Assembly: GCF_002979655.1 (NCBI RefSeq)
Contig: NZ_PCPG01000001.1
Coordinates: forward strand, 558,001 to 622,000
Direction: 5' to 3'
Origin: Microbacterium sp. MYb45
GTDB lineage: Bacteria; Actinomycetota; Actinomycetes; Actinomycetales; Microbacteriaceae
Length of the DNA stretch: 64,000 bases
Both the position numbers and the translations under genes were made by a program. Shown piece after piece: positions 1 to 64,000 of the stretch. Every line of letters begins with the position of its first letter. The stretch's first letter is position 1. The notes below the pieces were generated by a model, which was not told where the DNA came from, searched no databases, and saw only the letters and a program-made list of their open reading frames with translations.

Positions 1-555
1 CATGTTCTTCCCGATGACGGAGAGCGTCATGTCGTGGGTGCCGAAGGCGCGACGCGGCGCGACAGCGAGCACATAGTCCATCGCCTCGCCGATCTTCAGC
101 CAGGGCGCTCCGAGCGGCGCAGCGAGCGTGCCGACGTCGATCCCCTCCGGAACCGCATAGGAATCGCCGGGGTAGTAGAGCTCATCGTTCACCAGTACGC
201 CGACGTTCTCGACGACGGGCAGCGACGAGTGGATGACCTCGTGCGTGCCGCCGAAGAATCGGAGCGAGAAGTCGCCCACCTCGATGGTGTCCCCGGGGGA
301 GACGACCGTGATGTCGTATCCCTCCGCCGCACGAGCCACCCCGGACGGCGCGAAGATCGGCGTGCCGGGTGCCCCGCGCAGGAGGCGGTCGAAGTGATCG
401 GAGGTCCAGTGGTCGGGGTGCTCGTGGGTTATCACGATCCCGATCAGACCGTCGAGATCCACCAGCGGTGCGGTGAAGGAGCCCGGATCGATCAGCAGGG
501 TCTTCCCGCCGGCATCGAGGCGGAGGGCGGCATGTTCGAACTTGGTGACGCGCAT
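1..555 (-). CDS. MBL-fold metal-dependent hydrolase (partial, 3' end outside window)
   Basis: The first 185 residues of a metallo-beta-lactamase-fold protein run off the left edge. The metal-binding signature ITHEHPDHW lies near residue 44 (HxHxDH type), followed by a second histidine region (GGTHEVIHS) and a GDSY aspartate motif, as in small UlaG-like or YcbL-like hydrolases. The start MRVTKFEHAALRL has an AAGGAG-type ribosome site about 12 bases upstream. The substrate cannot be told from sequence. It reads away from the tRNA gene and shares no operon with anything visible here. Confidence 0.85.
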   Translation of the reverse strand, partial: MRVTKFEHAALRLDAGGKTLLIDPGSFTAPLVDLDGLIGIVITHEHPDHWTSDHFDRLLRGAPGTPIFAPSGVARAAEGYDITVVSPGDTIEVGDFSLRFFGGTHEVIHSSLPVVENVGVLVNDELYYPGDSYAVPEGIDVGTLAAPLGAPWLKIGEAMDYVLAVAPRRAFGTHDMTLSVIGKNM

Positions 556-704
556 GAGACGAGTCAACTCCTTCATCCGGCGCACGGCAAACGTATTCTG
601 CGCGCCACGCCCGGGAGTCAGGTCGGGGCGGCGTCGATTTGGCGGACCGAGAAATGCCATGGCATACTTGAACGGTTGTCGCGCGACGGAAACGTCCGCC
701 AGAC

Positions 705-777
705 GGCCCCATCGTATAGCGGCCTAGTACGCTGCCCTCTCACGGCGGTAACGCGGGTTCGAATCCCGCTGGGGTCA
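705..777 (+). tRNA. tRNA-Glu (anticodon CTC)
   Basis: A full cloverleaf can be folded. The 7-bp acceptor stem pairs GGCCCCA with TGGGGTC and leaves A as discriminator. The anticodon stem is 732-736/744-748 with loop 737-743, placing CTC at 739-741. The T arm carries GGTTCGAATCC. CCA is not encoded, as is usual in actinobacteria. A strong hairpin terminator follows within 12 bases. Confidence 0.95.
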
Positions 778-788
778 CACAACATGAG

Positions 789-814
789 AAAGCCTCCGGT
801 TCGCCGGAGGCTTT
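789..814 (+). terminator. Terminator of tRNA-Glu
   Basis: An 11-bp perfect stem (789-799 with 804-814) is closed by a TTCG tetraloop and followed by a short pyrimidine run (CTTGCTTTT). It lies 12 bases after the tRNA. Confidence 0.85.
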
Positions 815-854
815 CTTGCTTTTCGGACAGAACTTTCTTGCTTTCCGGACAGAA
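811..854. repeat. Tandem 22-bp direct repeat
   Basis: Positions 811-832 and 833-854 are two head-to-tail copies of a 22-bp unit differing at one base (T in the first, C in the second, twelve-thirteen bases in). Each copy contains CTTTCTTGCTTT followed by CGGACAGAA. The first copy overlaps the 3' arm of the tRNA terminator and the second runs into the next hairpin. Confidence 0.8.
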
Positions 855-890
855 GAGGCCGCTTCCGGTTTCCCGGGAGCGGCCTCTTCT
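851..890 (-). terminator. Hairpin terminator of the sigma/DUF4349 operon
   Basis: An 18-bp stem (851-868 with 873-890) with one wobble pair and a TTTC loop lies 18 bases past the stop of the leftward DUF4349 gene. No U-run follows on either strand, which is common for terminators in high-GC actinobacteria. Confidence 0.75.
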
Positions 891-908
891 GGATTCGCCG
901 GACGGAAC

Positions 909-2027
909 TCAGGCCTCGTCGGCCCCTGCCTGCTCCGCGCTCGTCGAGGGTGCGGTTCGACGGTTCCGGCGCGCTCGACGGATCAGCCACACGATCAGTA
1001 CGACGACACCGACGACCGCGAGCCAGGGGAGGACGAAGCCCAGAGCGATCACGAGGGCGTTCAGCGAGACGACGAGGCCGTTCCATCCGGCGAGCAGGCC
1101 GTCGGCGAACCCGGCGGGATCGGCGGTGGTGGCCGTCGTCGCTCTGGTGAGTTGTACCTGAAGCGATGACATCGCGACCTGATCCTGCAGGGACTCGAGT
1201 TGCTGCTCATACGACTCGAGCTGCGCCTGTCGGTCGGTCAGCGCGACCTCGGCCTCGATCAGCTCGGAGACGCTTCCCGACTGCGCCATCAGCTCGGTGA
1301 GACGCTCGACGGACGCGCGCGTCGAGTCGACGCGCGCCTGAAGATCGATCGACACCGAGGTCACGTCCTGCTTCGACGTCGACGACGAGAGGACGTCACC
1401 GGTCTCCCCGAGCGCGGCGATCACCTCCGGCAGATCCGTGGAGGGCACGCGGATGCTGATCCAGCCGTACGCCGAGTCGGCGGGAGCCGGTTCGGACGTG
1501 CCGTCGATGGCGACGGACTTCCCGATCTCGGTGCTCTCCACGTAGCCGTCGTGCTCCTCGGCGAGGTTCGCGATCGCCGAAGCGGCGTCCGCGATGCTCT
1601 TCACCTGAACCGTCGCCTGCGCGGTCGCGATGATCTCCCTATCGCCCTCGCTGCTCTCGGCACCGGCGATGGTGGAGTCGGAGATGCTCCCGGGGAGCGA
1701 TTCGGGCGCGGAGTCGGACATCTGATCCGGTGATGACGACGAGGAATCCATCGAGACGCCGCCCGGCATGCTCAGCCCTTCGGCCGTCGACGTTGTGGCG
1801 CCACCGACCGCGCCGAGGATCGGTGGTGTCACGAGGACGCCGACGACGAAGGCCGCGGCGATGCCGCCGCCGGTGAGCCAGCGGCGGCGGCGCTTCCTGG
1901 CGCGCTCGGCCTTCGGATGCGCGGGGGAGCGTTCCGCGGCGATCTCGGTGAACACGGCGGTCTCGATGCGGGCGATGGCGTCGTCCGACAGCACCGGCAG
2001 TTCGCCACGGGGGTTCTGGTCGTTCAT
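909..2027 (-). CDS. DUF4349 domain membrane protein, probable partner of the adjacent ECF sigma factor
   Basis: 372 residues. The cytoplasmic N-terminus (about 50 residues, ending in an Arg/Lys cluster) precedes a transmembrane helix (about 52-75), a Ser/Asp-rich linker, then a DUF4349 region (REIIATAQATVQV... through YGWISIRVPSTDLP) with a long helical coiled-coil stretch around RVDSTRASVERLTELM. A second transmembrane helix (ALVIALGFVLPWLAVVGVVV) and a basic tail end the protein. It starts inside the sigma-factor stop codon (ATGA overlap, 2024-2027), so the two are translationally coupled. Membrane topology and position suggest an anti-sigma-like role, but no zinc-binding anti-sigma motif is visible. 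The start MNDQNPRG was preferred over upstream in-frame codons because of the coupling and a GTGAGAG ribosome site. Confidence 0.85.
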   Translation of the reverse strand: MNDQNPRGELPVLSDDAIARIETAVFTEIAAERSPAHPKAERARKRRRRWLTGGGIAAAFVVGVLVTPPILGAVGGATTSTAEGLSMPGGVSMDSSSSSPDQMSDSAPESLPGSISDSTIAGAESSEGDREIIATAQATVQVKSIADAASAIANLAEEHDGYVESTEIGKSVAIDGTSEPAPADSAYGWISIRVPSTDLPEVIAALGETGDVLSSSTSKQDVTSVSIDLQARVDSTRASVERLTELMAQSGSVSELIEAEVALTDRQAQLESYEQQLESLQDQVAMSSLQVQLTRATTATTADPAGFADGLLAGWNGLVVSLNALVIALGFVLPWLAVVGVVVLIVWLIRRARRNRRTAPSTSAEQAGADEA

Positions 2028-2584
2028 GCGTCTCTCACTTCTTTCACGGCGCCGCGCAACCGGGTGCGCACTCGGGAGAGACGATTGCGGACGACCGCGT
2101 GCGTGATGCCCAATTCCTCGGCTGCGGCCTGGTAGGCGTAGCCCTCGGACGCGCACAGGCGGAAGATCTCACGGTCGAGCTCGTTCAGGGTCCCGACCTC
2201 GACGGCGATCCGGGCGGCGAGCTCGGCCGTGATGACCTGCTCCTCGACGCTGATCGTGTCGGGCAGCAGGGTCTCGTCGACGGCCTCGGCGGTGTGCGCT
2301 TGATCGCGGCGCCGCTGGCGCAGCCGGTTCGCGGCCTGGAAGCGGCAGATCGTGGCCAGCCAGGGCAGGATCGACTCACCCTGGAGCTCGAGGGCGGGGA
2401 GCTTGCGCCAGGCGACGACGAACGTCTCCTGGGTGACGTCCTCCGCGTCGGCGGGCGACGCCAGGATGCCCTGGGCGATCCAGTAGACCGGCCGCACGTG
2501 TGTGCGGTACAGCTCGCGGAAGGCGCTCTCGTCGCCGGCCGCGGCCTGCGCCGCCCATTTCTGATCACTCGTCTGCACGGGCAT
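2024..2584 (-). CDS. ECF-type RNA polymerase sigma factor
   Basis: 186 residues with sigma-70 region 2 (ESAFRELYRTHVRPVYWIA, then DAEDVTQETFVVAWRKLP for -10 recognition) and region 4 (LNELDREIFRLCASEGYAY with a helix-turn-helix in AAEELGITHAVVRNRLSRVR). No C-terminal extension. It is the first gene of a two-gene unit with the DUF4349 membrane protein and ends in an ATGA overlap with it. It probably drives a cell-envelope or stress regulon, but target promoters cannot be read from this window. Confidence 0.93.
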   Translation of the reverse strand: MPVQTSDQKWAAQAAAGDESAFRELYRTHVRPVYWIAQGILASPADAEDVTQETFVVAWRKLPALELQGESILPWLATICRFQAANRLRQRRRDQAHTAEAVDETLLPDTISVEEQVITAELAARIAVEVGTLNELDREIFRLCASEGYAYQAAAEELGITHAVVRNRLSRVRTRLRGAVKEVRDA

Positions 2585-2709
2585 CCTGATTCCGTTCGGT
2601 GTCTCTCACCAGGGAAGTGTCGATCGCTGCCTCATCGTCTCAGATCCGGTCGCCGCATTCGTCTCGATCGCTGTTCCCCGCGATGCCGCGGCTCCGGTAG
2701 CATTGCCCG

Positions 2710-2815
2710 GGCGAGAGGGAGTATCCCGGATCCGCGCGTAACGTCATCACGAGCACCGTCATCGCTGCTCCGGGCGCGCGACGCACATCTGTGCGGGGGA
2801 GAGACTTTCGACTGA
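2710..2815 (+). promoter_or_regulatory. Probable yybP-ykoY (manganese) riboswitch upstream of terC
   Basis: The region between the sigma gene and terC has the layout of the yybP-ykoY family: a GGGAGTA box (2718-2724), a helix formed by CCCGGA (2725-2730) and TCCGGG (2769-2774), an internal segment containing GTCATCACGAGCACC, a small hairpin GCAC/GTGC near 2783-2794, and a 3' GGGGGAGAGACTTTCGAC box (about 2794-2812) that would close the basal helix. A possible -10 element TAGCAT lies at 2698-2703. This element class senses Mn2+ and commonly precedes terC-family genes. The assignment is from pattern memory; no covariance-model score was computed. Confidence 0.6.
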
Positions 2816-2848
2816 TTCCCGACCCCTCCGCGAAAGGCCCGTGCGCCC

Positions 2849-3853
2849 TTGGAAATCCCCGTCTGGTTCGAGATCACCTCGATGGTCGTCCTCACGATCA
2901 TCCTGATCGCCGACCTGCTCCTCATCCGGCTGCGGCCGCACATCCCCTCGACGAAGGAGTCCACCCTGTGGGTGGTCTTCTACGTGGGTCTGGCACTGCT
3001 GTTCGCGGTTCTGCTGGGCAACGTCGGCGGCTGGCAGAACGCCGGCGACTTCATCACCGGCTGGGCCCTCGAATACAGCCTGTCGATCGACAACCTGTTC
3101 GTGTTCGTCCTGATCATGGCCCAGTTCGCCGTGCCGCGGCGGCTGCAGCAGCAGGTCCTCATGGTGGGCATCATCATCGCGCTGATCCTGCGCGGCCTCT
3201 TCATCCTCGCCGGTGTGGCGATCGTCGAGAACTTCTCGCCGATCTTCTACATCTTCGGCGCATTCCTCATCTGGACGGCGATCCGTCAGGCCATGCCCGA
3301 CGGCGACCATGAGGGCGAGGTCAAGCGTGAGAACTTCATCGTGCGCCTGCTCCGTCGTCGCGTCGACATCAGCGAGGAGTACGACGGATCGAAGATCCGC
3401 ACCACGGTGAACGGCAAGCGCATGTGGACGCCCATGGTGATCGTCTTCATCACGATCGGCGTCACCGATCTGATCTTCGCGATCGACTCGATCCCGGCGA
3501 TCTTCGAGATCACCACGAACGGCTTCCTCGTCTTCGCGGCCAACATCTTCGCGCTCATGGGTCTGCGCCAGCTCTACTTCCTGCTGGGCGACCTCCTCGA
3601 TCGCCTCCGTTACCTGCACTACGGCATCGCCGTGATCCTCGGCTTCATCGGGATCAAGCTGATCCTCCACGCGCTGCACGTCAACGAGTTGCCGTTCATC
3701 AACGGCGGTCAGCACGTCGAGTGGGTGCCCGACATCAGCAACATGGTCTCGCTCGGCGTGATCCTGGCTTCGATGACCATCGCCACGGTGGCGAGCCTCA
3801 TCGCCTCCTCGCGTGAGAAGCGGGCGTCTCGGCCCACCACGACCGTCGAGTGA
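2849..3853 (+). CDS. TerC family integral membrane protein (probable metal ion exporter)
   Basis: 334 residues with about nine hydrophobic helices. The two paired TerC motifs are present: SLSIDNLFVFVL near residue 77 and IFAIDSIPAIF in the second half, whose acidic residues are thought to bind cation. A charged cytoplasmic loop (GDHEGEVKRENFIVRLLRRR) separates the halves. The start is TTG at 2849, behind AAAGG at 2833-2837; the nearby GTG at 2841 is out of frame. TerC proteins (MeeF/MeeY type) have been linked to Mn export and to metallation of secreted proteins, which fits the probable Mn riboswitch upstream. Confidence 0.93.
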   Translation: MEIPVWFEITSMVVLTIILIADLLLIRLRPHIPSTKESTLWVVFYVGLALLFAVLLGNVGGWQNAGDFITGWALEYSLSIDNLFVFVLIMAQFAVPRRLQQQVLMVGIIIALILRGLFILAGVAIVENFSPIFYIFGAFLIWTAIRQAMPDGDHEGEVKRENFIVRLLRRRVDISEEYDGSKIRTTVNGKRMWTPMVIVFITIGVTDLIFAIDSIPAIFEITTNGFLVFAANIFALMGLRQLYFLLGDLLDRLRYLHYGIAVILGFIGIKLILHALHVNELPFINGGQHVEWVPDISNMVSLGVILASMTIATVASLIASSREKRASRPTTTVE

Positions 3854-3951
3854 GCCCACGCCGGCATGGACGGATCGGGAGCGGGGTCTCGCTCGTCTGA
3901 CCGCAGAGGTGCGGCGTCCCGCGTGAAGTCGATGATCTGAACGGAGAGACG

Positions 3952-3957
3952 TAAGAT
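3952..3957 (+). promoter_or_regulatory. -10 box for a leaderless DUF427 transcript
   Basis: TAAGAT lies exactly six bases before the ATG at 3964, so the transcript should start at or next to the start codon. The rest of the 3854-3963 gap holds nothing else that I recognise. Confidence 0.6.
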
Positions 3958-3963
3958 GCGCAG

Positions 3964-4461
3964 ATGCGCAGACCTCGCCCGATCACTCCGGCCCCCGGGC
4001 AGGAATCCGTCTGGGACTACCCGAGGCCGCCGCGCGTCGAACCGGTCGCCGAGCGCATCACGATCCGCCTCGGCGGGCATCTGATCGCCGATACCCGTGG
4101 CGCGGTGCGCGTGCTGGAGACCAGTCACCCTCCTGTGTACTACCTTCCGATCGTCGACTTCGTCCCCGGTGCACTCGTCGATGCCCCCGGCGGATCTTTC
4201 TGCGAGTTCAAGGGTGCTGCCCGCTACTTCGACGTGCGCAGTGGAGAAACCCTGCGTCAGGGGGCCGCCTGGAACTACCCGCACCCGGCGCCCGGCTTCG
4301 AGGCGCTGATGGACCGGGTCGCCGTGTATGCGGCGCAGATGGACGAGTGCACCGTCGGGGAAGAGATCGCCGTTCCGCAGCCGGGTGGGTTCTACGGCGG
4401 GTGGGTCACCTCGGCTGTCGTCGGTCCCTTCAAAGGCGTTCCCGGCTCCCTGGGCTGGTGA
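3964..4461 (+). CDS. DUF427 domain protein
   Basis: 165 residues. The body matches the DUF427 beta-barrel fold: RITIRLGGHLIADTRGAVRVLETSHPPVYYLP, then a Trp/Tyr/Glu-bearing stretch (FCEFKGAARYFDV) and a C-terminal FYGGWVTSAVVGPFKG. The family is common in actinobacteria and its biochemistry is not established. The gene stands alone between terC and the convergent flavin monooxygenase, with only 19 bases to the latter's stop codon. No ribosome site is seen, in line with leaderless translation. Confidence 0.9.
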   Translation: MRRPRPITPAPGQESVWDYPRPPRVEPVAERITIRLGGHLIADTRGAVRVLETSHPPVYYLPIVDFVPGALVDAPGGSFCEFKGAARYFDVRSGETLRQGAAWNYPHPAPGFEALMDRVAVYAAQMDECTVGEEIAVPQPGGFYGGWVTSAVVGPFKGVPGSLGW

Positions 4462-4480
4462 CGGTCGGCCGGATCGCCGA

Positions 4481-5794
4481 TCAGAACGCGCGCAGGTTCT
4501 CCTGGAGACCGCCGTCCGCATACGCGCGACGGAGGATGCCGCGGCGGCGCAGGATGGGCACGAGCTCATCGAGTGTGCGGTGCAGGGTGACCGGATGGAA
4601 GTCACCCCAGAGCAGCACGCCGTCGTTGCCCCACTCGCCGAGCTCTTCGACCAGGTCGGCGAACTCCTCGGCCGTTCCGACGAAGCCGGAGCGGTCCGTG
4701 ATCCGGCCCGTGCGGGCGAGCGCCGTCAGATGTGCGCGCAGCGGGGCGTCCTCGCCGCGGTCTCCGATCAGGCGCTGGATGCTCCCGCGTGAGACGTGGG
4801 CGCCGAAGATCGAGGGGTCCAGCGCCTTGTCGAGGTCGAGCGACGTGAGGTCGGTCTCGAGGTCGCTGGACTGCTTGCGGGCGATCTGCACCAGTGCGGC
4901 GTCGTCGGGATGGGCCGAGGCGGCGACGATGCGGTCCGCCTCCTCGCTCGATGTGGTGATCTCGGGCTGGATGGCGAAGAGGATCTTGACGTCCTCCGGC
5001 TGCCGCCCCTTCGCGATCGCCGCCTCGTGCACCCGGGCACGGTAGTCGCGCACGGACTTCTCGTTCAGCGGAGCCAGCGCGAGCTGCACATCGGAGTTCG
5101 CGCCGGCGAACCCGAGTCCGCGCCCGGAGCCGCCGGGGGAGACGATCGCCGGATCCCCGTCCGTGAACGGGAGGGCGTTGAGCGGGCCGTCGAACGCGAA
5201 GTGCTCGCCCCGGTGCCGGACGGGCTGCAGCTTCGCGCCGTCGGCGTAGACGCCGGTCTCGCGGTCGGCGACGAGTGCGCCGTCGTCCCAGCTGTGCCAC
5301 AGCGCGCGGATCCCGGCGAGCCATTCCTCCGCGCGGTCGTACGCCTCGTCGTGACCGAGCTGCGACGTGTCCGAGAAGTGTCGTGCGCTGCCGGTGTCGG
5401 TGACGACGTTGAGACCCAGCCGATGCCCGCTCAGATGCTGCAGCGTCGCGAACTGGCGTGCCGCGGTGTAGGGGAGGTACGCGGCCGGATTGACCGTCGG
5501 CACCACGCCCAGGTGCCTCGTCGCCTGGAAGAGATACGGAGCGAGCAGGAGTGGATCGTGCTTGGGGCCCCCGAAGGCGTGGCGGACCCGTAGATCGATC
5601 GTCGACGGCGACCCCAACGACGGCGCGTCCTCGATGATGACCAGGTCGAAGCCCGCCTGCTCGAGGGTGCGGGCAGCGTCCTGGTACACCTCAGGGCGCG
5701 TCCAGTCGTAATCCCAGTCGAGAGCCGGGTAGCCCCAGCCCTGCGGCCCGAAACCGCGCGCCAGGAACCAGCCGAAGTGCTGGGGGCGGCTCAT
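4481..5794 (-). CDS. LLM-class flavin-dependent monooxygenase (NtaA/SnaA/DszA type)
   Basis: 437 residues, the usual length for the nitrilotriacetate/dibenzothiophene-sulfone monooxygenase branch of luciferase-like enzymes. It shows the TIM-barrel pattern of the family: HFGWFLARGFGPQGWG at the N-terminus, TLEQAGFDLVIIEDAP, LGVVPTVNPAAYLPYTAARQFATLQHLSGHRLGLNVVT and SPGGSGRGLGFAGANSD. These enzymes use FMNH2 from a separate reductase and O2 to cleave C-S, C-N or C-C bonds. It overlaps the upstream sulfhydrylase gene by ATGA (5791-5794), which points to an organosulfur substrate. No flavin reductase gene is near. Confidence 0.9.
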   Translation of the reverse strand: MSRPQHFGWFLARGFGPQGWGYPALDWDYDWTRPEVYQDAARTLEQAGFDLVIIEDAPSLGSPSTIDLRVRHAFGGPKHDPLLLAPYLFQATRHLGVVPTVNPAAYLPYTAARQFATLQHLSGHRLGLNVVTDTGSARHFSDTSQLGHDEAYDRAEEWLAGIRALWHSWDDGALVADRETGVYADGAKLQPVRHRGEHFAFDGPLNALPFTDGDPAIVSPGGSGRGLGFAGANSDVQLALAPLNEKSVRDYRARVHEAAIAKGRQPEDVKILFAIQPEITTSSEEADRIVAASAHPDDAALVQIARKQSSDLETDLTSLDLDKALDPSIFGAHVSRGSIQRLIGDRGEDAPLRAHLTALARTGRITDRSGFVGTAEEFADLVEELGEWGNDGVLLWGDFHPVTLHRTLDELVPILRRRGILRRAYADGGLQENLRAF

Positions 5795-7086
5795 GCAACC
5801 GTCTCCCGCACGGCGTTCAGCACCTGGGAGAGGTCGGCGACGAGATCATCGACGTCTTCGATGCCGATCGACACCCGCAGCGTGCCGGGGTGCACCCCCA
5901 GAACCTCGCGCTCTTCGTCCGTGCGCTGCGCGTGACTCGTCGTCGCCGGATGCAGCACCAGAGAGCGGACGTCACCGATGTGCGTCATGTGTGTGAAGAC
6001 CTGCACGCCCTCGACGAACCGTCGTGCGGCGCGCAACCCGCCACGCAGGGTGAAGGTGAAGATCGACCCCGATCCGCCTTCGAGGTAGCGGGAGCCGATC
6101 TCGTGGTCAGGATGCGAGGGGAGTCCGACGTAGTCCACGCTCTCGACCGCGTCGTGCCGTTCCAGCCACTGCGCGATCTGGAGGGCGTTGCGGGATTGCC
6201 TCTCGACGCGGAGGCCGAGCGTCTCCACGCCCTGGCCGATCAGGAAGGCGTTGAGCGGCGACGGAGACGCCCCGAAGCGAGGTGCCACCGACTCCCGCGC
6301 GTAGGCGATGCGTGCGCGGCCGCCGTGGCGAGCGAAGACACTGGGCGCGTCGCCGCGACCCGGCAGCACGAGGTGCGGCGCATTGTGGCCCGCATGCTCG
6401 GCGTCGAAGCGTCCGTCGTCGACGATCACGCCGCCGAGCACCGACCCGTGTCCGGCCAGGAACTTCGACGCGGAATGGACGACGATCGCCGCGCCGTGCT
6501 CGATCGGACGCAGCAGGGCCGGGGTGGCCAGGGTGTTGTCCACGATCAGCGGGATCGCGAACTCGTCGGCGATGTCGCTGATGGCGCGGATATCGAGCAC
6601 GTCGTTGCGCGCGTTCGCGACGGACTCGGCGAACACCGCGCGGGTGTTCGGGCGGATCGCCGCCCGCCAGGCGTCCGGATCGGCGATGTCGTCGACGAAG
6701 GTCGTCTCGATGTCGAGGCGAGCCAGGTTGTCGAGGAAGAGCCCTCGGGTGCCCTCATAGATGTGCGTGGAGGAGACGATGTGGTCGCCGGCGCCCACGA
6801 CGGTCAGCAGGGCGGTCACGACCGCCGCCTGCCCGCTCGCGACCAGCACCGCGTCCGCGCCGGACTCCAGAGCCGCGAGCTGACGCTCCACGGCTCGAAC
6901 CGTCGGGTTGCCCGTGCGCGTGTATCCGAAGCCCGCCCCGGTGCTGAAGTGGTCGGCCGCATGGTCGAAGTCGTCGAACTCGAACCCCGCCGTCAGATAG
7001 ATGGGGGTCGCGCGCGAGGCGGCCGTCTCACGGCTTCTCGCCGCGTGGACCGCACGGGTGGCGAAGCGGGCGGTGTCGACGGTCAT
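5791..7086 (-). CDS. O-acetylhomoserine sulfhydrylase-type PLP enzyme (Cys/Met metabolism family)
   Basis: 431 residues of a fold-type-I PLP enzyme. YTRTGNPT spans residues 55-62, the cofactor-binding aspartate is in IVDNT (D183), and the Schiff-base lysine is K208 in HSASKFLAGHG. The length and the THIYEGT and HPATTSHAQ segments match O-acetylhomoserine aminocarboxypropyltransferase (MetY), which makes homocysteine from O-acetylhomoserine and sulfide. It is the first gene of a two-gene leftward unit with a flavin monooxygenase, so sulfite or a thiol released by the monooxygenase may feed methionine synthesis. The ribosome site GAGAGG precedes the ATG. Confidence 0.88.
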   Translation of the reverse strand: MTVDTARFATRAVHAARSRETAASRATPIYLTAGFEFDDFDHAADHFSTGAGFGYTRTGNPTVRAVERQLAALESGADAVLVASGQAAVVTALLTVVGAGDHIVSSTHIYEGTRGLFLDNLARLDIETTFVDDIADPDAWRAAIRPNTRAVFAESVANARNDVLDIRAISDIADEFAIPLIVDNTLATPALLRPIEHGAAIVVHSASKFLAGHGSVLGGVIVDDGRFDAEHAGHNAPHLVLPGRGDAPSVFARHGGRARIAYARESVAPRFGASPSPLNAFLIGQGVETLGLRVERQSRNALQIAQWLERHDAVESVDYVGLPSHPDHEIGSRYLEGGSGSIFTFTLRGGLRAARRFVEGVQVFTHMTHIGDVRSLVLHPATTSHAQRTDEEREVLGVHPGTLRVSIGIEDVDDLVADLSQVLNAVRETVA

Positions 7087-7154
7087 GCGGTGCCTCTCGG
7101 TCGTTCGGTGCTCAACAGAGTGTCATGACGGGTCGGAGCGCGTCCGAGCGGTGG

Positions 7155-7160
7155 TAATCT
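7155..7160 (+). promoter_or_regulatory. -10 box for the leu leader
   Basis: TAATCT sits six bases before the ATG of the leucine leader peptide (7167). The peptide should therefore be the first thing translated from a leaderless mRNA. No clear -35 hexamer is seen. Confidence 0.65.
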
Positions 7161-7166
7161 GACGTC

Positions 7167-7217
7167 ATGCGGACCGTGCTCCTTCTTCTTACGCGCCGCG
7201 ACGAGACCTCGATCTAG
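7167..7217 (+). CDS. Leucine leader peptide upstream of leuCD
   Basis: A 16-residue [19 protein letters not shown], with four consecutive leucine codons (CTC CTT CTT CTT, 7179-7190). It ends at TAG 7215-7217, 59 bases before leuC. A 10-bp perfect hairpin (7196-7205 with 7226-7235) starts six bases after the last Leu codon, so its 5' arm lies inside the peptide ORF. CTCCT at 7223-7227 is complementary to the leuC ribosome site AGGAG at 7265-7269 and partly shares bases with the 3' arm. This is the layout of a translated attenuator: ribosome position on the Leu codons decides which helices form. Which pairing turns leuC on is inference. Confidence 0.8.
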
Positions 7218-7269
7218 AGCCCCTCCTCGTCGCGGAGTCCATCGTGGGCCGTACCGCCAGCCTCAGGAG
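7196..7269 (+). promoter_or_regulatory. leuC attenuator: hairpin plus anti-Shine-Dalgarno segment
   Basis: Stem 7196-7205/7226-7235 (10 bp, GC-rich) and the alternative pairing of CTCCT 7223-7227 with the leuC ribosome site at 7265-7269 exclude each other in part. No U-run follows the hairpin, so control of leuC translation, or factor-dependent termination, is more likely than classic intrinsic termination. Confidence 0.6.
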
Positions 7270-7276
7270 ACACGCA

Positions 7277-8722
7277 ATGACCACCCCCGCAAACGGTGCC
7301 GATTCCGCACGCCGCAGGACCCTCGCCGAGAAGGTCTGGGACGACCACCTCGTCGTCAAGGGCGAGAACGGCGAACCCGACCTCATCTACATCGACCTGC
7401 ACCTCGTGCACGAGGTCACCAGCCCGCAGGCGTTCGACGGCCTCCGCAGCGAAGGGCGGCCGCTCCGCCGCCTCGACCTGACGATCGCGACCGAGGACCA
7501 CAACACCCCGACGCTGGAGATCCACAAGCCGATCGCCGATCTGACCAGCCGCACGCAGATCGAGACGCTGCGCCGCAACGCGGCGGAGTTCGGGGTGCGT
7601 CTGCACTCGCTCGGTGACGCGGAACAGGGCATCGTGCATGTCGTCGGACCCCAGCTCGGGCTCACGATGCCCGGAATCACGGTGGTCTGCGGGGATTCCC
7701 ACACCTCGACGCACGGCGCGTTCGGAGCGATGGCGTTCGGCATCGGCACCAGCGAGGTCGAGCACGTCATGGCCACGCAGACACTGCCGCTGAAGCCGTT
7801 CAAGACCATGGCGATCAACGTCGAGGGCACTCTGCGTGACGGCGTCACCGCGAAGGACATCATCCTCGCCGTGATCGCGAAGATCGGCACGGGTGGCGGT
7901 CAGGGCTACGTGCTCGAGTATCGCGGCAGCGCCATCCGCGCCCTCTCCATGGAGGGGCGCATGACGATCTGTAACATGTCGATCGAGGCCGGAGCCCGGG
8001 CCGGCATGGTCGCGCCCGACGAGACCACCTTCGCCTATCTCGAGGGCCGTCCGCACGCCCCCAAGGGCCAGGACTGGGAAGAGGCCGTGGCCTACTGGCG
8101 CACCCTGCCGACCGACGAGGGCGCGACCTTCGACGCCGAGGTCTTCATCGACGCCGACGAGCTCGAGCCGTTCGTGACCTGGGGGACCAACCCCGGTCAG
8201 GGCAGCTCGCTGTCGTCCTCGGTGCCGAATCCCGCCGAGATCGTCGATCCGAACGAGCGGGCCGCCGCCGAGCGTGCGCTGGAGTACATGGACCTCACGC
8301 CGGGGACGCCCCTCAAGGAGGTACCGGTCGACGCCGTGTTCATGGGGTCGTGCACCAACAGCCGCATCGAGGATCTGCGCGCCTTCGCATCGATCATCCA
8401 GGGCAAGAAGAAGGCCGACGGTGTGCGCGTCATGGTCGTCCCCGGGTCGGCGCGTGTACGCCTGGAGGCCGAGGCAGAGGGCCTCGACAAGGTCATCACG
8501 GACTTCGGAGCGGAATGGCGCTTCGCCGGATGCTCGATGTGTCTGGGCATGAACCCCGACCAGCTCGCACCGGGCGAGCGCTGTGCTTCCACATCGAACC
8601 GCAACTTCGAAGGACGGCAGGGCAAGGGAGGGCGCACGCACCTCGTGTCGCCGCTCGTCGCCGCCGCGACCGCGATCCGCGGCACGCTGTCCAGCCCGAG
8701 CGACCTGACGGAAGGGATCTGA
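7277..8722 (+). CDS. leuC: 3-isopropylmalate dehydratase large subunit
   Basis: 481 residues, normal for LeuC. With LeuD it isomerises 2-isopropylmalate to 3-isopropylmalate in leucine synthesis, using a [4Fe-4S] cluster. The three cluster cysteines are visible: C359 in [10 protein letters not shown], and C419 and C422 in [26 protein letters not shown] is the family signature. The start MTTPANGAD at 7277 has AGGAG at 7265-7269. leuD follows after three bases. Expression is probably governed by the Leu-codon leader just upstream. Confidence 0.97.
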
Positions 8723-8725
8723 CCC

Positions 8726-9322
8726 ATGGAGAAGTTCATCACGCACACGGGCGTCGCCGCACCGCTGAAGCGCTCGAACGTCGACACCGACCAGATCATC
8801 CCGGCTGTCTTCTTGAAGCGCGTCACGAAGACGGGTTTCGAAGATGCTCTGTTCCACGGCTGGCGACAGGACCCGGAGTTCGTGCTCAACCAGCCGGAAT
8901 TCCAGGGCGCGTCCGTCCTCGTCGCCGGTTCGGACTTCGGTACCGGATCCAGCCGTGAGCACGCCGTGTGGGCATTGCGCGACTTCGGATTCAAAGTGGT
9001 CCTCAGTCCGCGCTTCGCCGACATCTTCCGCGGGAACTCGGGCAAGCAGGGCCTTCTCGCGGCGACGATCTCGGAAGAGGATCTCGAGCGGATCTGGGCG
9101 GAGATCGACCGGAATCCCGGGGCACGGATGACGGTCGACCTCGAGGCGCGCAGCGCGTCGATCGGTGACGTCCAGGCCGAGATCGGGATCGACGATTACA
9201 CTAGATGGCGGCTCCTCGAAGGGCTCGATGACATCGGGCTCACGCTGCGCAACGAAGACAAGATCGCGCAGTTCGAGGCCCGTCGCGAGTCGTGGCGGCC
9301 CCGAACCCTTCCCGTTCAGTAA
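8726..9322 (+). CDS. leuD: 3-isopropylmalate dehydratase small subunit
   Basis: 198 residues. The swivelling-domain signature is intact ([28 protein letters not shown] and [13 protein letters not shown]). It forms the heterodimer with LeuC and completes the 2- to 3-isopropylmalate step. It is three bases from leuC and clearly co-transcribed. The 66-base gap to murA holds a G-rich stretch (9325-9350) and may end the leu transcript weakly. Confidence 0.97.
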
Positions 9323-9388
9323 ACGGCGGGGGCGGGGGAGCCCAGGGGCAACCCGCCCCCGAAATCCGTAAATGAAGTGAGGCTCCGA

Positions 9389-10756
9389 ATGACGACACCT
9401 GTGCGCGACGCTCTCCCGGACGGAGTCCCTGCACTCACCGGAGACGTCCTCGCCATTCGAGGCGGACGCCCGCTTCGCGGTCGCGTCGACGTCAAGGGGG
9501 CGAAGAACCTGGCCACCAAGGCCATGGTCGCCTCGCTCCTCGGCGAGACCGTGAGCACCCTGCGCGATGTGCCGGCGATCAGCGATGTCGCCGTCGTGCG
9601 CTCGCTGCTCGAGGTACACGGTGTGCGCGTCAGCGAGGGCGATGAGCCCGGCTCGCTCGTCTTCGACCCGAGTGATGTCGAGTCGGCCCACTTCGAGGAG
9701 ATCGACGCCCACGCCGGCGCCTCCCGCATTCCGATCCTCTTCTGCGGGCCGCTCCTGCACCGTCTCGGTCAGGCGTTCATCCCCGACCTGGGTGGATGCC
9801 GTATCGGCGACCGCCCTATCGACTTCCACCTGGATGCGCTCCGCAAGTTCGGCGCCATCGTCGAGAAGCTCCCCAGTGGCATCCGCCTCTCGACGGGCGG
9901 AAGCCGCCTGCACGGTGCGAACATCCACCTCCCGTACCCGAGTGTCGGCGCCACGGAGCAGGTGCTGCTCACCGCGGTCCGCGCCGAGGGCGTGACGGAG
10001 CTGCGCAACGCCGCCATCGAGCCCGAGATCATGGACCTGATCGCGGTCCTGCAGAAGATGGGCGCGATCATCTCCTACGAGCCGAACCGCGTCATCGTCA
10101 TCGAGGGCGTCGAGAAGCTCCGCGGCTACGACCACCGGTCGATCTTCGACCGCAACGAGGCGGCCTCGTGGGCATCCGCGGCTCTGGCCACCGACGGCGA
10201 GATCTTCGTCGGCGGTGCCAAGCAGCAGGAGATGCTGACGTTCCTCAACATCTTCCGCAAGGCGGGCGGCTGGTTCGATATCCAGGAAGACGGCATCCTC
10301 TTCCGTCGTGACGGTGACATCAAGCCCGTCGTCATCGAGACCGACGTGCACCCCGGCTTCATGACCGACTGGCAGCAGCCCCTCGTGGTCGCACTGACTC
10401 AGGCGCACGGCCGTAGCGTCGTGCACGAGACCGTGTATGAGAACCGGATGGGCTTCACGGACGCGCTGGTCAAGATGGGTGCCGACATCGTCGTGCACCC
10501 CCGCGGTCTGCAGGACGGGCCCCGCCGCGTTCCCCGCCGCGACCTGGAGCAGGCTGCCGTCATCACGGGTCCGACGCCGCTGCATGGCGCGGACATCGTG
10601 GTTCCCGACCTCCGCGGCGGATACAGCCACATCATCGCGGCGCTGACCGCCACGGGCGAGTCGCAGGTGTCGGGTGTGGATATCCTCAGCCGCGGCTACG
10701 AGAAGTTCCTCGCCAAGCTCGACGCGCTCGGCGCCGACTTCGACGTCATCCGGTGA
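9389..10756 (+). CDS. murA: UDP-N-acetylglucosamine 1-carboxyvinyltransferase
   Basis: 455 residues. MurA adds enolpyruvate from PEP to UDP-GlcNAc, the first committed step of peptidoglycan synthesis. The substrate lysine motif GAKNLATKAM lies near residue 38. The active-site cysteine is present as C137 in LGGCRIGDRPIDFH, equivalent to C115 of E. coli; mycobacteria have Asp there and are fosfomycin resistant. The ATG at 9389 was chosen over the in-frame GTG at 9377 because GTGAGG then serves as ribosome site. It overlaps plsC by four bases (GTGA). Confidence 0.96.
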   Translation: MTTPVRDALPDGVPALTGDVLAIRGGRPLRGRVDVKGAKNLATKAMVASLLGETVSTLRDVPAISDVAVVRSLLEVHGVRVSEGDEPGSLVFDPSDVESAHFEEIDAHAGASRIPILFCGPLLHRLGQAFIPDLGGCRIGDRPIDFHLDALRKFGAIVEKLPSGIRLSTGGSRLHGANIHLPYPSVGATEQVLLTAVRAEGVTELRNAAIEPEIMDLIAVLQKMGAIISYEPNRVIVIEGVEKLRGYDHRSIFDRNEAASWASAALATDGEIFVGGAKQQEMLTFLNIFRKAGGWFDIQEDGILFRRDGDIKPVVIETDVHPGFMTDWQQPLVVALTQAHGRSVVHETVYENRMGFTDALVKMGADIVVHPRGLQDGPRRVPRRDLEQAAVITGPTPLHGADIVVPDLRGGYSHIIAALTATGESQVSGVDILSRGYEKFLAKLDALGADFDVIR

Positions 10757-11517
10757 CCGAGGTGACGTCCCGGTCATCCGAGACGACGCGGCCGAGCATC
10801 TTCTGGCCGCTCGCGGCGCTGGTGATCCCGCCCGTCTCGCTGATCGCGAAGATCCGGGTCACCGGCGCCGAGAAGCTCCCGCAGCACGGGTCGTTCATCC
10901 TCGCGCCGAACCACTACTCCGAATTCGATCCGCTCATCGTCGCGGTCGCCGTGTGGCGCGCGGGTCGGGCGCCGCGGTTCATGGCCAAGGAGAGCCTGTT
11001 CAAAGTTCCCGTACTCGGGTGGTTCCTGCATCGCACGGGGATGATCCCGGTCGCGCGCACCTCGTCCGCCAGTTCGGCCCGCCAGACGATGAAGCAGTCG
11101 GAAGAGCTGGTGGAGCACGGTCGCGGAGTGATCGTGTATCCCGAGGGCACTCTCACGCGTGATCCCGACCTGTGGCCGATGCGCGGCAAGTCCGGCGCGG
11201 TGCGTCTGGCCCTCGCCGACGGCATCCCCCTGATCCCGATGGCGCAGTGGGGTACGCAGGCGATCATGGGGCGCTATCAGAAGGGCCTCAGCCTCTGGCC
11301 GCTGCGCAAGCCCGTGCGAGTGATCATCGGCGATCCCGTCGATGTCTCCGATCTGCGGGATCGCGCCGGGGAGCCGGCGGCCCTCACCGAGGCATCGAAC
11401 CGACTGATGAACGCGATCACGGCGCTCCTGGAGGAGCTGCGTGACGAGAAGGCACCCGCGGAGCGATGGAACCCCGCGAGCCACGGCCAGAAGGAGACCG
11501 GACGCCTTGACTCCTAA
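10753..11517 (+). CDS. plsC: 1-acyl-sn-glycerol-3-phosphate acyltransferase
   Basis: 254 residues. The acyltransferase motifs are clear: APNHYSEFD (H54-x4-D59), then FMAKESLFKVPVLGWFL and VIVYPEGTLTRD. An N-terminal hydrophobic stretch (FWPLAALVIPPVSLIA) would anchor it in the membrane. The enzyme acylates lysophosphatidic acid to phosphatidic acid, which CdsA (further right in this window) converts to CDP-diacylglycerol. The GTG start overlaps the murA stop and the stop overlaps gpsA, so murA-plsC-gpsA are one transcription unit. Confidence 0.92.
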   Translation: MTEVTSRSSETTRPSIFWPLAALVIPPVSLIAKIRVTGAEKLPQHGSFILAPNHYSEFDPLIVAVAVWRAGRAPRFMAKESLFKVPVLGWFLHRTGMIPVARTSSASSARQTMKQSEELVEHGRGVIVYPEGTLTRDPDLWPMRGKSGAVRLALADGIPLIPMAQWGTQAIMGRYQKGLSLWPLRKPVRVIIGDPVDVSDLRDRAGEPAALTEASNRLMNAITALLEELRDEKAPAERWNPASHGQKETGRLDS

Positions 11518-12640
11518 GAGAACCGCTCCGGTAGGCCCCCGGGCCACGGTCATCGGCTCGGGCAGCTGGGGAACCACCTTCGGAAAGATCCTCGCCGACG
11601 GCGGCGCCCAGGTGACGATGTGGGCCCGACGACCCGAGCTCGCGCAGGAGATCAACGAGGCCAAGCGCAACTCCCGGTATCTGCCCGGCATCAACCTCCC
11701 ACGCACGATGTCGGCCACTCACGAGCTCGCGACGTCGCTCGAGGGCGTCGAACAGGTCTACCTCTCGGTGCCGAGCCAGTCGCTCCGCGAGAACCTGAAG
11801 GCGCTGCGCCCGCTGCTCGCCGACAGCGACGCGAAGATCATCAGTCTGATGAAGGGCGTCGAGCGCGGCACCGGCTTGCGCATGAGCCAGGTGATCCACC
11901 AGGAGCTTCGCTGCGACCCCGACCGTATCGCGGTCGCGTCCGGTCCGAATCTTGCGTTGGAGATCGCTCGTGAGCAGCCGACCGCTGCCGTGATCTCCTC
12001 GCGGAGCCAGGAGACGGCGGACACCGTCGCGCGCGCCGCGCGCAACAGCTACTTCCGCACGTTCGTGAACACCGACGTGATCGGCACCGAGTTCGGTGGC
12101 GTGCTCAAGAATCTGATCGCGGTCGCCATCGGCATCGTCGACGGCGTCGGCTACGGCGAGAACACCAAGGCCTCGATCATCACCCGCGGCCTCGTCGAGA
12201 TGACGGACTTCGCCGTGGCGAACGGTGCACACCCGGAGACGTTGCAGGGACTCGCCGGCCTAGGAGACCTGATCGCCACCTGCCAGTCGCCGCTGAGCCG
12301 CAACAATACGGCCGGGCGTCTGCTCGGCCAGGGATACAGCTTCCAGGACGTCGTGAAGCAGATGCAGCAGACGGCGGAGGGGCTGGCATCGGTCGCGCCG
12401 ATCCTGCAGCTCGCACGCGAGGCCGAGGTCGACATGCCCATCGTCGAGCAGGTGAAGATGGTGCTCGACGGCAAGATGGATCCGAGAGACATCGCACCCC
12501 ACCTGACGACGGACGACGACACCCCGCAGGGTGAGAGGACCAATCATGGACAAGCAGACGGTGGTGGTGCTCTTCGGCGGGCGCTCCAGCGAGCATTCGA
12601 TCAGTTCCGCAACGGCGGGGGGCGTGCTGGGCGCGATTGA
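11507..12640 (+). CDS. gpsA: Glycerol-3-phosphate dehydrogenase [NAD(P)+]
   Basis: 377 residues from a TTG start (11507) behind AAGGAG at 11491-11496, overlapping the plsC stop by 11 bases. The NAD(P)-binding loop is VIGSGSWGTTFGKILA and the catalytic lysine is in GVLKNLIAVAIG. It reduces dihydroxyacetone phosphate to sn-glycerol 3-phosphate for phospholipid synthesis. The conserved fold ends about at GKMDPRDIAPHL; a further 35-40 residues, rich in Gly, Arg and Gln, are read through the start of ddl, giving a 95-base out-of-frame overlap (12546-12640). E. coli GpsA is 339 residues. The tail is probably non-conserved, or reflects a small frameshift near 12530. Confidence 0.92.
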   Translation: MTPKRTAPVGPRATVIGSGSWGTTFGKILADGGAQVTMWARRPELAQEINEAKRNSRYLPGINLPRTMSATHELATSLEGVEQVYLSVPSQSLRENLKALRPLLADSDAKIISLMKGVERGTGLRMSQVIHQELRCDPDRIAVASGPNLALEIAREQPTAAVISSRSQETADTVARAARNSYFRTFVNTDVIGTEFGGVLKNLIAVAIGIVDGVGYGENTKASIITRGLVEMTDFAVANGAHPETLQGLAGLGDLIATCQSPLSRNNTAGRLLGQGYSFQDVVKQMQQTAEGLASVAPILQLAREAEVDMPIVEQVKMVLDGKMDPRDIAPHLTTDDDTPQGERTNHGQADGGGALRRALQRAFDQFRNGGGRAGRD

Positions 12641-13628
12641 TCGCGACCGCTACTCGGTGATCCCGGTGGGGATCACCCGCGAGGGGGCGTTCGTCCTGGA
12701 GGACGATGATCCCGCGAAGTTCCCGCTGGATGCCGCGCACCTTCCTGAGGTCGTCGACAACGGCACGCGTGTTCTGTGGCCCGAACCGGGCGGCGACCGC
12801 ACGTTGCGCGTCGTGCAGGTCGACGGCTCCGTCGTCGGCCTCGGTGCCGTCGACGTCGTGCTCCCGATCCTGCACGGTCAGCACGGCGAGGACGGCACGA
12901 TCCAGGGGTACTTCGACACCCTCGAGGTGCCCTACGCCGGCGGCGGCGTCCTCGACTCCGCGCTGTGCATGGACAAGCACTTCATGAAGATCGCTCTGCA
13001 GGCCGCCGGCATCTCGGTGGCGCCCTGGGTGACCGTGCGCCGTGCGGACTGGGAGCGGGACGCGGCGGACGTCCGCGTACGCGCCGCCGCCCTCGGCCTG
13101 CCGCTGTTCGTGAAGCCTGCTCGTGCGGGCTCGAGCGTCGGCGTGTCCAAGGTCGAGGTCGCTGACGAACTCGACGCTGCGCTGGCTGTGGCGTTCGCCG
13201 AAGACGACAAGGTACTCATCGAGACCGGAGTGAGCGGCCGTGAGATCGAGGTCGCCGTGCTCGAGACCGCGGAAGGGGTGCGCGCCTCCCTTCCGGGAGA
13301 AGTCGTCCTCACCTCGCGGGGATTCTACGACTTCGAGGGCAAGTACCTCGGGGGCGACGGCGTCGACGTCATCTGCCCGGCCGAGTTGACCGAAGCGGAG
13401 ACGGCGGCGATCCAGGAGGCGGGCCTCCGCGCGTTCGAGGCCGTCGACGGCCGGGGGCTCGCCCGCGTCGACATGTTCCTGACCCCCGAGGGCACCCTCG
13501 TCGTCAACGAGCTCAACACGATGCCGGGCTTCACCCCGATCTCGATGTTCCCGAAGTGCTGGGTGGCATCCGGCCTGAGCTACGGCGAACTGATCACCGA
13601 GCTCGTCGAGGCGGGTCTGCGGCGCTGA
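12546..13628 (+). CDS. ddl: D-alanine--D-alanine ligase
   Basis: 360 residues. ATP-grasp enzyme that joins two D-alanines for peptidoglycan. LFGGRSSEHSISSATA at the N-terminus, PILHGQHGEDGTIQGYFDTLEVPYAG, LFVKPARAGSSVGVSKV and MPGFTPISMFPK are family signatures. The D-Ala type is supported by the SEHS N-terminal motif and the absence of D-Lac features that I recognise. The ATG at 12546 follows GAGAGG. It lies entirely after the conserved part of gpsA but inside its reading-frame tail. Confidence 0.96.
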   Translation: MDKQTVVVLFGGRSSEHSISSATAGGVLGAIDRDRYSVIPVGITREGAFVLEDDDPAKFPLDAAHLPEVVDNGTRVLWPEPGGDRTLRVVQVDGSVVGLGAVDVVLPILHGQHGEDGTIQGYFDTLEVPYAGGGVLDSALCMDKHFMKIALQAAGISVAPWVTVRRADWERDAADVRVRAAALGLPLFVKPARAGSSVGVSKVEVADELDAALAVAFAEDDKVLIETGVSGREIEVAVLETAEGVRASLPGEVVLTSRGFYDFEGKYLGGDGVDVICPAELTEAETAAIQEAGLRAFEAVDGRGLARVDMFLTPEGTLVVNELNTMPGFTPISMFPKCWVASGLSYGELITELVEAGLRR

Positions 13629-13649
13629 CGCCGGCCCACCCGCCTGCGG

Positions 13650-14135
13650 TCAGCTCGCGGGGAACTCGACGCGGTCGGTGCACTTCGCCGTCGCCGGCGC
13701 CAGTCCGGACTGGATGCTCGTGGAGATCGAGTCCACGATGGACTGGAAGTCGATCTGCTCACCCCGACGGATGTTGACCTCGACCGCGGGCTCGCGCCCG
13801 TAGGTGACCAGGCGCTGCCGCTCGTCCTCCTGCTCGAGGACCAGCCAGTCGACGCCACCGAGCGTGGTGCAGACGAGTGCGGAGGGGGCCGGCGGCTCGA
13901 CACCGCAGCGCAGCGCGACCGTGGTGGGTTCTCCCCACGCGCCGGTGGCCTGGGCATCCGTCCACACCCGGTCGAACCCGGCGACGCTGTCCGGCAGCAG
14001 CACCGAGACCGAGGCGCACGCCGGATCGTTCGCATCGTCGGCCGGTTCGAGGTGCACGGTCGTGGAGCATCCGGCGAGGACGGCGGAGAGGATCGCCGCG
14101 CCTGCGAGGGCAGCGAGGCGACGGGAACGGAGCAT
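13650..14135 (-). CDS. DUF3515 family lipoprotein
   Basis: 161 residues. Signal peptide with lipobox LAGC (C23), then a small secreted domain with four further cysteines (ACAS, LRCGVE, VCTTL, KCTD) that could form two disulfides. This matches DUF3515, an actinobacterial family typically encoded between ddl and thiL, as here. The function is unknown; the neighbours suggest envelope association only. It diverges from thiL with 23 bases between start codons. Confidence 0.85.
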   Translation of the reverse strand: MLRSRRLAALAGAAILSAVLAGCSTTVHLEPADDANDPACASVSVLLPDSVAGFDRVWTDAQATGAWGEPTTVALRCGVEPPAPSALVCTTLGGVDWLVLEQEDERQRLVTYGREPAVEVNIRRGEQIDFQSIVDSISTSIQSGLAPATAKCTDRVEFPAS

Positions 14136-14145
14136 GCATCCAGGC

Positions 14146-14151
14146 TACCTT
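14146..14151 (+). promoter_or_regulatory. -10 box for leaderless thiL
   Basis: TACCTT lies seven bases before the ATG at 14159. There is no room for a leader, and no ribosome site is visible between this and the divergent lipoprotein gene. Confidence 0.5.
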
Positions 14152-14158
14152 TGACAGC

Positions 14159-15154
14159 ATGCCCTCCCGACCCGAAGCCGATGATCCGCGCCTGGGCGAT
14201 GTCTCCGAAGGACGCATCCTGCAGGCGATCCTCACCCGCACCGCGCCGGCCGCGCATACCCTCGTCGGGCCGGGGGACGATGCCGCCGTGATCGCGACGC
14301 CATCGGGCAGCGTGGTGGCGACGACCGACACGCTCGTGCACGGGCCGGACTTCCGTCTCGCGTGGTCCAGCGGTTACGACCTCGGTTGGAAGGCCGCGGC
14401 CGTGAACCTCGCGGACGTCGCGGCGATGGGGGCGCGTCCGACGGCTCTTCTCGTCGCACTGGCTGTTCCCCGGGATCTGCGTCTCTCCTTCGTCGAGCGT
14501 CTCGCTGACGGCTTCCGCGAGGCATGTGCCGCATTGGCGCCGGGCTGCGCGGTGGTGGGTGGTGACCTCACGGTGTCGGATGTGCTGACCATCGCGGTGA
14601 CGGCGCTCGGAGATCTCGAGGGTCGGGCTCCGGTCACCCGCGACGGCGCTCGTCCCGGGGACGTCGTCGCGGTCGCCGGTGAGCTGGGCAACGCTGCACA
14701 CGGACTCGCCGTGCTGTTCGGACGTTTCCGTGACGGCGATGCGCCCGTACCGGTCGACGTCGCGAAGCTGGCGGCCGGCGAGTCCGCTGCGCTGGCCGCC
14801 CAGCTGCGCCCGTCGCCCCCGATCGGTCTCGGCGCGGTGGCGGCGACGGCCGGTGCGACCGCGATGATGGACATCTCCGACGGGCTCGCTCTCGATGCCC
14901 GCCGGATGGCGGCCGCGTCCGGGGTCACCATCGCTCTCGACCGCGCGGCGCTGGGCACTGATCCGGAGCGTGCGATCGCCGGGGGAGAAGACCACGCGCT
15001 GCTCGCCACTTTCCCCGAAGGAATGCTCCCGCCGGGGTTCCGCGTGATCGGACGGGTCATCCCGAGCGCAGACGAGGATCTGCTGTGCGACGGCCTTCCG
15101 GTCGACATCAGCGGATGGGATCCCTATCGGGACTGGGATTCGGTCTCGGGCTGA
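14159..15154 (+). CDS. thiL: Thiamine-monophosphate kinase
   Basis: 331 residues. Phosphorylates thiamine monophosphate to thiamine pyrophosphate. GPGDDAAVI near residue 40, TTDTLVHGPDFRL, AVNLADVAAMGARP and CAVVGGDLTVSD are metal- and ATP-binding motifs of the AIR synthase/ThiL fold, and MMDISDGLALDARRM is the C-terminal signature. The 3' end overlaps the convergent rsmD gene by 31 bases (15124-15154). Confidence 0.93.
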   Translation: MPSRPEADDPRLGDVSEGRILQAILTRTAPAAHTLVGPGDDAAVIATPSGSVVATTDTLVHGPDFRLAWSSGYDLGWKAAAVNLADVAAMGARPTALLVALAVPRDLRLSFVERLADGFREACAALAPGCAVVGGDLTVSDVLTIAVTALGDLEGRAPVTRDGARPGDVVAVAGELGNAAHGLAVLFGRFRDGDAPVPVDVAKLAAGESAALAAQLRPSPPIGLGAVAATAGATAMMDISDGLALDARRMAAASGVTIALDRAALGTDPERAIAGGEDHALLATFPEGMLPPGFRVIGRVIPSADEDLLCDGLPVDISGWDPYRDWDSVSG

Positions 15155-15738
15155 TCGTCCGCTGACGAACCCTCGTCGGCCGCCGGCTCCGCCCACCAGA
15201 GCGTCGTGTCACCGTAGGACTTCTCGCGGAACAGCTCCAGACCGGCGGCACCGAAGTCGGGAGGAGTCGCGCGGCGCGCTCGTTCGACGACGACGACCGC
15301 GTCCGGAGAGAGCAGTGGGGCGAGGGCGACGAGGTCGGCTGTCATGGCCGCATCGTCGAGATCGTAGGGCGGGTCGGTGAAGACCAGGTCGAAGGGCCCG
15401 GCCGCGCGCTGCAGGTAAGTATGGACCGCGCCCTCGTGCACCCGACCGGCCGACCGGCCTGCGGCCTTGGCGACGACGGCGGCGTTGCGGCGGACGATGG
15501 CTGCCGCCTGCCGGCCACGCTCGACGAGATCCGCGCTGGCGGCGCCCCTGCTCAGCGCCTCGAGGCCCAGGGCGCCGGAACCGGCATACAGGTCGAGGAC
15601 ACGCGCGCCGTCGATGGCGCTCAGCGCCTCCAGCGCGCCGAAGAGCGATTCCCGCACCCGGTCGCTGGTCGGTCGCGTGCCGACACCCGGCACTTCCAGG
15701 CGTGCGCCTCTGGCGGCGCCTGCGATGATCCTCGTCAC
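15124..15738 (-). CDS. rsmD: 16S rRNA (guanine(966)-N(2))-methyltransferase
   Basis: 204 residues. SAM-binding motif LDLYAGSGALGLEALSRGA and the N2-guanine catalytic motif TDPPYDL are present; the N-terminus TRIIAGAARGARLEVPG is typical of RsmD. It methylates G966 of 16S rRNA in the assembled small subunit. It lies next to recG and coaD, the usual actinobacterial arrangement, but on the opposite strand. It overlaps thiL tail to tail. Confidence 0.93.
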   Translation of the reverse strand: MTRIIAGAARGARLEVPGVGTRPTSDRVRESLFGALEALSAIDGARVLDLYAGSGALGLEALSRGAASADLVERGRQAAAIVRRNAAVVAKAAGRSAGRVHEGAVHTYLQRAAGPFDLVFTDPPYDLDDAAMTADLVALAPLLSPDAVVVVERARRATPPDFGAAGLELFREKSYGDTTLWWAEPAADEGSSADDQPETESQSR

Positions 15739-15787
15739 CTCTTCACGATACGACAGCCCGCGTGGCGGCGGTGTCGGTAGCGTTCCC

Positions 15788-15793
15788 TAGACT
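15788..15793 (+). promoter_or_regulatory. -10 box for leaderless recG
   Basis: TAGACT lies six bases before the recG ATG at 15800. The divergent rsmD start is 61 bases away. Confidence 0.65.
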
Positions 15794-15799
15794 CGGAGC

Positions 15800-17974
15800 A
15801 TGTCGCTCACGCTCGATTCCTCGTTGGAGGATGCGCTCGGTGCGGCGTCTGCCAAGACGCTGGGACGAGCTTTCGGCATGCAGAACGTGGGCGACCTGCT
15901 CTCGCACTATCCGCGTCGCTACGCCGATCCGGGCGAGCTGACACCGATCCGCGACCTCCCCCTCGGCGAGACGGTGACCATCGTCGCCGAGGTCCTGTCC
16001 TCGAGCTTCCGACGGATGCGCAATCGGCCGGGCGCGATGGTCGACGTGGTCATCGGCGATGGGATCGGACGCATGTCCCTCACGTTCTTCGCGAAGAACG
16101 TCGGTGCGGCGGAGTGGCGTTCCAAAGACCTGGCAGTCGGCCGCCGCGGAGTCTTCTCCGGCAAGGTGGGGGAGTTCAACGGCGTCACCCAGTTCGCGCA
16201 TCCAGAGTACGAACTGTTCGACGATGAGGATTCCGCCCGGCGCAGCGCGGATGCGCGTGCGGCGGTTCCGATCCCGATCTACCCGGCGACCTCGGCGATC
16301 CAGACGTGGCAGATCGCTCGCCTCATCGGGCGGGTGCTGGACGATCTGGACGAGGTGCCCGACCCCCTCACGACCGCCATCAGGGAGCAGGAGGAGCTGC
16401 TCACGGCTGGGGAGGCGCTCGAGCGGATCCATCGACCGCGCACGCGCAACGACATCGATCCGGCCGTTCGCACCCTCCGGATGCATGAGGCGCTCACGCT
16501 GCAGACCGCGCTGCTGCAGCAGCGGGATGCGGTGCGCGCTCTCTCCGCCACCTCGCGGCCGGCTGGACCGGGAGGCCTCCTCGAGCGGTTCGACGCGGCG
16601 ATGCCGTACACGCTCACTCCGGATCAGGAGACGGTCGGGGCGCAGATCGCCGCAGACCTCGTCGGATCGTGGCCGATGAACCGGCTCGTCCAGGGGGAGG
16701 TCGGTTCCGGCAAGACGCTGGTGGCGCTACGAGCGATGCTGCAGGTGGCCGAGAGTGGCGGGCAGGCGGCGCTGATCGCTCCGACAGAGGTGCTGGCCGG
16801 CCAGCATCTGCGCTCGATCGCGAAGATGCTCGGTCCCGATCTCGCCCCGCTGCTGATGCCGACGCTGCTCACCGGCCAGCTTCCGGCCGCGGAGCGACGC
16901 AAGGCTGCGCTCCGCGTCGCCTCGGGTCAGGCGCTCATCGTCGTCGGCACGCATGCGCTGCTGGGCGAGAAGACGACCTTCGCCGACCTCGGTCTCGTCG
17001 TGGTCGACGAGCAGCACCGCTTCGGGGTCGAGCAGCGGGAGGCGCTCCGCGCGAAGGGATCGAGCCCGCACGCGCTGGTGCTCACGGCGACGCCCATCCC
17101 GCGAACGGTGGCGATGACCGTGTTCGGCGACCTCGACACGTCCGTCATCCGCACGATGCCGGCCGGACGTGCGGGCATCGAGTCGTTCGTCGCGCCGTTG
17201 GCCGAGCACCCCGGATGGTTCAACCGCGTCTGGGAGCGCGCCGCAGAGGAGATCGCCCAGGGTCGGCAGGTGTTCGCGGTCTGCGCCGCGATCGACACGA
17301 CGAAGAAGACCGCAGAAGCGGCTGAGCCCTCCGCGTTGGTCCCCGAGGGTGCGTCGGGTCCCCGGTGGGGCGTGGTGCAGCTCGACGAGGCTCTCGCGAC
17401 CCATCCCACTCTCGGTGGGATCCGTCGCGCCGTGCTGCATGGTCGGATGCCGTCGGACGAGAAGGATGCCGTCATGCAGGCCTTTGCCCGCGGCGAGATC
17501 GATCTGCTGCTGGCCACCACCGTGATCGAGGTCGGCGTGGACGTCCCCAACGCCTCCACGATGATCGTGCTCGACGCCGATCGCTTCGGTGTCTCCCAGC
17601 TGCACCAACTGCGCGGACGCGTGGGCCGGGGTGGCGTTCCTGGACTCTGCCTCCTGGTCACCGAGGCGGAGTCCGGCTCCCTCGCTCGGGACCGTGTCGA
17701 CGCTGTGGCAGCAACGCTCGACGGTTTCGCCCTCGCCGAGGTCGATCTCGAGCTGCGGGGTGAGGGCGATGTGCTCGGTGCCGCACAGGCCGGCGTTCGC
17801 TCGTCGCTCAAGCTGCTGCGTGTCGTCAAGGATGCAGCCCTCATCACGCGTGCCCGCGAGGTGGCCGAGAAGATCCTCACCGACGACCCGATGCTCCAGC
17901 AGCACCCCGGTCTTCGGGAAGCCATCGCTCGGCGCGTGACCGATGAGGATAGAGCGGCGCTCGCGAAGAACTGA
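15800..17974 (+). CDS. recG: ATP-dependent DNA helicase RecG
   Basis: 724 residues. An N-terminal OB-fold wedge domain (about 50-160) is followed by superfamily-2 helicase motifs: Walker A GEVGSGKTLVAL near 298, the DEQH box VVDEQHRFGVEQR, LTATPIPRTVAMT, and QLRGRVGRG with the C-terminal TRG region. RecG remodels stalled replication forks and branch-migrates Holliday junctions. The start is fixed by the -10 box six bases upstream. coaD follows with its own promoter. Confidence 0.97.
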   Translation: MSLTLDSSLEDALGAASAKTLGRAFGMQNVGDLLSHYPRRYADPGELTPIRDLPLGETVTIVAEVLSSSFRRMRNRPGAMVDVVIGDGIGRMSLTFFAKNVGAAEWRSKDLAVGRRGVFSGKVGEFNGVTQFAHPEYELFDDEDSARRSADARAAVPIPIYPATSAIQTWQIARLIGRVLDDLDEVPDPLTTAIREQEELLTAGEALERIHRPRTRNDIDPAVRTLRMHEALTLQTALLQQRDAVRALSATSRPAGPGGLLERFDAAMPYTLTPDQETVGAQIAADLVGSWPMNRLVQGEVGSGKTLVALRAMLQVAESGGQAALIAPTEVLAGQHLRSIAKMLGPDLAPLLMPTLLTGQLPAAERRKAALRVASGQALIVVGTHALLGEKTTFADLGLVVVDEQHRFGVEQREALRAKGSSPHALVLTATPIPRTVAMTVFGDLDTSVIRTMPAGRAGIESFVAPLAEHPGWFNRVWERAAEEIAQGRQVFAVCAAIDTTKKTAEAAEPSALVPEGASGPRWGVVQLDEALATHPTLGGIRRAVLHGRMPSDEKDAVMQAFARGEIDLLLATTVIEVGVDVPNASTMIVLDADRFGVSQLHQLRGRVGRGGVPGLCLLVTEAESGSLARDRVDAVAATLDGFALAEVDLELRGEGDVLGAAQAGVRSSLKLLRVVKDAALITRAREVAEKILTDDPMLQQHPGLREAIARRVTDEDRAALAKN

Positions 17975-17989
17975 GTTCGGTTCCTGCCC

Positions 17990-17995
17990 TAGGCT
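17990..17995 (+). promoter_or_regulatory. -10 box for leaderless coaD
   Basis: TAGGCT lies six bases before the coaD ATG at 18002. Confidence 0.65.
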
Positions 17996-18001
17996 GGTGG
18001 C

Positions 18002-18499
18002 ATGAGCAGCCGGATCGCCGTCGTCCCGGGTTCCTTCGATCCGCCGACCCTGGGTCATCTCGACGTGATCCGCCGGGCAGCAGCCCTCTATGACGAGCTG
18101 CACGTGCTGGTGGTGCACAACCCCGGTAAGGAGGCGATGCTCCCGATCGCACAGCGGCTCTCCCTCCTCGAGCGTTCGATCGCCGAAGACGGCATGCCGG
18201 GCAACATCGTGATCGGCTCGTGGAGCATGGGACTGCTCGTTGACTATGCCCGCGATGTCGGCGCCGGGGTCCTCGTGAAGGGCATCCGCTCGCAGATCGA
18301 CGTCGCCTACGAGTCGCCGATGGCGATCGTCAACCGCCACCTCGCCGACATCGAGACCGTGTTCCTCCTGCCGGATCCGTCGCACGCGATGGTCTCGAGC
18401 TCGCTGGTACGTCAGGTCGCCTCGCTCGGCGGCGACGTGACACCGTTCGTTCCGCCTGCGGTGGCAGACTTCCTCGACACCGGTGGACGCGGGATCTGA
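18002..18499 (+). CDS. coaD: Phosphopantetheine adenylyltransferase
   Basis: 165 residues. Nucleotidyltransferase motif [18 protein letters not shown] (T/HxGH) at the N-terminus and the C-terminal [15 protein letters not shown] signature. It catalyses the penultimate step of coenzyme A synthesis, 4'-phosphopantetheine plus ATP to dephospho-CoA. It lies between recG and yceD, as in other actinobacteria. Confidence 0.96.
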
Positions 18500-18544
18500 G
18501 TCCTCCTCGGGGCGACGGTCAGCCCGGCCGCAGGTGCAGCCGAG

Positions 18545-18550
18545 TAGCAT
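18545..18550 (+). promoter_or_regulatory. -10 box for leaderless yceD-rpmF
   Basis: TAGCAT lies six bases before the GTG start at 18557, again the leaderless spacing. Confidence 0.65.
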
Positions 18551-18556
18551 GGAACC

Positions 18557-19117
18557 GTGCGCTCTCGAATGAACGGCCCTTTCGTGCTCCCCGTCCGTGA
18601 CATCGTCCGACGTCCGGGAGAGATGCGGGAACACGAGTTCACCGTGGCTCTCAAAGAGACCTGGGGGGAGGGCATCGTCACCTTCGAAGCGGGCTCGGAC
18701 ATCGATCTCGATGTGCGTCTGGAGTCGGTCCACGAGGGCATTCTGGTCTCCGGAACGGCCGACGCGGAGTACGTCGGCGTGTGCGGCAGATGCCTGATCG
18801 ACATCGCCCGGCCCGTCGAAGTCGAGTTCCAGGAGCTTTTCGCGTATCCTGGTGAGGAAGAAACTGACTTCGAGGTTCAAGACGACCACGTGGATCTTGA
18901 AACTCTCGTCAGGGATGCGGCCGTATTGTCGCTTCCTTTTCAGCCGGTGTGTCAGCCGGATTGCCCGGGTCTCGACCCGAAAACGGGTGAACGACTGGCC
19001 GTGAGCACCGGAACGGAGCAGGTGGCTCCCATCGATCCTCGGTGGAGTGCGCTCCAGAACATCACAGACCAAGACGGCACGGAAGAATCTCGTGCCGCCG
19101 AGAAAGAAGAGAGCTAG
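18557..19117 (+). CDS. YceD/DUF177 family protein
   Basis: 186 residues, GTG start. The family's cysteine pattern is present: CGRCLIDIARPVEVEFQELF and a second pair in CQPDCPGLDPKTGERL. YceD has been linked to 23S rRNA accumulation and is almost always encoded directly before rpmF (L32), as here, with two bases between the genes. Probably a ribosome-assembly factor; the mechanism is unsettled. The gene continues into rpmF, rnc and mutM. Confidence 0.9.
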   Translation: MRSRMNGPFVLPVRDIVRRPGEMREHEFTVALKETWGEGIVTFEAGSDIDLDVRLESVHEGILVSGTADAEYVGVCGRCLIDIARPVEVEFQELFAYPGEEETDFEVQDDHVDLETLVRDAAVLSLPFQPVCQPDCPGLDPKTGERLAVSTGTEQVAPIDPRWSALQNITDQDGTEESRAAEKEES

Positions 19118-19119
19118 TC

Positions 19120-19329
19120 ATGGCTGGTAACCCCCCGAAGCGCAAGGTTTCCCGTTCGAACACCCGCTCGCGTCGCGCGCAGTGGAAGGCGGCTCCCGTC
19201 GCCCTCGTGAAGACCATCGAGAACGGTCAGGTCGTCTACAGCCGTCCTCACCAGGCCAAGGTCGTCACCGACTCCCAGGGCACCGAGCTCTTCCTCGAGT
19301 ACAAGGGCCGCAAGGTCGCCGACGTCTGA
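19120..19329 (+). CDS. rpmF: 50S ribosomal protein L32
   Basis: 69 residues. [20 protein letters not shown] is the canonical L32 N-terminus. The C-terminal half has no CxxC zinc pair, so this is the zinc-free (C-minus) form. The ATG at 19120 follows GAGAGC two bases after yceD ends. Confidence 0.96.
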
Positions 19330-19339
19330 GTCGCGTACC

Positions 19340-20032
19340 GTGACGGAGGTCCCCGGGGGGACGAGGCCTCTCCCAGATAAGCTCCGCGTCGATATCGACG
19401 CGGAGCTTCTGGAGTTGGCCCTCACTCACCGCTCTTACGCGTATGAGCACGGCGGGATCCCGCACAACGAGCGCCTGGAGTTCCTCGGTGATTCGGTCTT
19501 GGGTCAGGCCGTGACCGTGATGCTCTTCACCACGCACCCCGACCTCGACGAGGGCGAGCTGGCGAAGCGGCGTGCGAGCGTCGTGTCCACTGTCGCTCTT
19601 GCGGAAGTGGCTCGCGGCATCGACCTCGGCAGCCATCTGCTGCTGGGGCGCGGTGAGGAGCAGACCGGCGGTCGCGACAAGGACTCGATCCTGGCGGACA
19701 CGATGGAGGCCGTGATCGGTGCCACGTACCTGTCGGCGGGTCCTGAGGCCGCCACAGCGCTCGTGCTTCGTCTGACGGAGCCTCTGCTCGCGGATCCGGA
19801 GCGCTACGGCGCGGCGATGGACCCGAAGACCAGTCTGCAGGAGCTTGCTGCCCGTGTCGGCGCGACGCCGCCGCAGTATTCGGTCGAGGCGAGCGGCCCG
19901 GATCACGACCGCCGCTTCACCGCCACGGTATCGGTCGGCGACGTCCGCATGATCGGCCACGGCAGCAGCAAGAAGACCGCAGAGATGGCGGCGGCCCTCA
20001 GCGCCTGGCGCACGCTCAGCGAGCGTGCCTGA
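19340..20032 (+). CDS. rnc: Ribonuclease III
   Basis: 230 residues. The nuclease signature [14 protein letters not shown] (residues 42-55, with E44, E47 and D51) and a second acidic site [13 protein letters not shown] are intact. The C-terminal double-stranded RNA-binding domain runs from [14 protein letters not shown] to [16 protein letters not shown]. Processes rRNA precursors and double-stranded RNA. GTG start 19340, ten bases after rpmF; an eight-base overlap with mutM. Confidence 0.96.
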
Positions 20033-20888
20033 GCTTCCCGAGGTCGAGGTCGTCCGCGCCGGTCTCGAACCGGCTGCGGTCGGATCGGTCATCACGTCGG
20101 TGAGCGTGTTCGACGAGCGTGCGCTCACGCGGCATGTCGCCGGGGCCGCGGATTTCGTCGGCAGGCTCGAAGGCCGAACCTTCACTGCCGCATCCCGCCG
20201 GGGCAAGTTCCTCTGGCTCCCTCTCGACGACGAGGATTCCGCGCTGATCGCGCACCTCGGTATGAGTGGTCAGATGCTGCTGCGGACTTCGAATGCCGAC
20301 GCGGAACGTCATGAGCGCGTGCGGATCGGCATCGAGCATCCCGTGCACGGCGAGCTCGCGATCGTGTTCGCGGATCAGCGGACGTTCGGCTCGCTCGCCG
20401 TCGATGCGCTGATCGATGACGACGGATCGCGGATCCCCACCCAGGTCGCGCACATCGCTCGCGATCCTCTCGATCCCTCCTTCGATGACCGCGCCTTCCG
20501 TGTCGCGCTCGCACGGCGGGGAAGCGCGATCAAGCGTGTTCTCCTCGACCAGGGCGTCGTGAGCGGGATCGGCAACATCTACGCCGACGAGTCTCTCTGG
20601 GCTGCGCGCATCCATCCGGAGACACCTGCCGACCACCTGTCCACGCAGGCCGTGCGTCGACTGTTGGCGGAGGTGCGGCTCGTGCTCGCGAAGGCCCTCG
20701 CGGAGGGTGGAACCAGCTTCGACGCGCAGTACGTCAACGTCAACGGTCAGGCGGGCTACTTCGCCCACTCTCTCAACGCCTACGGCCGGCAGGGCAAGCC
20801 GTGTCCGCGCTGCGGAACGGCGATCGTACGGGAGAGCTTCATGAACAGGGGCTCGCACTTCTGCCCGTCCTGCCAGCGACGCCGCTGA
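20025..20888 (+). CDS. mutM: Formamidopyrimidine-DNA glycosylase
   Basis: 287 residues. After Met removal the N-terminus is [15 protein letters not shown], exposing the catalytic proline; the helix-two-turn-helix region [12 protein letters not shown] and a C-terminal zinc finger (CPRCGTAI...HFCPSCQ) complete the enzyme. It removes 8-oxoguanine and formamidopyrimidines from DNA. The GTG start lies inside the rnc stop region. The gene's last bases form the 5' arm of a strong terminator. Confidence 0.95.
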
Positions 20889-20920
20889 CCTGCACCGGAA
20901 CGAGCAGGTCAGCGGCGTCG
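20877..20920. terminator. Bidirectional terminator between mutM and the ABC permease
   Basis: A 17-bp perfect stem (20877-20893 with 20904-20920) and a ten-base loop. It begins inside the mutM coding end and stops eight bases before the convergent permease stop codon, so it can serve both strands. Confidence 0.85.
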
Positions 20921-20927
20921 CGGCCGG

Positions 20928-22250
20928 TCATGCGGTCTGGAACGCTCCCCGCAGCAGCGGACGCGTGGCCCACGTGGTCGCCCAGACGATCCCGATCCCC
21001 ACACCGACCACCGCCGCGATCGTGAGGAGCGAGAGCGGCGCCGTGATCAGTGCGATGCCGAGCAGGGGGATCACGAGGACGGCCGCGACCAGTGCCGACC
21101 CGATCGCCGTGATCAGCAGCGGGGACATGATCGCACGTCTCCGGGCACGGTCCACGGTCTCCAGCGGCATGCCCAGGTGGTGGAGGCTGCGGTGCAGTTC
21201 GCGCTGGTCGAGCACGTCGGACGCCTGGTTCACGCCGACGGATGCCGCCACCATGAGGAACGACCCGATCAGGGTGATGACGAGACCCGTGCGGATATCG
21301 GTGGCCAGGGCGATGTCGGCCTCGGCCGCCTCCGATCCGGTCATCACGTTCATCAGTGCCACGCCCGTTCCGGCGAAGACGGCCATGAAGCTCGCCATCG
21401 CGATGCCACCGACCTGCCGCCACGCGGCTTTGGGAGAATCCAGGACCACGCGCGCGGCGAGCAGCCGCTCCGGCTGTTCGGCCCGGCGAAGCTGTCGCGA
21501 TGCCGACACCTTGAGGACCCACGGGCCCACGACGTTGAGCACCGCGAGCGCGGCACCGAACAGTCCGGCCAGCACGACGATGGTGGTGACCAGCCCGCCG
21601 ATGGACGGGAAGACTTTGATGAGCACGACTGCGATCGCGATTGTGCCCGCGGCGATCAACGCGCGGATCCAGTGCACGTTGGTTGTCGTGGCACGGGTGC
21701 GGACCCCGAGGGGCGAGATCACCACGCGCCGGAGCCCGACGACCGCACTCGCCGAAGCGAGGACGAGCACGCCAGCGAGCACCACGGCGATCTGGGCCGG
21801 AGGTAGCACGACCGCACCGAACCCGAGAGCTTCGCCGCGGAACGGGATCAGTCCGATGAGCGGACTCAATGCGACGTGTCCGACCACGCCGGCGAGGGCT
21901 CCTGCAGCGGCGACGAGAACGGACTCGGTGACGGTGGCGACCGTGACGCCGGCAGGGGAGACCCCGAGCAGCCGAAGGGTCGAGAGGCGCTCGTCCCGGC
22001 GACGGGCGGAGAGCCGCGCCGCTGCCCCGCCGAGCGACATCAGCGGGACGACCAGGAGGACGAGCGCGATGGCGGCGAGCGCCTGATAGATGGGGGCCTC
22101 AGGGTCCGTCCAGCCCCAGAATGACTGGGCGCCTCCGATCACGGTCAGCACCAGTGTGGTCACCACGCCGAACGCCACGACAGGAAGGGCGAGCACGCTG
22201 TTCTGCTCGGGCGCGGGGCGCAGCAGCAGAGCGAGGACGTGCCGGTTCAC
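20928..22250 (-). CDS. FtsX-like ABC transporter permease
   Basis: 440 residues with about ten hydrophobic segments in two FtsX-like repeats: one beginning around LVVPLMSLGGAAARLSARRRDERLSTLRLLG, the second near VITLIGSFLMVAASVGVNQASDVLDQRELHRSLHHLGM. The RRDERL(S/A)TLRLLG and RELHRSLHHLG segments are the cytoplasmic coupling regions typical of MacB/FtsX exporters. It overlaps the ATPase gene by four bases and must form an exporter with it. The substrate is unknown; actinobacterial pairs of this kind often export peptides or antibiotics. The first residues (MNRHVLALLLRPAPEQNSVLALPVVAFGVVTTLVLTV) contain the first membrane helix. Confidence 0.88.
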   Translation of the reverse strand: MNRHVLALLLRPAPEQNSVLALPVVAFGVVTTLVLTVIGGAQSFWGWTDPEAPIYQALAAIALVLLVVPLMSLGGAAARLSARRRDERLSTLRLLGVSPAGVTVATVTESVLVAAAGALAGVVGHVALSPLIGLIPFRGEALGFGAVVLPPAQIAVVLAGVLVLASASAVVGLRRVVISPLGVRTRATTTNVHWIRALIAAGTIAIAVVLIKVFPSIGGLVTTIVVLAGLFGAALAVLNVVGPWVLKVSASRQLRRAEQPERLLAARVVLDSPKAAWRQVGGIAMASFMAVFAGTGVALMNVMTGSEAAEADIALATDIRTGLVITLIGSFLMVAASVGVNQASDVLDQRELHRSLHHLGMPLETVDRARRRAIMSPLLITAIGSALVAAVLVIPLLGIALITAPLSLLTIAAVVGVGIGIVWATTWATRPLLRGAFQTA

Positions 22251-22942
22251 GCGGCCACCGCCGAGGAGCCGATTCGTCCGTCGCGGACGGCGACCGTGCG
22301 GGTGCAGCGACTGGCCACCTCGGGGTCATGGGTGACCACGACGAGGGTCCGGCCCTGGGCGGTGGTCGACCACAGCAGGGCATCCATGACCTCGGACGAC
22401 GTGTGCGAGTCGAGAGCACCGGTCGGCTCGTCGGCGAAGACGAGCTCCGCGCCCGTGGCCTGCGCACGCGCGATGGCGACGCGCTGGGCCTGACCGCCGG
22501 AGAGCTCGCCGATCCGGCGATCCTCCATACCCGCGAGACCGAGGGCGGCGAGCCACGACGCCGCATGCTGGATGGCATCCTGACGTCGGATGCCGTTGAT
22601 CATCGACGCCAGCGCGACGTTCTCCACTGCCGTCAGCTCCGGGATGAGCAGCCCCTGCTGGAAGACGAAGCCGAACCGCTCGCGACGCAGTCGCGACCGC
22701 GCGGATTCACCGAGCGCGGTGACCTCGATGGGAGCGCCTTCAGTCGGCCGGAAGACAACGCTGCCCGCATCCGGCGTGGTGATTCCGGCCAGTACATGCA
22801 GCAGGGTCGTCTTGCCGGAACCTGAGGCGCCCATGATCGCGACGGACTCACCGCGATGGATCGCGAGATCGACTCCGGCGAGGGCGCGTGTCATCCCGAA
22901 GGTCTTGGTCAGGGCATGGGCTTCGATCACGGGGATGTTCAT
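22247..22942 (-). CDS. ABC transporter ATP-binding protein (MacB/LolD type)
   Basis: 231 residues. Walker A MGASGSGKTTLLHVLAG, signature LSGGQAQRVAIARA, Walker B LVFADEPTGALDS and H-loop VVTHDPEVA are complete. The ADEPTGALDS form is typical of the lipoprotein/macrolide exporter branch that pairs with FtsX permeases. ATGA overlap with the permease. No regulator gene is attached. Confidence 0.93.
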   Translation of the reverse strand: MNIPVIEAHALTKTFGMTRALAGVDLAIHRGESVAIMGASGSGKTTLLHVLAGITTPDAGSVVFRPTEGAPIEVTALGESARSRLRRERFGFVFQQGLLIPELTAVENVALASMINGIRRQDAIQHAASWLAALGLAGMEDRRIGELSGGQAQRVAIARAQATGAELVFADEPTGALDSHTSSEVMDALLWSTTAQGRTLVVVTHDPEVASRCTRTVAVRDGRIGSSAVAA

Positions 22943-22996
22943 GTTTCCACTCTCGTCAGCAGAACACCCGATGTCGTCGATCCGGCGGATGACGGA

Positions 22997-23036
22997 GCGG
23001 GCCCGACCTCATCCCGGAGAATGAGATCGGGCCCGC
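22997..23036 (-). terminator. Terminator of the GNAT gene
   Basis: A 16-bp stem (22997-23012 with 23021-23036) with an eight-base loop, eight bases past the GNAT stop. The single imperfect position is C-A when read on + but a G-U pair on the - strand, which fits function as leftward RNA. Confidence 0.75.
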
Positions 23037-23043
23037 ACGTGCC

Positions 23044-24123
23044 TCAGAGCTTCTTCTGCCACCCGCCGGCGTACGAGACCGGCCGGAAGCCGATCTTCTC
23101 GTTGATGCTGAGCATCGGGCGGTTCTCCTCCGCGTTGAACGTGGAGACGACGGGCGACTCCGGCATCAGTGCCTGCCACCGCAGCAGGTTCGCGCACTTC
23201 ACGATCGTCCCGAGCCGATGACCGCGGTGGTCCTTCGACACCAGGGTGCCGTACTGATGGGTGACGCCCGTGTGATCGGTCCCGATCAGCAGCTCGTTGT
23301 AGGCGACGATGTCGCCGGTGGGGACGTGCTGCACGGCGGCGACCGAGACGACACGTCCGGAGTCGGCGATTCGCCCATCCCGCCGTGCGACACGATCGGC
23401 GTCCCACACCTCGGCGACGAAGTCCATCTCCCCGCTCGGGGCGTCTGTCGACAGGCGTGCGAGGATGCCGGCGTATGCCGCGCGCAGTTCCGGCGGCGTC
23501 GGCAGCATCCACTCCACGATCCGGTACTCCGAACCGGCATGAGCGTTCGCCTCCGCCAGCGCCGTGCGCAGGAGCGCCGGGTCGGAGCGCAGATCGAACT
23601 CGCTGTTCCGCTCGACCTGCTCGAGCGTGTATCCGGCGGATTCGGCCAGATCGCTCAGGGGCGTGGCCGGCACGCGGCCCCACCCGGTCCTCGGCACGAG
23701 CATGCGCTCGGTCTCTTCCGGCCGGTGCAGGCTCCACAGCTGCAGAACGGTGCGACCGCGCGACCTGGCCTCCTCCTCGGCGCGCGCGAGCAGCGCGTTC
23801 TCGATGCCATGACCCCAGTGCGCCTCCGGCACGAGCATGTCGATCTCGCCGGCGTTCGCCTCCTCCTCCTGCGCGAAGGAGATCGTCACCATGCCGACGA
23901 TCTCACCGTCGACACGGGCGACGAAGCCGCGGTCCAGCGAGTCGGTGTCGTCCTGCCAGCCGGGCAGAACCTGCGCCGCCTCCAGGGCGAGGCCCGGAAG
24001 TCCGACCTGCTCGTCGCAGATCTGGCGGTTGAGTTCGCCGTACGCCCGGAACTCCGCCGCCGTGTCGTCATCGATCGAGGTCGGGACGATCAACGGCGTG
24101 ATCGTCGGTTCAGCGATGGTCAT
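23044..24123 (-). CDS. GNAT family N-acetyltransferase with two tandem GNAT domains
   Basis: 359 residues, about twice a single GNAT domain. The N-terminal half carries a degenerate acetyl-CoA motif (VPEAHWGHGIENALLARAEEEA); the C-terminal half has the better one (LVSKDHRGHRLGTIVKCANL) and ends with the NxxxN-type helix EENRPMLSINEKIGFRPV. Two-domain GNATs of this length are known in actinobacteria, MshD among them, but the MshD-specific region is not evident and the substrate cannot be named. It follows the small-protein ORF at 24187-24468 by 63 bases and is probably transcribed with it. Confidence 0.85.
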   Translation of the reverse strand: MTIAEPTITPLIVPTSIDDDTAAEFRAYGELNRQICDEQVGLPGLALEAAQVLPGWQDDTDSLDRGFVARVDGEIVGMVTISFAQEEEANAGEIDMLVPEAHWGHGIENALLARAEEEARSRGRTVLQLWSLHRPEETERMLVPRTGWGRVPATPLSDLAESAGYTLEQVERNSEFDLRSDPALLRTALAEANAHAGSEYRIVEWMLPTPPELRAAYAGILARLSTDAPSGEMDFVAEVWDADRVARRDGRIADSGRVVSVAAVQHVPTGDIVAYNELLIGTDHTGVTHQYGTLVSKDHRGHRLGTIVKCANLLRWQALMPESPVVSTFNAEENRPMLSINEKIGFRPVSYAGGWQKKL

Positions 24124-24186
24124 GTCAGGTCCTTACTGTGTGGGTTCAAGAGGGATGTGGGACTCGGCGTCCCTCGGGCGACGGAA

Positions 24187-24468
24187 TCAGCGGATACCGC
24201 GCTGCAGGGCGAAGGCCGTGAGGACGCCCAGCTCATGTTCGGCGCGGCGACGTTGCTCGGAGATCAGCAGCTCCGCCGACTCGATGTGGACGGCGCGGCG
24301 TTGCCGACGCGGGCGCTGAGACCGTTGGAGCAGCCAGAGGCCGATCCGGAGAGAGAGGCGATCCGTGAGCGCCAAACGGCGGAGCTCATCGTCGCGGGGG
24401 ATCTGGACGACCTCGCGGTCCTCGGTATCGGGCGGGTGGGTGATGTTGCGGCGCAACGTGGTATTCAC
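24187..24468 (-). CDS. Small basic hypothetical protein
   Basis: 93 residues from a GTG start with GAAGGA eight bases upstream. The centre (ELRRLALTDRLSLRIGLWLLQRSQRPRR, split here into LALTDRLSLRIGLWLL and its basic flank) reads as an amphipathic helix followed by an Arg-rich stretch, and the C-terminus is a charged helix (SEQRRRAEHELGVLTAF). Short proteins with a similar LTDRLSLRIGLWL core are, to my recollection, widespread in Microbacteriaceae without a known role. It probably binds membrane or nucleic acid; nothing stronger can be said. It lies between a 37-residue ORF and the double-GNAT gene on the same strand. Confidence 0.6.
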   Translation of the reverse strand: MNTTLRRNITHPPDTEDREVVQIPRDDELRRLALTDRLSLRIGLWLLQRSQRPRRQRRAVHIESAELLISEQRRRAEHELGVLTAFALQRGIR

Positions 24469-24695
24469 GAGAGAGTCCTTCGAAAGGGAAGTGGGCGTGC
24501 GGGTGCAGGAGACGTCGCACCTCGATGGCGAGCATGGCCGCCAGAGGCGCGGACGACGGCGGCTCCTCGGACCACGGAGCGTGGGAGCCGAAGGCGGCGA
24601 GATCCATGTTCCGGTTGCGGAACAGAGGGTGGGGCGCGGATGCACCGACCGGAGAGAGGAGGCCCACTACGGGCCGTGATTCTCGGGGTGCGCTG
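24469..24695. other. Unassigned 227-base spacer inside the small-protein transcript
   Basis: Between two small leftward ORFs. A reading frame of 73 codons starts at ATG 24607 (MDLAAFGSHAPWSEE) and would run to 24386 across the start of the 93-residue gene, but it has no ribosome site and ends in low-complexity Pro/Arg. I do not call it a gene. Confidence 0.4.
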
Positions 24696-24809
24696 CTACG
24701 AGAGCGCGCTGATGCGGACGCCGGCGGTCACCGAGAACGCAGGGCGCAGCGCAGAGTGCGCGGGCGCGGCATGGCCAGTGGCCTGTGCGTTGAGCTGAAT
24801 CATCATCAT
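24696..24809 (-). CDS. Short peptide ORF with a strong ribosome-binding site
   Basis: 37 residues beginning MMMIQLNAQATGHAAP and ending VRISALS. Three ATG codons stand in tandem, and AAAGGAGGT lies six bases before the first, the strongest ribosome site in the window. A near-consensus promoter is 35 bases upstream. The peptide has no signal sequence, few charged residues, no cysteines, and is rich in Ala, Ser and His. It could be a leader peptide, a secreted or modified peptide precursor, or a small regulator; no modification enzyme other than the downstream acetyltransferase is near. Confidence 0.6.
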   Translation of the reverse strand: MMMIQLNAQATGHAAPAHSALRPAFSVTAGVRISALS

Positions 24810-24843
24810 CGGTAACCTCCTTTCGTGTGGCGATCCGGAGGAA

Positions 24844-24873
24844 ACGGTAGCGAACACGAGCGGGCAGCGTCAA
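24844..24873 (-). promoter_or_regulatory. Near-consensus promoter of the small-protein locus
   Basis: -35 TTGACG (24868-24873) and -10 TACCGT (24844-24849), separated by 18 bases, with the first ORF starting at 24809. An inverted repeat (GGAAACG near 24875-24881 and CGTTTCC near 24839-24845) brackets the promoter. Confidence 0.7.
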
Positions 24874-24879
24874 GCGTTT

Positions 24880-24892
24880 CCGTATCTTACGG
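24880..24892. promoter_or_regulatory. Short palindrome CCGTA-TCT-TACGG, possible operator
   Basis: Five-base perfect arms with a three-base spacer, six bases upstream of the -35 box of the leftward promoter. Candidate activator or repressor site; no regulator is known. Confidence 0.4.
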
Positions 24893-25001
24893 CGTGTCGT
24901 CGAGCGGTATCGGTTCGACGAACGCCCGCGCGGGATGACGGCTGAAGCCCGTGATTCCGGTAGCGTAGCGGCGTGATTCTCCCCGGACGAGCGGTGCCCG
25001 C

Positions 25002-28000
25002 ATGCATCTGAAGAGCCTGACGCTCAAAGGGTTCAAGTCGTTCGCGCAGCCGACGAGCTTCGTCTTCGAGCCCGGCGTGACCTGCATCGTCGGCCCCAAC
25101 GGGTCGGGCAAGTCGAACGTCGTCGACGCCCTTGCCTGGGTGATGGGGGAGCAGGGCGCGAAGACGCTCCGCGGCGGGAAGATGGAGGACGTCATCTTCG
25201 CGGGCACCTCGACGCGGGGCCCGCTCGGGCGCGCTGAGGTGCAGCTCACGATCGACAACGCCGACGGTGCCCTCCCGATCGAGTTCGCCGAGGTCACGAT
25301 CAGCCGCACGCTGTTCCGCAACGGGTCGAGCGAGTACGCGATCAACGGCGAAGGATGCCGGCTCCTCGATGTGCAGGAGCTTCTCAGCGACTCCGGACTG
25401 GGCCGCGAAATGCACGTGATCGTCGGGCAGGGGCGCCTCGACACGGTGCTGCAGGCTTCTCCCGAGGACCGGCGGGGCTTCATCGAAGAGGCGGCGGGAA
25501 TCCTCAAGCATCGCCGCCGCAAGGAGAAGACCCTCCGCAAGCTCGATGCGATGGAGGCGAACCTCACCCGTCTCAGCGACCTGGCGGGGGAGATCCGCCG
25601 TCAGCTCAAGCCGCTCGGGCGCCAGGCGGAGATCGCGCGCGAGGCGCAGACGATCGCTGCCGTCGTGCGTGATGCGAAGGCCCGGATCTTCGCGGACGAC
25701 GTCGTCGCGCTGCGTACGGCTCTCGCCGACCACACGCGTACCGAGCACGAACGCCACACCGAGCGGCTGGTCCTGTCAGACCAGGCCGAAACGGTGCGAG
25801 CGAGTATCGCTCGGCTCGAACAGGATCAGAACTCGGTCGCCGTCGATCAGGCCCGGAGCGTGGCCTTCGGTCTGGAGCAGGTGCAGGAGCGGATGCGCGG
25901 ACTCTACACGCTCGCGAACCAACGCCTGGCGCTGCTCGGATCCGAAGATGACGACGCTGCCGTCACCGCCGTCACCGTGACCCAGGCCACTATCGATGAG
26001 GCGAAGGACGAGATCGACGTGATCTCGGCCGGTCTCGGCGACGCGCAGGATGCGGCGGCGTCGGCGAGCCGTGACGTCGTGCACGCCAGGGCTGAGCTCG
26101 ACACGCTCGATGTGGACATCGCCGAGCAGAGTGCGCTGGTGTCGGAATACGACATGCGCCTCTCAGCGCTGCGCGGTACCGCTGACGCTGCGGCCTCGGC
26201 TCTCGCCGCCGTGCGAGGCGCGGTGCTTCGTCAGGAGAACGCGCTCGAGGCGGCGGACGCGCGCAGGCGGGAGGCTGCCGAGGCGCTCGAGGCGATCGAC
26301 GATGCCGAAGCGCCCGAGGGCACCGCCGTCGAACATGCGGCCGCATACGAGAGCGCGCAGCGGGCGGCGACAGCCGCGGAGGCCGAGCGGGAGACTCTGC
26401 GTGAGCGACTGCATGCGGCCGAGCGTGAGGTCGACTCCCTGACCGCGAAGGCCGCGGCCCTGAGTAGTGCTCTGGCCCTGTCGGGCGGCGCCGCCGAGAT
26501 CGTCAAAGCCGGCGGAAAGGGCATTCGCGGACTCGTCGGAGACGCCGTGCAGGTCCGTGCCGGCTTCGAAGCGGCGATCGCGGCGGTCCTCGGTCCGCTC
26601 ACAGAAGGCGTTCTCATCGACACTGCGGCCGACGCTTTCGCCCAGGCGGCAGAAGCTGCCGAGAACCGCAGGGGAGTCGTCGACTTCGTCGTCGCCGACG
26701 CGCTTCGTCCAGAGCCCGTCGCCGCCCCGATCGAGGGCGTCACACCCGCGGTCGAGACTGTGACGGCACCCGACGGCGTGCTGGGCATCCTGTCGCACGT
26801 TCTGATCGCAGACGATCTGGGCGCCGCCCGTGTCGCGCGCACGGCGCTCGACGGAGCCGGGGACACTTCGACGACGATCGTGACCGTCGGGGGCGACGTG
26901 ATCACCGCCCAGACGCTGCGCACCGGGTCCGGTGGCGAACGATCGCGACTGGAGCTCGCGGCGGAGCGGGATGCCGCCGCCGAGCGCCTGGCGGAGATTC
27001 AGATCGTGGTGGACTCGCTCCGCGAGGCGCGCGAGGACGCGAACGAAGCAGTCGAGACGACCAGACGCCAGGCGAAGGACGCGCTCCGTGCTCTGCGCGA
27101 GCATGATGCAGCCCTCGCCACCCATGCCGAGCAGGTGAACCGGGTCACCGTCCGCCACGAATCCGCGGTCGCCGAATGCGAGCGACTCGAAACCGGCCTG
27201 GCCCAAGCGCAGGCCGCCGTGTCCGATGCGGAGGCGAAAGCGGAAGCCGCCAAAGCTGCGCTGGACGAGGCGATCGCGGCTCCGCGTCCGGTCCTCGACG
27301 CCTCTGCGCGAGACGGGCTGCTCGAGACGCTCGAGCTGGCCCGTGAGGGCGAGGTGCGAGCGCGGCTGGAGATCGAGACGCTGCGGGAACGCGTGCGCGC
27401 GGCCCAGGCGCGGGTCACGAGTCTCGAGCGGCAGCGCGAGCAGGAGCGCGATGCCGCGGCCGAAGCGGCGCGGCGTGCGGTGATCCGTCGTGCCCAGCGC
27501 GAAGCGGCTTCGGGCGTCGCGGAGGAGCTGCCGCGGATCCTCGACTCCCTCGACCGCTCGGTCACCGAGGCGCGCCTGGCCCTGGCCGAGGCGGAGGCCG
27601 CGCGTTCGGCGCAGAACGAGGAGCTCGTCGGGCTCCGCGCCCAGGAGACGTCGCTGCGAGAGCGCCTCGCGGGTCTGACCGAGAGCGTGCACGGTCTCGA
27701 GCTGCAGATCCACGAGAAGAAACTCCATCTCAACAGCCTGCTCGAGCGGGTCTCCTCTGAGCTGGCCCTCGACGAAGATATTCTCGTCGCGGAATATGGC
27801 CCTGATCAGCTCGTACCGCGCGACCCGGGAGTCGAGCACCCCGCAGACGAGCTGCTCGATGACACGGCGATCCCCTTCGACCGCCGCATCCAGCAACGCC
27901 GTCTGGCCGATGCCGAGCGGAAGCTTGCGCAGCTCGGACGCGTCAATCCGCTGGCGCTCGAGGAGTTCGCCGCGCTGGAGCAGCGCCATGCCTTCCTCAC

Positions 28001-28547
28001 CGAGCAGCTGGCCGATCTCACGCAGACGCGTCAGGACCTCCTGACGATCATCGCCGACCTCGACGAGCGCATGCAGACCATCTTCGCGAGCGCCTTCGAG
28101 GACACGAAGGAGGCGTTCGGTCAGGTCTTCCCGCTGCTGTTTCCCGGTGGCACGGGGAGCATCTCCCTCACCGACCCGGAGAACATGCTGACCACCGGCA
28201 TCGAGGTGTCGGTGCGTCCGGTCGGGAAGAAGATCGAGCGACTCTCGCTGCTCTCCGGTGGTGAGCGTTCGCTGGCCGCGGTCGCCCTGCTCGTGGCGAT
28301 CTTCAAGGCGCGGCCGAGCCCGTTCTACATTCTCGACGAGGTCGAGGCGGCGCTCGATGATGCGAACCTGGGGCGCCTGCTCACGGTGTTCGAGCAGCTG
28401 CGAGAGAGCTCCCAGCTGTTGATCATCACGCACCAGAAGCGCACGATGGAGATCGCCGACGCCCTTTACGGAGTCTCGATGCGCCAGGACGGCGTGTCGG
28501 CGGTCGTCGGTCAGCGCGTGGGAGACCGGGCCGCAGCCGCGGTGTGA
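25002..28547 (+). CDS. smc: Chromosome segregation protein SMC
   Basis: 1181 residues, the full length of bacterial SMC. N-terminal ATPase half with Walker A GPNGSGKSN (31-39); long coiled coil; hinge around residues 500-640 (GAAEIVKAGGKGIRGLVGDAVQV...); return coiled coil; C-terminal half with the signature LSGGERSLAAVALLVAI and Walker B FYILDEVEAALDD. With ScpA/ScpB (not in this window) it forms the condensin that organises the chromosome. TAGCGT at 24961-24966 is a plausible -10 box about 36 bases upstream; no good ribosome site is seen. Confidence 0.97.
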   Translation: MHLKSLTLKGFKSFAQPTSFVFEPGVTCIVGPNGSGKSNVVDALAWVMGEQGAKTLRGGKMEDVIFAGTSTRGPLGRAEVQLTIDNADGALPIEFAEVTISRTLFRNGSSEYAINGEGCRLLDVQELLSDSGLGREMHVIVGQGRLDTVLQASPEDRRGFIEEAAGILKHRRRKEKTLRKLDAMEANLTRLSDLAGEIRRQLKPLGRQAEIAREAQTIAAVVRDAKARIFADDVVALRTALADHTRTEHERHTERLVLSDQAETVRASIARLEQDQNSVAVDQARSVAFGLEQVQERMRGLYTLANQRLALLGSEDDDAAVTAVTVTQATIDEAKDEIDVISAGLGDAQDAAASASRDVVHARAELDTLDVDIAEQSALVSEYDMRLSALRGTADAAASALAAVRGAVLRQENALEAADARRREAAEALEAIDDAEAPEGTAVEHAAAYESAQRAATAAEAERETLRERLHAAEREVDSLTAKAAALSSALALSGGAAEIVKAGGKGIRGLVGDAVQVRAGFEAAIAAVLGPLTEGVLIDTAADAFAQAAEAAENRRGVVDFVVADALRPEPVAAPIEGVTPAVETVTAPDGVLGILSHVLIADDLGAARVARTALDGAGDTSTTIVTVGGDVITAQTLRTGSGGERSRLELAAERDAAAERLAEIQIVVDSLREAREDANEAVETTRRQAKDALRALREHDAALATHAEQVNRVTVRHESAVAECERLETGLAQAQAAVSDAEAKAEAAKAALDEAIAAPRPVLDASARDGLLETLELAREGEVRARLEIETLRERVRAAQARVTSLERQREQERDAAAEAARRAVIRRAQREAASGVAEELPRILDSLDRSVTEARLALAEAEAARSAQNEELVGLRAQETSLRERLAGLTESVHGLELQIHEKKLHLNSLLERVSSELALDEDILVAEYGPDQLVPRDPGVEHPADELLDDTAIPFDRRIQQRRLADAERKLAQLGRVNPLALEEFAALEQRHAFLTEQLADLTQTRQDLLTIIADLDERMQTIFASAFEDTKEAFGQVFPLLFPGGTGSISLTDPENMLTTGIEVSVRPVGKKIERLSLLSGGERSLAAVALLVAIFKARPSPFYILDEVEAALDDANLGRLLTVFEQLRESSQLLIITHQKRTMEIADALYGVSMRQDGVSAVVGQRVGDRAAAAV

Positions 28548-28585
28548 CCTCCCAGGCGGGGAAGCGATGAAAGGCGGATGAACTC

Positions 28586-29452
28586 GTGGCCGACGTGACC
28601 GAGCCCCTCGCCGCACACAGCGCTGCGGTGCTCGACTACGGCGCGGCCGGTCCATACGCTGTCGCCTTCGGCTCCAGCGGCGAGATGTGGATCACTCTCG
28701 TGAACACCGGAGAGCTCGTGCGGCGGTCCCCGGACGGGCGCGAGCACCGGTTCACCATCGGCGAGCGGCCGGGTCAGCTCGCCGTGACCTCCGAAGCGAC
28801 GTGGTGCGCGGTTACCGGCGCAGATCGGATAGCCCTCATCGCGAGCGACGATCGGCTGAACTTCATCGACGTTCCGGGTGGGCCGTACGGCATCGCGGCT
28901 GTCGGCTCCGATGCGTTGGTGACCCTTATGCAGGAGAACAAGCTCGCCGTGGTCAGCCGGGACGGACTCCGCAGCGAGGTCGCCGTCCCCCTGGAAGGCG
29001 CATACCCGGCGATGGCCACCGCCCACCGGGACGGCTCTGTCTGGGTCTCGCTCAACCAGCGGGGGGTGCTCGAGCGATGGGATGCCGCAGGCGGTACCGA
29101 ACTCATCACGCTGCCCGATGGCGCAGCCCCCGTCGGCATCGCGGCAGCAGGGGAGTATGTCTGGTCCGCCGACATCGCGCGGGGGAGCATCCTCCGGGTC
29201 GACGGCGATCGGCACGTCCGCGACTTCGTCCTCGCACCGGACAGCCGACCGCACGCGGTGATCGCCGACGACACCGGGTGCTGGTTCACGGAGTGGGGAG
29301 CGAACAGGCTGGGCAGGATCACCACGGAGGGCGATCTCGCCGAGTTCGATCTCTCCGGCATCGGAGAGGAACCGCACGGTCTGGCTCTCGATGGTGACGG
29401 CGTCGTGTGGGTTGCCTTCGAAAGCGGGGTCGTTGCCGGCATCGGGCTGTAG
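28586..29452 (+). CDS. Virginiamycin B lyase-like beta-propeller protein
   Basis: 288 residues, close to the length of Vgb streptogramin B lyase (about 290-300), with propeller repeats such as GPYAVAFGSSGEMWI, GPYGIAAVGSDALV and CWFTEWGANRLGRITTEG. Vgb catalysis needs a His in a PHG motif and a Glu in the next blade strand; here both are present as H264 (EEPHGLALD) and E279 (WVAFESG). Vgb linearises type B streptogramins by elimination. Many actinobacterial homologues are untested and may act on other lactones or none. GTG start behind GGCGGATGAA; smc ends 38 bases upstream. Confidence 0.75.
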   Translation: MADVTEPLAAHSAAVLDYGAAGPYAVAFGSSGEMWITLVNTGELVRRSPDGREHRFTIGERPGQLAVTSEATWCAVTGADRIALIASDDRLNFIDVPGGPYGIAAVGSDALVTLMQENKLAVVSRDGLRSEVAVPLEGAYPAMATAHRDGSVWVSLNQRGVLERWDAAGGTELITLPDGAAPVGIAAAGEYVWSADIARGSILRVDGDRHVRDFVLAPDSRPHAVIADDTGCWFTEWGANRLGRITTEGDLAEFDLSGIGEEPHGLALDGDGVVWVAFESGVVAGIGL

Positions 29453-29454
29453 AG

Positions 29455-29470
29455 GGCGGTTCGAACCGCC
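29455..29470 (+). terminator. Short palindromic hairpin after the Vgb-like gene
   Basis: GGCGGT-TCGA-ACCGCC, a perfect 16-base palindrome two bases after the stop codon. Short for a terminator; a weak call. Confidence 0.4.
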
Positions 29471-29515
29471 GCGCCGCTCTGTTCGGAAGCGGAGTTCATT
29501 CCCCGGTGCTACCCG

Positions 29516-29521
29516 TAGGCT
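29516..29521 (+). promoter_or_regulatory. -10 box for leaderless ftsY
   Basis: TAGGCT lies six bases before the ftsY ATG at 29528. Confidence 0.65.
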
Positions 29522-29527
29522 GGAGGG

Positions 29528-30400
29528 ATGGCGGAGAAGTCCTGGTCTCTCGGTCGCGCACTGCGCGGCATGTTCGTCAAGCCCACCATCGACGAGACGA
29601 CGTGGGAGGACCTCGAGACGGCGCTGATCACGGCCGACTTCGGGCCTGACATCAGCGAACGCGTCGTCGAGGAGCTGCGTGCCAAGGTCGACAAGTACCG
29701 CACGACCGATCCTCGGGACCTCCAGCGCATGCTGCGCGAGACCCTCGAAGAGCACTTCGCGAAGTTCGACACGACACTCAAGCTCACCGAGCGTCCGGCC
29801 GTCGTGCTGGTCGTCGGCGTGAACGGCGTTGGCAAGACGACCACCATCGGCAAGTTCACCAAGTTCCTCCGCGGCTATCAGCGCAGTGTCGTCGTCGGTG
29901 CAGCCGACACGTTCCGCGCAGCGGCAGTCGATCAGCTCGCGACCTGGGCGCAGCGCGGGGGAGCGGCGATCGTCCGTCCGCAGCAGGAGGGCCAGGACCC
30001 CGCTTCCGTCGCCTTCCAGACGGTCGAGTACGCCAAGCGGGAAGGGATCGAGATCGCGATCATCGACACCGCCGGCCGCCTGCACACCAAGGGCGGGCTC
30101 ATGGATGAGCTCACCAAGGTGCGCCGTGTCATCGAGAAGCAGGCGCCCATCAGCGAGGTGCTGCTGGTCCTCGACGCCACGACGGGCCAGAACGGCGTGA
30201 TGCAGGCCGAGGCGTTCCTGGAGCACGCGGGCGTCACGGGCCTCGTCCTGACCAAGCTCGACGGATCCGCGAAGGGCGGGTTCGTGCTTGCGGTGCAGGA
30301 GCGCACGGGTATCCCCGTGAAGCTGCTCGGACAGGGCGAGGGGATCGACGATCTCACCGGATTCACCCCCCATGTGTTCGTCCAGTCATTGGTCGGTTGA
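29528..30400 (+). CDS. ftsY: Signal recognition particle receptor FtsY
   Basis: 290 residues: the NG domains only. The acidic A domain that makes E. coli FtsY 497 residues is absent; instead the protein begins MAEKSWSLGRALRGMFVKP, an amphipathic helix suited to membrane attachment. P-loop GVNGVGKTTT (97-106), DTAGRLHTKGGLMDEL and LTKLDGSAKGG are SRP-GTPase motifs. It docks Ffh-ribosome complexes at the membrane; ffh lies 4 kb to the right. Confidence 0.96.
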   Translation: MAEKSWSLGRALRGMFVKPTIDETTWEDLETALITADFGPDISERVVEELRAKVDKYRTTDPRDLQRMLRETLEEHFAKFDTTLKLTERPAVVLVVGVNGVGKTTTIGKFTKFLRGYQRSVVVGAADTFRAAAVDQLATWAQRGGAAIVRPQQEGQDPASVAFQTVEYAKREGIEIAIIDTAGRLHTKGGLMDELTKVRRVIEKQAPISEVLLVLDATTGQNGVMQAEAFLEHAGVTGLVLTKLDGSAKGGFVLAVQERTGIPVKLLGQGEGIDDLTGFTPHVFVQSLVG

Positions 30401-30444
30401 TGACGGGACTACCGCAGTGAGCACGAGGCTGGTTTCATAGCGTT

Positions 30445-30945
30445 ATGGCGATCGAACACGACTACTTCGGACTCCTGTCCTCGGGCCCCGACGGCTCGAT
30501 CTTCTGGTCGGAGACCGTCGAGCTCGGTGACCAGAGCGTCACCGTGGATCTGACCGCACCGGACCAGGACGACGTGTCCGCGGACGCGCTGGACATCGCC
30601 GCGGGTCTCATCGCCGGACTCGAGAACGTCGACGACACCGCCCGTCGGGGCATGCTCGCCGAGGTCGATGACCGCACCAGCGAGGTGACCGAGTACATCC
30701 TCCAGCAGCAGGAGGCGTACGGCGACGATCTCCCCGAGGTCCTCGTGGACGTGTCAGGGGATGCGGCCGTGGACATCATCCGGTCGCTGCGCCTGATGAG
30801 CATGACCATCCTCGCCGACGAGCACGGCGGTTCGGAGCCCTTCGCCGTCCTCGAGTACGCCCTGGACGACAGCTCATCCGACGACGTCCTCCTCGTGAAT
30901 CTCGGCTCGGACGGCACAGTGCAGTCGGTGATGAGCGCCGACTGA
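30445..30945 (+). CDS. DUF2004-like hypothetical protein
   Basis: 166 acidic residues beginning MAIEHDYFGLLSSGPDGSIFWSE. The first 60 residues (ETVELGDQSVTVDLTAPDQ) resemble the DUF2004 family by eye; the rest is helical and acidic. No catalytic motif or signal peptide. A TAGCGT element ends two bases before the ATG, so the true transcript start is unclear. It is followed by a terminator shared with lipA. Confidence 0.7.
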   Translation: MAIEHDYFGLLSSGPDGSIFWSETVELGDQSVTVDLTAPDQDDVSADALDIAAGLIAGLENVDDTARRGMLAEVDDRTSEVTEYILQQQEAYGDDLPEVLVDVSGDAAVDIIRSLRLMSMTILADEHGGSEPFAVLEYALDDSSSDDVLLVNLGSDGTVQSVMSAD

Positions 30946-30978
30946 ACCACCGCCCGGGCATATACCCGGGGCGGCGGT
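30946..30978. terminator. Bidirectional terminator between the DUF2004-like gene and lipA
   Basis: GC-rich stem with core CGCCCGGG/CCCGGGGCG around an ATATA loop and small bulges, filling nearly the whole 36-base gap between two convergent stop codons. Confidence 0.65.
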
Positions 30979-30981
30979 CGT

Positions 30982-31971
30982 TCAGACGGCCTGCGCGAAA
31001 CCGAGGTCGGCGCTCTCGGCGATGTGCGACAGGTGGTCGGGGATATCGCGTCCCTTGGACACCATTGACTGCGCCCACAGACGTCCCGCACGGTACGATG
31101 ACCGCACCAGGGGACCTGCGAGCACGCCCAGGAAGCCGATCCGCTCGGCCTCTTCCTTGAACTCGACGAATTCCGCCGGCTTCACCCATCGCGCGACCGG
31201 CAGGTGACGGGGCGTGGGCCGGAGGTACTGCGTGATCGTGATGATGTCGCAGCCGGCCTCGTGCAGGTCGTTCAGGGCTTGCACGACCTCTTCCGGCTCC
31301 TCGCCCATGCCGAGGATCAGGTTCGACTTCGTGATCAGGCCGGCATCGCGTGCCTGGGTGAGGACGTTCAGCGAGCGCTCATAGCGGAACGCGGGGCGGA
31401 TGCGCTTGAAGATGCGGGGCACCGTCTCTACGTTATGGGCGAACACCTCGGGCCGGGCGTCGAAGATCTGGCCCAGGAAGGCCGGGTCGGCGTTGTGCTC
31501 GTTCGCGAGCAGCTCGACTCCGGTGTTCGGGTTGAGCTCATGGATCTTCCGTACGGTCTCCGCGTTGAGCCACGCGCCGGTGTCGGGCAGATCGTCGCGG
31601 GCGACGCTCGTCACCGTGGCGTAGCGGAGGTTCATCCGTGCCACGCTCTCGGCGACGCGCCGGGGCTCGTCGGTGTCGTACGCATCGGGCTTTCCCGTGT
31701 CGATCTGGCAGAAGTCGCATCGACGGGTGCACTGGGAGCCGCCGATGAGGAACGTCGCCTCGCGATCCTCCCAGCACTCGTAGATGTTCGGACAGCCCGC
31801 CTCCTGGCACACCGTGTGCAGGTCCTCGCTCTTGACGAGGGAATGGAGTGCCGTGTACTCCGGGCCCATCTTCGCCTTGGTCTTGATCCACTCCGGCTTG
31901 CGCTCGATCGGCGTCTCCGCGTTCCGGATCTCGAGACGGAGGAGCTTGCGGCCATCGGGGGCGGCGGTCAT
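30982..31971 (-). CDS. lipA: Lipoyl synthase
   Basis: 329 residues. Both iron-sulfur motifs are intact: the auxiliary-cluster cysteines in [12 protein letters not shown] (Cx4Cx5C) and the radical-SAM cluster CTRRCDFC (Cx3Cx2C); the C-terminal RSSYRAG serine ligand is also present. It inserts two sulfurs into octanoyl groups attached to carrier domains. The start was placed at [13 protein letters not shown] because it overlaps lipB by ATGA; a much longer in-frame extension upstream only reads the lipB region. Confidence 0.96.
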
Positions 31972-32621
31972 GCGGGGACTCCTGTCAGTTCGGTGCGACC
32001 GTATTCGGTGACGAAGGCCTGGGTCACCGCTTCGACGAGATCGAGCGGGGAGACGGCGGCGCCGACGACCTCGCTCGCGGTCGTGACGCCGGCGTCTGTG
32101 ATGCCGCACGGGACGATGTCGCGGAATCCGGCGAGCGTGTTGTCGCAGTTGATCGCGAAGCCGTGCATCGTCACCCCCTGCTGCACCCGCACGCCGATCG
32201 CAGCGACCTTGTCCTCGGAGAGCGGGCGTCGCACCCACACTCCGCTTCGACCGTCGACCTGATAGCCGTCGATCCCGAACGGTTTCAGGACTTCGATGAG
32301 GAGGCGCTCCAGACGACGCACATGCGCGACGACGTCGATGGGCTCGATCAGCCGCACGATCGGATACCCCACCAGCTGCCCCGGGCCGTGCCAGGTGATC
32401 TTGCCCCCGCGGTCGACATCGATCACCGGGGTGCCGTCTTGCGGACGCTCGTGCGGCTCGGTGCGCTTCCCCGCCGTGTAGACGGCCTCGTGTTCGAGGA
32501 GGATCAGCGTGTCAGGGCGGAGGCCCGCGACCACGTCGGCATGGACACGTCTCTGCAACTCCCACCCTTCGATGTACGGCACAGGCGTCGGAGCGAACCC
32601 CGGAGTGAGGATCTCGAGCAT
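31968..32621 (-). CDS. lipB: Octanoyltransferase
   Basis: 217 residues. Conserved motifs [30 protein letters not shown] and the catalytic pair Lys ([10 protein letters not shown]) and Cys (FAINCDNTL) are visible. It transfers octanoyl from ACP to lipoyl domains, supplying LipA's substrate; the two genes overlap by ATGA. The ATG at 32621 is preferred over GTG 32624 because AAGGAG then has six-base spacing. Confidence 0.95.
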
Positions 32622-32704
32622 CACGCTCTCCTTCTCTGGTTAATTGGACTGAGGGCAACAATACTCCTCCTGTGGTTGCCGGGTGCCGGCGCTTCGCGTC
32701 GCGG

Positions 32705-32710
32705 TAGCGT
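32705..32710 (+). promoter_or_regulatory. -10 box for a leaderless TetR gene
   Basis: TAGCGT lies six bases before the ATG at 32717, in the 95-base gap shared with divergent lipB. Confidence 0.6.
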
Positions 32711-32716
32711 GAGGGC

Positions 32717-33304
32717 ATGAGTTCCACCGGCAGGGCAGGGCGCCCGAAGGCGTCTTCGCGAGAGACTCTCGCGGAGGCGGCATGCGAGCTCTTCCTGGAG
32801 CGCGGGTACGACGCGACGTCGGTGGCGGACATCACCCAGCGAGCCGGCGTGAGCAGATCGAGCTTCTTCAACTACTTCACGTCGAAGAGCGACGTGCTGT
32901 GGTCGGGCATGGACGAGCGCATCGGTGAAGCGATCCGATCGCTCGGCGGGCTGGGGAGCGGGGCATCCGGAGAGGCGGTTCGCCGGATCCTGCTGCTCGT
33001 CGTGCACGGATTCGAACCGGATCCGCTCGCCCTCGCACTCCGCAACGCCGCGGCGATGGGATTGCAGGATGAGCTCGTGAGGGACACGGGCCTCCGTCTG
33101 GCGCGGCTTTCCGATGCCGTTGCTGTCGCGGCGCGGAGTGCCGGAATCGACGTCGTCCGTGCCGACATCGTCGGAGCCGCCTACGCCGCTGCCGTGCTTT
33201 CGGCGCTGCGTGTCTGGACTGAGCAGGGGGCGGGGCGAGGAACGCCGGAGGCCGTGTTGCACGAGGCGCTCGGCGTGATCAACGACCTCCCCTGGAAAGA
33301 ATGA
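32717..33304 (+). CDS. TetR/AcrR family transcriptional regulator
   Basis: 195 residues. The N-terminal helix-turn-helix is canonical (ACELFLERGYDATSVADIT, then [15 protein letters not shown] with the family's F-x-Y-F). The C-terminal ligand domain is divergent. It diverges from lipB, but with separate starts 95 bases apart, and no transporter or enzyme gene follows, so the target and ligand are unknown. Confidence 0.9.
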   Translation: MSSTGRAGRPKASSRETLAEAACELFLERGYDATSVADITQRAGVSRSSFFNYFTSKSDVLWSGMDERIGEAIRSLGGLGSGASGEAVRRILLLVVHGFEPDPLALALRNAAAMGLQDELVRDTGLRLARLSDAVAVAARSAGIDVVRADIVGAAYAAAVLSALRVWTEQGAGRGTPEAVLHEALGVINDLPWKE

Positions 33305-33369
33305 TCGCCGCGGACGAAACGTCGTGAACCGGACAGGTCATGAGTGAACCCACCCCTGAGGAGGAACTC

Positions 33370-34005
33370 ATGATTCGAGACCAGTTGGACGAGCTGCTGG
33401 ACGCGTCGGCACCGCCGCCGCGCGTGACGATCGAGTCGGCGGAACTGCGCGCGATGCTCGCCGCGGCGAAGACCGTCGTGCAGCCGCCACGGAAGAAGCG
33501 TCGCACCGTGGTGCTGAGCGGAGCGCTGGGGCTTCTTCTCGCCGGCGGTGCCGGCATCGCGACCGCGTCGTCGGATTGGCTCTGGGTCCCGGGGCTGGAG
33601 AACCCCGACCGCAGCTACTCCTACACGTCGCCCACCTGGGGTGAGTGTGAGATCCGTTACAGCGGCTGGGATACGCACGACCCGCTGACGCAGGGACAGG
33701 TCGATCGGATCATCGACGAGTGGTTCGCGAACACGGATGTCGAAGTGGCCGCAGAACCGTATGTGGCGGAGCAGCTCGCTGCCGTCGAGGCTGATCTGGC
33801 TGCGTCGGAGGAGACAGCCACGGATCCGCGGCAGCCTGACCTGAACGCGTGGCGAGCGCACGATCAGGCCCTCTCCATGGCGCTGTACGAGGAGCTGAAG
33901 GCCAACGGCTTCGACACTGGACGCGGCGACCTGGCGGGCTCGGACGCGCACAGCCAGCTGCACTGCGAGGACGAGGACTGGGGCGGCGAGGGTGGCACTC
34001 CGTGA
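33370..34005 (+). CDS. Membrane-anchored protein paired with a sigma factor
   Basis: 211 residues. The short N-terminal cytoplasmic part (MIRDQLDELLDASAPP) is followed by a basic stretch (PRKKRRT), one transmembrane helix (VVLSGALGLLLAGGAGIATA) and an acidic extracytoplasmic domain with Cys in WGECEIRYSGWD and LHCEDEDW. It precedes a sigma-factor gene with GTGA overlap. The layout suggests a membrane partner of the sigma factor. ATG 33370 follows GAGGAGG at 33358-33364; an upstream in-frame ATG at 33340 has no such site. Confidence 0.75.
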   Translation: MIRDQLDELLDASAPPPRVTIESAELRAMLAAAKTVVQPPRKKRRTVVLSGALGLLLAGGAGIATASSDWLWVPGLENPDRSYSYTSPTWGECEIRYSGWDTHDPLTQGQVDRIIDEWFANTDVEVAAEPYVAEQLAAVEADLAASEETATDPRQPDLNAWRAHDQALSMALYEELKANGFDTGRGDLAGSDAHSQLHCEDEDWGGEGGTP

Positions 34006-34508
34006 GCCGGCACCCGGAGGATGCGGCGCTCATCGTGGTCTTCGAGGCGAGTGCTTCGGACCTGCTCGCCTACCTGTCTCGCCGAGTCGGCCCCGACGAC
34101 GCCGCAGATCTCCTGGGGGAGACCATGGTCGTCGCGTGGCGACGGGTTCGTCAGCTTCCGACCGACCCGGAGCGCGCACGCATGTGGCTCTTCGGCGTCG
34201 CGCGTGGAACGCTGCTCAACCATGCGCGAGGGGAGCGGCGGCGGTGGGCACTGGCCGACCGCATCCGCTCTCACGCCGCGGAGGAGCTCTCCACGGCACC
34301 GGCCGATACCGGCAGCGAGGTCCGCGACGCCATCGCACGGTTGGGCCCCGACCTGTCCGAACTCGTCCGTCTGGTGCACTGGGACGGCTTCTCGCTGACG
34401 GATGCGGCGGAGCTGCTGGGCATTCCTGCCTCCACGGCGCGGGGGCGCTACCAGAGGGCGAAGGTCGAGCTCCGCGCCGCGCTGAGCGTGGAGGCTCCAC
34501 TCGCGTAG
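34002..34508 (+). CDS. Sigma-70 family (ECF-like) RNA polymerase sigma factor
   Basis: 168 residues from a GTG that overlaps the upstream stop codon. Region 2 is recognisable (FEASASDLLAYLSRRVGPDDAADLLGETMVVAWRR), and region 4 has a helix-turn-helix (LTDAAELLGIPASTARGRYQRAK). It is shorter than most ECF factors. The membrane protein gene comes before it, the reverse of the usual sigma/anti-sigma order. The 3' end holds the ffh -10 box. Confidence 0.85.
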   Translation: MSRHPEDAALIVVFEASASDLLAYLSRRVGPDDAADLLGETMVVAWRRVRQLPTDPERARMWLFGVARGTLLNHARGERRRWALADRIRSHAAEELSTAPADTGSEVRDAIARLGPDLSELVRLVHWDGFSLTDAAELLGIPASTARGRYQRAKVELRAALSVEAPLA

Positions 34509-34511
34509 AAT
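34506..34511 (+). promoter_or_regulatory. -10 box for ffh
   Basis: TAGAAT overlaps the stop codon of the sigma gene and lies ten bases before the ffh ATG (34522), so the leader is absent or only a few bases long. Confidence 0.6.
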
Positions 34512-34521
34512 CGACAGCACC

Positions 34522-36081
34522 ATGGCTACCTTTGGCACGCTCTCCGATCGACTCACCGAGACCTTCCGCAATCTGCGCACGAAGGGAAAGCTCACTGCTG
34601 CCGACGTCGACGGCACCGTGCGCGAGATCCGCCGCGCACTGCTCGACGCCGACGTCGCACTCGTCGTCGTCAAGGAGTTCACCGCGAAAGTACGCGAACG
34701 CGCCCTCGGCGACGAGGTCAACAAGGCGCTGAACCCCGCACAGCAGGTCGTCCAGATCGTCAACGAGGAACTCGTGCAGATCCTCGGCGGCGAACAGCGA
34801 CGTCTGCAGTTCGCGAAGACCGCACCGACCGTCATCATGCTCGCGGGCCTGCAGGGTTCCGGTAAGACGACCTTCGCGGGCAAGCTCGCGAAGCAGCTCG
34901 AGGGGGAGGGGCACACCCCTCTCCTGGTGGCCGCCGACCTCCAGCGCCCGAACGCCGTCAACCAGCTGCAGGTGGTGGCCGAGCAGGCGGGTGCCGCGGT
35001 CTACGCGCCCGAGCCCGGCAACGGTGTCGGCGATCCCGTGAAGGTCTCGCGCGAGGGCGTCGAGTACGCGCGTCGTCAGCAGCACGACGTCGTGATCATC
35101 GACACCGCGGGTCGTCTCGGCGTCGATGCCGAGCTCATGAAGCAGGCCGCCGACATCCGCAAGGCCGTCGACCCCGATGAGGTCCTGTTCGTCATCGACG
35201 CGATGATCGGTCAGGATGCCGTCAACACGGCGAAGGCGTTCCAGGAGGGTGTCGACTTCACCGGCGTCGTCCTGTCCAAGCTCGACGGCGATGCCCGCGG
35301 TGGGGCGGCGCTGTCGGTGGCCTCGGTCACCGGTCGTCCGATCATCTTCGCCTCCACAGGAGAGCGTCTCGAAGACCTCGAGCCGTTCCACCCCGACCGC
35401 ATGGCGAGCCGCATCCTCGACCTCGGCGACATCCTGACCCTCATCGAGCAGGCCCAGCAGGCCTTCGATGAGGAAGAGGCCATGAAGATGGCCGAGAAGC
35501 TCGCGACCGAGGCCTTCACCCTCGAGGACTTCCTCGACCAGCTTCAGCAGATGAAGAAGATGGGTTCGATGAAGAAGATGCTCGGGATGCTCCCGGGCAT
35601 GGGGCAGATGAAGCAGCAGCTCGAAGACTTCGACGAGCGTGAGATCGACCGCACCGAGGCCATCATCCGCTCGATGACCCCGGGGGAGCGTCGCAACCCC
35701 AAGGTGCTCAACGGCTCGCGTCGTCTGCGCATCGCGCGTGGTTCCGGCATGACCGTCACGGACGTGAATCAGCTGGTGCAGCGCTTCGAGCAGGCCGCGA
35801 AGATGATGAAGACCGTGGCCCGCGGCGGCACGCCGAACATTCCCGGTATGGGTGCTGTCCCCGGAATGGGGCGCCCCGGCGCGTCGTCGAAGCGGGGCAA
35901 GAAGGGCAAGTCGTCGAAGGGATCCCGCTCGGGGAACCCCGCCAAGCGCGCGGCGGAGAACGCCGGAATCACCGCGACCTCGACGCCGACCGGTTCGGGC
36001 TTCGGCCTCGGTGGTGCTGCAGGCCAAGCGCCGAGCGAGGCCGACCTCGCCGAGATCCAGAAGCTGTTCGGCAAGGGCTGA
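34522..36081 (+). CDS. ffh: Signal recognition particle protein Ffh
   Basis: 519 residues. N domain, then G domain with GLQGSGKT (109-116), DTAGRLGVDAELM and LSKLDGDARGGAAL; the methionine-rich M domain (MKKMGSMKKMLGMLPGMGQMK) binds signal sequences and 4.5S RNA. The tail after about residue 435 is rich in Gly, Ser, Lys and Pro, longer than in E. coli (453 residues total). Works with FtsY to target membrane proteins. I did not find a 4.5S RNA gene nearby. Confidence 0.97.
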   Translation: MATFGTLSDRLTETFRNLRTKGKLTAADVDGTVREIRRALLDADVALVVVKEFTAKVRERALGDEVNKALNPAQQVVQIVNEELVQILGGEQRRLQFAKTAPTVIMLAGLQGSGKTTFAGKLAKQLEGEGHTPLLVAADLQRPNAVNQLQVVAEQAGAAVYAPEPGNGVGDPVKVSREGVEYARRQQHDVVIIDTAGRLGVDAELMKQAADIRKAVDPDEVLFVIDAMIGQDAVNTAKAFQEGVDFTGVVLSKLDGDARGGAALSVASVTGRPIIFASTGERLEDLEPFHPDRMASRILDLGDILTLIEQAQQAFDEEEAMKMAEKLATEAFTLEDFLDQLQQMKKMGSMKKMLGMLPGMGQMKQQLEDFDEREIDRTEAIIRSMTPGERRNPKVLNGSRRLRIARGSGMTVTDVNQLVQRFEQAAKMMKTVARGGTPNIPGMGAVPGMGRPGASSKRGKKGKSSKGSRSGNPAKRAAENAGITATSTPTGSGFGLGGAAGQAPSEADLAEIQKLFGKG

Positions 36082-36088
36082 ACCGCGC

Positions 36089-37006
36089 TCAGCGCGGAGC
36101 GGCCAGGGCGGCGGCGGATGAGGTCTCCCGCGATCTCCCGATGTCTGCGGTTGGCCGCCGGGCGACGATCTGTCCCAGGACGAGCGCGCCGATCGTCAGG
36201 ACGAGGCCGATCGCTTGGACACCGGTGAACCGCTCGCCCGCGACCAGCACCCCCAGGATTGTCGCGACGATGGGGGAGAGCAGTGCGAGCAGGCCCGGCG
36301 CGATCACCGGGAGTTGCTGGACGCCGCGGAACCACAGGGTGTACGCGACGATCCCGCCGGCGGTGCCGAGCCAGAGATAGCCGAGCGCGGCTCCACCGTC
36401 GATCGCGGCGGGCACGCCCTCGACCGCGAGTGTGAGCGGGAGCAGCAGCAATCCGCCAGCCGACAGCTGCCATCCGGCGTACGCGATCGGGCCGACCCCC
36501 TCAGGTCGCCCCCAGCGCTTGGTGAGGATCATCCCTGCTCCGGTGGCGGTGACGCCTCCGATCGCGGCCAGCACGCCCCAGAAGTCGAGTTCCGCGGCCG
36601 GCCCCAGGACGACGAGCGCCACGCCGCCGGCTCCGATGACTGCCGCCGCTGCGGTGAGGGGTCTGATCCTCTCCTGCAGGACGAGGGCGCCGAGCATCAG
36701 CACGATGAGCGGTTGAGCTCCCGCAACAGCAGCGGCGACTCCGCCGGGAAGCCGCTCGGCCGCCAGGAACAGGAGGGGGAAGAAGGCGCCGATGTTGAGT
36801 GCGCCGAGCACGAAGGACTTCCACCACCACGACCCGTGGGGCAGTCGTCGGCTGATGAGCACGGCCAGCAGCCCGGCCGGGAGGGCGCGGAGCAGGCCGG
36901 CGAAGAGCGGATGACCCGGCGGAAGCAGCTCCGTGGTGACGAGGTATGTGGTCCCCCAGGCGATGGGGGCGAGTGCGGTCAACAGCACGAGCGTCAGGCG
37001 GTTCAT
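36089..37006 (-). CDS. EamA family (DMT) transporter
   Basis: 305 residues with ten predicted transmembrane helices in two EamA repeats (ALAPIAWGTTYLVTTELLP at the start; LAAIGGVTATGAGMILTKRWG opening the second). Family members export amino acids or metabolites. It diverges from a LysR regulator 78 bases away, a usual regulator-target pairing. Start MNRLTLVLL at 37006, the first codon of the hydrophobic N-terminus; the longer in-frame extension lies across lysR. Confidence 0.88.
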   Translation of the reverse strand: MNRLTLVLLTALAPIAWGTTYLVTTELLPPGHPLFAGLLRALPAGLLAVLISRRLPHGSWWWKSFVLGALNIGAFFPLLFLAAERLPGGVAAAVAGAQPLIVLMLGALVLQERIRPLTAAAAVIGAGGVALVVLGPAAELDFWGVLAAIGGVTATGAGMILTKRWGRPEGVGPIAYAGWQLSAGGLLLLPLTLAVEGVPAAIDGGAALGYLWLGTAGGIVAYTLWFRGVQQLPVIAPGLLALLSPIVATILGVLVAGERFTGVQAIGLVLTIGALVLGQIVARRPTADIGRSRETSSAAALAAPR

Positions 37007-37084
37007 ATCTCCAGCGTGCCCCCCGCGATCATATGAGTCCAACGCATGCTTGTCACGCCACCCATGAGGTGAAATCATCGACGG

Positions 37085-38011
37085 ATGGAACTCCAACAGC
37101 TCCGGTATGTCGTCGAGGTGGCCGCGGCCTCCAGCTTCACTCGTGCGGCCGAACGGTGCTTCGTCACGCAGTCCGCGTTGAGTCATCAGATCGCCGCTCT
37201 CGAGCGTGAGCTCGGTCAGCGACTGTTCGTGAGATCGAGTCGCAGCGTTCGTCTGAGCGAGGCGGGGGAGGCGTTCCTGGAGCACGCGCGGACGGCGCTC
37301 CGGGCGGCAGAGCAGGCGCGGGAGAGCGTAGCCGCAGCGGTGGGCGTGGTGACCGGCACGCTCCGGATCGGCGTCATCCCGACGGTGACCGCCGTCGACA
37401 TCCCGGAGGTGCTGGTCGCGTACCGGGCCGCGCATCCGCTCGCGCGAGTCGAGCTGCAGGTGGGGAACAGCGACGTGCTGATGACGCGCCTGCGTCACGG
37501 GGAACTCGATGTCGCTCTGCTCGGCCTGCGCGAAGGAGCGGAACCACTCGGGGTGGCTTCGCGTGTACTCTCTCGTGACCGGCTGATGGCGGCATTCCCT
37601 CGTGGGCATGAGCTCTGCGAGACAGGCGCGCTGACGCTCCATGACCTCGCCGGTGCGACGTTCGCCGACTTCCCGGCGGGCACCTCGGGGCGCGCGCAGA
37701 GCGATGCCGCCTTCGCATCCGCGGAACTGTCGCGGGATGTCGCCTTCGAGGCGGACTCCGCCACCCTCCTCCTCGGTCTGGTCGCCGCCGGGCTGGCGGT
37801 GACTCTGCTCGCACCGGGGACGATCGAACGATCTGCGGCAGATGTCGCGACCGCCGAGGTCCGCGACGGTCCCGTACGCGTGGAGCACCTGGCGTGGGAC
37901 CTCGCGGCACCACGGAATGTGGCGAAGGCCTTCCTCGCCGTCATTGACGACGTCGTTCCCGGGAACGCGAAAGCGGGCCCGGAGGAGCACTCCGGACCCG
38001 CTTTCCTGTGA
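37085..38011 (+). CDS. LysR family transcriptional regulator
   Basis: 308 residues. Winged helix-turn-helix LRYVVEVAAASSFTRAAERCFVTQSALSHQIAALE at the N-terminus, then a periplasmic-binding-like effector domain. It probably controls the divergent EamA exporter. Its 3' end contains the glpK terminator, so the last dozen codons do double duty. Confidence 0.93.
   Translation: MELQQLRYVVEVAAASSFTRAAERCFVTQSALSHQIAALERELGQRLFVRSSRSVRLSEAGEAFLEHARTALRAAEQARESVAAAVGVVTGTLRIGVIPTVTAVDIPEVLVAYRAAHPLARVELQVGNSDVLMTRLRHGELDVALLGLREGAEPLGVASRVLSRDRLMAAFPRGHELCETGALTLHDLAGATFADFPAGTSGRAQSDAAFASAELSRDVAFEADSATLLLGLVAAGLAVTLLAPGTIERSAADVATAEVRDGPVRVEHLAWDLAAPRNVAKAFLAVIDDVVPGNAKAGPEEHSGPAFL
37969..38005 (-). 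terminator. Terminator of the glp operon inside the lysR 3' end
   Basis: 16-base arms (37969-37984 and 37990-38005) with a five-base loop. The one imperfect position is C-A on + and G-U on -, so it is a fully paired helix in leftward RNA, 14 bases past the glpK stop. Confidence 0.75.
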
Positions 38012-38018
38012 CGTCAGG

Positions 38019-39533
38019 TCACTTCACGTCGTCGTCGACCCAGTCCATCGACTTGGTGACGGCCTTGCGCCACAGGCGCAGCTGACGGTCGCGCTCCGCG
38101 TCCTCCATGGAGGGCTCCCAGCGCTTGTCTTCCTGCCAGTTCGCGGACAGGTCATCCAAGCCGTTCCAGAATCCGACGGCGAGGCCGGCTGCGTACGCTG
38201 CGCCGAGTGCCGTCGTCTCTGCGACGACCGGGCGCACCACCGGCACGCCGAGCACGTCGGCCTGGAACTGCATGAGCGCATCGTTGGCGACCATGCCGCC
38301 ATCGACCTTGAGCTCGGTCAGGTCCACTCCGGCGTCGGCGTTGACCGCATCGAGCACGTCGCGAGTCTGGAAGGCCACGGCCTCCAGCGCAGCGCGCGCG
38401 ATGTGGTTCTTGTTGGCGTAGCGGGTGAGGCCCACGATCGCGCCACGGGCGTCCGAGCGCCAGTACGGCGCGAACAGACCCGAGAACGCCGGGACGATGT
38501 ACACGCCGCCGTTGTCCTCGACCTGCTCGGCCAGCTTCTCGACCTCGGGGGCCGAGGAGATGATGCCGAGCTGGTCACGCAGCCACTGGATGAGGGACCC
38601 GGTGACGGCGATGGAGCCCTCCAGCGCGTAGTGCGTCGGGCCGTCGCCGAGCTTGTACCCCACAGTGGTGAGCAGCCCGTTCTTCGAGTGGACGATCTCC
38701 TCGCCCGTGTTGAAGATCAGGAAGCAACCCGTTCCGTAGGTGTTCTTGCTCTCGCCGGTCTGGAACGCGGCCTGCCCGAACGTCGCCGCCTGCTGGTCGC
38801 CCAGGATGCCGGCGATCGGCGTCTCGCGCAGCAGCGACGAGCTCTCGGCGGTGCCGTATACCTCGGACGAGGAGCGGATCTCCGGCATCATCGAGCGCGG
38901 CACGCCGAACGCCTCGAGGATGTCGTCGCGCCACTCGAGCGTCTCGAGGTCCATGAACATCGTGCGGGAGGCATTCGTGACATCCGTGACGTGCACGCCG
39001 CCATCGGCTCCACCGGTGAGGTTCCAGAGGACCCAGCTGTCGGTGGTGCCGAAGATCAGGTCGCCCGCCTCCGCCTTCTCGCGCGCACCCTCGACGTTCT
39101 CGAGGATCCAGGCGATCTTGGTGCCGGAGAAGTACGTCGCCAGCGGGAGGCCGACGACCGGCTTGAACCGCTCGACGCCGCCGTCAGCCGCCAGGCGGTC
39201 GACGATGTCCTGCGTGCGGGTGTCCTGCCAGACGATCGCGTTGTAGGCCGGCTTCCCGGTCTTCTTGTCCCACACGACGGCGGTCTCGCGCTGGTTCGTG
39301 ATGCCGACGGCGGCGATGTCGTGACGCGTCAGATCGGCCCGGCCGAGGGCCAGCCCGATGACCTCCTGCACGTTGCGCCAGATCTCGGCCGCGTCGTGCT
39401 CGACCCAACCGGCCTTCGGAAGGATCTGTTCGTGCTCCTTCTGGCCGGTCGCGACGATGCTGCCCTTCTTGTCGAAGATGATCGCGCGACTCGACGTCGT
39501 TCCCTGGTCGATGGCGATGATGTAGTCAGCCAC
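38019..39533 (-). CDS. glpK: Glycerol kinase
   Basis: 504 residues. [16 protein letters not shown] phosphate loop and the FGGY-family signature regions ([40 protein letters not shown]) are complete. Converts glycerol to glycerol 3-phosphate. GTG start 39533 behind AAAGGAG. Last gene of glpD-glpF-glpK, 38 bases after glpF. Confidence 0.97.
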
Positions 39534-39571
39534 TTGTGCTCTCCTTTGAATTCAGTGCGATGGGGTGTGCG

Positions 39572-40327
39572 TCAGGCGGCGAGGCCGAGCAGCACGGGTG
39601 CAGCAAGGGCGGCGATCACACCACCGATGAGGGGGCCGACGACGGGGACCCACGAGTAGGACCAGTCGCTGGCGCCCTTGCCCTTGATCGGCAGGATCGC
39701 GTGAGCGATGCGCGGACCGAGGTCACGGGCGGGGTTGATCGCGTAGCCGGTCGGGCCACCGAGAGAGGCGCCGATGCCGACCACGAGCAGAGCCACCGGA
39801 AGCGCGGTGAGCGGGCCGAGGCCCCCGGGAACGCCGACCTCGATGTCGCCGTAGTCGGCGAACGCGAAGATGCCGAACACGAGCACGAAGGTGCCGATGA
39901 TCTCCGTCACGAGGTTCCAGCCGTAGGAACGGATGGCGGGGCCGGTGGAGAAGACGCCGAGCTTGTTGGCAGCCTCCGGCTCCTCGTCGAAGTGCTGCTT
40001 GTAGGCGAGCCAGACGACGATCGCACCGAGGACGGCTCCGACGAGTTCCGCCGCCGTGGCGGTGAGGAACATCACGACGCTGATCTTGCCGGCGACCATG
40101 AGGCCGATACCGACTGCAGGGTTGAGGATCGCACCGGAGTACGCGGAGACGAGCACACCGGCGAAGACCGCGAGGCCCCATCCCCAGTTGACCATCAGGA
40201 AGCCTCCGCCGAAGCCCTTGTTCTTCGCAAGTGCCACGTTGGCGACCACACCACAACCGAGGAGGACCAGCATCGCTGTGCCGACCAACTCCGAGAGGAA
40301 GTAGAGACCGAGATTCACATCAGCCAT
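39572..40327 (-). CDS. glpF: Glycerol uptake facilitator (aquaglyceroporin)
   Basis: 251 residues, six membrane helices and two half-helices with NPA-type motifs (ILNPAVGIGLM and AINPARDLGPR). The Asp after the second NPAR is the glycerol-channel signature rather than that of a pure water channel. It delivers glycerol to GlpK, encoded directly downstream. Confidence 0.95.
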   Translation of the reverse strand: MADVNLGLYFLSELVGTAMLVLLGCGVVANVALAKNKGFGGGFLMVNWGWGLAVFAGVLVSAYSGAILNPAVGIGLMVAGKISVVMFLTATAAELVGAVLGAIVVWLAYKQHFDEEPEAANKLGVFSTGPAIRSYGWNLVTEIIGTFVLVFGIFAFADYGDIEVGVPGGLGPLTALPVALLVVGIGASLGGPTGYAINPARDLGPRIAHAILPIKGKGASDWSYSWVPVVGPLIGGVIAALAAPVLLGLAA

Positions 40328-40348
40328 GTCTTCTTTGACCTTTCTTGT

Positions 40349-40374
40349 GTGTCGGGGCCCCTCTGCCCCGACAC
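40349..40374 (-). terminator. Hairpin between glpD and glpF
   Basis: A perfect 10-bp GC-rich stem (40349-40358 with 40365-40374), six-base loop, no U-run. It lies 47 bases past the glpD stop and 22 bases before the glpF start. It may partly terminate the glpD transcript or set the glpD:glpFK ratio. Confidence 0.6.
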
Positions 40375-40420
40375 GTTATGAGGGGTTGCGCCGCGAGGAG
40401 GGCGGCAGTTCGAAGTCCGA

Positions 40421-42130
40421 TCAGCCGCGGGTGCGGGATCGGATATCGAGTCCGTGTCGATCGTTCAGCAGCTGGCGCGTCTGGTCGAGCTCGGCGTCGT
40501 GGCGCGAGCGGTCCCAGCCGAGCATCGGTGCGAGCGCATCGGCGATCTCATCGAGCACCTCGGCGTCGGCGTTGCCGGTGAAGGCGATGCTCGTGCGGCG
40601 GAGCACGATGTCCTCCAGGCGCGCCACCATCTCGTTGTGCACCATCCACTCGAGTTCGCGGGTGGAGAGGTCGCCGCCGGCAAGGGGGGAGTCCGGTCCC
40701 TGCTCGACGTACGCCCACACGTCCGCCGCGCGGGTTCCGTATCTCGCGAGCAGCTGGTCGGCACGTGCCCCGGCGCCGGGGAGGTTCTCCTGGATCCAGA
40801 TCCGTCGTGCCTTCTCAGTGCGCGGGAACTCGCGGCCGCCGCCGATCGCGCGTCCGGCGGTGGAGACTGTCCTGGTGCGGTCGATCAGGCTCAGCACGGT
40901 GTCGGAGAGCGACTCGCCGAGCGCGCGGAACGTGGTCCACTTGCCGCCGACGAGGCTGACGAGCGGGACGGCACCCTTCTCATCGACTTCGATGCGGTAG
41001 TCGCGTGACACGAACCCGGGGGCGGTGTCCTCGTGACGCGGCAGCGGACGGATACCGGAGAACTTGTAGACGATCTGATCGCGGGAGACCGGAATCGTCG
41101 GGAAGACGTGGTGGATCAGTTCGAAGAAGTAGTCGACCTCTTCCTCCGTGCACACCGGGACCTCGCGCGGGTCGGCGTCGATGTCGGTGGTGCCGACGAG
41201 CACTCGTCCCTTGAGCGGGTAGATGAGGACGATGCGGCCGTCGGAGTGTTCGAAGAAGATCTCCCGGCCCTGCGTCGCCTCGAGAAGCTCCGGGTGGTCC
41301 AGCACGATGTGCGAACCCTTGGTGCCTCCCATGAACCGGGTGTCCTCGCCGAGTGCGTCGTTCGTGAGGTCCGTCCAGGGGCCGGAGGCGTTCACCACCA
41401 CGTCGGCGTGCACGCGGAATTCGGTTCCGCTCTCGCGATCGCGGAGGACGACCTCATCGCCCTCGCGCGCGATCGCCTCGACGTAGTTGAGTGCATGCGC
41501 TTCGGGGTGCGCTGCGCGACCATCCTGGAGCACGTCGAGCGCGAGACGCTCGGGGTCGTGCATCGAGGCGTCGTAGTAGGTCGCCGTGTACTTGATGTTC
41601 GGGTCTAGCGAGGGCAGCTCTGCGAGTGACTTCTTCCGACCGAGGAAGCGGTGTCGGGGCACCATCCCGCCGTCACGCGAGAACGTGTCGTAGATCGTCA
41701 GACCGACCTTGATCAGGAACGCGCCGCGCTCCTGGGGCTTGCCGCTCTTGTGCGTCAGGAACCTCAGAGGCGCGGAGAGGATACCCGAGAACGTGGAGTA
41801 GATCGGGATGGTCGTCTGCAGTGGCTTCACGTAGTGAGGGGCGATCTTGAGCAGTCCGTTGCGCTCCTCGACGGACTCGCGCACGAGCCGGAACTCGCCG
41901 TTCTCGAGATAGCGGATGCCGCCGTGGATCATGTGGCTCGATGCGGAGGATGCGCCGGAGGCGAAGTCTCCTCGTTCGACGAGCAGCACGTCGACTCCCT
42001 GGAGTGCCAAGTCACGGAACGTGGAGATCCCGTTGATCCCGCCGCCGATGACGAGGACGCTCGTGCGTCCGGATTCGCGCACGGCGCGAACCTCCGCGCG
42101 CTCCGCTGACGAGTGTGTGGAATCGATCAT
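40421..42130 (-). CDS. glpD: Aerobic glycerol-3-phosphate dehydrogenase
   Basis: 569 residues. FAD-binding dinucleotide fold VLVIGGGINGISTFRDLALQGVDVLLVERGDF followed by SSHMIHGGIRYLE, the GlpD signature. Membrane-associated quinone-linked oxidation of glycerol 3-phosphate to dihydroxyacetone phosphate. ATG 42130 follows GGAAGAGAGG. A -35 TTGCGC (42184-42189) with 17-base spacing to GATGCT could be its promoter; the palindrome at 42196-42209 lies immediately upstream of that. Confidence 0.96.
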   Translation of the reverse strand: MIDSTHSSAERAEVRAVRESGRTSVLVIGGGINGISTFRDLALQGVDVLLVERGDFASGASSASSHMIHGGIRYLENGEFRLVRESVEERNGLLKIAPHYVKPLQTTIPIYSTFSGILSAPLRFLTHKSGKPQERGAFLIKVGLTIYDTFSRDGGMVPRHRFLGRKKSLAELPSLDPNIKYTATYYDASMHDPERLALDVLQDGRAAHPEAHALNYVEAIAREGDEVVLRDRESGTEFRVHADVVVNASGPWTDLTNDALGEDTRFMGGTKGSHIVLDHPELLEATQGREIFFEHSDGRIVLIYPLKGRVLVGTTDIDADPREVPVCTEEEVDYFFELIHHVFPTIPVSRDQIVYKFSGIRPLPRHEDTAPGFVSRDYRIEVDEKGAVPLVSLVGGKWTTFRALGESLSDTVLSLIDRTRTVSTAGRAIGGGREFPRTEKARRIWIQENLPGAGARADQLLARYGTRAADVWAYVEQGPDSPLAGGDLSTRELEWMVHNEMVARLEDIVLRRTSIAFTGNADAEVLDEIADALAPMLGWDRSRHDAELDQTRQLLNDRHGLDIRSRTRG

Positions 42131-42195
42131 CGTCGACCCTCTCTTCCTTACTTGCCAACCAGCATCGACCTGTGTGGCATCCCGCGCAAGCCCAC

Positions 42196-42209
42196 TGCAC
42201 ATATGTGCA
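42196..42209. promoter_or_regulatory. Perfect 14-bp palindrome TGCACATATGTGCA, candidate glp operator
   Basis: It lies between the divergent glpD and SorC-type regulator genes, 25 bases before the regulator's ATG and next to the presumed glpD -35 box. A symmetric site here is a natural target for the regulator's N-terminal helix-turn-helix. No other exact copy was noticed in the glpD-glpF-glpK gaps. Confidence 0.6.
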
Positions 42210-42233
42210 AGGATCGAGGGTGAGGAGGTCACG

Positions 42234-43205
42234 ATGGCCGGTCAGAGTGCGGAAACCCGCGACAGCAAGCTGATCGCGGCGCTCACGGCCGCGCAGCTCT
42301 ACTACATGCAGGACAAGACGATGGAGGTGATCGCGCAGGAGCTCGGTACCTCCCGTTCCTCGGTCTCACGCCTCTTGAGCTTCGCGCGGGAGAGCGGCCT
42401 CGTCGACATCCGCATCAACTCGCCGCTGGAGCGGCTCGGCATGCTCGAACAGCGCATCCGCGACCGGCACCGCGTGGCCGCACACGTCGTTCCCATGCCC
42501 GAGATCCTCAGCGAGGTGGAACGACTCGAGCGCGTCGCGCTCACGGCCGGCCGCCTGCTGTCCCAGTTCGTCGACTCCAACATGATCATCGGTGTGGCCT
42601 GGGGATCGACGATCAGTGCGGTGAGCCGCGGCCTCACGCAGAAGGAGACGCACAATACGACCTTCGTGCAGCTCAACGGGGCGGGCAACACCCAGACCAC
42701 CGGCGTCGAGTACTCCAGCGACATCCTGCAACGGTTCGGCAGTGCCTTCGGCGCGCAGGTGCAGCAGTTCCCCGTTCCTGCCTTCTTCGACGACCCTGCG
42801 ACCCGGGAGGCGATGTGGCGCGAACGCAGCACCCGTCGAGTCCTCGATCTGCAGGCGAAGATGGACGTCGCGGTCTTCAGTCTCGGGTCTCCGGCTGCCG
42901 AGGTCCCGAGTCGTGTGTACGTCGGCGGATATCTCGGGCGCGACGACTACCGCAGCCTGCGCGAGGATCACGCGATCGGTGACGTCGCCACGGTGTTCTT
43001 CCGGTCAGACGGCTCCTGGCGGGATATCCGTGTGAACGCCAGGGCGACCGGGCCGGGGCTCGACCGCCTGCGTCGCGTTCCGCGACGGATATGCGTCGTT
43101 TCGGGCATCCCGAAGCTGGTGAGCCTCCGGGCCGCCCTCTCCGCCGGGCTCATCACCGACGTCGTCCTGGATGAGGGACTCGCCCGGCGTCTCGTCGAGG
43201 ACTGA
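42234..43205 (+). CDS. SorC/DeoR-type sugar-binding transcriptional regulator of the glp genes
   Basis: 323 residues. An N-terminal helix-turn-helix ([31 protein letters not shown]) joins a SorC sugar-binding domain ([54 protein letters not shown]). Proteins of this group sense phosphorylated sugars or polyols. Divergence from glpD suggests it controls the glycerol genes, with glycerol 3-phosphate or dihydroxyacetone phosphate as likely ligand. ATG 42234 behind GAGGAGG. Most bacteria use a DeoR-type GlpR here, which has a different ligand domain. Confidence 0.88.
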
Positions 43206-43228
43206 GTCGCCGCCGGCAGAGTCCGGGG

Positions 43229-44380
43229 CTACGCGCCTTCCGTCGAGGACTCGGGTCCGGAACGGAACTCGCGGATGAGGTGCTGCACGACGGCGGTGAG
43301 ATCTCCGGCGGTGGCGTTCGCGATCACGAGCTGACGCTCGTAGCTGGCTCCGTTCTCGAGAGTGACGGCGTTGTTCCCGAACTCTCTGACGCAGCCGAGT
43401 TCCACGGCCACGGGTGCGAGCTCTTCCAGGACTTCGGCGAGGTGTTCACGCACGGGACGCTGCGTTCCGGCGGCATCGACGATGACGCGCGCGTCGAGTC
43501 CGTATCGCGCCGCGCGCCATTTGTTCTCCCGATGGAACCAGGCAGGGAGCTCCGGAAGGGTCCGTCCTTCGTCGAGCTGACGGGAGAAGTGCTCGACGAG
43601 CACTTGCACGAGCGCCGCGACCGACGCGAGCTCCGGCAGCGTCGACAGGCCGTCGCAGGCTCGCACCTCGATGGTTCCCCATCGCGGAGCGGGACGGATG
43701 TCCCAGCGCACCTCCGTGGCGTCCGCCATCACGCCGGTGCGGACCATGTCGTCGAGATAAGACTCGTATTGTGCCCAGTCGCGCAACGGCCAGGGGAGTC
43801 CGGCCGTCGGAAGCTGTTGGAACACCAGCGCGCGGTTCGAGGCGTAGCCGGTGCGCTCGCCCGCCCAGAACGGACTCGACGCCGACAGGGCCTGGAGATG
43901 GGGGAGGTATGCCGAGAGCGCGTTGATGATGGGGAAGACCTTGCGCTGGTCTTCCACCCCGATGTGCACGTGGATCCCCCAGATCATCATGTTGCGACCC
44001 CACCACTGGGTGCGCTCGATGAGGGTGTGATACCGCGACTTGTCGGTGACCTCCTGATCGAACCACTGCGCGAACGGGTGGCTGCCCGCCGACAGCAGTT
44101 CGATGCCCGCCGGGTCGGTCGCGGTGCGCACGGCGGTGATGGCGTTCGCGATGTCGTCGACGGCGTGCGCGACGGAATCGCCGATCCCGCTCGTGACTTC
44201 GATCGTGTTCGTGAGCAGCTCGCCCGTGACGGTATGGCGCTCATCCTCGCTCTCGGCTTCGAGCGCCGCGAGAAGTTCCGGGGCGCGTCCGACGAGGTCA
44301 CCGCTCACGGGGTCCGCGAGCATGATCTCCCATTCGAGGCCGACGGTGGATCGGGCGGAAGAGGCGAACTCGAGCTTCAC
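43229..44380 (-). CDS. YbdK family carboxylate-amine ligase (glutamate-cysteine ligase-like)
   Basis: 383 residues. GCS2-family motifs are visible: [41 protein letters not shown] and [13 protein letters not shown]. These ATP-dependent enzymes form gamma-glutamyl or similar amide bonds; the YbdK subgroup has weak glutamate-cysteine ligase activity and an uncertain natural role. It is not EgtA or MshC. The start is taken at GTG 44380 ([11 protein letters not shown] follows); a -10-like CAGACT lies just upstream. The gene converges with the glp regulator. Confidence 0.85.
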
Positions 44381-44590
44381 CCGCACAGTCTGACATGCGG
44401 GCGACACGACACGACAACGGCCGTTTCGCCACGTTTCGCGCCGGGCGCGAGGATCTGGCAGAATAGAGGGTCGGACGACCTGCTCGACCCTCTATCCAGC
44501 AGGTGTCCACACTCATTTGAGCTTCCGCCGGGTGTGCACCCCACTCTCCAGGCGATCAGTTCGTTTCCTTCCACACAATTCAGGAGAATC

Positions 44591-45025
44591 GTGGCTGTCA
44601 AGATTCGTCTCAAGCGCCTGGGCAAGATCCGTGCGCCGTACTACCGCATCGTCGTCGCCGACTCGAAGACCAAGCGCGATGGTCGCGTGATCGAGGAGAT
44701 CGGCAAGTACCACCCCACCGAGGAGCCCTCGTTCATCGAGGTCGACTCCGAGCGTGCGCAGTACTGGCTCTCCGTCGGCGCGCAGCCGACCGAGCAGGTC
44801 GCCGCCATCCTCAAGATCACGGGCGACTGGGGCAAGTTCAAGGGCGACGCCGACGCGAAGTCCACCCTCAAGGTCAAGGAGCCCAAGGCTCCCTTCGAGA
44901 TCGACGCATCCAAGAAGTCCGTCGTCAAGCCCAAGGCCGAGAAGAAGGTGGAGGCCCCCGCTGAGGAGGCTCCCGCCGCGGCCGACGCGGAGGCCGCTGA
45001 GGCCCCCGCCGCCGACGCAGAGTAA
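44591..45025 (+). CDS. rpsP: 30S ribosomal protein S16
   Basis: 144 residues from GTG 44591, behind AGGAG. The first 80-90 residues ([26 protein letters not shown] onward, quoted as [20 protein letters not shown]) are canonical S16. A C-terminal extension of some 50 residues is first Lys-rich, then Ala/Glu/Pro-rich. First gene of rpsP-khpA-rimM; the 210-base upstream gap holds GC-rich sequence and an unclear promoter near the YbdK start. Confidence 0.96.
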
Positions 45026-45031
45026 TCCGCC

Positions 45032-45262
45032 GTGCTCGCCGCCGCGCTCGAACACATCGTCAAGGGGATCGTCGATCACCCGGAAGATGTCCGCATCAAT
45101 GAATCCACATCGCCGCGAGGCGACCTCCTCGAGGTGCGCGTGCACCCCGATGACCGTGGACGCGTGATCGGGCGCGGCGGCCGCACAGCCAAGGCCCTTC
45201 GCACCCTCGTCAGCGCGCTCGCTGACGGGCGTCGGGTCCGCGTCGATGTCGCGGACGACTGA
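45032..45262 (+). CDS. khpA: KH-domain RNA-binding protein KhpA
   Basis: 76 residues, one KH domain with the nucleic-acid GxxG loop as GRGG in RGRVIGRGGRTAKALRTL. Always between rpsP and rimM in Gram-positive bacteria. Binds RNA, often with KhpB (Jag). GTG start six bases after rpsP. Confidence 0.93.
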   Translation: MLAAALEHIVKGIVDHPEDVRINESTSPRGDLLEVRVHPDDRGRVIGRGGRTAKALRTLVSALADGRRVRVDVADD

Positions 45263-45863
45263 CGTGGTGCCGAAGGACCGCAACCAGGGCAAGAATCAGC
45301 TGCGCGTCGGGCGTCTCGTGAAGGCGCACGGTCTCAAAGGCGGCCTCAAGCTCGAGCTGTACACCGACAACCCGGCGGGTCGTTTCACCCCCGGTGCCGG
45401 CTTCACGGTGCAGGTGCCCGAGGCATCGCCGTGGCACGGCAAGGACATCACCGTTCGCGAATACCGCTTGATGAACGGGAATCCGGTTGTCTTCTTCGAA
45501 GATGTCGATGACCGAGAAGCCGCCGAGAGCCTCGTCAAGGCGATCCTCTGGATCGATCAGGACGTCGATGAGGTCGAGGACGACGCCTGGTTCGATCACC
45601 AGCTCGTGGGGCTTGACGTCGTTCGCGACGATGCGATCATCGGCCGGGTCATCCGCGTCGAGCACTTCCCGGCGCAGGATCTGCTCATCGTGAAGTCCGG
45701 CGACACCGAGGTCATGGTGCCCTTCGTGGCCGCCATCGTCCCCACCGTCGACGTCTCGGCCGGTCGTCTGATCGTGACGCCGCCGCCCGGACTCTTCGAG
45801 GAGCTCCCCGACGCCGCGGATGCCGAGCAGCCGTCGGGCTCGGATGCCGAAGCCCCTGAGTGA
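45246..45863 (+). CDS. rimM: Ribosome maturation factor RimM
   Basis: Up to 205 residues. LRVGRLVKAHGLKGGLKLELYTD is the RimM barrel signature, and the PRC-barrel domain follows from QDVDEVEDDAWFDHQLVG. Helps 30S head assembly with S19. The ATG at 45246 overlaps khpA by 17 bases and has no clear ribosome site; GTG 45264, two bases after the khpA stop, is an equally possible start. The C-terminus is acidic. Confidence 0.93.
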   Translation: MSRTTDVVPKDRNQGKNQLRVGRLVKAHGLKGGLKLELYTDNPAGRFTPGAGFTVQVPEASPWHGKDITVREYRLMNGNPVVFFEDVDDREAAESLVKAILWIDQDVDEVEDDAWFDHQLVGLDVVRDDAIIGRVIRVEHFPAQDLLIVKSGDTEVMVPFVAAIVPTVDVSAGRLIVTPPPGLFEELPDAADAEQPSGSDAEAPE

Positions 45864-45870
45864 CCGCTGA

Positions 45871-45876
45871 TACGGT
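45871..45876 (+). promoter_or_regulatory. -10 box for leaderless trmD
   Basis: TACGGT lies six bases before the trmD GTG at 45883, giving an internal promoter within the rpsP-trmD cluster. Confidence 0.5.
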
Positions 45877-45882
45877 TCCCCC

Positions 45883-46602
45883 GTGCGCATCGACGTCCTC
45901 TCCATCTTTCCGTCCTACTTCGACGGCCTGACGCTCTCCCTCCTCGGGAAGGCGCAGCACGCCGGCATCATCGACCTTCGCGTGCATGACCTCCGCGACT
46001 GGACGTCCGATCGTCACAACACGGTCGACGACACCCCGTACGGCGGTGGCGCCGGCATGGTCATGAAGCCGGAGCCATGGGGTCTTGCTCTCGATGACGT
46101 CGCCGGTCCGTCCGATACGGCGGGGGCCGAGCGACCGACCATCATCTTCCCGTCACCTGCCGGTGAGGTCTTCACGCAGAAGACCGCACGGGCGCTGGCC
46201 ACCCATGAGCACCTCGTCTTCGGGTGCGGACGTTACGAGGGCATCGACGAACGCGTCTTCGAGTACGCAGCCGACCTCGGCGAGGTGCGCCTCATCAGCC
46301 TCGGGGACTACGTCTTAAACGGGGGAGAGGTCGCCACGATGGCGATGATCGAGGCGATCGGGAGGCTCATCCCCGGCGTCGTCGGCAATCCGGAAAGCCT
46401 CGTCGAGGAGTCGCACGAGGACGGGCTCCTGGAGTACCCCTCGTACACGAAGCCCGCTTCATGGCGCGAGCGGGCGGTGCCGGACATCCTGCTGAGCGGC
46501 AACCACGGGGCGATCGCCACCTGGCGCCGCGAGCAGCAGTTCGAGCGCACCAGGCTGCGTCGCCCTGATCTCCTCCCGGACGACGAGACCTCGCAGTCCT
46601 GA
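45883..46602 (+). CDS. trmD: tRNA (guanine(37)-N(1))-methyltransferase
   Basis: 239 residues, GTG start. Trefoil-knot methyltransferase motifs: [36 protein letters not shown] and [20 protein letters not shown]. Modifies G37 next to the anticodon to prevent frameshifting. A partial inverted repeat (CGGATGC 46626-46632, GCATCCG 46643-46649) after the stop may end transcription against the convergent gene. Confidence 0.96.
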
Positions 46603-46637
46603 CCGGGATCGACGCCGAATCCGCTCGGATGCGCCTG

Positions 46638-47231
46638 TCAGAGCATCCGCTCCGAGGTGCCATCGATCTCGAAGACCACGCCATGCGGATGTCTCAGTCC
46701 GAGCGCGTTCGACGCATCGAGACGTCGTAGCTCGGCACGCAGCATCCGTCCGATCATCTCGTGGCTCACGAGCAGCGGTGTCCCCTCGGACGCCCATCCG
46801 CAGCTGCTGAGGGCCTTTCGCGCTCGGGAACGGGCTTGCGCGTAACTCTCACCGCCGGGGAATGCCCATCCGTAGCGATTGGCGGCGCGCTCCTCTCTGG
46901 CCATCGGATACGCCGCGTCGATCTCGTCCCAAGTCATACCCGCCAGCGCACCGTGATCGAGATCGGCGAGTTCCGGCACCTCAATGACCTCGGCCCCGAG
47001 CCGGTCAGCGATGATGACCGCGGTCTGCATGGCTCTACCGAGCGGGCTGGAGCACACGGTGAGCACGCCGGCGTCACCGAGGCGGGAGGCGATCGCGCGG
47101 GCTTGGGCGATGCCTTCGTCGGTGAGGGGCGAGTCGAGCTGACCCTGCAAGCGGTGTTCGACGTTCCACACGGTCTGACCATGCCGAGCGAGGAGAAGAC
47201 GCTCCGGCACATGGCGATCCTGCGGAATCAT
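46638..47231 (-). CDS. Histidine phosphatase family protein
   Basis: 197 residues. Phosphate-binding RHG motif LLLARHGQTVWN with catalytic H17, and the second histidine in LLVSHEMIGRML. A broad family covering phosphoglycerate mutase-like and small-molecule phosphatases; the substrate is unknown. It is followed leftward by nothing and preceded by map (46 bases). Confidence 0.9.
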   Translation of the reverse strand: MIPQDRHVPERLLLARHGQTVWNVEHRLQGQLDSPLTDEGIAQARAIASRLGDAGVLTVCSSPLGRAMQTAVIIADRLGAEVIEVPELADLDHGALAGMTWDEIDAAYPMAREERAANRYGWAFPGGESYAQARSRARKALSSCGWASEGTPLLVSHEMIGRMLRAELRRLDASNALGLRHPHGVVFEIDGTSERML

Positions 47232-47277
47232 GGACTCAGGATGGCATACGCCCTCGCGTTTCGGCTCGTGGCGCGGG

Positions 47278-48060
47278 TCAGTCCACGCCGAGGAACGATC
47301 GGTCGGTCAGGATGATGGGGCCGTCTTCCGTGATCGCGATGGTGTGCTCGGAGTGGGCGCCGCGTGAACCGTCAGCGCTGCGCAGGGTCCATCCGTCGGG
47401 GTCGGTCACCAGCTCGTCTGTCGTCGCGAGGAGCCAGGGCTCGAGTGCGAGGACCAGGCCGGCCCTCAAGGGAAAGCCCCGGCCGGCGCGCCCGTCGTTC
47501 GGGACGTGCGGGTCGCCGTGCATCGTGCGTCCCACCCCGTGCCCACCGAAATCGGTGTTGATCGAGTAGCCCTCGCCGTGCGCGACGGCGGCGACGGCCG
47601 CAGAGATGTCGCCGATGCGGTTTCCGACCGTCGCGGAGTCGATCGCGGCGGTCAGGGCGCGTTCGGTGGTGTCGATGAGCCGAAGATCGTCTTCACGAGC
47701 CGCGCCGACGACGAACGACACCGCCGAGTCGGCGACCCAACCGTCGACCGACACTGCGAAGTCGAGGGTGACGAGGTCGCCGTCACGCAGTGTGTAGTCA
47801 TGGGGGAGGCCGTGCAGCACGGCGTCGTTGACCGAGGTGCAGATCACCTTGCCGAACGGACTCGCTCCGAACGAGGGGTGATAGTCGATGTAACACGACT
47901 CTGCCCCGGCCTTGCGGATCATGTCGTGTGCGCGGCGATCGATCGAGAGGAGGTTCGTCCCGACCTTCGTCTCGTCGCGCAGGGTCGCGAGCGTCTCGGC
48001 CACGAAACGTCCTGCGGCGCGCATCTCGTCGATCTCGGCAGGGGTGCGCAGTTCGATCAT
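47278..48060 (-). CDS. map: Methionine aminopeptidase, type I
   Basis: 260 residues. Metal ligands lie in LVTLDFAVSVDGWVADSAV (two Asp), GHGVGRTMHGDPHVPN (His) and LALEPWL (Glu), with a further Glu near the C-terminus in SEHTIAI. Removes the initiator methionine from nascent proteins. The start at 48060 follows AGAGGAAA; a longer in-frame reading upstream covers the divergent membrane gene and is spurious. Confidence 0.95.
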   Translation of the reverse strand: MIELRTPAEIDEMRAAGRFVAETLATLRDETKVGTNLLSIDRRAHDMIRKAGAESCYIDYHPSFGASPFGKVICTSVNDAVLHGLPHDYTLRDGDLVTLDFAVSVDGWVADSAVSFVVGAAREDDLRLIDTTERALTAAIDSATVGNRIGDISAAVAAVAHGEGYSINTDFGGHGVGRTMHGDPHVPNDGRAGRGFPLRAGLVLALEPWLLATTDELVTDPDGWTLRSADGSRGAHSEHTIAITEDGPIILTDRSFLGVD

Positions 48061-48157
48061 CGGGTTTCCTCTCGTCGTCTCCATTCTCCCTGATCCGGCG
48101 CGGGCGGTTCCCCGACCGCTCTCAGCGAACACCGGGCCGCAGGGGCGGGTGTCGTCG

Positions 48158-48163
48158 TACGAT
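48158..48163 (+). promoter_or_regulatory. -10 box for a leaderless membrane-protein gene
   Basis: TACGAT lies six bases before the ATG at 48170. Confidence 0.55.
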
Positions 48164-48169
48164 CTGATC

Positions 48170-48658
48170 ATGTGGTTGCGACAGGCCTTCTTCCGCTGGC
48201 TCCTCCCGGCGGCGTTCCTCCTGCCGCTCTGGCTGCTGATCGGCTGGGGGGTCTTCCAGGGTGGCTGGTCCATCCTCTGGGTGCTGCTCATCGCGATGCC
48301 GTCCGTCTTCGTCGGACAGCTCCTGCTCACGCTCCTGACGCGCTCGCGCCCGTCCGTTCGCATCGAGCGGGCCGTGTCGTGGTGGGACGTCATCGGCTTC
48401 ACGACCTGGAACGGGCTGACCATCGCCGTCGGCTTCTTCATCGACGGGGCTTTCCCGTGGTTGCTGACCGGCGCGATCGTCGCGGGCATCGCACTGATCT
48501 GGTTGCAGCTCTGGCAGCTGTGGAACGAGGCGAAGGGGAGCGGGACCCGACTGCGTGAGACCATCACCTGGTCCACGATCCCGCCCGTCAACGAACCTGC
48601 CCCTCCCACGCGCGCACACGAGATCATCGTGGTGCGGGAGACCGACGGCCGCGACTGA
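48170..48658 (+). CDS. Four-helix membrane protein of unknown function
   Basis: 162 residues, beginning MWLRQAFFRWLLPAAFLLPLW, with four hydrophobic segments (about 8-30, 35-58, 75-95 and 98-115) and a hydrophilic C-terminal tail (TWSTIPPVNEPAPPTRAHE). No family recognised. It sits between map and rplS, diverging from map. Confidence 0.75.
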   Translation: MWLRQAFFRWLLPAAFLLPLWLLIGWGVFQGGWSILWVLLIAMPSVFVGQLLLTLLTRSRPSVRIERAVSWWDVIGFTTWNGLTIAVGFFIDGAFPWLLTGAIVAGIALIWLQLWQLWNEAKGSGTRLRETITWSTIPPVNEPAPPTRAHEIIVVRETDGRD

Positions 48659-48668
48659 GGTCAGCGTT

Positions 48669-48697
48669 TTGGCCGGGCGCGGCATCCATGGCAGAAT
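48669..48697 (+). promoter_or_regulatory. rplS promoter
   Basis: -35 TTGGCC (48669-48674) and -10 CAGAAT (48692-48697), 17 bases apart. It would give a leader of about 120 bases before rplS. Confidence 0.5.
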
Positions 48698-48718
48698 GAG
48701 TGTTTGTGCTGTGACCGG

Positions 48719-48817
48719 CTCTGCCACAGGGGAGCCCGCGGACGTTCGCCGTTCCGTACAGCTCACTCCCTTCTTGTTCCTTTGAATACATGCATGCGAC
48801 CTGTGGCGGGTGCAGAG
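48719..48817 (+). promoter_or_regulatory. Structured leader of rplS (possible autoregulatory site)
   Basis: CCACAGG (48724-48730) pairs with CCTGTGG (48800-48806) and CTCTG (48719-48723) with CAGAG (48813-48817), leaving a six-base bulge. The outer helix ties up part of the GAGAGAG ribosome site just before the rplS start. Confidence 0.5.
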
Positions 48818-48827
48818 AGAGATGATC

Positions 48828-49175
48828 ATGCAGATCCTCGACGCCGTCGACGCGGCTTCCCTTCGTTCGGACATCCCGGACTTCTTCCCCGGTGACACCG
48901 TCAAGGTTCACGTCAACATCACCGAGGGCAGCCGCTCTCGTATCCAGGTCTTCCAGGGTGTCGTCATCGGCCGTCAGGGCGACAGCGTGCGCGAGACCTT
49001 CACGGTCCGCAAGATCAGCTTCCAGGTGGGCGTCGAGCGTACCTTCCCGGTGCACTCCCCGGTGATCGACCACATCGAGGTCGTCACCCGCGGTGACGTG
49101 CGTCGCGCGAAGCTCTACTACCTCCGCCAGCTCCGTGGCAAGAAGGCCAAGATCAAGGAGAAGCGCGACCGCTGA
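48828..49175 (+). CDS. rplS: 50S ribosomal protein L19
   Basis: 115 residues from ATG 48828 ([19 protein letters not shown]), the usual L19 length; an in-frame ATG at 48822 would add two residues. [15 protein letters not shown] and [18 protein letters not shown] are the family signatures. A strong terminator follows. Confidence 0.95.
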
Positions 49176-49188
49176 GTCGCAGGTTCTC

Positions 49189-49225
49189 CACAGCACCCCA
49201 GGACACGATGTCCTGGGGTGCTGTG
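49189..49225 (+). terminator. Terminator of rplS
   Basis: A 17-bp perfect stem (49189-49205 with 49209-49225), three-base loop, then TTCTGT. Thirteen bases after the rplS stop. Confidence 0.9.
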
Positions 49226-49293
49226 TTCTGTCCCCGGTGTGCGAACCTTGATACCGTCGCGCCAGAGCGGTGTATGACTCGAGAAGGATCCTG

Positions 49294-50016
49294 ATGACTG
49301 ATTCGCCGGCCGCGCGCACTTCCAGACGACGCGGGTTCCTGGTCTTCCTCCGCGACGTGCTGGTGATCATCGTGATCGCCGCCCTCGTGTCCTTCGTGGT
49401 CAAGAGCTTCGTCGTGAGGTCGTTCTACATTCCGTCGGCCTCGATGGAGCGCACCCTTCTCGTGAAGGATCGGATTCTCGTCGACGAGCTGACCCCTCGG
49501 TGGACCGACTATGCACGTGGCGATGTCGTCGTCTTCAAGGATCCGGGCGGCTGGCTCGATCCACAGCCGCAGACGCCCGCTCAGCCTCCGCTCGTTCAGG
49601 CGGTCGACTGGGTCCTCAACTTCGTCGGCATCTCCGCGACGGACTCGCAGGACCACCTCGTGAAGCGCGTGATCGGTTTGCCCGGCGATCATGTCGTGTG
49701 CTGCAACGCACTCGGCCAGATCACGATCAACGGCGCCCCGATCGACGAACTCAGCTACCTGAACCTCCCCGAGGGCGACACGGCCGCCTCGAACGAGCCG
49801 TTCGACGTGGTCGTTCCCGATGACTCGGTCTGGCTGCTGGGCGACAATCGCGATCGATCGCGCGACGCGCGCGCACATCAGGACCTCCCCAGCGGGGGCT
49901 TCGTCCCGATGGAGAACATCGTCGGCAAGGCCTTCCTGACAACCTGGCCTCTGGATCGCATGGGACCGATCGACGGCCACCACGACACGTTCAACGGAGT
50001 TCCGGACCCCGAATGA
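49294..50016 (+). CDS. lepB: Signal peptidase I
   Basis: 240 residues. One N-terminal membrane helix (DVLVIIVIAALVSFVV), the catalytic serine S50 in FYIPSASMERTL, the general-base lysine K124 in HLVKRVIGLPGD, and the C-terminal box LLGDNRDRSRDAR. Cleaves Sec and Tat signal peptides outside the membrane. Start MTDSPAART behind GAAGGA. Overlaps rnhB by ATGA. Confidence 0.95.
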   Translation: MTDSPAARTSRRRGFLVFLRDVLVIIVIAALVSFVVKSFVVRSFYIPSASMERTLLVKDRILVDELTPRWTDYARGDVVVFKDPGGWLDPQPQTPAQPPLVQAVDWVLNFVGISATDSQDHLVKRVIGLPGDHVVCCNALGQITINGAPIDELSYLNLPEGDTAASNEPFDVVVPDDSVWLLGDNRDRSRDARAHQDLPSGGFVPMENIVGKAFLTTWPLDRMGPIDGHHDTFNGVPDPE

Positions 50017-50672
50017 CCGTGATCACCCCGAAGCTGACCCTGGAACGCAAACTCCTGGGGGAGTGCGGCGTGATCATCGCGCTGGATGAGGTGGGTCGAG
50101 GCGCACTCGCCGGTCCCGTCGCCGTCGGCGCCGCGATGATGGATGCGGCAGGCGTGCGACGTCGCGTGCCGGATGGTCTGCGTGATTCCAAGCTCGTGAC
50201 GGAGAAGCGTCGGCCCGATGTCGCGGCACGCGCAGCGGCGTGGGTGCAGGCCTCTGCCGTCGGCTGGGCGAGCGCCGAAGAAGTCGACCAGGTCGGCATC
50301 ATGCGGGCCCTCGGACTCGCCGCATCGCGCGCTGTGTCGGCGATCGCTGCGCAGGGGGCTTCGATGGACGAGGCGCTCGTTCTGCTCGACGGGAACCACG
50401 ATTACGTCTCCCGAGTGCATTCGTCGCCGCTGCGCGTGCGACCCGTCATCAAAGCCGACCGCGACTGCGCCTCCGTGTCTGCGGCCTCCGTGATCGCGAA
50501 GGTGGCCCGCGACCTGTACATGGCCGAACTTCACGAGAGCCATCCTGCGTATCAGTGGAATCGCAACAAGGGCTACGCGAGCCCCGAACACCGCGAGGCC
50601 ATCCGGCGCAACGGGCTGTCTCCTTTCCACCGTGCGTCGTGGGCCATCGCCGACGCCCCGACCCTGTTCTGA
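50013..50672 (+). CDS. rnhB: Ribonuclease HII
   Basis: 219 residues. ALDEVGRGALAGPV opens the active site; DGNHDYV and KADRDCASVSAASVIAKVARD supply the remaining acidic ligands and substrate loop. Removes ribonucleotides from DNA. Translationally coupled to lepB. Confidence 0.95.
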   Translation: MTVITPKLTLERKLLGECGVIIALDEVGRGALAGPVAVGAAMMDAAGVRRRVPDGLRDSKLVTEKRRPDVAARAAAWVQASAVGWASAEEVDQVGIMRALGLAASRAVSAIAAQGASMDEALVLLDGNHDYVSRVHSSPLRVRPVIKADRDCASVSAASVIAKVARDLYMAELHESHPAYQWNRNKGYASPEHREAIRRNGLSPFHRASWAIADAPTLF

Positions 50673-50720
50673 TCCAGACCTGCATCGGCCGGCGATGCCG
50701 CGCCTCGTGCGCCGCGACTC

Positions 50721-50726
50721 TAGGAT
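50721..50726 (+). promoter_or_regulatory. -10 box before the DUF2469 gene
   Basis: TAGGAT lies nine bases before the ATG at 50736. Confidence 0.5.
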
Positions 50727-50735
50727 GGAGTCATC

Positions 50736-51062
50736 ATGGATGAGGAAGCCTTCGACGACTACGACCGCGAGCTCGAGCTGGCACTGTTCCGGGAGTACCG
50801 GGATGTGGTGTCGCAGTTCCAGTACGTCGTCGAGACCGAACGCCGCTTCTACCTCGCGAACGAGGTCAACGTCGTCCGCCGCGACACCGAACACGATTTC
50901 TATTTCGAGATCTCGATGAGCGATGTGTGGGTGTGGGACATCTACCGAGCGGATCGCTTCGTGAAGGCCGTGCGCGTGCTCACGTTCAAGGACGTGAATG
51001 TCGAGGAGCTCCAGCGTCGGGAGTTCGAACTCCCGCAGGAACTCTCGCTCGACGGGGAGTGA
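50736..51062 (+). CDS. DUF2469 protein
   Basis: 108 acidic residues. The sequence (FREYRDVVSQFQYVVETERRFYLANEVNV, DFYFEISMSDVWVWDIYR, FVKAVRVLTFKDVNVEEL) is highly conserved in actinobacteria and lies between rnhB and yraN. Its role is unknown. Confidence 0.9.
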   Translation: MDEEAFDDYDRELELALFREYRDVVSQFQYVVETERRFYLANEVNVVRRDTEHDFYFEISMSDVWVWDIYRADRFVKAVRVLTFKDVNVEELQRREFELPQELSLDGE

Positions 51063-51190
51063 CCTTCGTCGCCACTGCCGACCTTGATGCTGGTCCTCCA
51101 CACCATGCGGAATCCCTGAGTAATCCCCACTTCAGCGCCAGGGCGTGAGGGCACCTCTCAGGCTACGAGTCTGACCGCGATGCTGAGGGC

Positions 51191-51553
51191 ATGGCAGCAA
51201 AAGACGACCTCGGCCGAGCCGGGGAAGAGCGCGCGGCGCAGCACCTGATAGGCAGCGGATACACCGTGCTCGACAGGAACTGGCGGTGTTCGCAAGGGGA
51301 GATCGACATTGTCGCCGCGGTAGGCGATCAGCTGGCGATGATCGAGGTGAAGACGAGACGCACGGCAGCATTCGGGCACCCGTTCGAGGCGGTCGATCAA
51401 CGAAAGCGCCGCCGGCTCTGGCAACTCGCGCAGGCGTGGCTCGCCGCTCATCCCGAGGTGGCTCGTGGGCGCACCGTGAGGCTCGAGGCAATCGGGATCA
51501 TCGGGCCGGACCCGTTCCTGGGGTCGCTCGAGCATCTCGTGGACATCGCATGA
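51191..51553 (+). CDS. yraN: YraN/UPF0102 family predicted endonuclease
   Basis: 120 residues. Nuclease-fold motif with GxxGEExAAxxL (LGRAGEERAAQHLI), GEIDIVAAVGDQLAMIEVKTRR (Asp...Glu-x-Lys) and a C-terminal helical region. The fold resembles Holliday-junction resolvases, but activity is unproven. ATGA overlap with comM. The 128-base upstream gap carries nothing I recognise. Confidence 0.9.
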   Translation: MAAKDDLGRAGEERAAQHLIGSGYTVLDRNWRCSQGEIDIVAAVGDQLAMIEVKTRRTAAFGHPFEAVDQRKRRRLWQLAQAWLAAHPEVARGRTVRLEAIGIIGPDPFLGSLEHLVDIA

Positions 51554-53076
51554 GTACGGCCCGCACGTGGGCTGTCGCACTGAGCGGGGTCGATGGTCAT
51601 CTCGTCGAAGTCGAAGCCGACCTGTCGAACCAGACGCCCGAGTTCCGGATCATCGGTCTACCCGACAAGTCGCTCGCGGAGGCGGTGCAACGGGTGCACA
51701 ATGCTTGCAAAAATGCCGGGCTCGACCTACCTCGGCGCCGCCTCACGGTCAACCTGTCGCCAGCCAGCCTTCCCAAGCACGGAGCAGGGTTCGACCTCGG
51801 AATCGCCGTGGCTGCTCTGGCTGCCGGCGGCTCGATCGAACCGCGCTCGATCGCAGCGACCGTACATGTCGGAGAACTCGGGCTCGACGGTAGGATTCGC
51901 CCTGTCCCGGGTGTGCTCCCTGCCGTGTTCGCTGCTGCACGTGCCGGGTTCGAAAGGGTGATCGTTCCTCACGCCAACGAAGCAGAGGCGAGACTGGTCC
52001 CCGGAGTCCATGTCCGTGCTGCCACCTCTCTCGCCGAAGTCGCGGTGTGGCACGGTGCCGATGTCGAAGCGCCCGAGGTCGAGACCGTCGACATGGCGTC
52101 GGCGTCGGTCGACGCACCTTCAGATCTGGATCTGTCCGACGTCGTCGGCCAGGAAGACGCGATCGAGGCGCTCATCGTCGCCGCTGCAGGTGGACATCAT
52201 CTGCTGCTGAGCGGGCCTCCGGGCGCAGGCAAGACGATGCTCGCCCGACGACTCCCCGGAATCATGCCGCCGCTCGGGGACCAGGAGGCACTCGAGGTCG
52301 CCTCCATACTCTCGCTCAACGGGGATCGGGTCGTGACGCTCGGCCGCACGCCGCCACTGGAAGCCCCGCACCACAGTGCGTCCGTCGCAGCGTTGGTCGG
52401 CGGTGGGTCGCGCGCTGCTCGGCCCGGAGCTATCGTGCGGGCCCACTGCGGCGTGCTGTTCCTCGACGAGGCGGCGGAGTTCTCTCGCGCGGCTCTCGAC
52501 GCGCTGCGCCAGCCGCTCGAATCGGGAGTCATCGAGGTGCATCGAGCGGGGTTTACAGCGCGCTTTCCCGCGAGGTTCCAGCTGCTGCTCGCGATGAATC
52601 CGTGTCCGTGCGGAAATCATGGCGTCAGGGGTGCCGAATGCGTGTGTCCGCCCATGGCGATCCGGCGGTACTCGACGCGATTGTCGGGACCGCTCCGCGA
52701 TCGGATCGATATCGACCTGCACGTCGCCCGGGTGGCCGCGTCGTGCGCGACGGACGAGCGGAGGGCGAGAACCACGACGGCGCGGGCGAGGGCCCGGGTC
52801 CTCGCGGCGAGCGAGCGTGCGGCGGAACGGTGGAAGAGCACGCCGTGGCGGCGCAATGCCGATGTCCCGGGAACCTGGCTCCGGCAGGGGGCGCTGCGAC
52901 TCTCCGTCGCGACTCGATCGCCACTCGATCGCGCGCTGGAGCGCGGGTCGTTGACACTGCGGGGCTATGACCGAGTGCTCAGAGTCGCGTGGACCATGGC
53001 CGACCTGGCAGACATCGACCGGCCCGGCGCCGAGGAGATCGGCAGGGCGCTGCTCCTGCGGAGAGGACTGTCATGA
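51550..53076 (+). CDS. comM: YifB/ComM family Mg-chelatase-like AAA+ ATPase
   Basis: 508 residues. An N-terminal Lon-protease-like S5 fold (FRIIGLPDKSLAEAVQRV, LTVNLSPASLPKHGAGFDL) precedes the AAA+ core: Walker A GPPGAGKT (222-229), Walker B GVLFLDEAAEFSRAALDALRQ and a Cys cluster (NPCPCGNHGVRGAECVCPP) that may bind zinc. ComM homologues are hexameric helicases that extend branch migration in natural transformation. Coupled to yraN and dprA by ATGA overlaps. Confidence 0.93.
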   Translation: MSTARTWAVALSGVDGHLVEVEADLSNQTPEFRIIGLPDKSLAEAVQRVHNACKNAGLDLPRRRLTVNLSPASLPKHGAGFDLGIAVAALAAGGSIEPRSIAATVHVGELGLDGRIRPVPGVLPAVFAAARAGFERVIVPHANEAEARLVPGVHVRAATSLAEVAVWHGADVEAPEVETVDMASASVDAPSDLDLSDVVGQEDAIEALIVAAAGGHHLLLSGPPGAGKTMLARRLPGIMPPLGDQEALEVASILSLNGDRVVTLGRTPPLEAPHHSASVAALVGGGSRAARPGAIVRAHCGVLFLDEAAEFSRAALDALRQPLESGVIEVHRAGFTARFPARFQLLLAMNPCPCGNHGVRGAECVCPPMAIRRYSTRLSGPLRDRIDIDLHVARVAASCATDERRARTTTARARARVLAASERAAERWKSTPWRRNADVPGTWLRQGALRLSVATRSPLDRALERGSLTLRGYDRVLRVAWTMADLADIDRPGAEEIGRALLLRRGLS

Positions 53077-54269
53077 GGATCGACGAACTACAGGACGACC
53101 CCGAGACCATCGCAGCGGTCCGTCGCATCCACGAGGGTGATGCCGTCGCGGAGTGCGTGGCTCGCGCAGCGTGGAGCGTGATCGCCGAACCCGGTGATGC
53201 CGTCGCAGGTGCACTGATCGAGGCCCTGGGCGCTGGCGATGCATTGTCGGCGGCGCTGGGAGATGGCGCGTCGCTGATACCCTCCGGTGCTGCGAGCGGG
53301 CGGGCATCTCGGGCGCTGTCAGAGGCCAGAGCACGATGGCGTCTTCGGGCGGATCCCCGCGCGGTGCGGCAGGCTCTCCGCAGCGCGTTCGATGTCGGCG
53401 CGCAACTGGTAGTCCCCGGCGACGCGAACTGGCCCGTGAGCCTCGATGATCTCGGTCCCCACGCGCCGAACGCACTGTGGGTGCGTGGGCATGCCGATCT
53501 GCTCGTGCGCGAGCCACGCGTGTCGATGGTCGGAGCACGGGCCGCCAGCAGTTACGGCGAACACGTTGCGGCGGAACTCAGCGGGGATCTCGCCGCCAGG
53601 GGAGCGGTGGTCGTCTCCGGCGGTGCATACGGGATCGATGGTGCTGTACACCGGGCTGCTCTCGGTGTGGGTGGCGCGACCGTCGCCTTCCTCGCCGGCG
53701 GAGTCGACCGCGCCTATCCGGTGGGTCATCAGAGGCTCCTGCAGCAGATCGCGGTGGAGGGGGCCGTGGTGAGTGAACCGCCGTGCGGCGCAGCCCCGAC
53801 CAAGTGGCGCTTCCTGGCGAGGAACCGACTTATTGCTGCGCTCGGGCAGGCTACCGTCGTGGTCGAAGCGGGGTGGCGCAGCGGCTCGTTGAACACCGCC
53901 GGTCATGCGGCGACGCTGGGTCGTCCGCTCGGAGCCGTTCCCGGGCCGGTGACATCGGCATCTTCCGCGGGGTGCCACCGGCTGCTCCGGGAGTACGACG
54001 CGCAGTGCGTCACGTCGGCACATGAGGTACGAGAGCTATGGGGGTCGATCGAACAACGAGCGGGCGAGGGTGATGAGCACGATCCGAATCGCACTCGGGT
54101 CCTCGATGCCCTGAGCGCGAGGTCCAGGCTCTCGGTCGAGGAGATCGCCCGCAGGTCGGGCCTGTCGCCGGAACGCGTGCGCTCATGCCTCGGGTTGCTG
54201 CATCTGGACGGGGATGTCTCCGTCGACGAACGGGGGTGGCACCGGGCGCGCGCGTCGCGGACCGAGTGA
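53073..54269 (+). CDS. dprA: DNA-processing protein DprA
   Basis: 398 residues. Rossmann-like core with VSMVGARAASSYG, VVSGGAYGIDGAVHRAAL, FLAGGVDRAYP and a C-terminal winged helix (SRLSVEEIARRSGLSPERVRSCLGLLHLDG). It loads RecA onto incoming single strands in transformable bacteria; in actinobacteria without known competence the role is open. ATGA overlap with comM. Start MRIDELQDD chosen by this coupling. Confidence 0.94.
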   Translation: MRIDELQDDPETIAAVRRIHEGDAVAECVARAAWSVIAEPGDAVAGALIEALGAGDALSAALGDGASLIPSGAASGRASRALSEARARWRLRADPRAVRQALRSAFDVGAQLVVPGDANWPVSLDDLGPHAPNALWVRGHADLLVREPRVSMVGARAASSYGEHVAAELSGDLAARGAVVVSGGAYGIDGAVHRAALGVGGATVAFLAGGVDRAYPVGHQRLLQQIAVEGAVVSEPPCGAAPTKWRFLARNRLIAALGQATVVVEAGWRSGSLNTAGHAATLGRPLGAVPGPVTSASSAGCHRLLREYDAQCVTSAHEVRELWGSIEQRAGEGDEHDPNRTRVLDALSARSRLSVEEIARRSGLSPERVRSCLGLLHLDGDVSVDERGWHRARASRTE

Positions 54270-54335
54270 GAGGCATCCGCAGAGACATCGGCGAGGCTGA
54301 AGAGACGACGCGGCGCGCGGCGGCAAGCTGAACCC

Positions 54336-55238
54336 ATGGATCTCGCGGTCGCCACTGAGGCGTTCGTCGGTCACCTGGAGCGGGTGCGTCGACTCTCGCC
54401 GGCGACCGTGAAGGCGTACCGGTCGGACCTTCGAGACCTCCAGACGTCGGCAGTCGGTGTCACGCTCGAGGAAGTCGACCTCGAGGTGCTCAGAAATTGG
54501 CTCTGGCGTGCCACCCAGCGCGGCGATGCGAGATCCACGCTTGCACGGCGAGCTGCGGCGGCCCGGTCATTCTTCAGGTGGGCGCACGAGCAGGAGCTCG
54601 TATCCCACGACCCGAGCCTGCGGCTGATCGCGCCGAAGAAGGGACGCACATTGCCCACGGTGGCATCCCGCGAAGCCATGTCGGGCCTGCTCGATGCGCA
54701 TCGCGATGCGGCCGAGACGGGGGATCCGATCGCTTTGCGGGATCACGCCATCCTCGAGCTGCTCTACGGTTCCGGCATCCGTGTCGCCGAACTGTGCGGG
54801 CTGGATGTCGATGACCTCGACCTCGACAGAGGAACGGCCCGCGTGCTCGGGAAGGGAGCCAAAGAGCGGGTGGTGCCGTACGGCGCTCCGGCGAGGGCTG
54901 CGCTCGAGGCGTACCTCCATCGTGGCCGGCCCGTCCTGGTGGCGAGGGCGCGTAACTTCTCACCGGCGGTGATGCTGGGTAGCCGTGGTGCCCGGATCGG
55001 CCCTCGAGCGGTATACGAACTCGTCGCCAGGGTGCTGGCACCGATCGTCGGCGCGGAGACCATCGGCCCGCACGCTCTCCGACACACGGCGGCCACGCAC
55101 CTTCTCGACGGTGGCGCAGACCTGCGGGCCGTCCAGGAAATACTCGGCCACGCCAGCCTCGGCACGACCCAGATATACACGCACGTCTCGGCCGAACGTC
55201 TGACTGCGACCTACCGGCTGGCACATCCTCGGGCGTGA
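54336..55238 (+). CDS. xerC: Tyrosine recombinase XerC
   Basis: 300 residues with a complete catalytic set: R149 (GSGIRVAEL), K173 (LGKGAKER), H246 and R249 (HALRHTAATHL), H272 (LGHASLGTTQ) and nucleophile Y281. The N-terminal SAM-like core-binding domain spans 1-105. Resolves chromosome dimers at dif, with XerD encoded elsewhere. It follows dprA by 66 bases, as in many actinobacteria, so it is housekeeping rather than an integrase. Confidence 0.93.
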   Translation: MDLAVATEAFVGHLERVRRLSPATVKAYRSDLRDLQTSAVGVTLEEVDLEVLRNWLWRATQRGDARSTLARRAAAARSFFRWAHEQELVSHDPSLRLIAPKKGRTLPTVASREAMSGLLDAHRDAAETGDPIALRDHAILELLYGSGIRVAELCGLDVDDLDLDRGTARVLGKGAKERVVPYGAPARAALEAYLHRGRPVLVARARNFSPAVMLGSRGARIGPRAVYELVARVLAPIVGAETIGPHALRHTAATHLLDGGADLRAVQEILGHASLGTTQIYTHVSAERLTATYRLAHPRA

Positions 55239-55294
55239 CGTCGGGAGCGACCTGCTTGAGCCGCTTGGGCTGCGGGAGCCATGGTGGGGCGGGA

Positions 55295-55819
55295 TCACAG
55301 CGGGTCGCAGCAGGGGAGCAGGATGGCCCGAGGGGGGTCGCCGAAGAGCAGCATCGGATTGATGTACGTGCCGTCTCGTCGTATGCCGAGGTGCAGCGCA
55401 CCCGCCGGGGTATGACCGCCAACGTCGACGAATCCGATCTCCTGCCCGACCGACACCGCGTCCCCAGGGTCGAGCGTCGTCCGGAGTGCTTCGAAGGTGC
55501 TGACGAGGCCGCCGTCGTGCTCGATGGTCAGGAGCGGCCGGTCCACGACGGTCCCGCGGAAAGCCACAGTGCCATCTGCGGGGGCCGTGACCACCGCGTC
55601 GATCGAGGCGTCCATGTCGACTCCACGATGACCGGCGCCGTACTCGTGCGCCGGAGCGCGAAACGGCTCGACGACCTCTCGATTCCCGGCGAGCGGCCAG
55701 CGCCAGCGCGGTAGGTCTGCTGTGCCGCCCGAGGCCGCCGAGGTATCGGGTGCGCACAGGGCGAGCGCAACGAGCACGGCGATGGCCGTGCCGGACGTCG
55801 TTCGGAGCAGAATGCGCAT
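55295..55819 (-). CDS. M23-fold secreted protein, probably catalytically dead
   Basis: 174 residues with a signal peptide (about 1-28) and a LytM fold. The first zinc motif is intact (GHRGVD, H64 and D68), but the second motif, normally HxH, reads GALHLGI: H143 remains while the preceding catalytic-base histidine is Ala. The C-terminus has a CC pair. Degenerate LytM proteins regulate amidases or bind peptidoglycan. It converges with xerC and diverges from rpsB. Confidence 0.8.
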   Translation of the reverse strand: MRILLRTTSGTAIAVLVALALCAPDTSAASGGTADLPRWRWPLAGNREVVEPFRAPAHEYGAGHRGVDMDASIDAVVTAPADGTVAFRGTVVDRPLLTIEHDGGLVSTFEALRTTLDPGDAVSVGQEIGFVDVGGHTPAGALHLGIRRDGTYINPMLLFGDPPRAILLPCCDPL

Positions 55820-56125
55820 GAGGGGAGTGTGACGGCTCCTCGGAGCGGTCAGATGGACAACTCGGCCCGTTCGATGGAGCGCGTGGATGACTCCGGCGGG
55901 GCCTTGTCGGTGCAGGGTGAGTGACGTCGCTGCGTCCTGTATGCTGGGGGAGCACCTCGATATCGGGGTGACTACGCGTGCCCAAAGCGATTCAGATCGC
56001 GGCATCCACTCCCACAGGTCCTGTTCCTCGAACAGGCGGGCGTGGGCCGGGCACCAGGAAGTCCGATCATCCGATCGGCTTGCAACCTCAACGGCGCAGG
56101 AACGCGCCAGAACCAGGAGACGACC
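55820..56125 (+). promoter_or_regulatory. rpsB promoter and long structured leader
   Basis: A 306-base gap. -10 TATGCT at 55940-55945 gives a leader of about 175 bases. Within it, CCTGTTC (56020-56026) and GAACAGG (56030-56036) form a perfect hairpin that CCCAC (56011-56015) and GTGGG (56042-56046) extend over an internal loop. A smaller hairpin (CACCTCGA/TCGGGGTG) sits near 55953-55970. The ribosome site is AGGAG before 56126. This is a candidate for S2-mediated control. Confidence 0.5.
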
Positions 56126-57076
56126 ATGGCTGTGGTCACCATCCGCCAGCTGCTCGACAGCGGCGTGCACTTCGGACACCAGACCCGTCGGTGGAACCCG
56201 AAGGTCAAGCGCTTCATCCTCACCGAGCGCAGCGGCATCCACATCATCGACCTCCAGCAGTCGCTCGGCTACATCGACAAGGCCTACGACTTCGTCAAGG
56301 AGACCGTCGCCCACGGTGGCACGATCCTCTTCGTCGGCACCAAGAAGCAGGCGCAGGAGATCCTCGCCGAGCAGGCGACGCGTGTCGGCCAGCCCTTCGT
56401 GAACCAGCGGTGGCTCGGTGGACTCCTCACCAACTTCCAGACGATCTCCAAGCGTCTCGCACGTATGAAGGAGCTCGAGGAGCTCGACTACGAGACCCCG
56501 GCCAACAGCGGTTTCACGAAGAAGGAGCTCCTGCTCAAGAAGCGTGAGCTCGACAAGCTGCACAAGTCGCTCGGCGGTATCCGCAACCTCACCAAGACGC
56601 CGTCGGCCATCTGGGTCGTCGACGCCAAGCGCGAGCACCTCGCGATCGATGAGGCCAAGAAGCTCGGCATCCCGGTGATCGGCATCCTCGACACCAACGC
56701 CGACCCGGACGACTTCCAGTACCCGATCCCCGGCAACGACGACGCGATCCGCTCCGTCTCGCTGCTGACGCGCATCATCGCCGACGCCGCGGCCGAGGGC
56801 CTGCAGCAGAAGCACAACCCGGAGACGGGTGACGCCGAGCCGCTCGCCGACTGGGAGAAGGAGCTCCTCGAGACTCCCGCCCAGGAGGTGCAGGAGTCCG
56901 CTGACGCCGCCGAGGTCGTGACCTCCGACGATGAGGCCGCCGTCGTCGAGACGCCTGCTGCTGACGAGACCGCTGCCGACGAGGCCGGTGCGGAGGCACA
57001 TGACGAGGCGATCGCCGCCGCTTCCGGTGAGGAGACCGCTGAGGTCGCCGCCGCCGAGGCTGCCGACGCCAAGTAA
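56126..57076 (+). CDS. rpsB: 30S ribosomal protein S2
   Basis: 316 residues. [20 protein letters not shown] and [14 protein letters not shown] are canonical S2. The C-terminal 70-80 residues are almost only Ala, Glu, Asp, Val and Thr, far longer than E. coli S2 (241 residues). Followed by tsf, 44 bases away. Confidence 0.97.
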
Positions 57077-57120
57077 TCCCCTCGTTCACACACACCTAAC
57101 GAAGCAAGGAGCCACCACAC

Positions 57121-57948
57121 ATGGCCAACTTCACCATCGCTGACCTCAAGGCGCTGCGTGAGCAGCTCGGCACCGGAATGGTCGACACCAAGAAGGCGCT
57201 CGAGGAGGCTGACGGAGACGTCGCGAAGGCCACCGAGATCCTGCGTCTCAAGGGTGCGAAGGGCAACGCGAAGCGCGCTGACCGTTCGACCAGCGAGGGA
57301 CTGATCGTCGCTCGCGAGCAGGATGGCGCTGTGACGCTCATCGAGCTCGCCTGCGAGACCGACTTCGTCGCGAAGAACGAGCGCTTCATCGCGCTGGCCG
57401 ACAAGGTCGCCGACGCCGCAGCAGCGGTCAAGGCCGACTCGGTCGAGGCCGCCCTCGCCGCCTCCGCCGGCGACAAGAGCGTCGAGCAGGTCATCTCCGA
57501 AGAGGCCGCGATCATCGGCGAGAAGGTCGAACTGCGCCGCGTGCGCACGATCTCGGGCGACAAGGTCGAGGTCTACCTCCACCGCACGAGCAAGGACCTG
57601 CCGCCGCAGATCGGTGTCGTCGTCGCCTACTCGGGTGAGGATGCCGAGACCGCGCGCAGCATCGCCCAGCACATCTCCTTCGCGAACCCGTCGTACCTGT
57701 CCCGCGAGGACGTGCCGGCGGACGCGGTCGAGAAGGAGCGCGAGATCGTCACCGAGATCTCTCGCAACGAGGGCAAGCCGGAAGCGGCTCTCCCGAAGAT
57801 CGTCGAAGGCCGCGTGTCTGCGTTCATCAAGCAGGTCGCCCTGCTCGAGCAGGACTACGCCAAGGACAACAAGCTCTCTGTCGCCCAGGTGGCGAAGGAC
57901 GCCGGTATCACCGTGACGGACTTCGCGCGCTTCAAGGTCGGCGCGTAG
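57121..57948 (+). CDS. tsf: Elongation factor Ts
   Basis: 275 residues. The signature LREQLGTGMVDTKKALEEA and the core ELACETDFVAKNERF are present. Exchanges GDP for GTP on EF-Tu. AAGGAG lies 11 bases before the ATG. Confidence 0.97.
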   Translation: MANFTIADLKALREQLGTGMVDTKKALEEADGDVAKATEILRLKGAKGNAKRADRSTSEGLIVAREQDGAVTLIELACETDFVAKNERFIALADKVADAAAAVKADSVEAALAASAGDKSVEQVISEEAAIIGEKVELRRVRTISGDKVEVYLHRTSKDLPPQIGVVVAYSGEDAETARSIAQHISFANPSYLSREDVPADAVEKEREIVTEISRNEGKPEAALPKIVEGRVSAFIKQVALLEQDYAKDNKLSVAQVAKDAGITVTDFARFKVGA

Positions 57949-57955
57949 CAAGGTC

Positions 57956-57989
57956 GAAGGGGTTCGGATCGCATGATCCGAACCCCTTC
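57956..57989 (+). terminator. Terminator of rpsB-tsf
   Basis: A 15-bp perfect stem (57956-57970 with 57975-57989), four-base loop, then TTC. Seven bases after the tsf stop. Confidence 0.9.
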
Positions 57990-58039
57990 TTCATGCCCAC
58001 GAGGCACTATCTTGAATCGGGACGAGAGGACACCCACCC

Positions 58040-58756
58040 ATGAATGAACGCACCGGACGCCGACGCGTCCTTCTCAAGCTCTCCGGCGAGGCTTTCGGAG
58101 CGGGGCAGCTGGGTGTCAGCCCCGATGTGGTCTCGCAGATCGCCCGCGACATCGCCGCGGCCGTCGATCGGGTCGAGGTGGCGATCGTCGTCGGTGGAGG
58201 CAACTTCTTCCGCGGTGCCGAGCTCAGCCAGCGCGGCATGGACAGGGGGCGCGCCGACTACATGGGCATGCTGGGCACGGTCATGAACGCCCTCGCCCTC
58301 CAGGACTTCCTCGAGCAGGCCGGAGCCGCCACCCGCGTGCAGTCGGCCATCTCGATGACTCAGGTCGCCGAGCCGTACATCCCGCGTCGCGCCGAGCGTC
58401 ACCTCGAGAAAGGCCGCGTCGTCATCTTCGGTGCCGGCGCAGGCCTCCCGTACTTCTCCACCGACACCGTCGCAGCGCAGCGCGCGCTCGAGATCGGCGC
58501 GGACGAGGTCCTCGTCGCCAAGAACGGCGTCGACGCGATCTACACCGCCGACCCGAACAAGCACGCCGACGCGGAGCGCATCGAGCGCGTCACGTATCGT
58601 GATGCGCTGCAGCGTGGCCTCAAGGTCGTCGACTCGACCGCCTTCAGCCTGTGTATGGACAACAGCATGGACATGCGCGTGTTCGGCATGGAGCCCGCAG
58701 GCAACGTGACCCGCGCGTTGCTCGGCGAGCCGATCGGAACCCTCGTCACCGCCTGA
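58040..58756 (+). CDS. pyrH: UMP kinase
   Basis: 238 residues. [24 protein letters not shown] and [17 protein letters not shown] are amino-acid-kinase motifs. Makes UDP from UMP. The ATG follows GAGAGG; a -10-like TATCTT lies at 58008-58013. Confidence 0.97.
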
Positions 58757-58788
58757 GCGTGTGACACGGCGGAGACGACTTCGCCCGA

Positions 58789-58794
58789 TAGAAT
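58789..58794 (+). promoter_or_regulatory. -10 box for frr
   Basis: TAGAAT gives a start about 58801 and a 24-base leader with GGAG before GTG 58825. This separates frr from pyrH. Confidence 0.6.
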
Positions 58795-58824
58795 TTGCAG
58801 AACACCCCGACGATAGGAGCCACC

Positions 58825-59379
58825 GTGATCGCGGACGTCCTCGCTGAAACCACCACTCGTATGAACCGGGCGGTCGAAGCTGCCAAGGAGGACTTCTCCA
58901 CGGTGCGCACCGGTCGTGCGAACCCGCAGATGTTCCAGAAGGTCCTCGTGGACTACTACGGCACGCCGACCCCGATCGCCCAGCTCGCATCGCTGGCGAA
59001 CCAGGAAGCCCGAACGCTCATCATCACGCCGTACGACAAGTCGGCGCTGAAGGCGATCGAGCAGGCGATCCGCGACATGCCGAACCTCGGAGTCAACCCC
59101 ACGAACGACGGCAACCTCGTGCGCGTGACGATGCCCGAGCTCACGGCTGAGCGTCGCAAGGAGTACGTCAAGCTCGTCAAGACCAAGGCTGAAGACGCGA
59201 AGGTCCATGTCCGTGGCATCCGTCGCAAGGCGAAGGACGAGCTCGACGCGCTGAAGAGCGAGCTCGGTGAGGATGAGATCGCTCGGGGCGAGAAGGAGCT
59301 GGACGGCCTGACGCGTCAGCACGTCGACCTCATCGACGACGCGCTGAAGCGCAAAGAGGCCGAACTCCTCGAGGTGTAG
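58825..59379 (+). CDS. frr: Ribosome recycling factor
   Basis: 184 residues from GTG 58825, the normal length; an earlier in-frame codon at 58795 falls within the promoter. [20 protein letters not shown] and the C-terminal [10 protein letters not shown] are diagnostic. Splits post-termination ribosomes with EF-G. Confidence 0.96.
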
Positions 59380-59384
59380 TCCGG

Positions 59385-60530
59385 ATGTCTGACGAAACGC
59401 GAGACGCCGAGGAGGGCATGCCGCCGACGCGTAGAGACGCGCGTGATGGCACGCCGCTCGACGGCGTCCCGCTCGCGGACGCCGCCTTCCCGACGTTCGA
59501 TGCGGAGACCATTCCGCCTCGTCCACCGCTGCCGGCGTCATCCGCCGGTGCGGCGCCCGTCGTGGCCGGGCCGCTCGACACAGCCGACCACAATGCGATC
59601 CGGGAGCAGTGGCGGGCCGCGCGGGACGAACTCGAGAACCATGTCTCCCATGCACGCGATCAGATCGATCAGGCGAATGAACGGATAAAACAGCGCACGG
59701 GGCGGGACCTCGTTCTGGCGATTCTGATCGGTCTCGCGTTCGGTGCGGCGCTGCTCGGATCGCTGCTCTTCGTCAAAGCGCTGTTCGTGCCATTCGCTCT
59801 GGCCGCGGCACTGCTGGGGGTGTACGAACTCTCTCGGGCTCTGCGGGCCTCCGGCCGCCGGGTCGATGTCGTTCCCCAGCTGGTCGCGGGCGCCTTCCTG
59901 GTGCTCTCCGCGTACTTCGCAGAACCGTGGCTGTCCTGGGTCATGCTCTTCGTGGCGGTCGCGTTCGTGATCGTGTGGCGACTCATCGCCCAGATGATGG
60001 TGAAAGACGGCCGTACCTACGGTGACGTCCTCGCGGATGCGGTCATCGGCGGTTTCGTCCAGGTCTACGTCCCGTTCCTCGCCGGCGTCGCTCTCATCCT
60101 CCTCGAACAGGAGGGTGGCCAGTGGTGGGTGCTCAGCTTCATCGCCGTCGCGGTCGCCGCCGACACGGGGGCGTACGCGGCGGGTCTCGCTTTCGGACGT
60201 CACCCGATGGCCCCGAAGATCAGCCCCAAGAAGACCTGGGAGGGATTCGGCGGCGCTGTCCTCGCTTCCCTGGTTGCCGGCGTGCTGCTCGCCATCTTCC
60301 TTCTCGAACTGCCCTGGTGGGCGGGCCTGATCTTCGGCGCGTCGATCCTGCTGTCGGCGACGCTGGGCGATCTCGGGGAATCCATGCTCAAGCGCGATCT
60401 CGGCATCAAGGACATGAGTTCTTGGCTTCCCGGGCACGGCGGTCTTCTTGATCGGCTCGACAGCATCCTGCCCTCGACGATCCCGGCGCTCTGCCTCTAC
60501 TTCCTCCTCTCTCCCTGGGTGGTGCTGTGA
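59385..60530 (+). CDS. cdsA: Phosphatidate cytidylyltransferase
   Basis: 381 residues. A hydrophilic N-terminal region of about 100 residues precedes eight or so membrane helices. The CDS signature SMLKRDLGIKDMSSWLPGHG, followed by GLLDRLDSI, is intact. Makes CDP-diacylglycerol from phosphatidate. The long N-terminal extension is typical of actinobacteria. Five bases after frr. Confidence 0.95.
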   Translation: MSDETRDAEEGMPPTRRDARDGTPLDGVPLADAAFPTFDAETIPPRPPLPASSAGAAPVVAGPLDTADHNAIREQWRAARDELENHVSHARDQIDQANERIKQRTGRDLVLAILIGLAFGAALLGSLLFVKALFVPFALAAALLGVYELSRALRASGRRVDVVPQLVAGAFLVLSAYFAEPWLSWVMLFVAVAFVIVWRLIAQMMVKDGRTYGDVLADAVIGGFVQVYVPFLAGVALILLEQEGGQWWVLSFIAVAVAADTGAYAAGLAFGRHPMAPKISPKKTWEGFGGAVLASLVAGVLLAIFLLELPWWAGLIFGASILLSATLGDLGESMLKRDLGIKDMSSWLPGHGGLLDRLDSILPSTIPALCLYFLLSPWVVL

Positions 60531-61108
60531 TGAACGAAGACCAGGTCGCCGAGCGAGCTGCCGATGCCTCGCCGGCGTTCGCGCTGACGTCCGGGCGCGA
60601 GCGTGGATACCACCGTGCCGCTGTCGACACCTTTCTCGCGTCTGCGCGACGAGCGTTCGAGACCGGTACCGACGACCTGGGCGCCGACGATGTGCGCGCG
60701 GCATCCTTTCCGCTCGTCAAGGGCGGCTACGTGGTGGCCGACGTCGATGCGGCTCTCGGTCGCGTGGAAGACGCTTTCGCCGCGCGCGAGCGGGAGCGTG
60801 TGGTGCGAGCGCAGGGCGCCGAGGTCTGGGTCGAACAGGCGAGAGCAGACGCGCAGACGATCCTGGATCACCTGGCCCGGCCTCGCCGCCGACGCTTCGC
60901 CCGCACCGGTGTCCTCACGTTCGGCTATCGCGTCGACGAGGTCGATCATGTCTCGACAAGAATCGTCCGCTACCTCCGCGACGGAGACCCGCTCTCCGCC
61001 GAGCAGCTGCGTTCTGCCGCGTTTCGCATGCAGCGTGGCGGCTACCGTGAAGAGCAGGTCGACGCACTCCTCGACGCCACGATCGACGTGATTCTCGCCG
61101 TTCGCTGA
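60530..61108 (+). CDS. DivIVA-like domain protein
   Basis: 192 residues. Two DivIVA N-terminal-type motifs are recognisable: ERGYHRAAVDTFLASARRAF with FPLVKGGYVVADVDAALGRVEDAF, and FGYRVDEVDHVSTRIVRYL with FRMQRGGYREEQVDALLD. The doubled GGY-x-x-x-x-VD pattern suggests two copies of the membrane-curvature-binding module. ATG 60530 touches the cdsA stop (TGATG). Role in polar growth or envelope organisation is possible. Confidence 0.75.
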   Translation: MNEDQVAERAADASPAFALTSGRERGYHRAAVDTFLASARRAFETGTDDLGADDVRAASFPLVKGGYVVADVDAALGRVEDAFAARERERVVRAQGAEVWVEQARADAQTILDHLARPRRRRFARTGVLTFGYRVDEVDHVSTRIVRYLRDGDPLSAEQLRSAAFRMQRGGYREEQVDALLDATIDVILAVR

Positions 61109-61139
61109 GTTCCTGATGGTCGACTCAGGCGCCTTTGCG

Positions 61140-61145
61140 TAGACT
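61140..61145 (+). promoter_or_regulatory. -10 box for the secreted lysozyme-fold gene
   Basis: TAGACT lies ten bases before GTG 61156. Confidence 0.5.
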
Positions 61146-61155
61146 GTCCTTCATC

Positions 61156-61848
61156 GTGAACTCCCGAAACGACATGAACCCCGAACGACGCGACCTTTCG
61201 CTGGTGCCCGCAGCGACGGTCAGATCCGCGCGCACGGGCACTCGCCGATGGTCTCGCCGTCGTGGTGTCGTGAGCGTGTTCAGCGCTCTCGCTGTGGTCG
61301 GATTCGCGGGAGCACTCGTGGCACCGACCGGCGTCGCGTTGGCGGAGCCCGTGCAGTCCGATGCTCCGGACTCGGCCTATTCGCTCGCTCTCGCCGACAC
61401 GCAGAATCTCACGGTCACGGTCAGCGGTGCAGCGATCACGCCGGTCGAACGCGGCACGTTCGAGGTGTACGTGAAGCCGAAACCGAAGCCCAAGCCCAAG
61501 CCGGCAGCGACTGCCGCAACAGGTTCGCAGGGCGGGTCCTCCGGTGGCACCCTGCCTCCTTACTCGGGAGGTGGAGCGCCCGCCGACTGGATGGCCGCCG
61601 CCGGCATCGCGCAGAGCGATTGGCAGTACGTCGACTACATCGTGTCTCGCGAGAGCGGTTGGAACCCGAACGCCACGAACTCGTCTTCGGGCGCGTGCGG
61701 GCTGGTCCAGGCGCTTCCGTGCAGCAAGGTTCCCGGCAACGGCTACGATCCCGTGGACAACCTGCGTTGGGCCACCGGCTACGCCACGGGGCGGTACGGC
61801 AGCTGGGCCGGGGCGTACAGCTTCTGGACCAACAACCACTGGTGGTGA
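61156..61848 (+). CDS. Secreted transglycosylase-like protein
   Basis: 230 residues. A basic N-terminus (about 45 residues) and membrane helix (VVSVFSALAVVGFAGALVA) form a long signal peptide. A Lys-Pro repeat (KPKPKPKPKP) is followed by a Gly/Ser linker, then a lysozyme-fold domain with catalytic E166 in YIVSRESGWNP and the typical SGACGLVQALP and FWTNNHWW end. Acts on peptidoglycan glycan strands. GTG 61156 is a little uncertain; ATG 61174 is the alternative. Confidence 0.8.
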   Translation: MNSRNDMNPERRDLSLVPAATVRSARTGTRRWSRRRGVVSVFSALAVVGFAGALVAPTGVALAEPVQSDAPDSAYSLALADTQNLTVTVSGAAITPVERGTFEVYVKPKPKPKPKPAATAATGSQGGSSGGTLPPYSGGGAPADWMAAAGIAQSDWQYVDYIVSRESGWNPNATNSSSGACGLVQALPCSKVPGNGYDPVDNLRWATGYATGRYGSWAGAYSFWTNNHWW

Positions 61849-61857
61849 ACAGGAGCG

Positions 61858-62145
61858 ATGCCTCGCTCACGCCGGCGCTCTCCTGCGCGCCCTGAACCGG
61901 ACGACTCCTTCGATCGGATGCTCGCCGGATGGAAGCGCTCGGAGACCCGCCGGGGCAGCGAGTGGACCGTGCAGCCGGTGTCATCCGCTCAGGCGCAGAA
62001 GGAATACGTCTGCCCGGGATGTGCGCGGCCGATCGTCGCGGGAACCGCGCACCTGGTCGCCTGGCGTGCCGACGGCGTCTTAGGCGATGCGGCAGATCTC
62101 GCCGCGCGTCGGCATTGGCATACACACTGTTGGAGGATGGCGTGA
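61858..62145 (+). CDS. Small Cys/His protein, possible zinc binder
   Basis: 95 residues. The C-terminal half has CPGC, then HLVAW and a closing RRHWHTHCW: a Cys-x2-Cys ... His/Cys pattern that could hold one zinc. The N-terminal half is basic and disordered. Nine bases after the transglycosylase-like gene; GTGA overlap with the next gene. No family recognised. Confidence 0.7.
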   Translation: MPRSRRRSPARPEPDDSFDRMLAGWKRSETRRGSEWTVQPVSSAQAQKEYVCPGCARPIVAGTAHLVAWRADGVLGDAADLAARRHWHTHCWRMA

Positions 62146-62864
62146 ACATGGAGATTCGAGGGCCGCTGGAGCTCCCCGCGCAGCGCGAGGATGTCGAGCT
62201 GACCACCGCGGACGGTCTCACACTGGTCGGCGAACTGGCCATCCCGCAGGATGCTCCGCCCGTGGCGACGCTCGTGACGCTTCATCCCCTGCCGACAGCG
62301 GGCGGATTCATGGACTCCCACATCATCCGCAAAGCCGCAGCGAGGCTTCCTGCGCTGGCTGACCTGGCAGTCCTGAGGTTCAACACGCGGGGGACCACGT
62401 CGCCGCGCGGCACGAGCGACGGTGCGTTCGACGGGGGCGCGGCGGAGCAGTTCGATGTGGCGGCGGCAATGGACTTCGTCCACGCACGGGCGCTTCCGCG
62501 TCCATGGCTCCTCGGGTGGTCTTTCGGCACCGAACTGGCGCTCAAGTACGGGCGCGACCACGACATCGCCGGCGTGATCCTCTTGTCTCCGCCGTTGCAT
62601 CGCGCCACGGAATCGGAGGTCGCTGCCTGGGCCGACAGCGAAGTCCCGCTCGTCGTGTTGGTGCCGGAGCTGGACGACTACCTGCGCCCGGATGAGGCTC
62701 GCGAACGCTTCGCCTCGATTCCGCATGCCCAGTTGATCGCGGTCGAGGGCGGTAAGCACCTGTGGGTCGGCGAGACCCAGACGCGGCGCGTGCTCACGGA
62801 GATCGTGGCGGCAGTGAACCCGTCGGCTCTTCCCCTGGCCACTCAGTGGCCGCCGACGGACTGA
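62142..62864 (+). CDS. Alpha/beta hydrolase
   Basis: 240 residues. Nucleophile elbow GWSFGTELAL (GxSxG), LLSPPLHRA, an acidic residue in LVPELDDYLRPDEA and histidine in GGKHLWVGE complete a catalytic triad. Resembles small-molecule esterases of the YqiA/dienelactone-hydrolase kind; the substrate is unknown. GTG 62142 has GGAGG at five-base spacing; ATG 62148 is possible. Confidence 0.85.
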   Translation: MNMEIRGPLELPAQREDVELTTADGLTLVGELAIPQDAPPVATLVTLHPLPTAGGFMDSHIIRKAAARLPALADLAVLRFNTRGTTSPRGTSDGAFDGGAAEQFDVAAAMDFVHARALPRPWLLGWSFGTELALKYGRDHDIAGVILLSPPLHRATESEVAAWADSEVPLVVLVPELDDYLRPDEARERFASIPHAQLIAVEGGKHLWVGETQTRRVLTEIVAAVNPSALPLATQWPPTD

Positions 62865-62886
62865 TCGAGCCCGAGGCTCCGGTGCC

Positions 62887-63948
62887 TCAGAGTTCGTTCA
62901 TCCGCGGGATGAGAACCTGCCGGTAGATGATCAGGATGCTCGCAGCGACGGGGATCGCGATGAGTGCCCCCAGCAGGCCGAGCAGGCTACCGCCCGCGAG
63001 CGCCGCCACGACGACGACTGCTCCGGGGACGGCGACCGCGCGGCTCATGATGCGCGGAGAGATCACGTACGCCTCGACCTGCATGTAGACGAGGTAGTAG
63101 ATCGCCGCGGCGATCGCGATCCCTGGAGACCCGAGACCCGGGATGAGGCACACGAGGACGATGATCGTGGAGCCGGTCAGGGTCCCGACGAGCGGGATCA
63201 GTGAGAAGAAGAAGGCGATGATCGCGAGGACCGCCGGGAACGGCGCATCGATGATCGAGAGGTAGATCGCGCTGAGGACGCCGTTGATCACGCCCTGTGT
63301 CACCTGCCCCATGACGTAGTACCCCACGGAGTCGGTGATCTGCTCCGACAGGTCGATGAAGCGGTCGCGCTTCGACGACGGGGCGAGCTGGTACACGGCG
63401 CGCTTGAGCGATGGCGTCGAGGCGGTGAGGTAGATCGTCAGGATGAGGATGATGAACGCGCCGAACAGTCCGCTGACGACGGCGCCGCTGGCGACGAGGA
63501 CGCCCTGACCGATGGATCCGCCGATCTCGGCGAGGTTCGTCGTCAGCCAGTCGGTGACGTACGTGAAGACGACATCGACCTGCAGATTCGGGAAGGTGTC
63601 CTGCATCCACTCCTTGAGATCGGGGATCATGTTCCCTCGCGAAACGATGGCCGTGATCTGCGCGATCAGCTGGGAGATCTGATCCACGAGTACGGGGAGG
63701 ATGATCAGCACGATCCCGCTGAAGATCGCGAGGACCGCGAGGATCGTCACCAGCACGGCGAGCCAGCGGGGGAGCCTACGACGTTCCAGGAAGGAGACGA
63801 GCGGATCGAGGCCCAGGCTGAGGAAGAGCGCTGTGCCGACGTAGAGCAGGACGCTCGAAAGTGTCTCCACGCTGTTGATCAGGAGGATCCCCAGTCCCAC
63901 GCCGAGCGTCGCCACGAGGGCGGTGCGGAACGGATTGTGGATCTTCAT
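62887..63948 (-). CDS. AI-2E family membrane protein
   Basis: 353 residues with about seven or eight transmembrane helices in two groups. The family (TqsA/YdiK-like) is known from reports of autoinducer-2 export and Na+/H+ antiport; the actual role here is unknown. SYxxxQ-type and VTQGVINGVLSAIYLS motifs fit. ATG 63948 was chosen for GAGGAG eight bases upstream; an in-frame GTG at 63999 has none. Confidence 0.88.
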   Translation of the reverse strand: MKIHNPFRTALVATLGVGLGILLINSVETLSSVLLYVGTALFLSLGLDPLVSFLERRRLPRWLAVLVTILAVLAIFSGIVLIILPVLVDQISQLIAQITAIVSRGNMIPDLKEWMQDTFPNLQVDVVFTYVTDWLTTNLAEIGGSIGQGVLVASGAVVSGLFGAFIILILTIYLTASTPSLKRAVYQLAPSSKRDRFIDLSEQITDSVGYYVMGQVTQGVINGVLSAIYLSIIDAPFPAVLAIIAFFFSLIPLVGTLTGSTIIVLVCLIPGLGSPGIAIAAAIYYLVYMQVEAYVISPRIMSRAVAVPGAVVVVAALAGGSLLGLLGALIAIPVAASILIIYRQVLIPRMNEL

Positions 63949-64000
63949 GCGACGACTCCTCGAAACGACTGCAGCAAGGGTATCCAGACGCCGAGCCACG

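Follow-up and report, generated by a model that had tools for sequence, protein, structure and literature searches.

Seliverstov et al. (2005, PMC1262725) predicted a LEU element ahead of leuA in most Actinobacteria. In its published form a run of Leu codons within a leader peptide is combined with a pseudoknot and with a base stem that this run forms with the Shine-Dalgarno (SD) sequence. The leuA leader of S. lividans, leuL1, encodes the 15-residue peptide MRFGLLLLSCRGEGL and is reported to be leaderless and to have no typical terminator (PMC8079986). Mutations in the S. coelicolor leuA leader had some effect, inconsistent with classical attenuation (Craster et al. 1999, cited in PMC1262725), and partly because of these results the mechanism of LEU elements has been unsettled since 2005 in the literature searched; the authors of 2005 preferred the idea of a protein acting on the pseudoknot, such as an ML1624-like helicase (PMC1262725). 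The leuCD genes are known as targets of a protein regulator, NdgR/LtbR of the IclR family, and in Streptomyces NdgR controls leuCD together with other leucine genes (PMC4340878). No report of a LEU element at leuC or leuB was found among the open-licence PMC papers searched, and the words leuC, leuCD and leuB are absent from the excerpted text of PMC1262725.

Here we analyse the leader and putative regulatory RNA that precede leuCD in Microbacterium sp. MYb45 (positions 7152-7276 of the window, i.e. the whole 64,000-nucleotide stretch of DNA under study; all features of the element lie on the forward strand). Judged from sequence comparison, the LEU element is its best match, located at leuC instead of leuA. 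The leuCD leader has an open reading frame with a Leu run, a downstream pseudoknot, a base stem between Leu codons and SD, and homology with leuA elements, and like the published leuA element (PMC1262725) it is devoid of a terminator. It precedes leuC rather than leuA; thus the target differs while the structure does not. With leuL1 (PMC8079986) it shares a leaderless peptide and the lack of a typical terminator, although leuL1 sits at leuA and its leaderless nature was derived from RNA-seq, while that of the leuCD leader is predicted. Ribosome stalling at end-product codons, the hallmark shared by the classical leu, ilv and trp attenuators, would also operate here, but in contrast to those systems the leuCD leader has no terminator U-run and its sensing codons pair with the SD.

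The genes downstream are leuC (7277-8722, large subunit of 3-isopropylmalate dehydratase, NCBIfam TIGR00170 above cut-off) and leuD (8726-9322, small subunit, TIGR00171 above cut-off). As read directly from the sequence, leuC starts with the ATG at 7277 and is preceded at a distance of 7 bases by the SD AGGAG (7265-7269). Upstream, an extended -10 box TGG-TAATCT (7152-7160, hexamer 7155-7160) lies six bases ahead of the ATG (7167) of a 16-codon leader ORF (7167-7217) that contains four consecutive Leu codons, CTC CTT CTT CTT (7179-7190), proposed to serve both as sensor and, via pairing, as anti-SD. The first transcribed base is probably the A of the leader ATG, and this promoter spacing agrees with a predicted leaderless mRNA. 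The initial annotation had described precisely this arrangement, a short leader with four Leu codons six bases from a -10 box, and its reading as a leaderless Leu leader peptide ahead of leuCD, itself a prediction, gains from the retention of the leader in relatives. The combination is rare in the window. Among the 728 ORFs of 10-30 codons that begin with ATG or GTG on either strand, two encode LLLL, and of these only the leuC leader is preceded by TAnnnT at 6-7 nt; a TAnnnT so spaced is found ahead of 18 of 3820 ATG or GTG triplets. The fold stability of the element is unexceptional (z of -1.2, with 29 of 200 shuffles equally stable), and the case therefore rests on conservation and covariation.

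To compare the element among species we parsed 134 elements (104 leuC, 30 leuA), 121 of them with distinct cores, which had been selected for a hairpin with a CT-rich stretch ahead of it and not by frame, stop or promoter; the false hairpin matches L010, L031 and L192 were excluded, and for L163 the arms were assigned manually. In all 121 distinct elements an ORF starting with ATG or GTG terminates in the loop of the hairpin H1, its stop codon lying wholly within this loop (TAG, 7215-7217, in the window), and includes a Leu run of 2-5 codons. In 119 of the 121, TAnnnT lies 5-9 nt ahead of the start chosen for the leader, with a gap of 6 in 97 and of 7 in 18, and TGn is found in 110; as the start was picked with a bonus for a -10 box, the TAnnnT counts are upper figures. 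We confirm that the leucine leader upstream of leuCD is real and strongly conserved.

Hairpin H1 is formed by the arms CCGCGACGAG (7196-7205) and CTCGTCGCGG (7226-7235), which pair perfectly over 10 bp, exactly as the initial annotation had read it, and is supported by covariation and the predicted fold. A pseudoknot helix, S2, connects GCCC in the H1 loop (7219-7222) with GGGC downstream (7246-7249); in this genome it has 4 bp only, and it is supported by covariation. The base stem joins CGTGCTCCT (7175-7183) with AGGAG (7265-7269) and, after a bulged A (7270), CACG (7271-7274), as seen in the MFE and centroid folds and in the swap test described below. Its 3' strand (7265-7274) covers the SD and stops just short of the leuC ATG. 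The stem extends past the Leu run, the preceding codons pairing with the bases that separate the SD from the start codon, as in CGTG/CACG in the window and AGCGG/CCGCT in L193.

Covariation of these helices was assessed by duplex energies in 72 diverged representatives (51 leuC, 21 leuA), comparing native strands with 300 partner swaps. The native pairing is stronger than 300 of 300 swaps for H1 (-18.99 versus -17.61 kcal/mol when swapped), S2 (-9.73 versus -8.84 kcal/mol) and the base stem (-15.14 versus -13.72 kcal/mol), counts that are not probabilities, since swapping keeps species kinship. Covariation of the stem spanning 7196-7235, which had been expected for a genuine regulatory hairpin, is therefore found. 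In the leuC elements alone (n = 51) 0 of 300 swaps match the native value for each of the three helices. Among the leuA elements alone (n = 21) swaps are as good as native in 0 (H1), 18 (S2) and 3 (base stem) of 300 cases, so that S2 covariation within this group is weak. The register of S2 shifts by one base among species, which is why it was also tested by partner swapping; scored ungapped over the 121 elements, near-copies included, it gives 12.67 compared to a swap mean of 12.22, the top of 200 swaps being 12.73. Examples of S2 are CCCCGGC/GCCGGGG (L186), CTCGGCC/GGCCGAG (L022), CTAAGCC/GGCTTAG (L161) and CAGGC/GCCTG (L114). A pairing of the H1 5' arm with a downstream strand was rejected, as 184 of 300 swaps are equally good.

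An alignment of 62 of the 72 representatives (A1) is consistent with these results. In a fixed register 99.5% of the H1 cells and 81.9% of the S2 cells are paired. A1 contains 24 cells with two-sided changes compared to 7.7 in shuffles, and its covariation score is 0.135 compared to 0.091; neither value, nor the number of paired cells, is reached in any of 500 shuffles. The number of pairs with two-sided change (4, 3.3 in shuffles) and of pair types (9, 9.5 in shuffles) is ordinary. Slid pairings of A1 leave 31 to 61% of the cells paired, yet some of them show up to 22 two-sided cells. Seven of the ten H1 pairs are invariant in the 62 sequences, a conservation that exceeds what pairing alone requires, and the unpaired columns 31, 32 and 61 are at least 90% conserved. 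Among the 121 elements the variable pairs include H1 position 9 (AT 99, GC 17, GT 4, unpaired 1) and position 6 (AT 102, GT 9, GC 8, unpaired 2). Taken together, comparison between species supports the leader frame, the promoter spacing, H1, S2 and the base stem as predicted parts of the element.

The conservation around H1 also bears on the possibility that the leader acts as an arrest peptide, whose nascent chain (..RDE..) stalls the ribosome. The RDE residues after the Leu run are indeed conserved. However, H1 is changed at the second positions of the Asp and Glu codons in 19 and 21 of the 121 elements, for the most part giving Gly. Pairing is maintained in 38 of the 40 changes (25 as G-C, 13 as G-U), while the third codon positions within H1 hold (0, 1 and 0 changes). 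As the second positions vary with pairing kept and the third positions hold, it is the RNA that is conserved and not the peptide, which makes peptide-mediated arrest very improbable.

The initial annotation had assigned the role of anti-SD to a CTCCT in the hairpin loop. This motif is present in this genome (7223-7227), but CTCCT at the junction of H1 loop and 3' arm is kept in only 5 of the 72 representatives, and 50 of the 72 carry CTCCT within the 24 nt ahead of H1. In 55 of the 72 the Leu run outpairs the loop tail on the SD stretch (mean of -7.31 versus -4.73 kcal/mol) and is thus the better complement. The loop assignment therefore has to be given up; since the junction motif is rare and the Leu run is the better partner, the conserved anti-SD predicted by this comparison is the Leu-codon run together with the bases just before it. 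Codon usage fits this assignment, because pairing to AAGGAG demands CTT-rich runs: Leu runs of leuC leaders consist of 57.5% CTT, 33.5% CTC and 9% CTG, compared to 1.9%, 51.4% and 44.3%, respectively, in the Leu codons of six genes of the window. A single tRNA may decode both CTT and CTC.

Based on these features we consider translational attenuation by a LEU element upstream of leuCD to be the likely mode of control; the comparison lends good support to the translational mechanism, while ribosome stalling, the direction of the effect and control at the level of translation are what we infer from it. Transcription would start at the ATG of the 16-codon leader, and the leader would be translated in a leaderless manner. 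In the default fold H1 and the pseudoknot helix S2 would bring the Leu run (CTCCTT...) beside the leuC SD, and the pairing of both (7175-7183 with 7265-7274) would leave leuC untranslated. When charged tRNA-Leu is scarce, the ribosome would stall on the Leu codons, the SD would be unmasked and leuC translated. When leucine is plentiful, the ribosome would proceed as far as the stop within the H1 loop, which would set the Leu run free and let the mask form again.

Predicted SD exposure, calculated with ViennaRNA in a model that leaves out pseudoknots, was used to follow this switch. The predicted exposure rises by 0.19-0.20 when 20 nt are blocked around the centre of the Leu run or around a point 6 nt ahead of it, and blocks placed 18 to 60 nt downstream of the run change it by -0.006 to 0.043. 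With ribosome-sized blocks the mean predicted exposure in the 72 representatives is 0.28 for the free RNA, 0.48 with a block at the second Leu codon, 0.44 at the last Leu codon and 0.29 at the stop. Exposure is higher than with the stop block in 60 of 72 cases for the second Leu codon and in 55 of 72 for the last one. In this genome the corresponding predictions are 0.29 (free), 0.60 (second Leu codon), 0.19 (last) and 0.21 (stop), and the failure of the last-codon block to expose the SD here is a weak point of the model.

Leu leaders elsewhere work by transcription attenuation, and this counts in favour of a leader that governs termination ahead of leuC, either intrinsically at H1 or in a Rho-dependent manner. 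H1 is a strong GC-rich hairpin, and Rho has been suggested for cys leaders without terminators (PMC1262725). As the initial annotation had noted, however, there is no T-run past the stem and hence no U-run after H1, where the consensus reads AGTTCGTCGTnGGCTGA, so that the terminator hairpin with U-run of a classical attenuator is lacking. Furthermore, a terminator has no need for a covarying base stem that lies over the SD and ends before the leuC ATG. We therefore regard transcription attenuation as unlikely. The same covarying stem over the SD makes it probable that the leader acts on leuC translation rather than by classic termination, as had been proposed initially. In summary, the earlier reading holds with respect to a Leu leader and, probably, translational control of leuC; it does not hold with respect to the anti-SD in the loop, and it had missed both the pseudoknot and the identity with the published LEU element.

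Alternatively, a protein could bind the pseudoknot and open or lock it, with leader translation being incidental, along the lines favoured by the authors of 2005. The invariant H1 pairs and the conserved unpaired columns would be in line with a binding site, as would the non-classical behaviour reported for leuA leader mutants (PMC1262725). Against this, every one of the 121 elements retains a reading frame with its stop in the H1 loop and a run of two to five Leu codons. A leader ORF retained in 121 of 121 elements is hard to explain by incidental translation, and we judge this mechanism to be rather improbable. A metabolite riboswitch based on the pseudoknot could likewise make use of a compact pseudoknot with conserved sequence, an SD-masking base stem and a few conserved unpaired columns. 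Such a switch leaves the kept coding features unaccounted for, and the published LEU alignment is stated to be without conserved unpaired nucleotides (PMC1262725). No Rfam family matches the leuC or leuA elements: a search of 4227 families gives no match at E ≤ 1 in window positions 5000-9500, and at the leuA locus of this genome (L149) there are 4 matches below gathering score, 0 of them at the LEU element. A riboswitch is thus most unlikely. Translational attenuation remains the reading that we favour. If the Leu codons serve as both sensor and SD mask, mutating them would break both functions, and non-classical results would be expected, which may bear on the earlier leuA leader mutants. 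Synonymous recoding of the Leu codons would separate sensing from SD masking and renders the mechanism directly testable.

We then characterized the distribution of the element with a covariance model, R1, built from 44 leuC and 18 leuA elements (match threshold E ≤ 0.01; E-values are rough). In the genome of MYb45 R1 detects the elements at leuA (76.6 bits, E of 5.9e-13) and at the leuC of the window (72.9 bits, E of 3.7e-12), both building rows, and one at a second leuA-like gene (50.2 bits, E of 2.8e-7) that is not a building row; the next matches appear only at E of 0.98. The leuA element lies just upstream of its gene and has the same CGACGAG..CTCGTCG stem core. Across 15 genomes, the leuA and leuC copies of one genome show no clear excess of resemblance over chance (75 of 1000 shuffles as high). 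The third LEU element of this genome (L227, G000:C1:1216646-1216725) is located upstream of a divergent leuA-like gene at C1:1216844-1218511.

The expected conservation in relatives is borne out, as R1 matches 76 of 95 Microbacteriaceae leuC loci and leaves 19 without a match; 43 of the 76 are building rows, and independent matches amount to 33 of 52. These loci are a non-random set of 27 best matches, 28 new loci and 40 picked among the matches listed, and two pairs are identical over 160 bases, leaving 93 distinct. R1 further matches 30 of 30 leuC loci of the genus, the best 30 of 198 genomes, and 30 of 30 leuA loci of the family (19 of these 60 are building rows; 41 of 41 independent loci match). 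At E ≤ 0.01 it matches 0 of 53 leuC loci outside Microbacteriaceae (L028-L080, assigned by recorded taxon, the MAGs L036 and L079 being given only as Actinomycetota). The best score there is 19.8 bits (E of 0.064), on the opposite strand and past the far end of leuC. Class-wide, R1 matches in 135 of 148 genomes (5 of them Microbacteriaceae), in agreement with the published spread at leuA.

In a LeuC tree of 68 rows the presence of the element needs at least 7 changes, 3 of which are forced by well-supported branches, and Agrococcus, which is without the element, branches first in Microbacteriaceae with modest support (84/85). We read this tree as one early gain of the leuC element followed by several losses. 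Upstream of leuC in one genome (L187, G214) an apparently decayed element can be seen by eye, in which the CCGCGACGAG arm is recognisable while the partner arm and the Leu run are damaged; R1 does not match it.

NdgR/LtbR, which controls leuCD in other Actinobacteria, is unlike the leuC element a DNA-binding protein encoded beside leuCD (PMC4340878). An NdgR/LtbR-like ORF flanks leuC in 51 of the 53 non-family loci (the exceptions are L036 and L052), and none of 85 Microbacteriaceae loci has one. In whole genomes, NdgR/LtbR matches at E ≤ 1e-20 occur in 5 of 90 Microbacteriaceae, with identities of at most 41%, compared to 52 of 55 in the remainder of the order, there with a match of at least 58% identity; the order sample (n = 59) also included 4 Microbacteriaceae genomes, in which it is found in 0 of 4. 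Microbacteriaceae thus appear, on the sequences of the 90 genomes, to be without a close relative of this leuCD regulator. Family loci lacking the leuC element in the flank survey are likewise without NdgR nearby, and therefore the loss of NdgR probably preceded the gain of the element, which may have taken over its role. The leuCD copy accordingly seems to reflect the replacement, throughout the family, of a protein regulator by an RNA leader. On the side of leuC that carries ndgR/ltbR in most other Actinobacteria examined, the window harbours an O-acetylhomoserine sulfhydrylase-like gene (5791-7086, reverse strand), divergent from leuC, which scores below the NCBIfam cut-offs.

Outside the family, 43 element loci were examined, 33 ahead of leuA-like genes, 9 ahead of leuB-like genes, 0 ahead of leuC and 1 without a clear target gene. 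The leuB-like genes encode 3-isopropylmalate dehydrogenases (2 checked by NCBIfam, all 9 by tblastn to one), and their elements are located at L250, L265-L269, L274, L276 and L277. In the leuB leaders examined Val, Ile and single Leu codons replace the Leu run, e.g. MRSVFVLIDCRGEA in L267. A tentative and rather doubtful extension of these observations is a portable composite switch, in which the codons double as SD mask and the sequence-conserved pseudoknot adds a second input through a bound factor or the tertiary fold; such a LEU switch would have spread from leuA to leuC in Microbacteriaceae, in place of a transcription factor lost there, and by a separate route to leuB in other Actinomycetes. 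Two small ORFs upstream of leuB have no match in Pfam. A small ORF containing ..MDRRDNGGETG.., for which Pfam gives no match, follows the leuB element in at least two loci (L265 and L269).
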